Assembly (NCBI GenBank): GCA_947451045.1
Contig: CANFXM010000003.1
Coordinates: forward strand, 1-44,376
Reading direction: 5' to 3'
DNA length: 44,376 bases
DNA from: Actinomycetota bacterium
GTDB taxonomy: Bacteria > Actinomycetota > Actinomycetes > Nanopelagicales > Nanopelagicaceae
Below the pieces are notes generated by a model. That model saw nothing but the letters and a program-made list of their open reading frames with translations, was not told where the DNA came from and searched no databases. The position numbers and the translations under genes are program-made. Of the stretch, positions 1-44,376 are shown piece after piece; the stretch's first letter is position 1, and each line of letters opens with the position of its first letter.

Positions 1-2015
1 AGTTGTTTCTTTACATGTGAGGTTACTGCTTCGATTTCGCGCTCTGATACATATGCACCTTGGATACGAATCGCTCGGCTAGCGCCCATAGGAATAAATA
101 AACCATCGCCTTGGCCTACAAGTTTTTCGGCACCGGGGCTATCTAAAATAACTCGACTATCTGCAAGTGAACTTGTTGCAAATGAGAGACGTGAAGGAAC
201 GTTGGCTTTAATCAAACCTGTCACTACATCAACAGATGGTCGCTGCGTTGCAAGAACTAAGTGAATACCAGCTGATCGTGCTAACTGAGTTATACGAACA
301 ACTGATTCTTCAACCTCTTTCGCCGCAACCATCATGAGGTCTGCAAGTTCGTCGATGATAATAAGTAAATATGGATACGGTTCAACTGTTCGATCACTCC
401 CTGGGGGAACCGTTACCTTTCCTGCTCGAACAGCTTTGTTGAAATCATCGATATGCCTAAAGCCAAATGTCGAAAGATCTTCGTAACGCAAATCCATTTC
501 GCGCACTACCCACGTAAGGGCATCTGATGCCTTCTTGGGGTTAGTAATAATCGGTGTTATCAAATGCGGAATACCTTCATATGCAGTCAGTTCAACACGT
601 TTTGGATCAATGAGAACTAAACGAACTTCATCGGGAGTTGCCCGCATCAAAATCGATGTGATCATCGCATTGATCATGGAAGATTTTCCTGCACCTGTTG
701 CACCTGCAACTAATAGGTGTGGCATTTTTGCCAAATTTGCACAAACAAAATTTCCTTCTACATCTTTACCAAGTGCTACCAACATTGGGTGATGATCTTG
801 GCCTGCAACACTTGAGCGCATAACATCGCCGAGAGCGACGATTTCACGGTCAGCATTGGGAATTTCAATTCCAACCGCTGACTTACCTGGAATAGGTGAA
901 AGAATTCGTACATCTCCACTAGCTACTGCGTATGAAATATTCTTGGCCAGCGCAGTGATGCGCTCAACCTTTACGGCATTTCCAAGTTCTACTTCATAGC
1001 GAGTAACGGTTGGGCCACGCATAAATCCCGTTACTTGCGCATCAATTTCAAATTGTGCAAATACCTCTGTTAGGGCAGCAACGACAACTTCATTGGCCTT
1101 GCTCTTAGCTTTTGCAGCAGGGCCTGCGCGCAGTAAATCTTGAGGCGGAAGTTCATAATTACTATCGGGTGATAATAATAATTGCTCTGGACGTTTGCCT
1201 TCGGTTGAAGGTGCAACAAGTGGCGTGACTGGAACTGGAACGGTGAACTCTTCATCAAATGTTGCTTCGTCGAGTTCTTCCTCTTCTTCTGGTTCTGGTT
1301 CATTCCACGCAGCCACAACTGGAGTTTCAAATGGTGGCGTGTCAGTAATTTCAAAGTCTTCGCCCCGCTCTGCGCGTTCAGGACGCTTTGACCACAACCA
1401 GCGTGAAAGATTTGAGATTCTCGTAAATACTTCTGAAACTGGAGTTGCAGTAACAACGAGTAGACCAAAAATGAAAATAATTATGAGTACTGGATAGGTC
1501 AGCAAAGAAGTCATGAGGGCAACCAAAGGCGTACTCACTCCATATCCAAGCCAGCCTCCACCATGTCTCATTGCGGTTGCGCCGGTGCCAACGGAACCAT
1601 TGAGTAAATGTGCAATTCCCGTGGCGCTAATTAATAATGCAAAAGTGCCAACAATTATTCGCCCGGTGGCTTTCTTTTCATCAGGGGATCGAAATAACCT
1701 CAGTGCAAAATAAATAAGGACAACGGGCATAAAGAAACCGATGCGCCCGAATGCACCGTAAACAAAAGAATAAAGTGTGCGACCTACAAAGTTATCTGCT
1801 CGAAACCATGTTCCAGCAGTTGCTGTGAGTGCCAAAATAAGTAGGAGAAAAGCAACACCGTCGCGTTGATGTGCCGGATCTAAATCACGAGCTCTCCTGG
1901 CTAAGAAGCGAACCGCTCCCCCAAGTGTGCGAGCAAAAAATTTCCAAATAGCAGCCAGCCCTCTGCCTAATGCAGAAGCGACGCCTGATTTTTTTGCTTT
2001 TTTACTCTTGGCCAC
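1..2015 (-). CDS. ftsK: DNA translocase FtsK, N-terminal part (3' end beyond the window)
   Basis: Septum-anchored ATPase that pumps chromosomal DNA through the closing septum and works with Xer recombinases. About 671 codons are present and the C-terminal DNA-reading gamma domain lies off the left edge. Hydrophobic membrane segments fall near residues 53-71, 92-108, 119-138 and 165-192. A Glu-rich acidic linker near 235-255 follows. The motor domain has Walker A GATGAGKSS at residues 438-446 (bases 678-704) and Walker B LLIIIDELADLMM further on. The start is a GTG at 2013-2015, with an in-frame stop just upstream at 2034-2036 and no strong ribosome site. It follows rnj by 54 bases, as in many actinobacteria. 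Family assignment is firm; the exact start is less certain. Confidence 0.95.
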   Translation of the reverse strand, partial: MAKSKKAKKSGVASALGRGLAAIWKFFARTLGGAVRFLARRARDLDPAHQRDGVAFLLLILALTATAGTWFRADNFVGRTLYSFVYGAFGRIGFFMPVVLIYFALRLFRSPDEKKATGRIIVGTFALLISATGIAHLLNGSVGTGATAMRHGGGWLGYGVSTPLVALMTSLLTYPVLIIIFIFGLLVVTATPVSEVFTRISNLSRWLWSKRPERAERGEDFEITDTPPFETPVVAAWNEPEPEEEEELDEATFDEEFTVPVPVTPLVAPSTEGKRPEQLLLSPDSNYELPPQDLLRAGPAAKAKSKANEVVVAALTEVFAQFEIDAQVTGFMRGPTVTRYEVELGNAVKVERITALAKNISYAVASGDVRILSPIPGKSAVGIEIPNADREIVALGDVMRSSVAGQDHHPMLVALGKDVEGNFVCANLAKMPHLLVAGATGAGKSSMINAMITSILMRATPDEVRLVLIDPKRVELTAYEGIPHLITPIITNPKKASDALTWVVREMDLRYEDLSTFGFRHIDDFNKAVRAGKVTVPPGSDRTVEPYPYLLIIIDELADLMMVAAKEVEESVVRITQLARSAGIHLVLATQRPSVDVVTGLIKANVPSRLSFATSSLADSRVILDSPGAEKLVGQGDGLFIPMGASRAIRIQGAYVSEREIEAVTSHVKKQ

Positions 2016-2069
2016 ACCGGCAATAATAATTGTTTACTAATTGCGCAATGGCTAGGCGCGCCGTTGAAA

Positions 2070-3752
2070 CTAGACCTCAATAACTACAGGCACAATCATT
2101 GGGCGACGACGATGTGTTGTGCCAACCCATTCACCAATAGTTTTACGAACTATTTGAGAAAGTTGATGAGTCCCATTTATTCCTTCAGTAACTGCGCGTG
2201 CAAGAGCTTTTTCAATCTTGAGTTTTACTTCATCGAATAGCGCTTCATCTTGGGCAAATCCACGTGCATGAATGTCAGGGCCAGCTATTATTTTTCCACT
2301 TTGAGATTCAATAACGACAACACAAGAAATAAATCCTTCTTCTCCAAGAATGCGGCGATCTTTTAGTGAACTCTCGGTAATGTCACCAATGCTCTGTCCA
2401 TCAACATAAACAAATCCGCATGGAACCGAACCAACAACAGATACCTCGTGATTTATAAGATCTACAACAACCCCATTTTCAATAATGAGAGCATGTTCGC
2501 GAGGAACACCTGCAGAGATTGCGATTTCTGCATTGGCTGTGAGATGGCGCCATTCACCATGAACAGGTAGGACATAGCGGGGTTTAACAATGTTGTAGCA
2601 ATACAAGAGTTCACCCGCAGCTGCGTGACCAGAGACATGCACCATTGCATTTGCTTTGTGTACAACTTTGGCACCAAAGCGAATGAGCTCATTGATAACT
2701 CTAAATACTGAATTCTCATTGCCGGGAATAAGTGACGAAGCGAGAATGACAGTATCTCCTGCGCCTACCCGAATTTGATGGTCGCCATTTGCCATACGAG
2801 AAAGCGCCGCCATTGGCTCGCCTTGCGAACCAGTACAAATCAAAACAACATTGTCATCATAGAGATCGAGTTCTTTTACATCTATCAATAATCCTGAAGG
2901 AATTGTCAGGTATCCCATATCTTCAGCAATCTTCATATTGCGCACCATTGAGCGACCTATAAATACAACTTTGCGATCGTGCTTTGCAGCAATATCAATT
3001 ACTTGTTGCACTCTGTGCACATGTGAAGAAAATGAAGCGACGATAACGCGACGCTTGGTTGCTCCGATAACGCGATTGAGCGCAGGCATAATTTCGCGCT
3101 CTGATGGAGTAAATCCTGGAATATCTGCATTCGTGGAATCGACGAGGAAAAGATCGACACCTTCTTCACCGAGGCGGGCAAAAGTTCGCAAATCAGTAAT
3201 TCGACCGTCAAGTGGTAATTGATCCATCTTGAAATCGCCAGTATGCAAAACGGTTCCAGCATCGGTGTGAATTGCAACTGCGAGTGCATCAGGAATTGAG
3301 TGATTGACCGCAACAAACTCAAGTTCAAATGCACCAACATCTTCGCGCATTCCTTCTTTCACTTCGCGAGTAAGAGGTGTAATGCGATGTTCTTTGAGTT
3401 TGGCGGTAATGAGTGCCAAGGTCAACGCTGATCCATACAGTGGAATATCTCCTCGCTCGCGAAGTAGATATGGAACTGCACCAATGTGATCCTCATGGCC
3501 ATGTGTAAGAAAAATTGCAATAACATCATTGAGACGTTCACGAATGTAGGAGAAATCAGGCAAAATCAAATCAATACCAGGTTGATTTTCTTCAGGAAAA
3601 AGCACACCACAATCGACGATGAGTAACTTTTTCTTGTATTCAAAGACAGTCATGTTGCGACCGATCTCGGCTAAACCTCCAAGTGCGACAATGCGCAATC
3701 CACCATCTACTAGAGGTGGGGGCGTTCCGAGTTCTGGATGAGGATGGGTCAT
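2070..3752 (-). CDS. rnj: Ribonuclease J (metallo-beta-lactamase/beta-CASP nuclease)
   Basis: Endo- and 5'-3' exoribonuclease of mRNA decay and rRNA maturation. The 560 residues match the family length. The zinc-binding signature HGHEDH sits at residues 84-89 (H84, H86, D88, H89), followed by the beta-CASP region and a C-terminal domain. The N-terminus GLRIVALGGLAEIGRNM is typical of RNase J. Its ATG overlaps the dapA stop by one base (TAATG), indicating translational coupling in a thyX-dapA-rnj unit. This order is standard in actinobacteria. Confidence 0.96.
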   Translation of the reverse strand: MTHPHPELGTPPPLVDGGLRIVALGGLAEIGRNMTVFEYKKKLLIVDCGVLFPEENQPGIDLILPDFSYIRERLNDVIAIFLTHGHEDHIGAVPYLLRERGDIPLYGSALTLALITAKLKEHRITPLTREVKEGMREDVGAFELEFVAVNHSIPDALAVAIHTDAGTVLHTGDFKMDQLPLDGRITDLRTFARLGEEGVDLFLVDSTNADIPGFTPSEREIMPALNRVIGATKRRVIVASFSSHVHRVQQVIDIAAKHDRKVVFIGRSMVRNMKIAEDMGYLTIPSGLLIDVKELDLYDDNVVLICTGSQGEPMAALSRMANGDHQIRVGAGDTVILASSLIPGNENSVFRVINELIRFGAKVVHKANAMVHVSGHAAAGELLYCYNIVKPRYVLPVHGEWRHLTANAEIAISAGVPREHALIIENGVVVDLINHEVSVVGSVPCGFVYVDGQSIGDITESSLKDRRILGEEGFISCVVVIESQSGKIIAGPDIHARGFAQDEALFDEVKLKIEKALARAVTEGINGTHQLSQIVRKTIGEWVGTTHRRRPMIVPVVIEV

Positions 3753-4642
3753 TAGGAAATTGCTACGCCACCAGCGCGTAGATCTTCACGCAACTGTGCA
3801 ATTTGTGCACTCGTTGCATCAACTAAAGGTAGGCGCGTATGGCCACCAGGTAATCCCATTAATGTCAGTGCCGCCTTTGTCATGATTGCACCTTGAGTTC
3901 TAAAAGTTCCAGTAAATACTGGAAGTAACTGCTGATGAATCTCAAGTGCCCGCGCAGTATTGCCAGCAAACCACGAAGTGAGCATCTCTTTGAGTTCATT
4001 TCCAACTGTGTGACCGCATACAGATACAATGCCAACTGCACCGACAGAGAGCAACGGAAGGTTGAGGATGTCATCACCAGAATAGACAGGAATTCCGCAA
4101 CGCTTAATTACCCACGATGTCGCCGCTACATTTCCTTTTGCATCTTTGAGAGCAACAATTTGTGGATGCTCAAAGAGTCTCACAATTGTGTCTGATTCAA
4201 TTTCAACACCTGTGCGACCAGGAATGTCGTAGAGCATCATTGGCAAACCTGTTGCATTGGCCATTGCTAAAAAGTGAGCTTCAATTCCTGCTTGCGGAGG
4301 TTTGTTGTAATAGGGAGTGACAACCAAGATTCCATCAGCTCCAGCTGCTTCCGAACGCTTTGCTTGATTGATTGAATAATCGGTTTCATTATCGCCAGCA
4401 CCTGAAATGACCTTGATATTAGCTCCAACTACTTTCTTTACAACTTTGATGATCTCTTCCTTCTCGGAAGATTTTGTCGTTGGTGCTTCACCTGTTGTTC
4501 CATTGACGACGATTCCATCATGACCATGTTTTACTAAATGATCAGCGATTGTCTCGACGCCATTCCAATCAATTGCCCCATCTTTTGTAAATGGAGTAAC
4601 CATTGCGGTCAACATTCGACCAAAAGGCGCTGGGGTACTCAT
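3752..4642 (-). CDS. dapA: 4-hydroxy-tetrahydrodipicolinate synthase
   Basis: Condenses pyruvate with aspartate semialdehyde, the first committed step of lysine and diaminopimelate synthesis. The 296-residue class I aldolase barrel has an N-terminal GTTGEAPT substrate motif, the catalytic tyrosine in TPYYNKPPQAG, the LYDIPGRTG segment and the Schiff-base lysine in VALKDAKGN. The ATG start gives the usual N-terminus FGRMLTAMVTPF. It lies 19 bases after thyX and overlaps rnj by one base. dapB of the same pathway is at 6675-7412, separated by azlCD and thyX. Confidence 0.97.
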   Translation of the reverse strand: MSTPAPFGRMLTAMVTPFTKDGAIDWNGVETIADHLVKHGHDGIVVNGTTGEAPTTKSSEKEEIIKVVKKVVGANIKVISGAGDNETDYSINQAKRSEAAGADGILVVTPYYNKPPQAGIEAHFLAMANATGLPMMLYDIPGRTGVEIESDTIVRLFEHPQIVALKDAKGNVAATSWVIKRCGIPVYSGDDILNLPLLSVGAVGIVSVCGHTVGNELKEMLTSWFAGNTARALEIHQQLLPVFTGTFRTQGAIMTKAALTLMGLPGGHTRLPLVDATSAQIAQLREDLRAGGVAIS

Positions 4643-4661
4643 GCGCCTAACTCTACCCGTT

Positions 4662-5381
4662 TTATGGCGCTATTCGTCCCGATTTTTCAAAGGCGCCGTA
4701 TGTAAGTGGCATTAGCCGTGCGAATTCTGCCTCCATTTTTTCAGCAACCATCTCAATTTCGCGTTGAGGGTAACTTGGAAAATGTGATCCTTCGCGTGAT
4801 GTACGAAGTGATAAAAAGTTCATGAGTGCACGCGCATTCATCGTTACATACATCGAGGAATAGAGTCCAACTGGCAAAACTACTCGAGCAACTTCGCGCG
4901 CGATTCCTTGATCAAGCATCACTTTGTATTGCTCGTAGGCAACAGTGTATGCACTCTTCATCGCTGCGACTGAAATTTTGAACTGTTCTGGCGTTCCATC
5001 GACAAATGTGTAGGCACCTGTTTTTCCTACTTGAATAAGTTTACGATTTTCATCAGGTACATAAAAAACTGGATTTAATTCGCGATAACGACCGCTCTCT
5101 TCATTGTATGAAGCAATTCGATGGCGCATGAATTCGCGGAAAACAAATATGGGAGCAGAAACAAAAAATGTCATCGAAGTATGTTCAAATGGTGAACCGT
5201 GGCGTTCGCGCGCTAGATAGTTGATCAACCCAGCTGATTTGGCTGGGTCTTGACCAATCTCATCCATAGATTGCTCACCCGCAGTAGATACTCGCGCAGC
5301 CCAAATAACATCGGCATCACTTGCACTAGATTTGACGAGCTCTACAGTTACATCACTTCTAAATACGATTTCATCAGACAT
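4662..5381 (-). CDS. thyX: FAD-dependent thymidylate synthase ThyX
   Basis: Makes dTMP from dUMP with methylene-tetrahydrofolate, FAD and NADPH, replacing ThyA-type chemistry. The 239-residue protein carries the diagnostic ThyX motif RHRx7S at residues 86-96 (RHRIASYNEES). The C-terminal half keeps the ARVVLPVGLYSSMYVTMNARALMNFL-like segment that forms the dUMP site. The ATG is only 17 bases from the ATG of the divergent azlC, so its leader must be short or its promoter must reach into azlC. A TATAGAT box on the minus strand about 12-18 bases upstream of the ATG is a plausible -10 element. Confidence 0.97.
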   Translation of the reverse strand: MSDEIVFRSDVTVELVKSSASDADVIWAARVSTAGEQSMDEIGQDPAKSAGLINYLARERHGSPFEHTSMTFFVSAPIFVFREFMRHRIASYNEESGRYRELNPVFYVPDENRKLIQVGKTGAYTFVDGTPEQFKISVAAMKSAYTVAYEQYKVMLDQGIAREVARVVLPVGLYSSMYVTMNARALMNFLSLRTSREGSHFPSYPQREIEMVAEKMEAEFARLMPLTYGAFEKSGRIAP

Positions 5382-5398
5382 ATCGAGACCCTATCTAT
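5382..5398. promoter_or_regulatory. Very short divergent intergenic region thyX/azlC
   Basis: Only 17 bases separate the two annotated start codons. On the minus strand the sequence TATAGAT here resembles a -10 box for thyX. On the plus strand TATCTAT directly precedes the azlC ATG, which is too close for a normal transcript starting upstream of that ATG. Either the promoters overlap both coding regions or azlC starts further in, for example at the GTG 5441. No clear -35 element was found on either strand. Confidence 0.45.
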
Positions 5399-6103
5399 AT
5401 GAGCTCCCCCGATAATGGATATCTACGGCAGAATAGGCGCGTGTCCAAAGTTGCTTCCACCACAGTGCGAGATTCCTTCAGCGTTTCACTCACTGTCGGT
5501 GCCTACGGTGTGGCATTTGGGGCCGCATCGGTGGCAAATGGATTTAGCGTTCTGCAGAGTTGCCTGCTCTCACTACTTACCTTTTCGGGCGCCTCACAAT
5601 TTGCAGTCGTTGGCGTTATGGGCGCTGGTGGAAATCCAATCAGTGCCATTGCAACTGCATCTCTACTTGGTGTTCGCAATGGACTCTACGGTGTCATCAT
5701 GGCGCCGCGTTTGAAAGTGCGCGGAATCAAAAGAATTGTTGCTGCGCAAATAACAATCGATGAATCAACTGGTGTAGCGCTCAATCAAGAAAGTCGCGGC
5801 GCAGATGCAATGCGCCACGGTTTCTATCTCACTGGCTTTGGTGTTTTTATTTTTTGGAATCTCTTCACTCTTGCAGGTGCACTTGGTGCCCAAGCTATGG
5901 GTGACATACGTGCATGGGGCTTGGATGCTGCTGTTCCTGCTGCATTTCTAGGGTTAGTGTGGCCACGACTTCTTACGCATCGAGATCGCATCATTGCAAT
6001 ATCGGCAGTCGCCCTCGCTCTCGCTCTGACACCAATACTTCCTGCAGGACTACCGATTATTGCAACAGCCTTTATAGCAATTGCTGTGGGGTTTCGACCA
6101 TGA
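5399..6103 (+). CDS. azlC: AzlC family branched-chain amino acid permease subunit
   Basis: Large subunit of a two-component AzlCD exporter, a family implicated in efflux of branched-chain amino acids. The 234-residue membrane protein has the family pattern GAYGVAFGAASVANGFS near residues 33-50, the SGASQFAVVGVMGAGG block and several hydrophobic helices. The stop overlaps the azlD ATG (ATGA), the usual azlC-azlD arrangement. The start at 5399 is uncertain: the in-frame GTG at 5441 would leave room for a promoter and still keep the conserved domain. With azlD it is the only plus-strand gene pair in the window and interrupts the dapB-thyX order common in actinobacteria. Confidence 0.9.
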   Translation: MSSPDNGYLRQNRRVSKVASTTVRDSFSVSLTVGAYGVAFGAASVANGFSVLQSCLLSLLTFSGASQFAVVGVMGAGGNPISAIATASLLGVRNGLYGVIMAPRLKVRGIKRIVAAQITIDESTGVALNQESRGADAMRHGFYLTGFGVFIFWNLFTLAGALGAQAMGDIRAWGLDAAVPAAFLGLVWPRLLTHRDRIIAISAVALALALTPILPAGLPIIATAFIAIAVGFRP

Positions 6104-6408
6104 GTGCACTATGGATAGCAACAATTGGCACAAGCGTTATTGCATTCTTGCTCAAATATTCTGGTCATTCCATACCTGAACGATTTTTATCTAATCCAAA
6201 AATTCAACGTATTAATGCACTCATTCCTATTGCGCTATTGAGTGCACTAGTAGCAGTACAAACCATTAGCGAAAAAAGTAAGTTGATAATCGATCACAGA
6301 CTTGCAGGTGTAGGTGTAGCAATTATTGCCCTGTTACTGAAAGCGCCTTTTCCAGTTGTAGTTCTCTCTGCTGCTTGTACGTCAGCGGCAATATATAACT
6401 GGTTCTAA
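6100..6408 (+). CDS. azlD: AzlD family branched-chain amino acid transport subunit
   Basis: Small membrane partner of AzlC. The 102 residues hold three to four hydrophobic stretches: the N-terminal ALWIATIGTSVIAFLL, the middle LIPIALLSALVAVQ, and a C-terminal pair ending in AACTSAAIYNWF. Length and layout match the AzlD family (about 100-110 residues). The ATG lies within the ATGA overlap with azlC. Its TAA end overlaps the convergent mycoredoxin gene by four bases, leaving no space for a terminator between them. Confidence 0.88.
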   Translation: MSALWIATIGTSVIAFLLKYSGHSIPERFLSNPKIQRINALIPIALLSALVAVQTISEKSKLIIDHRLAGVGVAIIALLLKAPFPVVVLSAACTSAAIYNWF

Positions 6409-6662
6409 ATAAGTGAAAGCGACTTCAATTTAGCTTTCAAATCATTATCGGATGGCTCAGTTAGATGAGTTCCATCAGAGAAAACAATAACGGGAATTGA
6501 TTGTGCTCCCCCATTTATTTCTTTGACTTTGTCGGCAGCACTTAAATCATGCTCGACATCAACCAATGTATATTCGACATTGAGCTCTGCAAGTAATCTC
6601 TTTGAGCGACGACAATCCCCACACCAGTCAGCACCATAGAGTGTGATTTGATCTTTACTCAT
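6405..6662 (-). CDS. Mycoredoxin-like glutaredoxin-family protein
   Basis: Small thiol-disulfide oxidoreductase of 85 residues with the active site CGDC at residues 14-17 (WCGDC) and the cis-proline loop SIPVIVF. The following DGTHLTEPS matches the mycoredoxin (Mrx1) pattern of actinobacteria, where the protein reduces mycothiol-mixed disulfides. Use of mycothiol is inferred from lineage, since no mycothiol gene is in the window. It lies 12 bases after dapB on the same strand and its stop overlaps azlD convergently by four bases. NrdH or another small glutaredoxin is a less likely alternative. Confidence 0.87.
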   Translation of the reverse strand: MSKDQITLYGADWCGDCRRSKRLLAELNVEYTLVDVEHDLSAADKVKEINGGAQSIPVIVFSDGTHLTEPSDNDLKAKLKSLSLI

Positions 6663-6674
6663 GTCATAACTCCC

Positions 6675-8698
<2,024 letters not shown>

Positions 8699-8702
8699 TT
8701 AT

Positions 8703-10907
8703 TTATTCTCCTGCTGCAGGAACGGTGCCATCTTCAAGAACTGGTACCAATGAAAGCTTGCCCTTAGGGTCAATCTCACCGATCTCAACTTGAATCTTGT
8801 CGCCGACCTTCATTACTTCTTCCAAGTTCTCAATGCGCTTTCCACCATGCATCTTGCGAATTTGCGAGACGTGGAGCAAGCCATCTTTACCTGGCATCAA
8901 TGAAATGAATGCACCAAATGCTGCGAGCTTGACGACGGTACCGAGGTAGCGTTCGCCAACTTCTGGCATTTGAGGATTAGCAATTGCATTGATTTGCGCG
9001 CGTGCAGCTTCAGCCGATGGGCCATCAGTTGCACCAATATAGATTGTTCCATCATCTTCGATAGAAATTTCAGCGCCAGTCTCATCTTGAATCTGATTAA
9101 TAATCTTTCCCTTAGGTCCAATTACTGCACCGATCTGATCTACTGGAATCTTTACAGAGATGATGCGAGGAGCAAATGGGCTCATCTCATCTGGTGTATC
9201 GATTGCTTCGTTCATCACATCAAGAATGGCTAGACGTGCCTCTTTTGCTTGGTGGAGTGCGCCAGCAAGTACTGATGCTGGAATTCCATCAAGCTTTGTA
9301 TCGAGTTGAAGTGCTGTAACAAAGTCTTTTGTTCCAGCTACCTTGAAGTCCATATCACCGAATGCATCTTCTGCTCCGAGAATATCTGTAAGGGCAACAT
9401 ATTCAATCTTGCCATCGACAGTATCTGAGATAAGACCCATTGCAATTCCTGCAACAGGTGCACGTAATGGAACACCTGCATTGAGCATTGCCAATGTTGA
9501 TGCACATACGGAACCCATTGAAGTTGATCCATTTGAACCAAGTGCTTCAGAGACCTGACGAATTGCGTAAGGGAACTCTTCGCGTGATGGAAGAACTGGT
9601 ATCAATGCGCGCTCTGCAAGTGCTCCGTGGCCGATTTCGCGACGCTTAGGTGTACCAACACGACCTGTTTCACCAGTTGAATATGGTGGGAAGTTGTAGT
9701 TGTGCATGTAACGCTTGTGATTTTCTGGATTGAGAGTATCTAGTTGCTGTTCCATCTTGAGCATGTTCAGAGTTGTGATTCCAAGAATCTGAGTCTCTCC
9801 ACGTTCGAAGATTGCAGAACCGTGAACGCGAGGAATAACTTCTACCTCTGCAGATAGCGGACGAATGTCGCGCAATCCACGTCCATCGATACGAATCTTG
9901 TCACGCAAAACACGCTGACGTACTAGCTTCTTAGTAAGTGAACGGAATGCCGCTGGCACTTCCTTCTCACGTCCTTCGAACATTGCAGATACTGATTCCT
10001 TTACAGAAGCGCTGATCTCATCGATCTTTGTTTCGCGCTCTTGCTTACCTGAAATAGTAAGTGCTTTTGCAAGGTCATCCTTGCCAGCTTTTTCAACTGC
10101 TGCGAATACATCATCTTGGTAATCCAAGAAGACTGGGAATTCTGCAGTTGGCTTAGCAGCAACCTTCGCAAGCATTGATTGTGCTTCGCAAAGAATCTTG
10201 ATAAATGGCTTCGCTGCATCAAGACCTTGTGCAACAACTTCCTCCGTTGGAGTTGGTTGTCCATTCTTGAAGAGCTCAATTGTCTTTGCAGTTGCTTCTG
10301 CTTCAACCATCATGATTGCAACATCGTCAGCAGTTACGCGACCTGCAACAACCATATCGAAGACAGCATTTTCAACTTGTGAGTGATTAGGGAATGCAAC
10401 CCACTGTCCATCAATCAAAGCAACGCGAACGCCACCGATTGGACCAGAGAAAGGTAGGCCAGCTAATTGTGTTGACATAGATGCAGCATTGATTGCAATG
10501 ACGTCATACATATGATCTGGATCAAGTGCCATAACAGTTACGACAATCTGTACTTCGTTACGAAGTCCCTTAACGAATGATGGACGCAATGGGCGGTCGA
10601 TCAAACGACAAGTCAAAATTGCATCTTCGGATGGACGACCTTCGCGACGGAAGAATGATCCTGGAATACGACCAACTGCATACATCTTCTCTTCAACATC
10701 AACTGTTAAAGGGAAGAAATCGAATTGATCTTTTGGAGTCTTTGATGCAGTTGTTGCCGAGAAGATCATTGTTTGATCATCTAAATAAACTGCTGCCGCT
10801 CCTGCTGCTTGACGTGCGAGACGTCCTGTTTCAAAACGAATCTCTCGTTTTCCAAACTTTCCGTTATCAATAACGGCTACTGCTGACTGAACCTCTTGAC
10901 CCTCCAT
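8703..10907 (-). CDS. pnp: Polyribonucleotide nucleotidyltransferase (PNPase)
   Basis: Phosphorolytic 3'-5' exoribonuclease. In actinobacteria it also makes RNA tails and guanosine penta/tetraphosphate-related products (GPSI). The 734 residues have two RNase PH-like cores separated by a helical linker, a KH domain with GxxG in [11 protein letters not shown], and a C-terminal S1 domain ([20 protein letters not shown]). ATG start with a good AAAGGAG site about nine bases upstream. It is preceded by a 137-base structured leader after rpsO. Confidence 0.98.
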
Positions 10908-11044
10908 GGGTCGCTCCTTTTCTCAGCTACCCGCGCCGAGAGGACATATGAATCTTCGATCGAAGTTCACGGAACTTTTCTAGTAAAAAAATCTCCGGAA
11001 ACCACTACCGAGGACCATTGCCGTCGGCGGGTAGGTGTGTCTAA
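10908..11044 (-). promoter_or_regulatory. Structured leader between rpsO and pnp
   Basis: This gene-free stretch is rich in pairing on the transcribed strand. The 8-mer CTACCCGC (11027-11034) is a perfect complement of GCGGGTAG (10927-10934), closing a domain of about 108 bases. Inside lie AAGTTC-CGT-GAACTT (10963-10977) and the 12-base palindrome CTTCGATCGAAG (10954-10965). These two share three bases and so compete. A seven-base U run follows the first half. An actinobacterial RNA motif upstream of pnp (Actino-pnp) has been described; whether this is it needs a covariance-model search. A role in autoregulation by PNPase is inference. Confidence 0.55.
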
Positions 11045-11314
11045 TTAACGGCGAATGCCGAGTTTTTCGATAATCGCTCTGTAGCGATTAATATCTGTCT
11101 TTGCGAGGTACTGAAGAATTCGGCGACGTTGACCAACCAATAGCAATAGACCACGACGGTTGTGGTGATCATGAGGGTTTGTCTTTAGGTGCAGAGTGAT
11201 ATCTTCAATTCGCTTTGAAAGCAAAGCAACCTGAGCTTCAGGGCTTCCTGTGTCGGTAGCAGAAGAACCGTACTTCGCAATAATTTCTTTCTTTACTTCT
11301 GGTGTTAGTGCCAT
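11045..11314 (-). CDS. rpsO: 30S ribosomal protein S15 (uS15)
   Basis: Primary 16S rRNA-binding protein of the central domain. The 89 residues are the full family length and include [12 protein letters not shown], the [18 protein letters not shown] rRNA-binding segment and the [10 protein letters not shown] end region. ATG with an excellent AAGGAG site seven bases upstream. A 114-base leader separates it from ribF, and it is followed by pnp, the usual pair. Confidence 0.98.
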
Positions 11315-11428
11315 TCTTGTTTCTCCTTAGTTACCGCCACGATGGTCTCCGGTTTGATACACGGGGACTCGCCTTCTCGTTGGACTGGGCAAGGTTACCA
11401 GCGCCCCTATGAATAGGAGAAATCGAGA
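11315..11428 (-). promoter_or_regulatory. rpsO leader with candidate promoter and hairpins
   Basis: The transcribed strand holds CTGG...CCAG pairing and a nested stem CCG-(GAGA)-CCA-TCG-TGG-CGG just before the ribosome site. Possible GGGG/CCCC pairing encloses the first hairpin. A TATAGT sequence at 11428-11433 on the minus strand, overlapping the ribF stop, could be a -10 box, giving a leader of roughly 105 bases. No convincing -35 was seen. S15 represses its own mRNA through leader structures in several phyla, so a similar role is plausible but unproven here. Confidence 0.45.
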
Positions 11429-12310
11429 CTATAGCTCCGTCAATTCACGCGCACGCGAGCAATCTTTTGCCATTTGTTCGAGAAGTGCTGCAAGACCATC
11501 AAATTTAAGAGTTTCGCGAAGTCTCCAACCAAATTCAATTGTTGCTTTCTTGTCATATAAATCTAAACCTTCTTGATCAAGGGCGTATGCCTCAACTTGG
11601 CGCGCACGCACTCCTTCGAAAGTTGGATTTGTTCCTATTGAAATTGCTGCTGCCCAACGATTAATTCCTACGGTGAGCCACCCTGCATATACGCCATCAG
11701 CCGGAATTGTTTGTCCATCAATATCGCCTAAATTTGCAGTGGGATATCCAATCTCTCGGCCGCGTTTTTCACCATGAATTACAACTCCATCAAGTCGATG
11801 TGGGCGAGTCAATAACTCTCGTGCAAGTTCAACTTTGCCTTCTAAAATATACGTACGAATTCGAGTCGATGAAATCTTTTGATCATCTTCGGCTTTTAGG
11901 TCCATGACAATGACTTCAAAGCCATTTTCTTTACCGGATTTGATAAGTGTTTCGATATTGCCCACGGCTTTAAAACCATAAGTGAAATCTATGCCCACAA
12001 CTACTTTTGTTACCGAGAGTTGGTCTACCAATATATTTTTGACAAAATCTTCTGGCGAAATTGCTGCAAATTCCTTCGTAAATTTCATGACAGCCACCTG
12101 GTCTGCATTGTGAATTTTAAGTAATTCAATTCGGTCAATAAGTGTTGTCAGTAACGAAGGGGCTCGTTCCGGTGCGAAAACTGTTGTTGGATGTGGATCA
12201 AAAGTGAGTGCAATTATTTTCTCACCATTCGCTAATTCTTTTGCGCGACTGAGTATCTCTTGATGCCCTTTATGAACACCATCAAATACTCCAATTACTA
12301 CCAAAGTCAT
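11429..12310 (-). CDS. ribF: Bifunctional riboflavin kinase / FAD synthetase
   Basis: Converts riboflavin to FMN and FMN to FAD. The 293 residues start at the ATG 12308-12310 with MTLVVIGVFDGVHKGH, the nucleotidyltransferase motif (FDGVHKGH). The C-terminal flavokinase domain has GEKRGREIGYPTANL and GTNPTFEG. The frame stays open upstream to 12463, but that part overlaps truB and lacks any family similarity, so the internal ATG is chosen. It lies 19 bases after truB. Confidence 0.96.
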   Translation of the reverse strand: MTLVVIGVFDGVHKGHQEILSRAKELANGEKIIALTFDPHPTTVFAPERAPSLLTTLIDRIELLKIHNADQVAVMKFTKEFAAISPEDFVKNILVDQLSVTKVVVGIDFTYGFKAVGNIETLIKSGKENGFEVIVMDLKAEDDQKISSTRIRTYILEGKVELARELLTRPHRLDGVVIHGEKRGREIGYPTANLGDIDGQTIPADGVYAGWLTVGINRWAAAISIGTNPTFEGVRARQVEAYALDQEGLDLYDKKATIEFGWRLRETLKFDGLAALLEQMAKDCSRARELTEL

Positions 12311-12329
12311 AGGATTGATTCTCTCAGAA

Positions 12330-13214
12330 TTAATTCGCGGCCGCGAATACAGATATTGGCTTAGCGCGCCCCTCGCGATTTGCGAGCAGTGCAATGAGTC
12401 GATTATCTGAAGAGATTGCGGCATATATCTCTTCGCTTGGATTATTTGTGAGTGCCCGACCAAAGGAAAGTTCCATCACTTCGTCTAATCCAAGATTTCT
12501 CACAGGAAAAGTTTGTGCTGCTAAATCAACAAGTGAAAGTGGTGTGAAATCTCCATCTTTGAGTTGCGCCAGTGAGATGGACTTTGGAATATCAAAAGCA
12601 CCAACGCGAGTGCGGCGAAGCGAACTCAAGTGGCCACCAACTTCTAAGGTATCCCCACAATCGCGAGCAATGGCGCGAATATACGTACCCGCAGAACAGG
12701 TCACTTCAATATCGATATGGATTTGTTCATTAATTCTTTCAATTCTTGAAATATCTAATTGGGAAATCGTTACCTGGCGAGTAGGGAGTTCAACTTTTTC
12801 TCCTGCGCGAACTCGATCATAAGCTCGTTCGCCATCAATTTTTACGGCAGAGACAGAACTTGGTCGTTGCGCAATTGTCCCAATCATCGCACCGAGTGTT
12901 ATTCGAATACTTTCGTCAGTAAGAGCACTGGTATCTGCACGAGACATGATTTCGCCTTCACGATCATCAGTGACGGTCGCAGCTCCAAGAACAACGGTTG
13001 CAAGATATGTTTTATTTCCTTCAGTAATATATTGAAGGAGTCTGGTTCCATTACCAAAGCCAAGGACTAATACGCCAGTAGCCATCGGATCAAGAGTTCC
13101 GGCATGACCAACTTTTTTCATACCCAGTGATCTACGAGCAATTGCTACACAGTCATGACTAGTCATTCCAGCTTCTTTATCCAAAACGAGAAAGCCTTCT
13201 TTTTCCAAAATCAA
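12330..13214 (-). CDS. truB: tRNA pseudouridine(55) synthase TruB
   Basis: Makes the universal pseudouridine 55 in the tRNA T-loop. The 294 residues contain GFLVLDKEAGMTSHD at the N-terminus and the catalytic aspartate D42 in HAGTLDPMATGVL. The C-terminal region has a PUA-like segment. The apparent start is TTG at 13212-13214, overlapping the rbfA stop as TTGA. The next in-frame ATG would remove the conserved N-terminal strand, so TTG is preferred. Confidence 0.95.
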   Translation of the reverse strand: MILEKEGFLVLDKEAGMTSHDCVAIARRSLGMKKVGHAGTLDPMATGVLVLGFGNGTRLLQYITEGNKTYLATVVLGAATVTDDREGEIMSRADTSALTDESIRITLGAMIGTIAQRPSSVSAVKIDGERAYDRVRAGEKVELPTRQVTISQLDISRIERINEQIHIDIEVTCSAGTYIRAIARDCGDTLEVGGHLSSLRRTRVGAFDIPKSISLAQLKDGDFTPLSLVDLAAQTFPVRNLGLDEVMELSFGRALTNNPSEEIYAAISSDNRLIALLANREGRAKPISVFAAAN

Positions 13215-13642
13215 TCCTCGATTATTTTTGGAGCTTTGTAAGGATCTTCTCCCCCGGCATATGTTGCATCTTTACGTAATTTTGCAACTTCTGCATCGAG
13301 TTCATGAACTTTGCTAAGAAGTGAATCCAGTGCCAACGCACTCTCTGGTAGACCATCTTCAAAGAATTCAATGGATGGAGTAATTCGTGTTCCTAATTCG
13401 CGTCCTACTGCTGAACGAATAAGTCCCTTGGCACTTTCCAGCGCTGCCGCAGTTGCAGATCTCTGTTCAAGATCTCCAAAAACGGTGTAGAAAATGGAAG
13501 CATTTTGTAAATCACCAGTAACGCGCGCATCAGTGACAGTGACAAAACCAAGACGAGGATCTTTGATCTTCGTCTCAAGTATTTGTGCCACTACCACTTT
13601 GATGCGATCGGCAACTTTGAGAGAACGATGCGATTGACCCAC
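13211..13642 (-). CDS. rbfA: 30S ribosome-binding factor RbfA
   Basis: Late 30S maturation factor acting on the 5' end of 16S rRNA. The 143 residues form a KH-type domain: VADRIKVVVAQILETKIKDPRLGFVTVTDA-like start and the GELGTRITPSIEF-like strand are typical. GTG start at 13640-13642, three bases after the infB stop. Its TGA overlaps the truB TTG. Position in the infB-rbfA-truB block supports the call. Confidence 0.94.
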   Translation of the reverse strand: MGQSHRSLKVADRIKVVVAQILETKIKDPRLGFVTVTDARVTGDLQNASIFYTVFGDLEQRSATAAALESAKGLIRSAVGRELGTRITPSIEFFEDGLPESALALDSLLSKVHELDAEVAKLRKDATYAGGEDPYKAPKIIED

Positions 13643-13645
13643 GGT

Positions 13646-16348
13646 TTATGCTCGCTTCTTCTCTCGCATCTCAAATACCTGAATTGTGTCGCCAACTTCA
13701 AGTTCTTTGATATTTCCTACACCGATACCGCATTCGAAGCCTTCTTTGACCTCAGTGGCATCATCCTTGAATCGCTTGAGCGAATCAATGGTGAGGTTAT
13801 CAACGATAACTTCGCTTCCACGAACAATGCGTGCTTTCGCATTTCTGCGAATGATTCCATCCTTGACGATAGAACCAGCAATGTTTCCAGCCTTTGAAGA
13901 TTTGAAGATCTCACGAACTTCTGCATTTCCAAGGATGGCTTCTTCATATTCTGGTTTGAGCAAGCCCTTGAGTGATAGTTCAATCTCATCAATTGCTTGA
14001 TAAATAACAGAGTAGAAGCGAACTTCAACGCCTTCTTGATCTGCATAAATTGCAGTTTGTGGTTCAGGCTTTACATTGAAGCCGATAACAACAGCAGTTG
14101 ATGCTGATGCCAAAGTAATATCACTCTTTGTGATAGCACCAACACCACGGTGAATAACGCGAAGATCAACTTCAGCGCCGACATCGAGCTGCATCAATGC
14201 ATCTTCGAGTGCTTCAACAGAACCACTCACGTCACCCTTGAGAATGAGGTTGAGTGTGCTGATCTTGGATTGCTCCATGAAGTCTTCGAGTGAAACCTTC
14301 TTGCGTGCCTTAGCAAGTTGAGCATTGCGCTCTGCTGCTTGTCGCTTTTCTGCAATCTGACGAGCAGTGCGATCTTCATCGGCTACAAGGAAAGTATCGC
14401 CAGCACTTGGAACAGATGTGAAACCAAGTACTTGTACTGGACGCGATGGTCCTGCCTCAAGAACTGGTCCGCCATCTTCATCCAACATCGCACGTACGCG
14501 ACCAAATGAACCACCAGCAACTATAGGATCTCCCACTTTCAAAGTTCCACGTTGTACTAGAACGGTTGCAACTGGGCCACGACCGCGATCAAGGTGAGCT
14601 TCAATTGCAACACCGCGCGCTGAATCATCTGCAACTGCGCGAAGATCAATTGCTGCATCGGCAGTGAGAAGAATTGATTCGATTAATGCATCAATGCCTT
14701 CACCAGATTTTGCAGAAACATTAACGAAGATTGTTTCTCCGCCATATTCTTCTGCAACCAAGTTGTATTCGGTTAGTTGTTGGCGAACCTTGTCTGGGTT
14801 AGCGCCTTCTTTATCAACCTTATTTACTGCAACAACAATGGGAACATCTGCTGCTTGTGCGTGATTGAGAGCTTCAATTGTCTGAGGCATGATTCCATCA
14901 TCAGCTGCGACAACAAGAACTGCGATATCGGTGACTTTGGCACCGCGAGCGCGCATTGCTGTAAATGCTTCGTGACCTGGAGTATCAATAAATGTGATTG
15001 CGCGGTTAACGCCATCATGATCGTGGTGAATTTGGTATGCACCAATGTGCTGAGTAATTCCACCAGCTTCAGTCTTGAGAACTTCACTCTTACGAATGGC
15101 ATCAAGCAGGCTTGTTTTACCGTGGTCTACGTGACCCATAACGGTGACAACTGGCGGACGAGCCACCAAGAGTTCAGGATCGAGTTCAGCTAATTCATTG
15201 GCCAAATCGATATCGAAATCTTGAAGGAGTTCGCGATCTTCGTCTTCTGGGCTAACAATTTGGATGACATAACCCAATTGCGCACCAAGAATTTCAAATG
15301 TATCTGCATCTACAGATTGTGTTGCGGTAACCATTTCACCTAAGTGAAAGAGCGCTGCAACCAATGCTGCTGGATCTGCATTAATTTTTTCTGCAAAGTC
15401 TGCAAGTGATGATCCACGACGCATACGAATCGGAGTACTTCCATCACCGTGAGGAACAACAGCGCCACCAAGTTGTGGCGCTTGCATATTGTCGAACTCG
15501 TCACGCAATGCCTTTCTTGATTTAGGTTTGCGCTTACTACTCTTGCTTGCATTCTTTCCGAATGCGCCACCTGCACCACCGCGTTGTGGTGGACGACCGC
15601 CACCTGGGCGTGATGCACCTGGTGCGCCACTTGGTGCACTTGGACCTGAATTTTTATATGGACCACTACTTGCTGGTGCACCAGTTGATGAACCTGTACG
15701 CGGTGGATAATTTCCACCACTTGCTGGCGGACGCGTACCTGCAGGACGTGCAGCAAAACCTGGACGAACAGAACCTGGACGCGCACCTGACATTCCTGGA
15801 CGCGGACCACTTCCGGGCGCACCTGCGGGACGTTGCGGTGGACGCGGAACAGCACTCCCAGTTGAAAATGGATTATTTCCAGGACGTGGTGGACGCGGAA
15901 CTGCAGCGCCACTTGAAAATGGATTATTTCCTGGACGTGGAGTTGGTGTTGCAGGAGTCGCAGAAGTTGGCGCACTTGGTGTTGGCGCTGCAGGTGGTGG
16001 TGTTTGTGGCATTGCAATTTGTGCAAGGCGTTCTGCTTTTTCTTCTTGCGCTGCTTTGAGTGCGACGATATCGACGCCAAGCTCTGCTGCTAATTCTGCT
16101 GCCTGCTCTGGAGTTACTTCGCCCTTAGATTTTGCAGCCGCTTTCTTTGCGACCGCTTTCTTTGCAGGCTTCTTCTCTTCTGCTGGCTTTGCATCGGGAT
16201 ACATCTCGATGAGCTTGCGCACAACTGGCGCTTCTACTGTCGATGATGCTGATCGGACGAATTCGCCCATTTCTTGGAGTTTTGCAAGGACAACCTTGCT
16301 CTCCATACCGAGTTGTTTTGCCAACTCATGTACGCGGACCTTTGACAC
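13646..16348 (-). CDS. infB: Translation initiation factor IF-2
   Basis: GTPase that places initiator tRNA on the 30S subunit. The 900 residues begin with an IF2_N domain ([11 protein letters not shown]-like), followed by a disordered Pro/Gly/Ala/Arg-rich linker (about residues 55-290) that contains a 17-residue tandem repeat. Then come a second IF2_N-like region and the G domain: G1 GHVDHGKT near residue 403, then [23 protein letters not shown] and SAKSGEG. C-terminal beta-barrel and initiator-binding domains complete it. GTG start with AGGAGAAAA immediately upstream. The long linker is typical of actinobacterial IF-2. Confidence 0.98.
15862..15963 (-). repeat. In-frame 51-base tandem repeat in the IF-2 linker
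   Basis: Two adjacent near-identical 51-base units (copies begin with TTGAAAATGG on the plus strand at 15862 and 15913) encode [17 protein letters not shown] and the variant with STGS. Flanking sequence continues with degenerate RPG/PRPP elements. The repeat keeps the frame and lies in the disordered linker, so length variation between strains would be tolerated. Confidence 0.75.
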
Positions 16349-16460
16349 TTTTCTCCTGTCTTGGCCCGCATTTCTTATTGGATGCGAGCCTTAGTTGTAC
16401 GACCTCATAGTTCTAACGAGCTCATTTGAGTTTCATATCTTTCGCATCCTTTTCAATGAA
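16349..16460 (-). promoter_or_regulatory. infB leader with long-range inverted repeat
   Basis: Between ylxR and infB the transcribed strand carries GGATGCGA (16442-16449) and its exact complement TCGCATCC (16380-16387), 54 bases apart. The end of the second arm lies about 31 bases upstream of the infB GTG. The intervening 54 bases include a GAGCTC palindrome. No U-run follows, so a terminator is unlikely; a folded leader or processing site is possible. Confidence 0.4.
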
Positions 16461-16709
16461 TCACTTTTTATCAAGAAAATTTATAAGTTCTGATACATCT
16501 GGGGCGATAGTTTGCTTGAAAGCAAACTTGAAAGCTCCTCGTTGTATCGCACTCTCTGCACATTCTCGATGAAGCCAAGCGCCCCGACCTGGAGCGCCTC
16601 CTTTGAGATCTGGAATTACTTTTCCATCACTCAAGGTCAGGCGAATCAATGCAGATGGGTTCTCGCTCTTTCGACAGACAATGCATGTTCGTATCGCTTT
16701 GATACTCAC
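16461..16709 (-). CDS. ylxR: YlxR family RNA-binding protein (DUF448)
   Basis: Small protein conserved between nusA and infB. The family has been linked to RNA binding and to RNase P in some bacteria; its role here is not known. The 82 residues include the signature RTCIVCR at residues 7-13, the GAPGRGAWLHREC block and a Lys-rich C-terminus. GTG start at 16707-16709, with an AGAGG ribosome site about nine bases upstream and an in-frame stop shortly before. It follows nusA by 68 bases. Confidence 0.93.
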   Translation of the reverse strand: MSIKAIRTCIVCRKSENPSALIRLTLSDGKVIPDLKGGAPGRGAWLHRECAESAIQRGAFKFAFKQTIAPDVSELINFLDKK

Positions 16710-16777
16710 CGCGTAGTCGCCTCTTCACTCGAATCCAATGGCGCAACCTTACCGCCTGCCCTATAGAAACCCCTAAA

Positions 16778-17755
16778 TTACGTTGGAATTACTGGATTAT
16801 CAGGATGGATATCGATGCGCCAGCCCGTAAGGCGTGCAGCAAGGCGGGCATTCTGCCCATCTTTTCCAATAGCTAATGAAAGTTGGTAATCAGGAACTGT
16901 GACTTTTGCGGAACGAGTCATCAAATCAACAATTTCAACTTTAGAAACTTTTGCTGGTGAAAGCGCTTGCGCAACAAACTCAGCCGGATCTTCTGACCAG
17001 TCAACGATATCTATTTTTTCACCATGTAATTCATTAGCAACTGCTTGCGATCGTGAACCCATGGGACCGATAAGTGAACCTTTAGCACTTACACCCGCGC
17101 GATGTGTTCGCACTGCAATCTTTGTTCGCTGTCCTGCCTCACGCGCGATCGCCATAATTTCTACGAGTCGATCCTTTATTTCAGGAACTTCAAATTCAAA
17201 TAATTGTTTTACAAGCGCTGGATGACTACGAGAAAGCATGATTTCAGGGCCCTTGAGTCCTTGCTTTACTTCGACTACAAAACATTTGATTCGATCCCCG
17301 TGATTATAAACTTCTCCAGGCACTTGCTCTTGCGGTGGAATTCGACCCTCGACTCGTCCTAGATTTACATGAATCATCTTTGAATCTCGACCTTGTTGAA
17401 CAATTCCTGAGATTACATCCCCAACTGAAGCAGAAAACTCACCAACGATTTCGGCATCATTAGTCGCACGCATTTTAAGTTTAATAGTCTTTCTAACAAT
17501 TGAGGTTGCAGTGCGATCAAAACCTTCTACTTCATCAAAATCTTCACCATTTCGATTTCCTTCTTCATCGAAAGTTGGATAAATAATCTTGATTTCACCA
17601 CTCTCTTTATCCAGGCGAGCCCATGCTTGTCGTTTAGGTTCAGGTGTCTCTTTGTAGGCTTCAATAACTGCAAGTTCAATTTCGTGAACAAGGGCATCGA
17701 GCGGAATCGCTTTTGCTTCTGTGAGCGCATGAAGTGCTGCCATATCCACACTCAT
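16778..17755 (-). CDS. nusA: Transcription termination/antitermination factor NusA
   Basis: RNA polymerase-binding factor for pausing, termination and rRNA antitermination. The 325 residues have the N-terminal polymerase-binding domain, an S1 domain ([22 protein letters not shown]) and two KH domains including [16 protein letters not shown] and [18 protein letters not shown]. There is no C-terminal acidic repeat region, as expected for actinobacterial NusA. ATG start overlapping the rimP stop (ATGA). Confidence 0.97.
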
Positions 17756-18234
17756 GAAAGTTCATCCTTACGATTGAATTCAATTTCAATAACTGCTCGT
17801 TTGATCTCCGTAAATGGAACAAGGTGAGTCTTTTCTCGCCCCTTAATATTTTCTACAAATGTGGCGTTGGCATCGTCGTATTCCTTCAAACGAGCAATAA
17901 GTTCGCTGCCATCTGTACGTGTAACTTTGATCAAACGAGTGAGATTCTTCTTCCAATGCCGCTCTTGCGTCAGAGGGCGATCCAAACCTGGTGAACTCAC
18001 TTCAAGAGTAAATTCGCTATCTCCCATGAATGTAGCTTCATCTAAAAGGGCAGAAATTGTCCTAGAAATTTCAGTGACTTGATCTAAATTCAAAGGGGCT
18101 ACGCCATCGATGACACAGGTGACGATTCGATGATTACCCGGGTTTGTGATTTGTACTTCTTCTAGAAAGAATCCTGCGCTATCTACAGCAGGTGTGATGA
18201 GCTCTGTAATCGAAGCGTGCATACTCATAATCAT
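17752..18234 (-). CDS. rimP: Ribosome maturation factor RimP
   Basis: 30S assembly factor. The 160-residue protein has the RimP N-terminal domain (ITELITPAVDSAGFFLEEVQI) and the DVSSPGLDRPL-like motif (EVSSPGLDRPLTQERHW here), then a small barrel domain. Three in-frame ATGs (18234, 18228, 18222) occur within 15 bases; the first is used here but a later one is equally possible. It ends in an ATGA overlap with nusA. Confidence 0.93.
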   Translation of the reverse strand: MIMSMHASITELITPAVDSAGFFLEEVQITNPGNHRIVTCVIDGVAPLNLDQVTEISRTISALLDEATFMGDSEFTLEVSSPGLDRPLTQERHWKKNLTRLIKVTRTDGSELIARLKEYDDANATFVENIKGREKTHLVPFTEIKRAVIEIEFNRKDELS

Positions 18235-18267
18235 TTATCTTTCTATTAAGTTGTAGCGCTAGTGTAA

Positions 18268-19050
18268 CTATAAAGTGGCAAAAGTATCAATTCCAACTTT
18301 GATGATCAGTGCCATTGTGACAAGCAAAAACACTTTGCGAACTAGCGTTGACCCACCGCGAATTGCTAATCGGGAACCAACAATCGCGCCTGTGACATTT
18401 GCGCATGCCATCAGTAGTCCGAGCTTCCAGAGTATGACTCCATGAAATCCAAAAACAATAATTGCCCCTATGTTGGTCGCCACATTGACCACTTTTGCAA
18501 TGGCTGATGCCGTGAGAAATGCATATCCCAATCCCGCAACAAGAATTACCATCAGGAAAGTTCCGGTACCTGGTCCAAAAATTCCATCGTAGAAACCAAT
18601 AAGTAGTCCGGCAGCACTTGCAATGAAATTATGTTTCTTGGAGTTGTGGCGCAAAAATTCAATTGCACCGAGCTCGGGTTTGCGCCATGTATAGAGTGCC
18701 ACTGCAATGAGGAGCACTAAAACTAGTGGGCGCATTGCATGCGTTGGAATATGCGCTGCCAACAAAGCACCTGCCATCGAGCCAAAAAAAGCTGGGAGCG
18801 CCATTGCAATAAGTGCGCGTGGTTCTGGTTTTATTTGACGCCGATAGAGCGCCGCCGCTGTCGTTGTACCAAAAACTGAGGCAAACTTATTAGTTCCTAA
18901 TACTGTGACTGTTTCACTCTTAGGTAAACCAACAAGAAGCGCGGGAAGTTGTATAAGCCCACCACCACCCGCAATTGAATCTACAAAGCCAGCGAAAAAG
19001 GATGCGCTACACAGAAAAATAATTGTTGTCAGGGTGAGATTGAAAAGCAT
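18268..19050 (-). CDS. TauE/SafE (TSUP) family membrane transporter
   Basis: Integral membrane protein of 260 residues, with seven to eight predicted hydrophobic segments and the family signature FAGFVDSIAGGGGLIQLPALL near the N-terminus. A second half contains GFYDGIFGPGTGTFLM, the internal repeat of the same motif. The family moves anions such as sulfite, sulfonates or sulfoacetate; the substrate here cannot be read from the sequence. It lies three bases after proS and about 33 before rimP, an unusual insertion in a conserved block. Confidence 0.88.
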   Translation of the reverse strand: MLFNLTLTTIIFLCSASFFAGFVDSIAGGGGLIQLPALLVGLPKSETVTVLGTNKFASVFGTTTAAALYRRQIKPEPRALIAMALPAFFGSMAGALLAAHIPTHAMRPLVLVLLIAVALYTWRKPELGAIEFLRHNSKKHNFIASAAGLLIGFYDGIFGPGTGTFLMVILVAGLGYAFLTASAIAKVVNVATNIGAIIVFGFHGVILWKLGLLMACANVTGAIVGSRLAIRGGSTLVRKVFLLVTMALIIKVGIDTFATL

Positions 19051-19053
19051 TGT

Positions 19054-20778
19054 TTATGACAGTAGAGCAACAATGGAAGCTACTGCTGCTTCAACTTTTA
19101 CTTCACTCTTCTCACCAGTGCGACGAACACGTACTTCTACATTTCCATCGGCGAGAGCTTTGCCTACAATAACAATAATTGGAATTCCAATGAGTTCAGC
19201 ATCTTTGAACTTCACTCCAGGGCTGGCATCGCGTCGATCATCGAGCATGACTGAGATTGATTTTGATTCCAATTCAAGGGCAAGTTTTTCGGCAGTATCA
19301 AAAGGTAAATCTTCTTTACCGGTAGCAACAATATGCACTTTGGCAGGTGCAACTTCAACTGGCCAACACAATCCAATTTCATCATGTGATTGTTCAGCAA
19401 TTGCTGCAACTGCGCGAGATACGCCGATTCCATATGAACCCATTGTTACTACTTGAGATTTTCCATCTTTATCTAAAACCGTGAGATTGAGAGCTTGGGC
19501 ATACTTGCGACCTAACTGAAAAATATGGCCAATTTCAATAGCTCGATCAATAATTACAGGTGTTTGACACTTAGGACAAGCATCACCTTTTTTGATTTCA
19601 GCTGATTCAACATATGCAGAAACTTCGAAATCGCGACCATTGACAACATTGCGCGCATGGCGATCTTTTTTATTTGCACCTGTTACCCATGATGTACCTG
19701 GTGCAACGCGAGGATCTGCATATACAGTGATTCCAAATTTTGCTGCATCTTGCGGCCCGATGTATCCCTTGACCAACCCTTTGAATTTTCCAAAATCCTC
19801 ATCTTCAAAAATACGTATTTCTTTTACACCAGGTAAATTCGCTTGCAAACGCTTAAGATCCACTTCGCGATCTCCAGGAACTAGCACTGAAATCGCTTTA
19901 TCATCTGCCATCAACATTACGTTCTTGAGTGTGCTCGCACCTGTAAAGCCACCACCAAAACGCTCGTTGAGAACCGCAACAAGTGAATCAATCGTTGGGG
20001 TATTAGGCGTATCGATTTCTTCTAACGCTCCAACTTTGGATGAGTCTTGAGGTGAAACATTTGTGACCATCGCTTCTACATTTGCGGCATAACCACATTT
20101 TTCACAAAGCACGTAGGTATCTTCACCCGTATCGCAAGGAGCTAAAAATTCTTCAGAACTTGAACCGCCCATTGCTCCGGCAACGGCACTAACAATGTTG
20201 TACTTCAAACCTAATCGGTCGAAAGTTTTTACATATGCCGCGCGATGCTTCTGGTATGACTCAACTAAACCTTCGTCTGTAAGGTCAAAGGAATAGGAAT
20301 CTTTCATTACAAATTCACGGCCTCGAATAATTCCACTACGTGGTCGAGTTTCATCACGATACTTTGTCTGAATTTGATAGAGAGAAACTGGCAAATCTTT
20401 ATACGACGAGTACTCACCTTTGACCATAAGAGTGAACATCTCTTCGTGTGTAGGGCCTAGTAAATAATCAGCTCCTCTGCGATCTTGCAGACGAAACAAA
20501 TCTGGTCCATATTCTTGCCAACGATTTGTCTGTTCGTATGGCTCTTTTGGAAGCATTGCAGGGAAATGAACTTCTTGAAATCCCGCGCTGTCCATCTCTT
20601 GACGAACAATGTTTTCGATATTTCTATAAGTGATATATCCCAATGGCAACCATGAATAAATACCCGCAGCAATTCGGCGAATATAACCCGCACGAACAAG
20701 TAAGCGATGACTTGCTACTTCTGCATCTGCTGGATCATCACGCAGCGTACGCAAAAAGAGCGTAGACATTTTCAGCAT
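19054..20778 (-). CDS. proS: Prolyl-tRNA synthetase, bacterial type with editing domain
   Basis: Class II aminoacyl-tRNA synthetase charging tRNA-Pro. The 574 residues start with MLKMSTLFLRTLRDDPADAE, typical of the bacterial form. Motif 2 is TKYRDETRPRSGIIRGREF and motif 3 is GSYGIGVSRAVAA. The inserted YbaK-like editing domain spans about residues 220-390, and a C-terminal anticodon-binding domain follows. ATG start nine bases after ispG. Confidence 0.97.
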   Translation of the reverse strand: MLKMSTLFLRTLRDDPADAEVASHRLLVRAGYIRRIAAGIYSWLPLGYITYRNIENIVRQEMDSAGFQEVHFPAMLPKEPYEQTNRWQEYGPDLFRLQDRRGADYLLGPTHEEMFTLMVKGEYSSYKDLPVSLYQIQTKYRDETRPRSGIIRGREFVMKDSYSFDLTDEGLVESYQKHRAAYVKTFDRLGLKYNIVSAVAGAMGGSSSEEFLAPCDTGEDTYVLCEKCGYAANVEAMVTNVSPQDSSKVGALEEIDTPNTPTIDSLVAVLNERFGGGFTGASTLKNVMLMADDKAISVLVPGDREVDLKRLQANLPGVKEIRIFEDEDFGKFKGLVKGYIGPQDAAKFGITVYADPRVAPGTSWVTGANKKDRHARNVVNGRDFEVSAYVESAEIKKGDACPKCQTPVIIDRAIEIGHIFQLGRKYAQALNLTVLDKDGKSQVVTMGSYGIGVSRAVAAIAEQSHDEIGLCWPVEVAPAKVHIVATGKEDLPFDTAEKLALELESKSISVMLDDRRDASPGVKFKDAELIGIPIIVIVGKALADGNVEVRVRRTGEKSEVKVEAAVASIVALLS

Positions 20779-20787
20779 GGAGTGAGC

Positions 20788-21939
20788 CTACCGAACATCA
20801 ACTGAAGGTTGCCCTGAAGCAACGCCTGCGGCTTCCATTTCTTCAGCTAAACGCATAGCTTCTTCAATAAGTGTTTCCACAATTTGCGCTTCGGGAACAG
20901 TTTTAATTACGACACCTTTGACAAATATTTGGCCTTTACCATTACCTGAAGCAACTCCTAAATCGGCTTCGCGCGCTTCACCTGGGCCATTTACTACGCA
21001 ACCCATAACAGCTACACGCAATGGAACTGTCATTCCTTCTAGTCCTGCTTGCACTTTTTCAGCAAGAGTGTAGACATCTACTTGTGCGCGTCCGCAGGAA
21101 GGACAAGAAACAATCTCTAATTTACGTTGACGCAAATTGAGTGATTCAAGAATCGACATTCCAACTTTGACTTCTTCAACAGGTGGAGCTGAAAGCGAAA
21201 CACGAATTGTGTCGCCAATACCTTCAGATAATAAAATTGCAAATGCTGTAGCGGACTTTATTGTGCCTTGAAAAATTGGACCAGCTTCAGTTACTCCAAG
21301 GTGTAATGGGTAGTCACACTGCGCAGCTAATAATCGATACGCCTTCACCATTGTCACTGGATCGTGATGCTTAACTGAAATTTTGATATCACTAAAGCCA
21401 TGCTCTTCAAAAAGTGATGCCTCCCAGAGCGCTGATTCAGCAAGTGCTTCTGGAGTCGCTTTTCCATATTTTGCAAGAAGGCGAGGATCTAACGATCCCG
21501 CATTGACGCCAATACGAATTGGGATTCCTGCATCCCCTGCTGCTTTAGCAACTTCTTTTACTTTGTCATCAAATTGTTTGATATTTCCGGGATTAACACG
21601 CACCGCTGCGCATCCGGCATCGATTGCAGCAAAAATATATTTTGGTTGAAAGTGAATATCAGCAATAACTGGAATTTGTGACTTCTTGGCAATTTGCGCC
21701 AAAGCATCTGCATCATCTTGGCTAGGAACAGCAACTCGCACAATCTGACAACCTGAAGCAGTAAGTTCTGCAATCTGTTGCAGTGTTGCATTCACATCTG
21801 AAGTCAATGTTGTGCACATTGATTGAACACTCACCGGAGAATCACTGCCGACGCCAACTCCACCTACATTGAGTTGCTTCGTTTTGCGGCGAGGCGCGAG
21901 TGTGGCAGGTGGTGCTGATGGAATTCCGAGATCAACCAT
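20788..21939 (-). CDS. ispG: 4-hydroxy-3-methylbut-2-en-1-yl diphosphate synthase IspG (GcpE)
   Basis: Iron-sulfur enzyme of the MEP isoprenoid pathway that converts MEcPP to HMBPP. The 383 residues have the TIM-barrel half ([32 protein letters not shown]) and the [4Fe-4S] ligand cysteines in [11 protein letters not shown] and [13 protein letters not shown] start, 32 bases after rseP. Together with dxr (23117-24259) it marks a two-gene MEP cluster, as is usual in actinobacteria. Confidence 0.97.
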
Positions 21940-21971
21940 GTGCTTATTCTGCCTTATAGATAGGGATAGCG

Positions 21972-23117
21972 CTAAAGATTGAGATTTACTGGATTAACGA
22001 TGTCTGCGAATAAGAGAAGTAGCGTCAATGCAGCTAGGAGTACAAAGACCACCATCGTGATCGGAGTGAGCACGGTTACATCAATTGCGGCCGGTCTTGG
22101 TCGACCTCGAAGACGAGCAAAGAAAGCGCGAACTTCATCTGCAATTGCCACCGCCATATGACCGCCGTCGAGGGGAAGCAATGGCAATAAATTAAAGATT
22201 CCAACAAAAATATTTAGGCTAGCAATAATCAAAATAAATGTTGCAATCCTTTCTGCAAAGGAAAGTTTCGTGCTACCAAGGGCTTGTCCAGATGCTCGAG
22301 CAACTCCGACAACTCCCACTAGCCCGTTTGCATCACGCTTTTTCCCACCAACAGACTGGCCCCATAGCGCAGGGATTTTTGAAGGAAGTTGTCCAAGGGA
22401 CTTGAAACTAGCAACGGTGAAATCACGGGTAACTAGTCCCGCATTTTTCAAGGAACGTATTGGATTTGTTCGCTTGAGTCCTACTTTATTTATTATGCCC
22501 AATATCCAACGAGGCTTACCATCAATAATTTCTTGAGTAGGTGTCGCAGTAATTGTCTGCGTTTGAGTACCGCGCAATATTTCTAATGAAAGAGACTTGC
22601 CTCCTGAATTTCGAATAGCCTTTACATCGTTGATCCAGTCCCTCACCTTGACGCCATTGATAGCAAGAACGGTATCTCCGGGAAGTAAACCCGCTGCCGC
22701 TGCGCCAGATTTCGGTGAAATTTGGGAAATTGTTGGTAGTAATTGATTCACTCCCACGCCAGCAAAGAGAATAAAAATAAGAATATAACCCAGAACAAAA
22801 TGCAGAAATGAACCAGCACCTAAAACAATAAGTTTGCGTCCAGACGATGCACGATAAAAAGCTCGATCTTCTTCTCCGGCCTCCATTACATCTGTGGGAA
22901 CCATTCCTTCAATTCGGCAATAGCCACCGGCGGGAATTGCCTTAATGCCAAACTCTGTTTCTCCGCGTTTGGTGGACCAGATTCGTGCTCCAAAACCTAA
23001 GAAGAATTCACTCACCTTCATGCCATAGTGCTTTGCGGTAAGAAAATGACCAAACTCGTGAATCATTACCGAGAGTAAGAGCGCAACAACAAAAGCGAGT
23101 ATTCCTAAAATCTGCAT
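21972..23117 (-). CDS. rseP: M50 site-2 protease (RseP-type zinc metalloprotease)
   Basis: Membrane metalloprotease of regulated intramembrane proteolysis, acting on anti-sigma factors and signal-peptide remnants. The 381 residues carry HEFGH at residues 20-24 within the first membrane helix and a PDZ domain near 120-200 ([18 protein letters not shown]). The second metal-site motif is [13 protein letters not shown]. Membrane segments also occur around 95-115 and near the C-terminus. The ATG overlaps the dxr stop by one base (TAATG). Confidence 0.95.
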
Positions 23118-24259
23118 TACGCAACCAACTCCTTGATTATTGATTCAGCCATGGTTCGTGCATTCTGCTCGATTGCACTGACATCGTCGATATCTCGAAT
23201 ACTTTCCACACTTGCACTCATCTTCTCAGTTACTTTAGCCACGCCTTCGATAATAGAGGTGAAGGCAACTTTGTGCGCAAGGAAAGCGCTCACCATAACT
23301 TCATTGGCGGCATTGAATATTGCAGGCATCGCTCCCCCAGCTTCACCGCACGTGCGTGCCAGAGAAATTGCAGGAAAACGTTTTAGATCAATCGGTGAGA
23401 AATTCCATGAATGCTTTTGTGTCCAATCAATTGAGTGAGTCGCCTTAGAAACTCTATCGGGCCAATTTATTGCATAAGCAATTGGCCCCTTCATATTAGG
23501 TGGACTGGCCTGTGCGATAGTTGAACCATCAATGTATTCCACCATGGAATGTATAACTGATTGCGGATGAATCACTGCTTCAATTTTTGAATAAGGTAAA
23601 TCAAAAAGATAATGCGCTTCGATAATCTCTAGCCCTTTGTTTGCTAGCGTTGCTGAATTTATCGTAACAACAGGTCCCATTGACCATGTCGGATGCGCAA
23701 GTGCATCTTCTACTGTTACTCCGCTCAACTCTTCACGATCTCTAAATGGACCACCGCTAGCTGTGAGAATAAGGCGAGATACTTCATTTTTTTTTCCTGC
23801 CATCAATGATTGCCAGATTGCTGAATGTTCTGAATCAACCGGTATTAATTGATCTGGCTTAGCCATTTTCATTACTAAATCACCGCCTGCAACAAGGGAT
23901 TCTTTATTTGCAAGTGCTACTCGATTGCCTACGCCAAGGGCTGCAAGAGTTGGTGCTAGTCCGATAGAACCAGTTATGCCATTCAAAACCACATCGCAGG
24001 TAATTGCGGCAATTTCTGTAGAGGCATTCACACCATCTATCACTGTTGCATTAGGCAGTGCTTCGCGAATAACGTCGGCGTTACTGACAACTCCAATTAT
24101 GGAGATCTTAAATTTGCGAGCTTGCTCAATAATTGCTTGCGGATTGGTACCGGCGGAAGTTATCGCGAGAACTCGAAATATATTGGGGTTTGCTTCCACT
24201 ATTTCTAAAGCTTGCACGCCAATTGAACCGGTAGAACCTAAAATCACTAATTCGCGCAT
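23117..24259 (-). CDS. dxr: 1-deoxy-D-xylulose-5-phosphate reductoisomerase
   Basis: NADPH-dependent second step of the MEP isoprenoid pathway. The N-terminus MRELVILGSTGSIG holds the dinucleotide fold. The substrate/metal segment is LIPVDSEHSAIWQSL, and LTASGGPFRDRE and MGPVVTINSATLANKGLE are conserved. ATG start at 24257-24259. An in-frame GTG at 24263-24265, directly after the speB stop, would add two residues and cannot be excluded. Neither start has a clear ribosome site, so coupling to speB translation is likely. Confidence 0.95.
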   Translation of the reverse strand: MRELVILGSTGSIGVQALEIVEANPNIFRVLAITSAGTNPQAIIEQARKFKISIIGVVSNADVIREALPNATVIDGVNASTEIAAITCDVVLNGITGSIGLAPTLAALGVGNRVALANKESLVAGGDLVMKMAKPDQLIPVDSEHSAIWQSLMAGKKNEVSRLILTASGGPFRDREELSGVTVEDALAHPTWSMGPVVTINSATLANKGLEIIEAHYLFDLPYSKIEAVIHPQSVIHSMVEYIDGSTIAQASPPNMKGPIAYAINWPDRVSKATHSIDWTQKHSWNFSPIDLKRFPAISLARTCGEAGGAMPAIFNAANEVMVSAFLAHKVAFTSIIEGVAKVTEKMSASVESIRDIDDVSAIEQNARTMAESIIKELVA

Positions 24260-24265
24260 TGACAC

Positions 24266-25264
24266 TTATCGATCTAAAAGATTCTGAGTTGGGTTATACG
24301 CTTTACCGGAGCGACGCTTTGCAATTGCACTGAGTGCCTCAAGGACAACTCGATTTGCCAGAATTGCAGTGATATCAGCGCTATCAAATGCAGGGGCAAC
24401 TTCTACAACATCGATTCCAACAACTGGGAGCTCTAAACAAATTCGACGCACTGCCTCTAGCAATTCGCGGCTCGTCATTCCGCCAGGTTCTGGCGTTCCA
24501 GTGCCCGGAGCCATTCCTGGATCAACAACATCAATATCGACAGATAGGAAAACTCCATCGCATTCATTTGTCAGCGTTGCAAATGATTCATCCAAAACAG
24601 TATTAAGGCCACGGTGATGAATTTCTGTCATTTCATATGAGCGCATTCCTTGATCGCGCATCCAGTCAAGAGTTGTGTTATCAGGCCAGTATCCACGCAG
24701 CCCAAGTTGCAAGAATCGATCTCCGCGAACAAATCCACCATCTATAAGGCGACGCATTGGTGTGCCATGACCCACGAGTGCGCCCCACTGATCCTCACCA
24801 GTATCTGCGTGCGCATCAAAATGCACCATTGAAATCTTTCCGAGTCCGCGATGTCGCGCAATACCTGCAACATCTGCAGATGCAATCGAATGATCTCCGC
24901 CCAGAATCACAGGTATTTTTCCAGCACGCGAAATCTTTTCAGTTGCTTTTGCTAGTACATCTAATGAAGCGACAAGGTCGCCGCCTGGCATCAATAAATC
25001 CCCTGCATCGACAACTTTCAAATCTTTCAAACCATCCGTGCGCAGTGCTAAATGTGGACGTTCTCCATCGTGAGGTAAATAGTCTCCAGCGCGAATTGCT
25101 TGCGGGCCAAATTTGGCACCAGAACGATATGAAGTTCCACTATCAATGGGAGCGCCAAGAATTATCACATCAGCATCGGCATATGTTTTCGGATCATCGA
25201 GATCGCATGCTGGGATACCAAGAAATGTAAAACTTGGACCATACATATTGCCATGGTTTGTCAT
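24266..25264 (-). CDS. speB: Agmatinase/ureohydrolase family protein
   Basis: Manganese ureohydrolase of 332 residues. The metal ligands are all visible: GGDHS, FDAHADTGED and SVDIDVVDPG. The GTGTPEPGG loop after the last site fits the agmatinase branch. Agmatine to putrescine plus urea is the likely reaction, but guanidinobutyrase or a related guanidino-acid hydrolase cannot be ruled out by eye. ATG start. It is the last gene of the polyamine module, 24 bases after the FAD oxidoreductase. No urease or arginine decarboxylase gene is in the window, so the source of agmatine is unknown. Confidence 0.87.
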   Translation of the reverse strand: MTNHGNMYGPSFTFLGIPACDLDDPKTYADADVIILGAPIDSGTSYRSGAKFGPQAIRAGDYLPHDGERPHLALRTDGLKDLKVVDAGDLLMPGGDLVASLDVLAKATEKISRAGKIPVILGGDHSIASADVAGIARHRGLGKISMVHFDAHADTGEDQWGALVGHGTPMRRLIDGGFVRGDRFLQLGLRGYWPDNTTLDWMRDQGMRSYEMTEIHHRGLNTVLDESFATLTNECDGVFLSVDIDVVDPGMAPGTGTPEPGGMTSRELLEAVRRICLELPVVGIDVVEVAPAFDSADITAILANRVVLEALSAIAKRRSGKAYNPTQNLLDR

Positions 25265-25288
25265 GTTGCTAAGGATACGGGTAAAGAA

Positions 25289-26701
25289 TTAGGAATCGAA
25301 GCCTAAGCCTAAGAAATCGAGGAGTCTGAGCCAGAGATTACGTTTTCCATTATTTTCATCTGCACGGTTTATAGACCATTGGGTCAATCGAATAAAAATA
25401 AAGCGAAATGGCTCAGGAGGGAATGGTATGGGCTTCTTACGAACCATTGCTAAACGAGTTCGTTCATTATCTACTTCATCTAATAAATCCAACATCACTT
25501 GGGCGCCAAATCTGGTTGCACCAACACCAAGACCTGTGAATCCAAGTACGTAGGCGACCCGGCCACGATATGCCTTACCCCAAAAAGGTGAGAAGCGAGA
25601 ACATGTATCGATAGCTCCTCCCCAACCATGTGTAAATTTGATGCCTTTGAGTTGTGGAAATGTTTCTAGAAAATCAGCTGCTAATTGCGCATATGTTTCA
25701 GCATCGGTTTCATATTCTTGGCGAACTTTTCCTCGGAAGTTATAAATTGCATCATAACCGCCCCATAGAATTTCATTATCTTTTGTCATTCGATAATAAT
25801 GAAATTGATTTCCTGCCTCAGATAATCCTTCACGACCATCCCAACCTATTGCAGCTAATTGCTCAGATGATAGGGGCTCTGTTACTAACTGAAAATCATA
25901 AACTGGAACTACATACTTCTTCGCACGTCGAACTAGTGGTGTAAATACATTTGTTGCCAGTGCTACTTTTTGTGCATATACAGTGCCGTATGGAGAATGA
26001 ACAATCATTCCGTTATTTGTTCGCTCTAACCATTCAACTTTAGTGTTCTCAAAAATTTGTACTCCAAGTGATAAACAAGCACGTTCTAATCCCCACACAA
26101 GTCGCGCAGGATCAACGAGTGCCGTGCCATCTGGATCCCACAATGCACCTTTATACAAAGGGGACTTCACGCGTTCGAATACTTGCACTTGGCTTAAAAC
26201 TTCTACGTGATCACCATAGGCATTTCTCAAAGTCGCTTCTTCTTCAAAACTATGTGATTGCCAATCTTCAACTGCAACGCGTAACTCACCAGTTCGCTCC
26301 CACCCACAATTAATTCCGTAACGAGAGATAGCTTCTTCTATTCCATCCATATTTTCTCGACCGAGGCGTTCAATAATTTCCATTTCATCTTTGAATCGGC
26401 TGTAACCATTCATAAATCCATGAGTCAACGAAGAACTGCAAAATCCGCCATTGCGTCCAGAAGCTCCTGCACCAGTTTCGCGCTGCTCAACAACTATTAC
26501 TTGGCGCTCTGGATTACGTTCCTTTGCAAGCAATGCAGTCCATAGTCCTGTGTACCCTGCACCAACAATGCATAAATCCGTTGTGACATCACCAATCAAT
26601 GTCGGATTAGGTTGTGGTTCTAAAGGATCTTCATCGAGCCAATAAAGCTGTGGCTGCATATGCGATAAGTGTTTGAGTACGTAAGGGTCGATGGTGGCCA
26701 T
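25289..26701 (-). CDS. FAD-dependent amine oxidoreductase (DAO family, PuuB-like)
   Basis: The 470-residue protein has the FAD-binding dinucleotide fold VGAGYTGLWTALLA near residue 47-60, the ASGRNGGF motif near 80 seen in the gamma-glutamylputrescine oxidase-like group, and a C-terminal FTGLGVGATRFGAQ flavin segment. A 40-residue tail ends with LLDFLGLGFDS. By context it would oxidise putrescine or a derivative to an aminoaldehyde. No gamma-glutamylputrescine ligase (puuA) is present, so the substrate may not be gamma-glutamylated. The ATG at 26699-26701 lacks a clear ribosome site and sits one base after a strong RNA stem. Confidence 0.85.
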   Translation of the reverse strand: MATIDPYVLKHLSHMQPQLYWLDEDPLEPQPNPTLIGDVTTDLCIVGAGYTGLWTALLAKERNPERQVIVVEQRETGAGASGRNGGFCSSSLTHGFMNGYSRFKDEMEIIERLGRENMDGIEEAISRYGINCGWERTGELRVAVEDWQSHSFEEEATLRNAYGDHVEVLSQVQVFERVKSPLYKGALWDPDGTALVDPARLVWGLERACLSLGVQIFENTKVEWLERTNNGMIVHSPYGTVYAQKVALATNVFTPLVRRAKKYVVPVYDFQLVTEPLSSEQLAAIGWDGREGLSEAGNQFHYYRMTKDNEILWGGYDAIYNFRGKVRQEYETDAETYAQLAADFLETFPQLKGIKFTHGWGGAIDTCSRFSPFWGKAYRGRVAYVLGFTGLGVGATRFGAQVMLDLLDEVDNERTRLAMVRKKPIPFPPEPFRFIFIRLTQWSINRADENNGKRNLWLRLLDFLGLGFDS

Positions 26702-26702
26702 C

Positions 26703-26806
26703 GCGCTATCCGGCCTTGACCGGAATCACCCCTTCACATCTACTCGTAGTTGGCCCGGGTCCTCCGGAGTCCTACCCCATAGCGCAAGTCGATCTACTCC
26801 AACTTG
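26703..26806 (-). ncRNA. Candidate structured RNA upstream of the FAD oxidoreductase
   Basis: Locally G+C-rich, self-complementary stretch in the 130-base gap after potC. On the transcribed strand a first hairpin CAAGTTG/CGACTTG (26800-26806 with 26785-26791) has the loop GAGTAGAT. Next, GCGCTAT (26779-26785) pairs perfectly with ATAGCGC (26703-26709). Inside that stem are GGGT/ACCC (26774-26777 with 26757-26760), CA-A-CTA-CGAG-TAG-A-TG (26737-26752) and CCGG-TCAAGG-CCGG (26710-26723). GAGTAGAT recurs at 26738-26745. The outer stem ends one base before the ATG. No match to tRNA, SRP, guanidine, TPP or glycine families by eye. Function is unknown; translational control of the oxidoreductase is the simplest idea. 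Confidence 0.55.
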
Positions 26807-26831
26807 TTCATCGTTATGGCAGACCTAAATA

Positions 26832-27668
26832 TTAGCGCGCTTTTCTTTCTTTGACGAGTTGACCCACGACAACGATGGTTAATGCGAGAAAAAACATCGA
26901 AGAACCAATCACATTGGCTTGTGCGGGAATACCACGTGCAGCAGATACATAGACAAACTTGGGGAAAGTAATCAGAGTGCCTGAATTAAAATTAGTAATG
27001 ATGAAGTCATCGAATGAAAGGCTAAAGGCAAGAAGGGCCGCACCAGCAATTCCAGGTGCTACCAATGGAAGCGTCACTCTTCGGAAAGTCTCAAATTCAT
27101 TTGCATAGAGGTCCATTGCCGCTTGTTCTAACTTGGGATCCAAGCTTGCAATACGTGCCTTTACTGTTACGACAACGAATGAGATACAGAACATAACGTG
27201 TGCAATAACTGTTGGCCAAAAACCTGGGTTAATTTTGAAGAGAAGAAATAAAGAGAGAAGTGAAGCTCCAAGCACAATCTCTGGTGTTGCCATAGGTAAG
27301 AAGATAAGTAAATTCGAACTTGAACGTCCTTTGAATTGATAGCGTCCTATTGCAAAGGCAATCATCGTTCCAAGAATCGTGGCAAAAGTGGTGGCCAGAA
27401 AACCAATTTTGATTGAGTTTCCCAATGCATTACATACCTCTGGCGCTCCGCATGGATTTTGCCAATTACGGAAGGTAAAACTCTGCCAAATTAGATTGCT
27501 TTTCCCCGCATCATTGAATGAAAAGACAAAGGTGTAAGCAACTGGAATGAAAAGATACGTGAAACCAAAAATCATGTATATGCGTAATACATTACGGCCA
27601 AACCATCGTGAGATTCTTGCGTTGAAAGGAATCGTAGGAATCGGTGCATCTTGAACTACACGTGTCAT
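26832..27668 (-). CDS. potC: Polyamine ABC transporter permease PotC
   Basis: Inner-membrane permease of a spermidine/putrescine importer. The 278 residues contain six hydrophobic segments. The ABC-permease coupling motif lies in AAMDLYANEFETFRRVTLPLVAPGIAG. The segment FSLSFDDFIITNFNSG is typical of PotC. ATG start within an ATGA overlap with potB. It is the last transporter gene, and the 130-base structured gap follows. Confidence 0.95.
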   Translation of the reverse strand: MTRVVQDAPIPTIPFNARISRWFGRNVLRIYMIFGFTYLFIPVAYTFVFSFNDAGKSNLIWQSFTFRNWQNPCGAPEVCNALGNSIKIGFLATTFATILGTMIAFAIGRYQFKGRSSSNLLIFLPMATPEIVLGASLLSLFLLFKINPGFWPTVIAHVMFCISFVVVTVKARIASLDPKLEQAAMDLYANEFETFRRVTLPLVAPGIAGAALLAFSLSFDDFIITNFNSGTLITFPKFVYVSAARGIPAQANVIGSSMFFLALTIVVVGQLVKERKAR

Positions 27669-28519
27669 ACCAATTCCTCCGTTCCTGCTTTACGAATATA
27701 AAGAGTGACAAGAATAAGAATTGCGACCATCAACGTAAATGAAAGTGCAGCCGCCGTTGGATAATCGACAATCTTGAAGTAGCGAGACTCAATCACATTT
27801 CCGATCATTTTTGTGCTGGGACTTCCTAGAATCGAGGCGTTGACATAATCTCCGGCAGCAGGGATAAATGTAAGCAGTGTTCCCGCAACAACACCTGGCA
27901 TAGAAAGCGGAAGTGTCACGCGTCGAAAAGTGGTTAGTCCATTGGCATATAAATCACCTGATGCTTCAATGGTCCGTGGATCGATTCTTTCCAACGATGC
28001 ATATAGTGGCAGAGTCATAAATGGAAGAAAGTTATAAGTCATTCCAGTAACGACTGCAAAAGCAGTGGAAGTCAGGGTCGTTTGCTGACCAATAATATGA
28101 AGTGAGCGCAATGTGGGAACAACGAATCCTTCTTCTCCCAGGATCTGCTTCCAGGCAACGGTTCGAAGAAGAAATGAGGTAAAAAAGGGCGCAACCACAA
28201 GGACAAGTAGAATATTTTTGAATTTACCGGATTTAAAGGCAATCGCATATGCAAGTGGGTATGAAATTGCTAGGGCTAATATTGTTGCAAGGGTTGCATA
28301 AACAAATGAGCGAAGAAATTGGTCTTTGTTATCTGTGAAAGCATGAATGTAATTACTAAATGCAAATGTCTGTGTGTATTGTCCAGTATCTCCACCTGAT
28401 ATTGGTGTCTGCGTGGATGTTTGCGCTAAGTTGATAATCGGTAATACAAAAAAAGTAAAAAGAAATGCAAAACCAGGAAAGAGTAAGAGATAGGGAACTT
28501 GAGACTTACTTATCTTCAT
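27665..28519 (-). CDS. potB: Polyamine ABC transporter permease PotB
   Basis: Second permease of the polyamine importer, 284 residues with six membrane segments. The EAA-like coupling loop is SGDLYANGLTTFRRVTLPLSMPGVVAG, and the PotB-typical FIPAAGDYVNASILG follows. The ATG overlaps the potA stop (ATGA), and its own stop overlaps potC (ATGA), so potA, potB and potC are tightly coupled. Confidence 0.95.
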   Translation of the reverse strand: MKISKSQVPYLLLFPGFAFLFTFFVLPIINLAQTSTQTPISGGDTGQYTQTFAFSNYIHAFTDNKDQFLRSFVYATLATILALAISYPLAYAIAFKSGKFKNILLVLVVAPFFTSFLLRTVAWKQILGEEGFVVPTLRSLHIIGQQTTLTSTAFAVVTGMTYNFLPFMTLPLYASLERIDPRTIEASGDLYANGLTTFRRVTLPLSMPGVVAGTLLTFIPAAGDYVNASILGSPSTKMIGNVIESRYFKIVDYPTAAALSFTLMVAILILVTLYIRKAGTEELV

Positions 28520-29664
28520 TCGTTGACTGGTTCCTCAGGATTTACTTCAGTTCCCGCTTCAATATCTTCATCGCCATGGAGTCCAAATGTGAAGTTTGGC
28601 TCCCATGAAATTACTACTTCATCTCCCTTATCAAATGGAGCTACTCCATCATCATTTTGTTCAAAAACCATAAGTTCTTGACCCCATGGCATCGAAACTA
28701 CGTACTGAGTACTCACGCCGATGTAGGAAACATCTTCGATATGACCACCTGTAAGAGTATTTCCTCGAGTAGGCGTACCAGTAAGAGAGATGCGGAACTT
28801 TTCTGGGCGAATTCCAGCATAGAGGGAGTTATCTACGGCATGGCTTCGATTCTTTGGCATTGAAATTTTTTGACCAAAAAGATCTACAACCAAATTATCG
28901 CCATCGTTACCTTCAATTTTTCCTTTTATGAGATTGGACTGTCCCAAAAAGTTTGCAACAAAGGCAGTCTCTGGATTGTCGTAAAGATCTGCGGGTGAAC
29001 CCATTTGTTCAATTCTGCCCTCATTCATCACAGCAATCGTGTCAGCCATTGTCATGGCTTCTTCTTGATCGTGAGTTACATGGACGAATGTAAGACCCAC
29101 TTCGCGTTGAATCCATTTGAGTTCAATTTGCATTTGCCTACGTAGCTTGAGGTCGAGGGCGCCAAGTGGCTCATCTAAAAGCAATAGCGCTGGTCTATTT
29201 ACAATCGCACGAGCCAGAGCAATACGTTGTTGTTGTCCACCAGATAACTGAGTTGGTTTGCGTGATGCTAAATGTGGAAGTTCAACAAGATTGAGAACTT
29301 TATCTACTTGTTCCTTCACATCTTTGACGCCCCGACGACGTAAACCGAATGCAATATTTTCAAAAATCGAAAGATGCGGAAAGAGGGCATAGTTTTGAAA
29401 AACAGTATTGATAGGGCGCTGATAAGGACGTGTAGTTGTGATGTCTGTATCACCTAAGTGAATACTGCCAACAGTTGGTTCTTCTAATCCTGCAACCATG
29501 CGAAGCGTTGTAGTTTTGCCACAACCTGAAGGACCAAGGAGTGCGAAGAAAGAACCTTTAGGAATTGTCAGAGTCAGATCATCAACAGCATTGAAATCAC
29601 CATAGGTTTTAGTGAGTCGTGTCAGGCGCAGGTCACCTCGTGCAGATATTGCGTCGTTAGACAC
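28516..29664 (-). CDS. potA: Polyamine ABC transporter ATP-binding protein PotA
   Basis: ATPase of the importer. The 382 residues hold Walker A GPSGCGKT at residues 44-51, the signature LSGGQQQR near 140, Walker B LLLLDEPLGALD and the switch histidine in FVHVTHDQEEAM. A C-terminal TOBE domain (about 280-360, VFEQNDDGVAPFDKGDEVVISW) fits substrate regulation in the PotA/MalK group. GTG start immediately after the potD TAG. Confidence 0.96.
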   Translation of the reverse strand: MSNDAISARGDLRLTRLTKTYGDFNAVDDLTLTIPKGSFFALLGPSGCGKTTTLRMVAGLEEPTVGSIHLGDTDITTTRPYQRPINTVFQNYALFPHLSIFENIAFGLRRRGVKDVKEQVDKVLNLVELPHLASRKPTQLSGGQQQRIALARAIVNRPALLLLDEPLGALDLKLRRQMQIELKWIQREVGLTFVHVTHDQEEAMTMADTIAVMNEGRIEQMGSPADLYDNPETAFVANFLGQSNLIKGKIEGNDGDNLVVDLFGQKISMPKNRSHAVDNSLYAGIRPEKFRISLTGTPTRGNTLTGGHIEDVSYIGVSTQYVVSMPWGQELMVFEQNDDGVAPFDKGDEVVISWEPNFTFGLHGDEDIEAGTEVNPEEPVNE

Positions 29665-30846
29665 CTAGTTACCCTGCGCCTTTTGGAATGCTTGTGCCCA
29701 TTTAGTTTCTTCAGCTGGTGTCAGCGAACGAAATACTTGTAGTCGGGCTGCTGTCTTTTCTGTTGGGAAAATATATTCACTCTTTGAAAGTTCCGGTGCA
29801 ATCTTTTCCATAGCGGCTTGAGCCCCTTTTACAGGACAGACATAGTTCACATATGCAGCAACTTCGGCAGCAACTGTTGGATCGTAGTAATAATTAATGA
29901 GTTTTTCTGCATTTGCTTTCCCTGCTGCACTTGCAGTTGATGGAATCATCAAGTTATCTCCAGAAATAGTTCCGCCAGATTCTGGGATTGCAAAATCAAA
30001 CTTGCCTTTATTTTCAGAGGAAAGAATAAACATATCGCCAGACCACCCAATAACTGCGCTTGCATCTCCAGATGTAAGGTCTTGTGCATACTCATTACCC
30101 TTAACTCCACGAATCCATCCATCAGCAATCTTCTTCGCCATGAAATCAACTGCATTCATGAATTGTGATTCTGTAACTGTGGCAAGGCTTACTCCTTGCG
30201 CCATCAAAATAATTCCAATGGTGTCGCGCATTTCAGTGAGTACAACAATCTTTCCCTTATTTTGCGGAGAAAAAAGTTGATCAAGGGTGTGGATACCCTT
30301 TGGATTCTTCTCAACATTCCATCCAAATCCAGACATAATGCCTTGCCAGGTTAGTGTTGATTCACGCTTTGGATCATAAGAAGGCGTAGCAAGTGAATCC
30401 AGAATATTTACTTTATTAGGAATATTTGCCGAATTAAATTTTTGTGAATACCCAAGACGAATCCAGCGCGCTGCCATCCAGTCAGTTGGAGTAACTACGT
30501 CATAACCAATATCTTGACCTAGTTTGAGTTGGGCTTGTACTTTTCCAAAGAATTCGTCGTTATCGTTGTAATCTTCAAAATACTGCGCATCAATTCCAGT
30601 ATCTTTTTTGAATTTTTCTAACGTTGGATACTTCTTAGTCTTTGAATCAAAATCAAGATACAGCGGCCAGTTTCCCCATCGAACAGTATTTGTGTTTTTT
30701 GCGCCACCACTTTTAGCACCCGACCCACATGCAGCGAGTAAACCTGCCGCACCTAATCCTCCAGCTCCTGCTAATACTCCACGTCGTGAAAGATGTAGAC
30801 CAAGAACTGAACGAGCTTCTGGTGAGAGTGAACTTTCTGTAACCAT
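29665..30846 (-). CDS. potD: Polyamine-binding lipoprotein PotD (Tat-type signal)
   Basis: Extracytoplasmic binding protein of the importer, 393 residues. The N-terminus has a twin-arginine segment SRRGVLAGAGGLGA and a lipobox LAACG near residue 40, so it appears to be Tat-exported and lipid-anchored, suiting a Gram-positive cell. The mature part begins with NTVRWGNWPLYLDFD and contains FEDYNDNDEFFGKVQ and DVVTPTDWMAARW, the PotD-type ligand site. ATG start with AGGAG nine bases upstream, 50 bases after the aldehyde dehydrogenase. Confidence 0.95.
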   Translation of the reverse strand: MVTESSLSPEARSVLGLHLSRRGVLAGAGGLGAAGLLAACGSGAKSGGAKNTNTVRWGNWPLYLDFDSKTKKYPTLEKFKKDTGIDAQYFEDYNDNDEFFGKVQAQLKLGQDIGYDVVTPTDWMAARWIRLGYSQKFNSANIPNKVNILDSLATPSYDPKRESTLTWQGIMSGFGWNVEKNPKGIHTLDQLFSPQNKGKIVVLTEMRDTIGIILMAQGVSLATVTESQFMNAVDFMAKKIADGWIRGVKGNEYAQDLTSGDASAVIGWSGDMFILSSENKGKFDFAIPESGGTISGDNLMIPSTASAAGKANAEKLINYYYDPTVAAEVAAYVNYVCPVKGAQAAMEKIAPELSKSEYIFPTEKTAARLQVFRSLTPAEETKWAQAFQKAQGN

Positions 30847-30896
30847 ACTGATTTACTCCTGAAATTCTTTAGGTGCAGATTGGGTTGATACTTTTA

Positions 30897-32321
30897 TTAT
30901 GCTCCTAAATTAGTCATAACATGCTTTATTCGGGTGTAATCCTCGAATCCATATGCTGATAGATCTTTTCCATATCCAGAACGTTTGAAACCACCATGAG
31001 GCATTTCAGCTACAACAGGAATATGAGTGTTAATCCAGACGCAACCAAAATCGAATGCTTTTGCCATTCTCATCGCGCAGCCATGATCTTTGGTCCATAC
31101 ACTCGATGCCAAACCATAATCGACACCATTTGCTTTACTCACCGCATCGGCTTCATCAGTGAATTTTTGAACAGTGATGACTGGTCCAAAAATCTCGTTC
31201 TGAATCATTTCATCACTTTGTTCAAGACCTGCAACGACAGTTGCAGGGAAGAAAAATCCAGGACGATCTAATGCGCTTCCACCTGTAGTGACTTTTGCAT
31301 GTGATGGAATTCGATCAAAGAAGGCACTTACGCGTGCTAATTGATTGGCGTTATTTACTGGTCCTAGGAAGACATCCTCGTGGGGGGTGCCAATTGCAAT
31401 TCCTTTAGCTTGCTCTGTAAGCAGAGCAACAAAATCATCGTAGACAGATGCTTGAACAATGACGCGAGTTGCTGCGGTGCAATCTTGACCAGCATTGAAA
31501 TATCCAGCCATTGCAATTGTTTCTGCAGCAGCAGCTAAATCTGCATCAGCAAAAACAACAACAGGAGCTTTGCCACCAAGTTCTAGATGCACTCTTTTGA
31601 GTTGCGTTGCAGCAGATTGAGCAACTTGAATACCTGCGCCAACAGATCCAGTAATAGAAACCATATCTGGACGCTTATGGTCGACAAGTGCGCGGCCAGT
31701 TTCTCTTTCGCCACACACAACGTTGAACACACCTTCTGGCAAGAACTCAGACATAACTTTGGCCATCCACACCGTTGACACAGGTGTTGTATCACTTGGC
31801 TTGAGAACAACTGTATTTCCCGCAGCAATTGCAGGTGCCCACTTCCATACAGCCATCATCATTGGATAATTCCACGGTGTTACTTGCCCGATGACACCAA
31901 TTGGTTCGCGGCGAATAAAAGAAGTCATACCAGGCATATATTCCGCGGCGGATTTTCCTTCAAGATTTCGCGCCGCACCTGCAAAAAATCTAATCTGATC
32001 CACCATAGGTGGAACTTCTTCAGAAGTTGTCAGTGAAATGGGTTTTCCGGTATTACGAGATTCAATTTCAATTAATTCTTCTTGGTTGCTTTCGATCGCA
32101 TCAGCGATCTTGAGAAGTGCTCTTTGACGTTGAGATGGGGTTGAATCTCTCCATCCAGGAAAGGCATCACTAGCTGCTTTGAATGCAGAATCAATGTCAG
32201 CACTATTTGATTTTGGCGCACTCGCATACGCCTGACCCGTTGATGGATCGATAATCGAAGTTGTTTCACCAGAAGTACTAGCTACTTCTTTGCCATTAAT
32301 AAAATTTGTTAGCTTTTCCAT
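30897..32321 (-). CDS. NAD-dependent aldehyde dehydrogenase, probably 4-aminobutanal dehydrogenase
   Basis: The 474-residue protein has the full ALDH catalytic set: N151 in TPWNYPMMMAVWKWAP, K174 in NTVVLKPSD, E247 in HLELGGKAPVVVF and C281 in FNAGQDCTAATRV. The QDCTAATR sequence and MMMAVWKWAPAIAAGN resemble the YdcW/PatD aminobutyraldehyde group, so oxidation of 4-aminobutanal to GABA is likely. Betaine-aldehyde or another aminoaldehyde is the main alternative. ATG start, 33 bases after rlmN, first gene of the polyamine module. No separate promoter was recognised. Confidence 0.9.
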   Translation of the reverse strand: MEKLTNFINGKEVASTSGETTSIIDPSTGQAYASAPKSNSADIDSAFKAASDAFPGWRDSTPSQRQRALLKIADAIESNQEELIEIESRNTGKPISLTTSEEVPPMVDQIRFFAGAARNLEGKSAAEYMPGMTSFIRREPIGVIGQVTPWNYPMMMAVWKWAPAIAAGNTVVLKPSDTTPVSTVWMAKVMSEFLPEGVFNVVCGERETGRALVDHKRPDMVSITGSVGAGIQVAQSAATQLKRVHLELGGKAPVVVFADADLAAAAETIAMAGYFNAGQDCTAATRVIVQASVYDDFVALLTEQAKGIAIGTPHEDVFLGPVNNANQLARVSAFFDRIPSHAKVTTGGSALDRPGFFFPATVVAGLEQSDEMIQNEIFGPVITVQKFTDEADAVSKANGVDYGLASSVWTKDHGCAMRMAKAFDFGCVWINTHIPVVAEMPHGGFKRSGYGKDLSAYGFEDYTRIKHVMTNLGA

Positions 32322-32354
32322 GGTCTTCAGCCTACCAATTGAAATTCTTACGCT

Positions 32355-33473
32355 CTAGTCCTTACGTGATTTTTCTGCTGCAGCCAATTGACCACATGCG
32401 CCATCAATCTCACGGCCTCTAGTGTCGCGAACTGTGACCGGTACACCATAGCTTTCTAGAATTCGCACGAATTCTGCTTCATCCTGAGGTCGCGATGCGG
32501 TCCATTTTGAACCAGGGGTTGGGTTCAATGGAATCAGATTGACATGAGCATTGCGATTTTTGAGTAAGCGCCCCAATAAATCTGAACGCCAAGACTGATC
32601 GTTGATATCACGAATGAGTGCGTACTCAATTGAATAGCGGCGTCCTGTTTTCTTTTCATAAGCATCAGCTGCTGCTAAAACTTCCTTGACTTTCCAGCGT
32701 GAATTAATTGGTACGAGTGAATCACGCAATTCATCATCTGGTGTATGAAGTGAAACAGCTAAGGTAACTGAAATACCTTCTTCAGTAAGTTTCTCAATTC
32801 CATTGACTAATCCAACTGTTGATACAGTTACTGAGCGCGCACTAATTCCAAGTCCATCTGGATTTGGGTCGGTAATATTTCTTACGGTGCGCATTACGGC
32901 GTTGTAATTGGCGAGTGGTTCGCCCATTCCCATAAATACGATATTTGAAAGACGAGTAGGTCCTCCAGGTAATTCACCTTCTGCACATGCGCGAGCGGCA
33001 GCAACAATTTGTTCGGTAATTTCGCCCGCACTCAAATTACGTGTCAGGCCCGCTTGGCCCGTTGCACAGAATGGACAATTCATTCCACAGCCCGCTTGCG
33101 ATGAAATACATACGGTTACGCGATCTGTGTAACGCATCAGAACACTTTCAACGAGAACGCCATCGTGTAATTTCCATAAATCTTTACGGGTCATTCCGTT
33201 GTCGCACGTGACAGAGCGAACTAATTCAATAAGTTTTGGCGTCAACTGATCTGCAATAGCCTGGCGCATTTCTGCTGGGATATCACTCCAAGTTGATGGG
33301 TCATTCGAAAGATGAGTGAAGTAGTGCGTCGCAACTTGTGCGCCTCGAAAGCCCGGAAGCCCAAAGGTGGTTGCAAATTCTTTGCGTTCTGCCGGCGAAA
33401 AGTCAGCTAAATGCTTGGGAACCTTTTTACGTTGTGGTGGTTCATCAAAAACTAATGTCAGATCAATTGTCAT
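32355..33473 (-). CDS. rlmN: 23S rRNA/tRNA adenine-C2 methyltransferase RlmN
   Basis: Radical SAM enzyme methylating A2503 of 23S rRNA and A37 of some tRNAs. The 372 residues have the CxxxCxxC iron-sulfur motif at C129, C133 and C136 (CGMNCPFC), [10 protein letters not shown], and the C-terminal methyl-carrier cysteine C360 in DGACGQLA. The start is the ATG at 33471-33473 (MTIDLTLVF), overlapping the cdsA stop as ATGA. An upstream in-frame extension to 33506 lies inside cdsA and is unlikely. Confidence 0.96.
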
Positions 33474-34315
33474 AAATAACGCTTCACTAACTCCAGAGCA
33501 AGCCACATAGCTGGCGCTGAGAGCAGAACAGAATCAAGGCGATCTAACATTCCGCCATGACCTGGAAGCAGGGTTCCCATATCTTTGAGTGACATATCGC
33601 GCTTCATGGCACTTTCGATGAGATCACCACACGTCGCAGTGAAAACAATCATGAGGGCTGCCGGAATTCCTAACCACCAATGCATATGTAAAACATTGTG
33701 AAAGGCGAGAACTCCACCGATGATAGTAAAGACAACTGAACCGATTAGACCTTCGATTGATTTCTTTGGACTAATTTTTGGAGCCAGTGGATGCTTGCCA
33801 ATGAGTACCCCAACTAAATAACCAAAAGTGTCATTACAGCCAACCAGAATTACGAATGTCATCACTCGTGCTAAGCCATTATTGGGACGTGCAAGAAGAA
33901 TGAGAAAACCTGCAAGAAATGGCAAGTAAATAATTGTCATAGACGTTGCTGTTGCGCGCTTTACAAATCCTTCTGGGCCATGACGCAAGAGAGAGATGAG
34001 AAGAATTGGAAAGGCTATAGCCGTACCAATCGCTAAACCTGCAACTCCCCCATTCCATGTTGCATAGGCAAGACCAAAAGTTGCTAGAACAAGGGATCTA
34101 AATGATATTTCAATGTCTACGGCACTAAATGCACGAGCGATTTCGCGAACGCCTAGTACGACAGCGATTGCAACGAGAATTGCGAAAAATTGACGATGAT
34201 AAGCCAAAGCAAACCAGACAAGTGCGATGAGAGAAACACTTACTGCTATTGAAGGCAGCAACTTTCTACCAGCGCGCTTATTTATCGCTTCGTTTATCGA
34301 ATTGAAATCAGACAC
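33470..34315 (-). CDS. cdsA: Phosphatidate cytidylyltransferase CdsA
   Basis: Membrane enzyme making CDP-diacylglycerol for phospholipid synthesis. The 281 residues have about seven hydrophobic helices after an N-terminal cytoplasmic stretch. The conserved [13 protein letters not shown] and the CDS signature [26 protein letters not shown] span the active site. GTG start at 34313-34315, 15 bases after frr, ending in an ATGA overlap with rlmN. Confidence 0.95.
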
Positions 34316-34330
34316 AAAATTGGGAACCTC

Positions 34331-34894
34331 TCAAATTTCGAGAAGTTCTACCTCCTTGTGCTTGAGCAATTCATCGACCTTTGCAACATGGTCTGCAGTA
34401 ATTTTCTCTAATTCTTTTTCGCCACGACTAAGGTCGTCTTTACCAATATGACCATCTTTTTCTAATTTTTCAATAGCCTCTTTCGCAGCGCGACGAATAT
34501 TGCGCATGGAAACTTTGGAATCTTCACTCTTACCTTTTGCAACTTTGATGAATTCTTTACGACGCTCCTCTGTCAGTTGAGGAAAATTGATACGGATTAC
34601 TACGCCATCATTTCCTGGATTTACTCCTAGATCGGATTCGCGAATTGCCTTTTCAATAGCTGCCATCGCTCCCTTATCAAATGGTGCAATAACGGCCATA
34701 CGAGCTTCAGGAACTTGGATTGATGCTAATTGTGAGAGAGCGGTGTAGGTGCCGTAATAGTCAACCATGATTTTATTAAACAATGATGGTTGAGCGCGAC
34801 CAGTTCGAATTGATGCAAAATCATCTTTTGCAACTTCGACCGCTTTGCTCATTTTTGAATCAGCATCCTTGAGGACGGTATTAACATCTGACAT
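34331..34894 (-). CDS. frr: Ribosome recycling factor
   Basis: Splits post-termination ribosomes together with EF-G. The 187 residues match the family length, with the helical bundle segments FASIRTGRAQPSLFNKI and VVIRINFPQLTEERRKEF. ATG start with an AAAGAGG-type ribosome site. It follows pyrH by 42 bases in the canonical order. Confidence 0.97.
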   Translation of the reverse strand: MSDVNTVLKDADSKMSKAVEVAKDDFASIRTGRAQPSLFNKIMVDYYGTYTALSQLASIQVPEARMAVIAPFDKGAMAAIEKAIRESDLGVNPGNDGVVIRINFPQLTEERRKEFIKVAKGKSEDSKVSMRNIRRAAKEAIEKLEKDGHIGKDDLSRGEKELEKITADHVAKVDELLKHKEVELLEI

Positions 34895-34936
34895 TCCAAC
34901 TCCTCTTTAGTACCTAAGTTTTATTACCTGAGTCGC

Positions 34937-35659
34937 TTATACGACCAAGGTTCCAATCGATTCGCCACGAACTGCGCGCCCAATATTTCCACTTTTCATT
35001 AGGTCAAAGACAACGATAGGCAGGCTGTTCTCGCGGCACAAGGCGAAGGCTGCTGCATCTGCAACCGCAAGTGATTTACTCAAAACTTCATCGTAGGAAA
35101 TAGTGTCGTACTTAGTCGCTTTAGGATCCTTATGTGGGTCTGCGCTATAGACGCCATCGACTCCACTTTTTGCAAGCAAGAGTGCCTCTGAACCAATTTC
35201 AAGTGCGCGCTGGGCTGCAACGGTATCTGTTGTAAAGAAAGGCATTCCTGCACCTGCACCAAAAATTACAACACGACCCTTTTCAAGATGTCGAATAGCG
35301 CGGCGCGGAATGTAAGGCTCGGCAACTTGACCCATTGTGATTGCAGTCTGAACGCGAGTATCAACGCCTTCTTTTTCCAGAAAATCTTGAAGTGCAAGGC
35401 AGTTCATTACTGTTCCAAGCATTCCCATGTAGTCAGCGCGTGCGCGATCCATACCTCGTTGTTGCAACTCTGCGCCACGGAAATAATTTCCACCGCCGAC
35501 AACGATTGCAATCTCAACTCCGCTTTTTACAACATCTTTTATTTGTCGTGCGACATCTTGTACTACATCAGGATCAACACCGATGCCTTTAGCTCCACCA
35601 AAAACTTCTCCAGAAAGTTTAAGGAGCACTCTCCGATACGTACCTCGTGTACCGGGCAT
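34937..35659 (-). CDS. pyrH: Uridylate kinase (UMP kinase)
   Basis: Phosphorylates UMP to UDP. The 240-residue amino acid kinase fold has KLSGEVFGG at the N-terminus, [21 protein letters not shown], and the nucleotide segment [20 protein letters not shown] start with AAGGAG eight bases upstream. A 63-base spacer separates it from tsf and contains the 12-base palindrome TTCGATATCGAA. Confidence 0.97.
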
Positions 35660-35685
35660 GAGTGCTCCTTACCTTCTAGTTCTTA

Positions 35686-35697
35686 TTCGATATCGAA
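35686..35697. promoter_or_regulatory. 12-base palindrome before pyrH
   Basis: The perfect palindrome TTCGATATCGAA lies in the tsf-pyrH spacer, about 26 bases upstream of the pyrH ATG. It could form a short hairpin or serve as an operator half-site pair. It resembles the CTTCGATCGAAG palindrome in the pnp leader only loosely. No direct evidence of function. Confidence 0.25.
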
Positions 35698-35722
35698 AGT
35701 CTATTGTGAACCTTCGCCGAAA

Positions 35723-36550
35723 TTATTGACCCACGCGGAAGCGATGGAATGACTTCACAGCCGTTCCTGCCTCATCAAGGATTTGTTTAACAGTCTTCTT
35801 TGCATCTTTAGCGAATGACTGCTCAATCAAGGAAACTTCCTTGACGAAGCCAGTGACTCGGCCTTCGATGATCTTAGAAAGTGAAGCTTCTGGCTTACCT
35901 TCTTCGCGAGCTGTCTCTTCTGCAATACGACGCTCATTTGCAATGAGGTCCGCAGGAACATCTTCGCGATTGACGAATTGCGGTGCAAAAGCTGCAATGT
36001 GCTGTGCGATATCGCGCCCAACATCAACTGCATCCTTTGTAAGTTGAACAAGAACGCCAACTTGCGGTGGAAGATCTGGGCTTGTCTTGTGCAAGTAAAT
36101 ACCAACTGGTGAGTCAACAATTACTGCAAGACGACGAACTTCAATCTTCTCTCCAAGCATTGCATTGCCTTCATCGATTACAGACTGAACAGTTTTTCCG
36201 TTCGCCATTGTTGATGCAAGAAATGCTTCGACGTTATCAATTTTTGATGAGACAAGGTGTGCCAATAACTCATTTGCGAGCTCTTGGAAACGATCACCCT
36301 TTGCAACGAAGTCTGTTTCACAGTTGAGTTCAAGCATCACGCCGAGATTTGATTCGACCTTTGCCACAACTAAACCATTTGAAGTCAGGCGACCTTCGCG
36401 CTTTGTTACGCCTTTGAGACCCTTGACGCGAATGATTTCGATTGCTTTGTTGTAATCGCCATCTGCTTCATCGAGTGCCTTCTTGCAATCGAGCATTCCT
36501 GCTGCAGTTGCTTCACGTAACTTCTTTACATCTTCTGCTGTGTACGCCAC
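35723..36550 (-). CDS. tsf: Translation elongation factor Ts
   Basis: Guanine nucleotide exchange factor for EF-Tu. The 275 residues have the UBA-like N-terminus YTAEDVKKLREATAAGMLDCKKAL and the EF-Tu contact motif NCETDFVAKGDRFQ. A dimerisation domain follows. GTG start at 36548-36550 directly after the rpsB TAA, with a GGAGG site inside the last rpsB codons. Confidence 0.97.
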   Translation of the reverse strand: MAYTAEDVKKLREATAAGMLDCKKALDEADGDYNKAIEIIRVKGLKGVTKREGRLTSNGLVVAKVESNLGVMLELNCETDFVAKGDRFQELANELLAHLVSSKIDNVEAFLASTMANGKTVQSVIDEGNAMLGEKIEVRRLAVIVDSPVGIYLHKTSPDLPPQVGVLVQLTKDAVDVGRDIAQHIAAFAPQFVNREDVPADLIANERRIAEETAREEGKPEASLSKIIEGRVTGFVKEVSLIEQSFAKDAKKTVKQILDEAGTAVKSFHRFRVGQ

Positions 36551-37339
36551 TTATGCCTCCACTGGTGCATCAGATGCTGCTGCTAAAAGATCTTTTTCAA
36601 CATCAGCTAATGGCTCAGCCACAACTTCTGCCTTAGTTTCTTCTTTCACAGTTGCAGAGCGTGCTGCTAGTCCAGCAACAATTGCGTCAGTGATAACGCG
36701 AGTAAGCAAGCCAATTGAACGGATTGCATCATCGTTACCTGGAATCTTGTAATCAACTTCATCTGGATCACAGTTTGTATCCAAAATTGCAATAACAGGA
36801 ATTCCGAGCTTCTTCGCTTCTTGTACTGCGAGGTGCTCTTTCTTAGTGTCAACAACCCAGATTGCTGAAGGCAACTTGGTCATGTGACGAATACCGTTGA
36901 GGTTCTTGAAAAGCTTCTCGCGCTCACGACGTAGCATGAGAAGTTCTTTCTTTGTAAGCAAAAGATCATTTGCATTCTCAAGTGCTTCTAGCTCCTTGAG
37001 GCGCTGAATTCGCTTGTAGACAGTTGGGAAGTTTGTAAGCATTCCACCCAACCAGCGTTCAGTCACAGTTGGCATACCAACACGTGCAGCTTGTTCAATG
37101 ATTGGTTCTTGTGCTTGCTTCTTTGTTCCAACGAAAAGAACGTGTCCGCCTTTAGCGACAGTGTCCTTTACGAACTCATATGCACTATCAATGAGTGCAA
37201 GTGACTGCTGGATATCGATGATGTAAATGCCATTGCGCTCTGTGAAAATAAAACGCTTCATCTTTGGATTCCATCGACGTGTTTGGTGTCCGAAGTGGAC
37301 TCCACTGTCGAGGAGTTCTCGCATTGTTACAACTGCCAT
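36551..37339 (-). CDS. rpsB: 30S ribosomal protein S2 (uS2)
   Basis: Ribosomal protein of 262 residues starting [19 protein letters not shown], with the conserved [23 protein letters not shown] and [15 protein letters not shown] at 37337-37339 with AAGGAG nine bases upstream. The frame stays open to 37441 but that region is leader. The C-terminus is extended and Ala/Glu-rich, as in other actinobacteria. Confidence 0.97.
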
Positions 37340-37557
37340 GACGGCATACTCCTTCTTAGGTTTTCGCGCACTGCGCAATAAACCCGCTCGGTTTTGATTT
37401 AGCAATGTGCTAAACCCGTCGCACTCAAAGTCACCGACCACAATTTCTTGCGGACCGAGGTGGTTATGCCAACTAGGTTGGTGAGTGCTGAGATGTCACC
37501 AGATTGCTCTGGTGCACTGGGAATCTTACCCGAGCTTTGAGCGTGAAAAATCCACCC
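37340..37557 (-). promoter_or_regulatory. Hairpin-rich rpsB leader (largest gene-free stretch)
   Basis: Five hairpins line up on the transcribed strand. CACCAGA-GCAA-TCTGGTG (37497-37514) has a GNRA-type loop. The others are CCAAC-CTA-GTTGG (37469-37481), TTTAGCA-CAT-TGCTAAA (37398-37414), AAACC/GGTTT with a five-base loop (37380-37394) and GCGC-AGT-GCGC (37366-37376). A weak -10 box TAAGAT at 37523-37528 would start transcription just before the first hairpin. Autoregulation by S2 is known for other bacteria and is only inferred here. Confidence 0.5.
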
Positions 37558-38472
37558 TTATGCGCGAGGGTGAGCCTGCTTGAAAGCCTTGTGCAATCTC
37601 TCAGTCGATACATGGGTGTAAATCTGGGTCGTTGCAAGGGATGCGTGACCCAAAATTTCTTGAACTGTTCGCAGATCAGCGCCACCTTCAAGTAAATGAG
37701 TAGCAGCAGAATGGCGAAGTGCATGTGGCCCCATTCGCTCTATTCCCTCTATCGCCTCAAGTGCGTTATAAACAACAGTTCGAACTGTGCGCTGATCAAT
37801 TCTTTTTCCGCGAGCACCAAGGAATACAGCATCCCCCGATGTTGAATTTTTGAGTTCATCACGGCCCTTTGAAAGCCATTCTTTGAGTGCGCGCATTGCC
37901 GGATTGCCAATTGGGATTACGCGCTCTTTATTTCCTTTACCTAACACGCGAATCGTTTGTCGGTCGTAATCAATATCTAGAAAATTCAATCCACACAGTT
38001 CTGCAACACGAGCACCACTTGCATAAAGGATTTCAACCATGGCGCAATCACGAATCGACAATGGTGTTTCTTCTTCGGCTACGCGTGTGGCTAGAGAATC
38101 CATCGCCTCTTTAGCACCTTCCATTGTCAATACATCTGGCAATGTGCGATGGCCCTTAGGAGTTGCAAGTGTGGAGCCAACATCAGTTGGAATGTACTTA
38201 TTTTTGTATGCCCACTTTGTGAAGAGCCGTATCGATACTGCGCGACGCGAAAGGGATGTACGCGCTCCCCCTTTTACTTGTTGATTAGCAAGCCATGACC
38301 GTAAGTGCAGCAAGGTAAGTTGTGAGAATTCTGAAAGGCCAAGAGTTTCTAAATGAGCAATAAGACTTTCTAGATCTCCGCAGTAGGCACGGATGGTATG
38401 AACCGAGAGGTTTCGTTCTTTCTCTAAATGGCGCTGAAAGGCAAGAAATACAACTTCTAAGTCATTAGCCAC
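37558..38472 (-). CDS. xerC: Tyrosine recombinase XerC/XerD type
   Basis: Site-specific recombinase resolving chromosome dimers at dif with FtsK. The 304 residues hold an N-terminal SAM-like domain and the catalytic residues R155 (ASGARVAEL), K179, H250 and R253 (HALRHSAATH), H276 (LGHASLA) and Y285. GTG start at 38470-38472, nine bases after cimA. The position next to rpsB matches actinobacterial xerC. Whether it pairs with a separate XerD cannot be seen in this window. Confidence 0.93.
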   Translation of the reverse strand: MANDLEVVFLAFQRHLEKERNLSVHTIRAYCGDLESLIAHLETLGLSEFSQLTLLHLRSWLANQQVKGGARTSLSRRAVSIRLFTKWAYKNKYIPTDVGSTLATPKGHRTLPDVLTMEGAKEAMDSLATRVAEEETPLSIRDCAMVEILYASGARVAELCGLNFLDIDYDRQTIRVLGKGNKERVIPIGNPAMRALKEWLSKGRDELKNSTSGDAVFLGARGKRIDQRTVRTVVYNALEAIEGIERMGPHALRHSAATHLLEGGADLRTVQEILGHASLATTQIYTHVSTERLHKAFKQAHPRA

Positions 38473-38481
38473 ACTAAAACT

Positions 38482-40071
38482 TTACTCGGGTTTACGTCCC
38501 TGACGTAGGAGGCCGAAGGTGAGTGCATCTTCGAGTGCCATCGCAGAGGCAGCGATAACGTTTTCATGAACACCGATCGTGTTCCATTCGCCTTTACCGT
38601 CGCTAGTTTCAACTAATACACGTGTTATCGCACCAGTACCTAAGCGGCCTTCAAGAATTCGGACTTTGTAATCAGTGAGTTCTAGAACAGCAAGTTCTGG
38701 ATAAAGTTGTAGTAAGCCAGAGCGAAGCGCAGTATCAAATGCGTTGACGGGACCATTTCCGGAACCATTACATGAAATCTTTTTACCAAGGGCGGTAACT
38801 GTTACTTCTGCTTTTGTAACAATACTTTGATCTTCGCCTCGCTCTGTTGTTGTGAGCCAATGTTCGATAGTGAAGAATTTTGGGCGAGATCCAGAGAGTT
38901 CTTCAAGTAGCAAAAGTTCAAATGAGGCATCGGCGGCTTCAAAAGTAAAACCACGAGATTCCATCTCTTTGACTCGATCTACTACGCGACCAATGATTTC
39001 GCGATCTCCTTTGAGATCGATACCGAGTTCTTGAGATTTCAATTCAATAGATGCACGGCCAGCCATATCTGAGACAAGCATGCGCATATCGTTACCGACA
39101 GAGAGTGGGTCTTCATGTTGGTAGAGAGATGGATCAACTTTGATAGCACTTGCATGGAGCCCTGCCTTGTGAGCGAATGCAGAAACACCGACATAAGGTT
39201 GGCGAGCACTTGGATTTACATTTGTAACTTCTGCGATTGCATGCGAGATTCTAAAAGCTTCGCGCAAAGATTGTGGTGGTAGAACTAATTGTTTCTTCTT
39301 GAGTTCTAGGTTTGCAATAATTGTTACAAGGTCAGCATTTCCGGTTCGCTCACCATAGCCATTGAGAGTTCCTTGAACATGTGTCACTCCTGCTGCAACT
39401 GCGGCCATTGAGTTTGCAACTGCACAGCCTGTGTCATTGTGACAATGAATTCCAAGGCGCGCAGAGCTGGCAGATAAAACATCATGTACAACTTGAGAAA
39501 GTTCATCAGGCAACATTCCGCCATTGGTATCGCAGAGAGCAATGACATCGGCCCCTGCTTCTGCAGCAACGCGGACAACTTCAAGTGCGTATGTGCGGTT
39601 GTTGCGATATCCATCGAAGAAGTGTTCTGCATCGAGAAAAACGCGTTGACCTTCAGCTATGAGGTGAGTAACTGAATCACGAATCATTGCCAGGTTTTCA
39701 TCCAGAGTTGTTTTGAGAGCTAAGTCAACATGGCGGTCAAATGATTTTGCAACAAGAGTGACTGCTGGTGCACCTGAATCACGGAGTGCACCCAGTAGAA
39801 CATCATCGGCTGCTTTTACATTTGGGCGACGAGTCGCTCCAAATGCGACAAATGTTGCATTCTTTAGAACTAATTCTTTTTTAGCGCGCGCAAAGAATTC
39901 TGTATCTTTTGGATTTGCTCCAGGCCATCCACCTTCAATAAAGCCAACGCCGAGATCATCTAAATGGCGAGCTATCGCTAACTTGTCATGAACAGAGAGA
40001 TTGAGGCCTTCTTGCTGAGCGCCATCGCGAAGCGTGGTGTCGTAAATATGAAATGCATCGGAGACTGGCAT
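38482..40071 (-). CDS. cimA: (R)-citramalate synthase
   Basis: Joins pyruvate and acetyl-CoA into citramalate, the first step of the threonine-independent isoleucine route. The 529 residues contain DTTLRDGAQQEGLNLS at the N-terminus, FIEGGWPGANPKD, the HMGL signature HCHNDTGCAVANS and a C-terminal LeuA-type regulatory domain. ILVETSDG in the last 40 residues is typical. ATG start directly after the ilvE TAA. 2-Isopropylmalate or homocitrate synthase is less likely, because LeuA enzymes lack the EGGWPG segment. Confidence 0.9.
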   Translation of the reverse strand: MPVSDAFHIYDTTLRDGAQQEGLNLSVHDKLAIARHLDDLGVGFIEGGWPGANPKDTEFFARAKKELVLKNATFVAFGATRRPNVKAADDVLLGALRDSGAPAVTLVAKSFDRHVDLALKTTLDENLAMIRDSVTHLIAEGQRVFLDAEHFFDGYRNNRTYALEVVRVAAEAGADVIALCDTNGGMLPDELSQVVHDVLSASSARLGIHCHNDTGCAVANSMAAVAAGVTHVQGTLNGYGERTGNADLVTIIANLELKKKQLVLPPQSLREAFRISHAIAEVTNVNPSARQPYVGVSAFAHKAGLHASAIKVDPSLYQHEDPLSVGNDMRMLVSDMAGRASIELKSQELGIDLKGDREIIGRVVDRVKEMESRGFTFEAADASFELLLLEELSGSRPKFFTIEHWLTTTERGEDQSIVTKAEVTVTALGKKISCNGSGNGPVNAFDTALRSGLLQLYPELAVLELTDYKVRILEGRLGTGAITRVLVETSDGKGEWNTIGVHENVIAASAMALEDALTFGLLRQGRKPE

Positions 40072-41151
40072 TTAGATAACCGCGTGCATCCACTTGTGCG
40101 TATCTGCAATCTCCCCATGTTGAATTCCTAGAAGTGCATTTCGAATTTGCATTGTGATTTTTCCAGGTTGTCCATCACCTGTAATCCAGGTTCCCATTGC
40201 GCTCTTTGCTTGACCAACAGGTGAAACAACAGCAGCAGTTCCACATGCAAAAATTTCAGTGATCAGTCCACTTGCAACACCGTCGCGCCAATCATCAACG
40301 CTAATCATTGTCTCTTCAACTTTGTATCCAAGGTCTACTGCAACACTGAGTATTGAATCTCGCGTAATTCCTGGTAACAAAGTACCAGTTAGTTTTGGAG
40401 TCATGACTGTTGCATCAGCGCCACTACCTTTGATGAAGTAGAGATTCATTCCACCCATCTCTTCAATCCACTTACGTTCAATTGCATCAATCCATACAAC
40501 TTGATCGCAACCTTGCGCCGCTGCTGCTTTTTGTGCAATAAGTGACGCGGCATAGTTGCCACCACATTTAGCTTCACCAGTTCCACCGAGGGCGGCACGA
40601 ACATACTCAGTAGAAATCCAGACACTTACTGCCTTTGATGGATCAAAGTAAGCACCAGCTGGAGTTGCAATCAACATATACAGCGCTTTATTAGATGGGC
40701 GAACCCCTAAGCCAACCTCAGTTGCAAACATAAATGGACGAATGTAGAGAGATTCACCAACTTTATTTGGAACCCAGCCGGCATCCTGGCGAACAAGTGT
40801 TTCGACAGTTTCTAGAAATAAACTCTCTGGCATTTCAGGAAGTGCTAAACGTTTTGCAGAGCGAGCAAAGCGCTGTGCATTCGCTTGTGGACGAAATAGT
40901 CCGATGCCTCCATCAGGTTGGCGATATGCCTTCATACCTTCAAATATTTCTTGACCATAATGAAAAACTGCAGTTGCTGGGTCTAAGGAAATTGGTCCAT
41001 AAGGCTTTAGTTCCGGCTCACTCCAGCCATCTTTTTCACTCCACTCACACACAACCATGTGGTCTGTGTAGTACTTACCAAAACCACCTTCGGCAACAAG
41101 GGCGTCACGTGTCGCGGCATCTTTGGCATTGGGGTTGAGTGAAGTTTTCAT
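40072..41151 (-). CDS. ilvE: Branched-chain amino acid aminotransferase
   Basis: PLP enzyme for the last step of leucine, isoleucine and valine synthesis. The 359 residues match the long class IV form. They contain FHYGQEIFEGMKAYR, RPFMFATEVGLGV, the GGNYAASL motif and the PLP site region EEMGGMNLYFIKGSG, with TRDSILSVAVDLG after it. ATG start two bases after leuB; its stop abuts cimA. Confidence 0.96.
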   Translation of the reverse strand: MKTSLNPNAKDAATRDALVAEGGFGKYYTDHMVVCEWSEKDGWSEPELKPYGPISLDPATAVFHYGQEIFEGMKAYRQPDGGIGLFRPQANAQRFARSAKRLALPEMPESLFLETVETLVRQDAGWVPNKVGESLYIRPFMFATEVGLGVRPSNKALYMLIATPAGAYFDPSKAVSVWISTEYVRAALGGTGEAKCGGNYAASLIAQKAAAAQGCDQVVWIDAIERKWIEEMGGMNLYFIKGSGADATVMTPKLTGTLLPGITRDSILSVAVDLGYKVEETMISVDDWRDGVASGLITEIFACGTAAVVSPVGQAKSAMGTWITGDGQPGKITMQIRNALLGIQHGEIADTHKWMHAVI

Positions 41152-41153
41152 AA

Positions 41154-42184
41154 TTAGAGGGCTGCGACGAGCGCATCTCCAATTTCACTTGTACTGCGCT
41201 TTGTATTCCCACGAGCTGCTAAATCTTTAGCAACTGCGCGTTCAACATCGCGTGCAGCATCGGTAAGTCCAAGGTGGTCAAGCATCATGGCAACAGACAT
41301 CACTGTTGCAGTTGGATCTGCAATTCCTTTACCTGCAATATCAGGTGCTGAACCATGAACTGGTTCAAACATTGAAGGGAACTTCTTTTCAGGATTTATA
41401 TTTCCTGAAGCAGCCAAACCAATACCTCCGCAAATAACTGCTGCTATATCAGTGAGTAAATCTCCAAAAAGATTATCTGTAACTATCACATCGAAGCGCT
41501 CTGGGTTTGTAACCAAAAACATTGCCGTGGCATCGGCATGTAAGTACTCGGTTGTAACGCTTGGATACTCTTTGGCAACTTCATTGAATGTGCGAGTCCA
41601 GAGATCTCCTGCATGAACGAGCACATTATTTTTATGCACCATGGTCAATTTCTTGCGATCACGCACAGCTGCACGTTCAAATGCATCACGAATTACGCGC
41701 TCCACACCGTGGCGAGTATTGATGCTCTCCTCCGTTGCAACTTCACGCTGTGTTCCGCTTGCGAAATTTCCACCTGATCCTGCGTAAGGGCCTTCAGTTC
41801 CTTCACGAACGACAATGAAGTCAATTGGTTCCTTTGATACAAGTGGTGTTGCAACGCCTGGTAACAACTTCGCTGGGCGAAGATTTACATAGTGATCAAA
41901 TGCAAAACGAAGTTTTAGAATAATTCCGCGCTCCAGAATGCCATTGGGTACATTGAAATCACCCACTGCACCAAAAAGAATCACATCATTCTTCGCAATT
42001 TCTGCCAGCACGGCATCAGAGAGAGCTTCTCCAGTCTTGCGCCAAGAAATCGCACCTAACTCAAATGAAGTCTTTTCAAATGACACATCATATTTCTTTG
42101 AGATAGCGTCCAAGACTTTGATTCCTTCGGCCACAACATCTGGACCGATTCCGTCGCCGCCGATGACAGCTAACTTAATGCTTG

Positions 42185-42188
<4 letters not shown>
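41154..42188 (-). CDS. leuB: 3-isopropylmalate dehydrogenase
   Basis: Third step of leucine synthesis; the enzyme may also serve the citramalate route as beta-methylmalate dehydrogenase. The 344 residues start [15 protein letters not shown]. They contain [15 protein letters not shown], the metal segment [18 protein letters not shown] and [21 protein letters not shown] start overlapping the serA stop (ATGA). Confidence 0.96.

Positions 42189-44376
<2,188 letters not shown>

Follow-up and report, generated by a model that had tools for sequence, protein, structure and literature searches.

A candidate orphan cis-regulatory leader RNA preceding a FAD-dependent oxidoreductase gene in Nanopelagicaceae

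For the breakdown of polyamines, no well-accepted riboswitch is known to us. Among the leader RNAs tied to polyamine genes, the spermidine riboswitch is a SAM-I variant, for which the available part of the source gives the SAM-I four-stem architecture, 13 examples, a location before biosynthesis genes, and an action through transcription termination (PMC10853860). The potC RNA motif (RF01751) is a probable cis-regulatory RNA named after potC and, in the part of the source available, is listed as marine only; the same text lists guanidine-III (ykkC-III, RF01763), another small actinobacterial leader, for Actinobacteria and delta-Proteobacteria (PMC2864571). The leader described here was located in a 44,376-nt stretch of DNA, the whole of which is called the window. 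It differs from the spermidine riboswitch in that it matches no Rfam family at E up to 10, has a catabolic-type enzyme gene behind it, and shows no terminator by scan, while it differs from RF01751 in having no Rfam match and in tracking an oxidoreductase instead of potC. It resembles RF01763 in being a small actinobacterial leader, here with an agmatinase-like gene downstream, and differs from it in that an Rfam match is again absent. ANTAR sites require paired hexaloops with A1 and G4. ANTAR-target RNAs of Actinobacteria likewise place two successive hairpins in a leader, according to the accessible text of PMC8164766; the element was rejected as one of them, as its core loop AGGAC has 5 nt and the loop of its first hairpin is variable, so that the hexaloops are missing. 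The core string, and that of a further leader termed motif-2 below, were absent from the open-licence literature searched, which also held nothing pairing Nanopelagicales with a riboswitch. The hosts are apparently acI-type freshwater actinobacteria; feeding on polyamines is predicted for the acI lineage (PMC5574706).

The element was delimited by comparison with relatives (Table 1) and is longer than the stretch 26703–26806 marked in a first-pass annotation. The G+C fraction was 0.59 at 26700–26799, compared with 0.47 on the preceding side and 0.42 on the following side, which agrees with the enrichment noticed in that annotation. The folding energy was unremarkable (z = −1.62, with 11 of 200 shuffles equal or better), and the reality of the element rests on strong similarity among relatives and on covariation, not on folding energy. 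A covariance-model search of Rfam 15 (4227 families) gave no match for the leader at the curated threshold or at E up to 10, in line with the earlier failure to recognize a known family. A tRNA scan found none at the element, and a consensus scan of the window detected neither a terminator nor a standard sigma-70 promoter there. The genome contains a single full copy, other similarity matches being only 14–17 nt long, and CCGGAGGACCCGGGCC occurs once in this genome with up to two mismatches permitted. A repeat or mobile element was dropped as a candidate on the basis of this one full copy. A conserved leader peptide was also dropped, as the commonest short frame (GUG, column 94) is present in only 29 of 43 sequences and is not general.

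Table 1. Coordinates of the leader element, its parts, and associated genes; positions refer to the window unless a locus is named.
Feature	Position	Strand	Remarks
Leader element	26819-26699	-	5' leader of the FAD-dependent oxidoreductase gene, comparison-based
P0, 5'-terminal hairpin	26777..26819	-	10/14 pairs changed on both sides (A2)
P2 hairpin, GGUAGG..CCAACU	26748..26776	-	both-side changes at 3/6 stem pairs
Near-invariant core UCCGGAGGACCCGGG, predicted P2b hairpin CCGG-AGGAC-CCGG	26754..26768	-	43-sequence alignment
Displaced Shine-Dalgarno-like site AAGGGGUGA	26726..26734	-	GGGGUG 42/43, GAGGUG 1/43
P3, UCCGGU-CAAG-GCCGGA	26709..26724	-	between Shine-Dalgarno-like site and AUG; comparison
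Oxidoreductase start codon	26699..26701	-	ORF 25289-26701
-10-like box TAATAT	26829..26834	-	overlaps potC stop codon (TAA); comparison only
FAD-dependent oxidoreductase (DAO family)	25289..26701	-	PF01266, E=3.3e-59
Agmatinase-like ureohydrolase, gene after oxidoreductase	24266..25264	-	TIGR01230 above cut-off
Aminobutyraldehyde dehydrogenase, PotD-, PotA-, PotB-, PotC-like genes, upstream	26832..32321	-	model matches
Motif-2 leader	L277 1501-1515	+	18 more loci L270-L288; also L243, L250, L251

The secondary structure was examined on an alignment (A2) of 43 diverse sequences, which were obtained by similarity thinning from 69 distinct intact elements, truncated elements being excluded. Some of its rows are apparently misaligned, at least L143, L144, L146, L150, and L151 in P0 or P3 and L133 in P3, leading to lower covariation counts and to spoiled two-state energies (at least five rows). 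An RNAalifold prediction from the first 15 sequences mispaired P2 and was superseded once more genera were added. The lower stem of P0 consists of CCAUAACG and CGCUAUGG with one A·C mismatch in the window, and at least 7 of its 8 pairs are formed in all 43 sequences; above it lie a 5-nt bulge and an upper stem CAAGUU../..GACUUG, capped by a loop that varies across the alignment. In the P2 stem, an internal pair is mismatched in 23 of the 43 sequences and the adjoining pair in 13. The core is invariant at 13 of 15 positions (n = 43), the remaining two being conserved in at least 90%. The structure composed of P0, P2, P2b, and P3 paired 92.1% of the cells of the 43 sequences, and sliding lowered this value from 92% to 30–47%. 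Both-side changes in the window's family were detected at 15 of 30 pairs as compared with 8.7 ± 1.5 in shuffles, and in 92 cells as compared with 25.4 ± 6.0; none of 500 shuffles reached either the pair or the cell count. Aligning relatives in search of compensatory changes, as had been proposed with the first-pass annotation, hence supports P0, the core-bearing P2, and P3 at the level of the alignment and fails to support the outer stem drawn there. The pairing of P2b is unproven by covariation because this hairpin hardly varies. The length of the P0–P2 portion is steady at 68–73 nt in both families that carry it. Judged from this conservation and covariation, the leader is almost certainly a structured cis-acting RNA, as first proposed. 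Its conserved structure, compensatory changes, and fixed place before a gene assign it to the broad kind of cis-regulatory leader RNAs, within which it is best read from its sequences as an orphan family, new within that known kind.

The start codon had been described as lacking a clear ribosome site. Such a sequence was found in all the aligned elements, displaced from the AUG by the P3 hairpin (Table 1). The distance from its G run to the AUG is 25–28 nt when counted linearly, which is beyond the usual range, and 7–13 nt with P3 looped out. At the position of P3, an unbroken hairpin of 5–7 pairs (G-U allowed) can be formed in 43 of 43 spacers, with both-side changes at 2 of 6 pairs. The anti-Shine-Dalgarno sequence is standard, and on this basis the ribosome-site-like sequence would pair with 16S rRNA. 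On the opposite side of the element, a TAnnnT box ends 6–12 nt ahead of P0 in all 43 window-family sequences and in 9 of 9 of a second family (52 of 52 together), as compared with 11% and 1%, respectively, of random places having a TAnnnT that ends 3–14 nt away. The box of the window is partly fixed by the TAA stop of potC, and loci without potC carry the box too. The −35 side is barely above random, with 3.4 versus 2.7 of 6 positions in the window's family and 3.1 versus 2.4 in the second. Because a −10-like box lies just upstream, the element looks like the leader of its own transcript, such that the RNA probably starts at or beside the first base of P0 and the element constitutes the 5' end of the mRNA.

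The best NCBIfam matches of the oxidoreductase, far below cut-off, were a putative aminophosphonate oxidoreductase and L-pipecolate oxidase. For the agmatinase-like product, the sequence-nearest solved chains are amidino- and guanidino-hydrolases. Among the upstream genes, the dehydrogenase (NF010000) and PotA (TIGR01187) were above cut-off, and the PotB, PotC, and PotD models matched below it. SCO5671 of Streptomyces is presumably the homologue of the window's oxidoreductase. It is a predicted PuuB-like gamma-glutamylpolyamine oxidoreductase in the part of PMC5403932 available. Over 40 loci of the window's family, the oxidoreductase follows the element in 38, the other two stopping at a contig edge; in L154 and L160, the match to the enzyme starts slightly late. 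PotC lies ahead of the element in 28 loci. Two of the remaining 12 start at a contig edge. The other 10 belong to six genera and have no potC match upstream, the genes on that side being listed for seven of them. Since the element stands in front of the oxidoreductase also without potC, it belongs to the enzyme gene and not to the operon, and the previous assignment to control of the catabolic half of a polyamine operon was too narrow. In L145, the oxidoreductase and agmatinase-like genes are separated by an additional ORF of 536 aa (1869-3479). Elsewhere in the window, the minus strand carries an Actino-pnp RNA, a known Rfam family, at 10948-11019.

BLAST of the leader gave strong similarity (E < 1e-20) for 14 of the 36 relatives from the same genus, and 8 of 15 genomes (own included) aligned only over bases 46 or 50 to 133, a portion that begins at the 3' arm of the first hairpin and stops just short of the start codon. 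Weak early BLAST matches outside the family were discarded, those examined (L019, L020, and L022) showing mere 18–26 nt similarity. A covariance model built from 15 sequences detected the element in 132 of 296 family genomes, belonging to 10 of 17 genera. Fifteen of the 132 matches were weak (13 in the window's genus and 2 in another genus), and the 13 that were inspected all lacked P0–P2. The oxidoreductase was present in 143 of the 296 genomes (E up to 1e-60), 13 of them without an element match; when 10 of these 13 upstream regions were read, the element turned out to be present in two, located at a contig edge or next to an N, and missing from the other eight. Two genomes contained the element without a gene match, and in both it is placed at a contig end. 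A pattern scan of named genomes gave 58 loci, all titled as actinobacteria and including Candidatus Planktophila; a few uncultured-bin titles (Bifidobacterium breve, Streptomyces griseus) apparently belong to misnamed bins. An order-level search covered 296 genomes apparently identical to those of the family search, so it added no information.

Natural deletion variants were observed for this element. P0–P2 was gone in 11 of 11 inspected weak-match genomes of the window's genus, in which the −10-like box, the ribosome site, and P3 were kept. The loci lacking this module (L123–L127, L155–L158, L161, and L162) have a ribosome site of GAGG instead of GGGG, a change that may represent one event. 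In three other genomes of the same genus, the whole element was gone, leaving approximately 20 nt between the end of the preceding frame, apparently potC, and the ATG. L165 and L167, where the element is fully absent, contain a TAAACT box approximately 20 nt before the ATG with no ribosome site seen, as if their mRNA were nearly leaderless. In the second family, P0–P2 was visible by eye and P3 was not. These natural losses indicate that the element is dispensable and built from separable modules.

The second family, which is GC-rich, came from a class search, in which a further covariance model (R2) matched 23 of 394 genomes, one of them outside the window's family (E 0.0022), where the match lies directly ahead of the homologous oxidoreductase. 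The 15-nt core was found in 9 of 17 second-family genomes at ten places, nine directly before the homologous enzyme (51–55% identity) and one at an unrelated place. In each of the nine leaders, P2 forms 5 of 5 pairs (seen at 1% of random places) and P0 forms at least 7 of 8 (seen at 21% of them, and so weak alone), as compared with 2 of 5 and 6 of 8 for the stray core copy. Their P0 and P2 differ in sequence, the P2 stem being GGCCG/CGGCC and variants. In seven second-family sequences, both-side changes occurred at 8 of 23 pairs versus 1.9 ± 1.1; L259 and L260 were excluded from this alignment (A5) and from the R3 model for a misaligned P0. Model R2 overlooked three second-family carriers (G394, G557, and G625), which are apparently within its sample. 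R3, made from the seven second-family sequences only, was run on 22 chosen sources (138 kb), where it recovered 7 of 12 window-family elements at E up to 1, located at P0–P2, and missed five. The E-values were 0.001 and 0.0028 in two genera, 0.22–0.36 at four loci, and 0.85 for the window. The stray core copy L258 also scored 0.21, indicating that the core alone carries part of the R3 score. Over 296 class genomes, R3 gave 8 matches at E up to 0.5: three in the second family, of which two are clear and one is doubtful, and five weak ones outside both families; this run overlooks the window's family and is hence no proof of absence elsewhere. The core word was detected in 3 of 40 class upstream regions (39 obtained via protein search plus G612), all from the second family. 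Four second-family leaders matched no Rfam family at E up to 1. A diverged second-family version was found by R3 in L248 (152-222, minus strand), in which AGGACCCGGG is kept and the first CCGG is altered.

A distinct conserved leader, motif-2, stands before an oxidoreductase of this kind in a further actinobacterial family and consists of GAAGGGAYTGGTGGGA followed by a variable hairpin (consensus GAAGGGAYUGGUGGGA plus hairpin). It was found as a single copy in 19 of 39 genomes, 18 of which have the enzyme match downstream, and six such leaders had no Rfam match (E up to 1). It is conceivable, though rather doubtful, that the element and motif-2 represent two unrelated riboswitch classes that respond to the same amine- or polyamine-derived ligand and turn the catabolic enzyme ON. 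The element would in that case be a two-domain device, of which the sensor P0–P2 and the spacer P3 were gained and lost separately.

The account that best explains these data, held at a little under even confidence, is that the element is a conserved cis-regulatory leader of an amine-type FAD oxidoreductase gene acting as a translational ON switch. Its parts differ in strength: control of translation initiation by the leader is fairly probable, and direct sensing of a small molecule is a tentative proposition. Transcription would start at the first base of P0 or immediately beside it, and folding of P3 would bring the ribosome site within reach of the AUG, two steps that are well grounded in the comparison. 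P0–P2 might then serve as the sensing domain. When occupied, its P2b would hold ACCC and leave the ribosome site free; when empty, CCGGAGGACCC might pair with GGGGUGAUUCCGG, masking the ribosome site and destroying P3. The signal is guessed from the gene function to be most likely a small molecule, namely an amine, a polyamine, or a product of the pathway. The bases needed for the masking pairing are complementary in 96% of the cells, and 8 of its 10 pairs can form in no fewer than 42 of the 43 sequences; with both sides so nearly constant, covariation is absent. The CCGG words indeed allow several alternative pairings, as pointed out at first pass; such palindromes pair anyhow, which counts against the weight of the masking pairing. 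In predicted ensembles at 37 °C, 9 of 43 sequences favored the masked state and 27 favored P2b; at 15 °C, the respective counts were 7 and 27. The window's own sequence favored masking, at 0.99. The two-state energy difference averaged −1.4 kcal/mol (sd 4.1), with at least five rows misaligned. The switch is further weakened by the at least eight family genomes that hold the gene without the element, and by the lack of an established counterpart of the masking at the ribosome site in the second family. A riboswitch usually precedes several different pathway genes, and here the oxidoreductase alone stands behind the element, in 38 of 40 window-family loci (the remaining two stop at a contig edge) and in 9 of 10 second-family places.

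This restriction to one gene family also fits autoregulation by the enzyme. The oxidoreductase or another RNA-binding protein could bind the core hairpin and thereby control translation of its own gene, an explanation that we consider unlikely but worth keeping in view. It accords with the one full copy in this genome, with the occurrence of the element without a nearby potC, and with a near-invariant part that is a single small hairpin, like protein sites. The long P0 and the steady P0–P2 length exceed what a simple protein site needs. CsrA is a known binder of GGA loops, and its gene (PF02599) was not found in this genome (0 of 1, approximately 96% complete), against 3 positives among 14 control genomes. 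Somewhat less likely still is a constitutive element that senses nothing, in which P0, as a 5'-terminal hairpin, would protect the mRNA and P3 would do no more than set the spacing of the ribosome site. The probable position of P0 at the very 5' end speaks for this, as do the several genomes that lost P0–P2 or the whole element and retained the gene, whereas a stabilizer has no need of a near-invariant 15-nt core across two families of differing base composition.

The first-pass annotation had drawn a cloverleaf, whose outer stem closes three hairpins and, as considered here, would switch against P0. That stem is perfect in the window, ATAGCGC at 26779-26785 being fully complementary to GCGCTAT at 26703-26709, and it is part of the minimum-energy fold; the three inner hairpins (CCGG/CCGG, CTAC/GTAG, and CCGG/CCGG) can be drawn as described. 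The 7-bp hairpin placed directly upstream, CAAGTTG..CGACTTG, can also form, but base 26785 is common to this hairpin and the outer stem. Over the 43 sequences, the cloverleaf paired 80.5% of cells versus 77.9 ± 1.1 in shuffles (7 of 500 reached it) and 19–53% when slid. The outer stem may exist in the window's genus, where 15 of 15 sequences have 5–7 of its 7 pairs and it could compete with P0. Its compensatory changes are not in excess (2 of 7 pairs versus 2.7 in shuffles). At least 6 of its 7 pairs are present in 28 of 43 sequences, but 10 sequences, drawn from five other genera, keep four or fewer while P0 persists. The cloverleaf is thus not a general feature and is improbable as an explanation; the annotation had the right spot and, on the aligned sequences, the wrong fold. 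A repeat, a mobile element, a tRNA-like remnant, or chance hairpins would be consistent with the modest folding z-score, and are refuted, to the point of a negligible residual likelihood, by the single full copy, the lack of a tRNA, and the covariation in two families.

Given the consensus, the two-state pairing, and the natural deletion variants, the proposed switch lends itself to direct tests with short synthetic RNAs. In genomes as small and streamlined as these, a leader RNA in control of an amine oxidase would amount to a regulatory handle.
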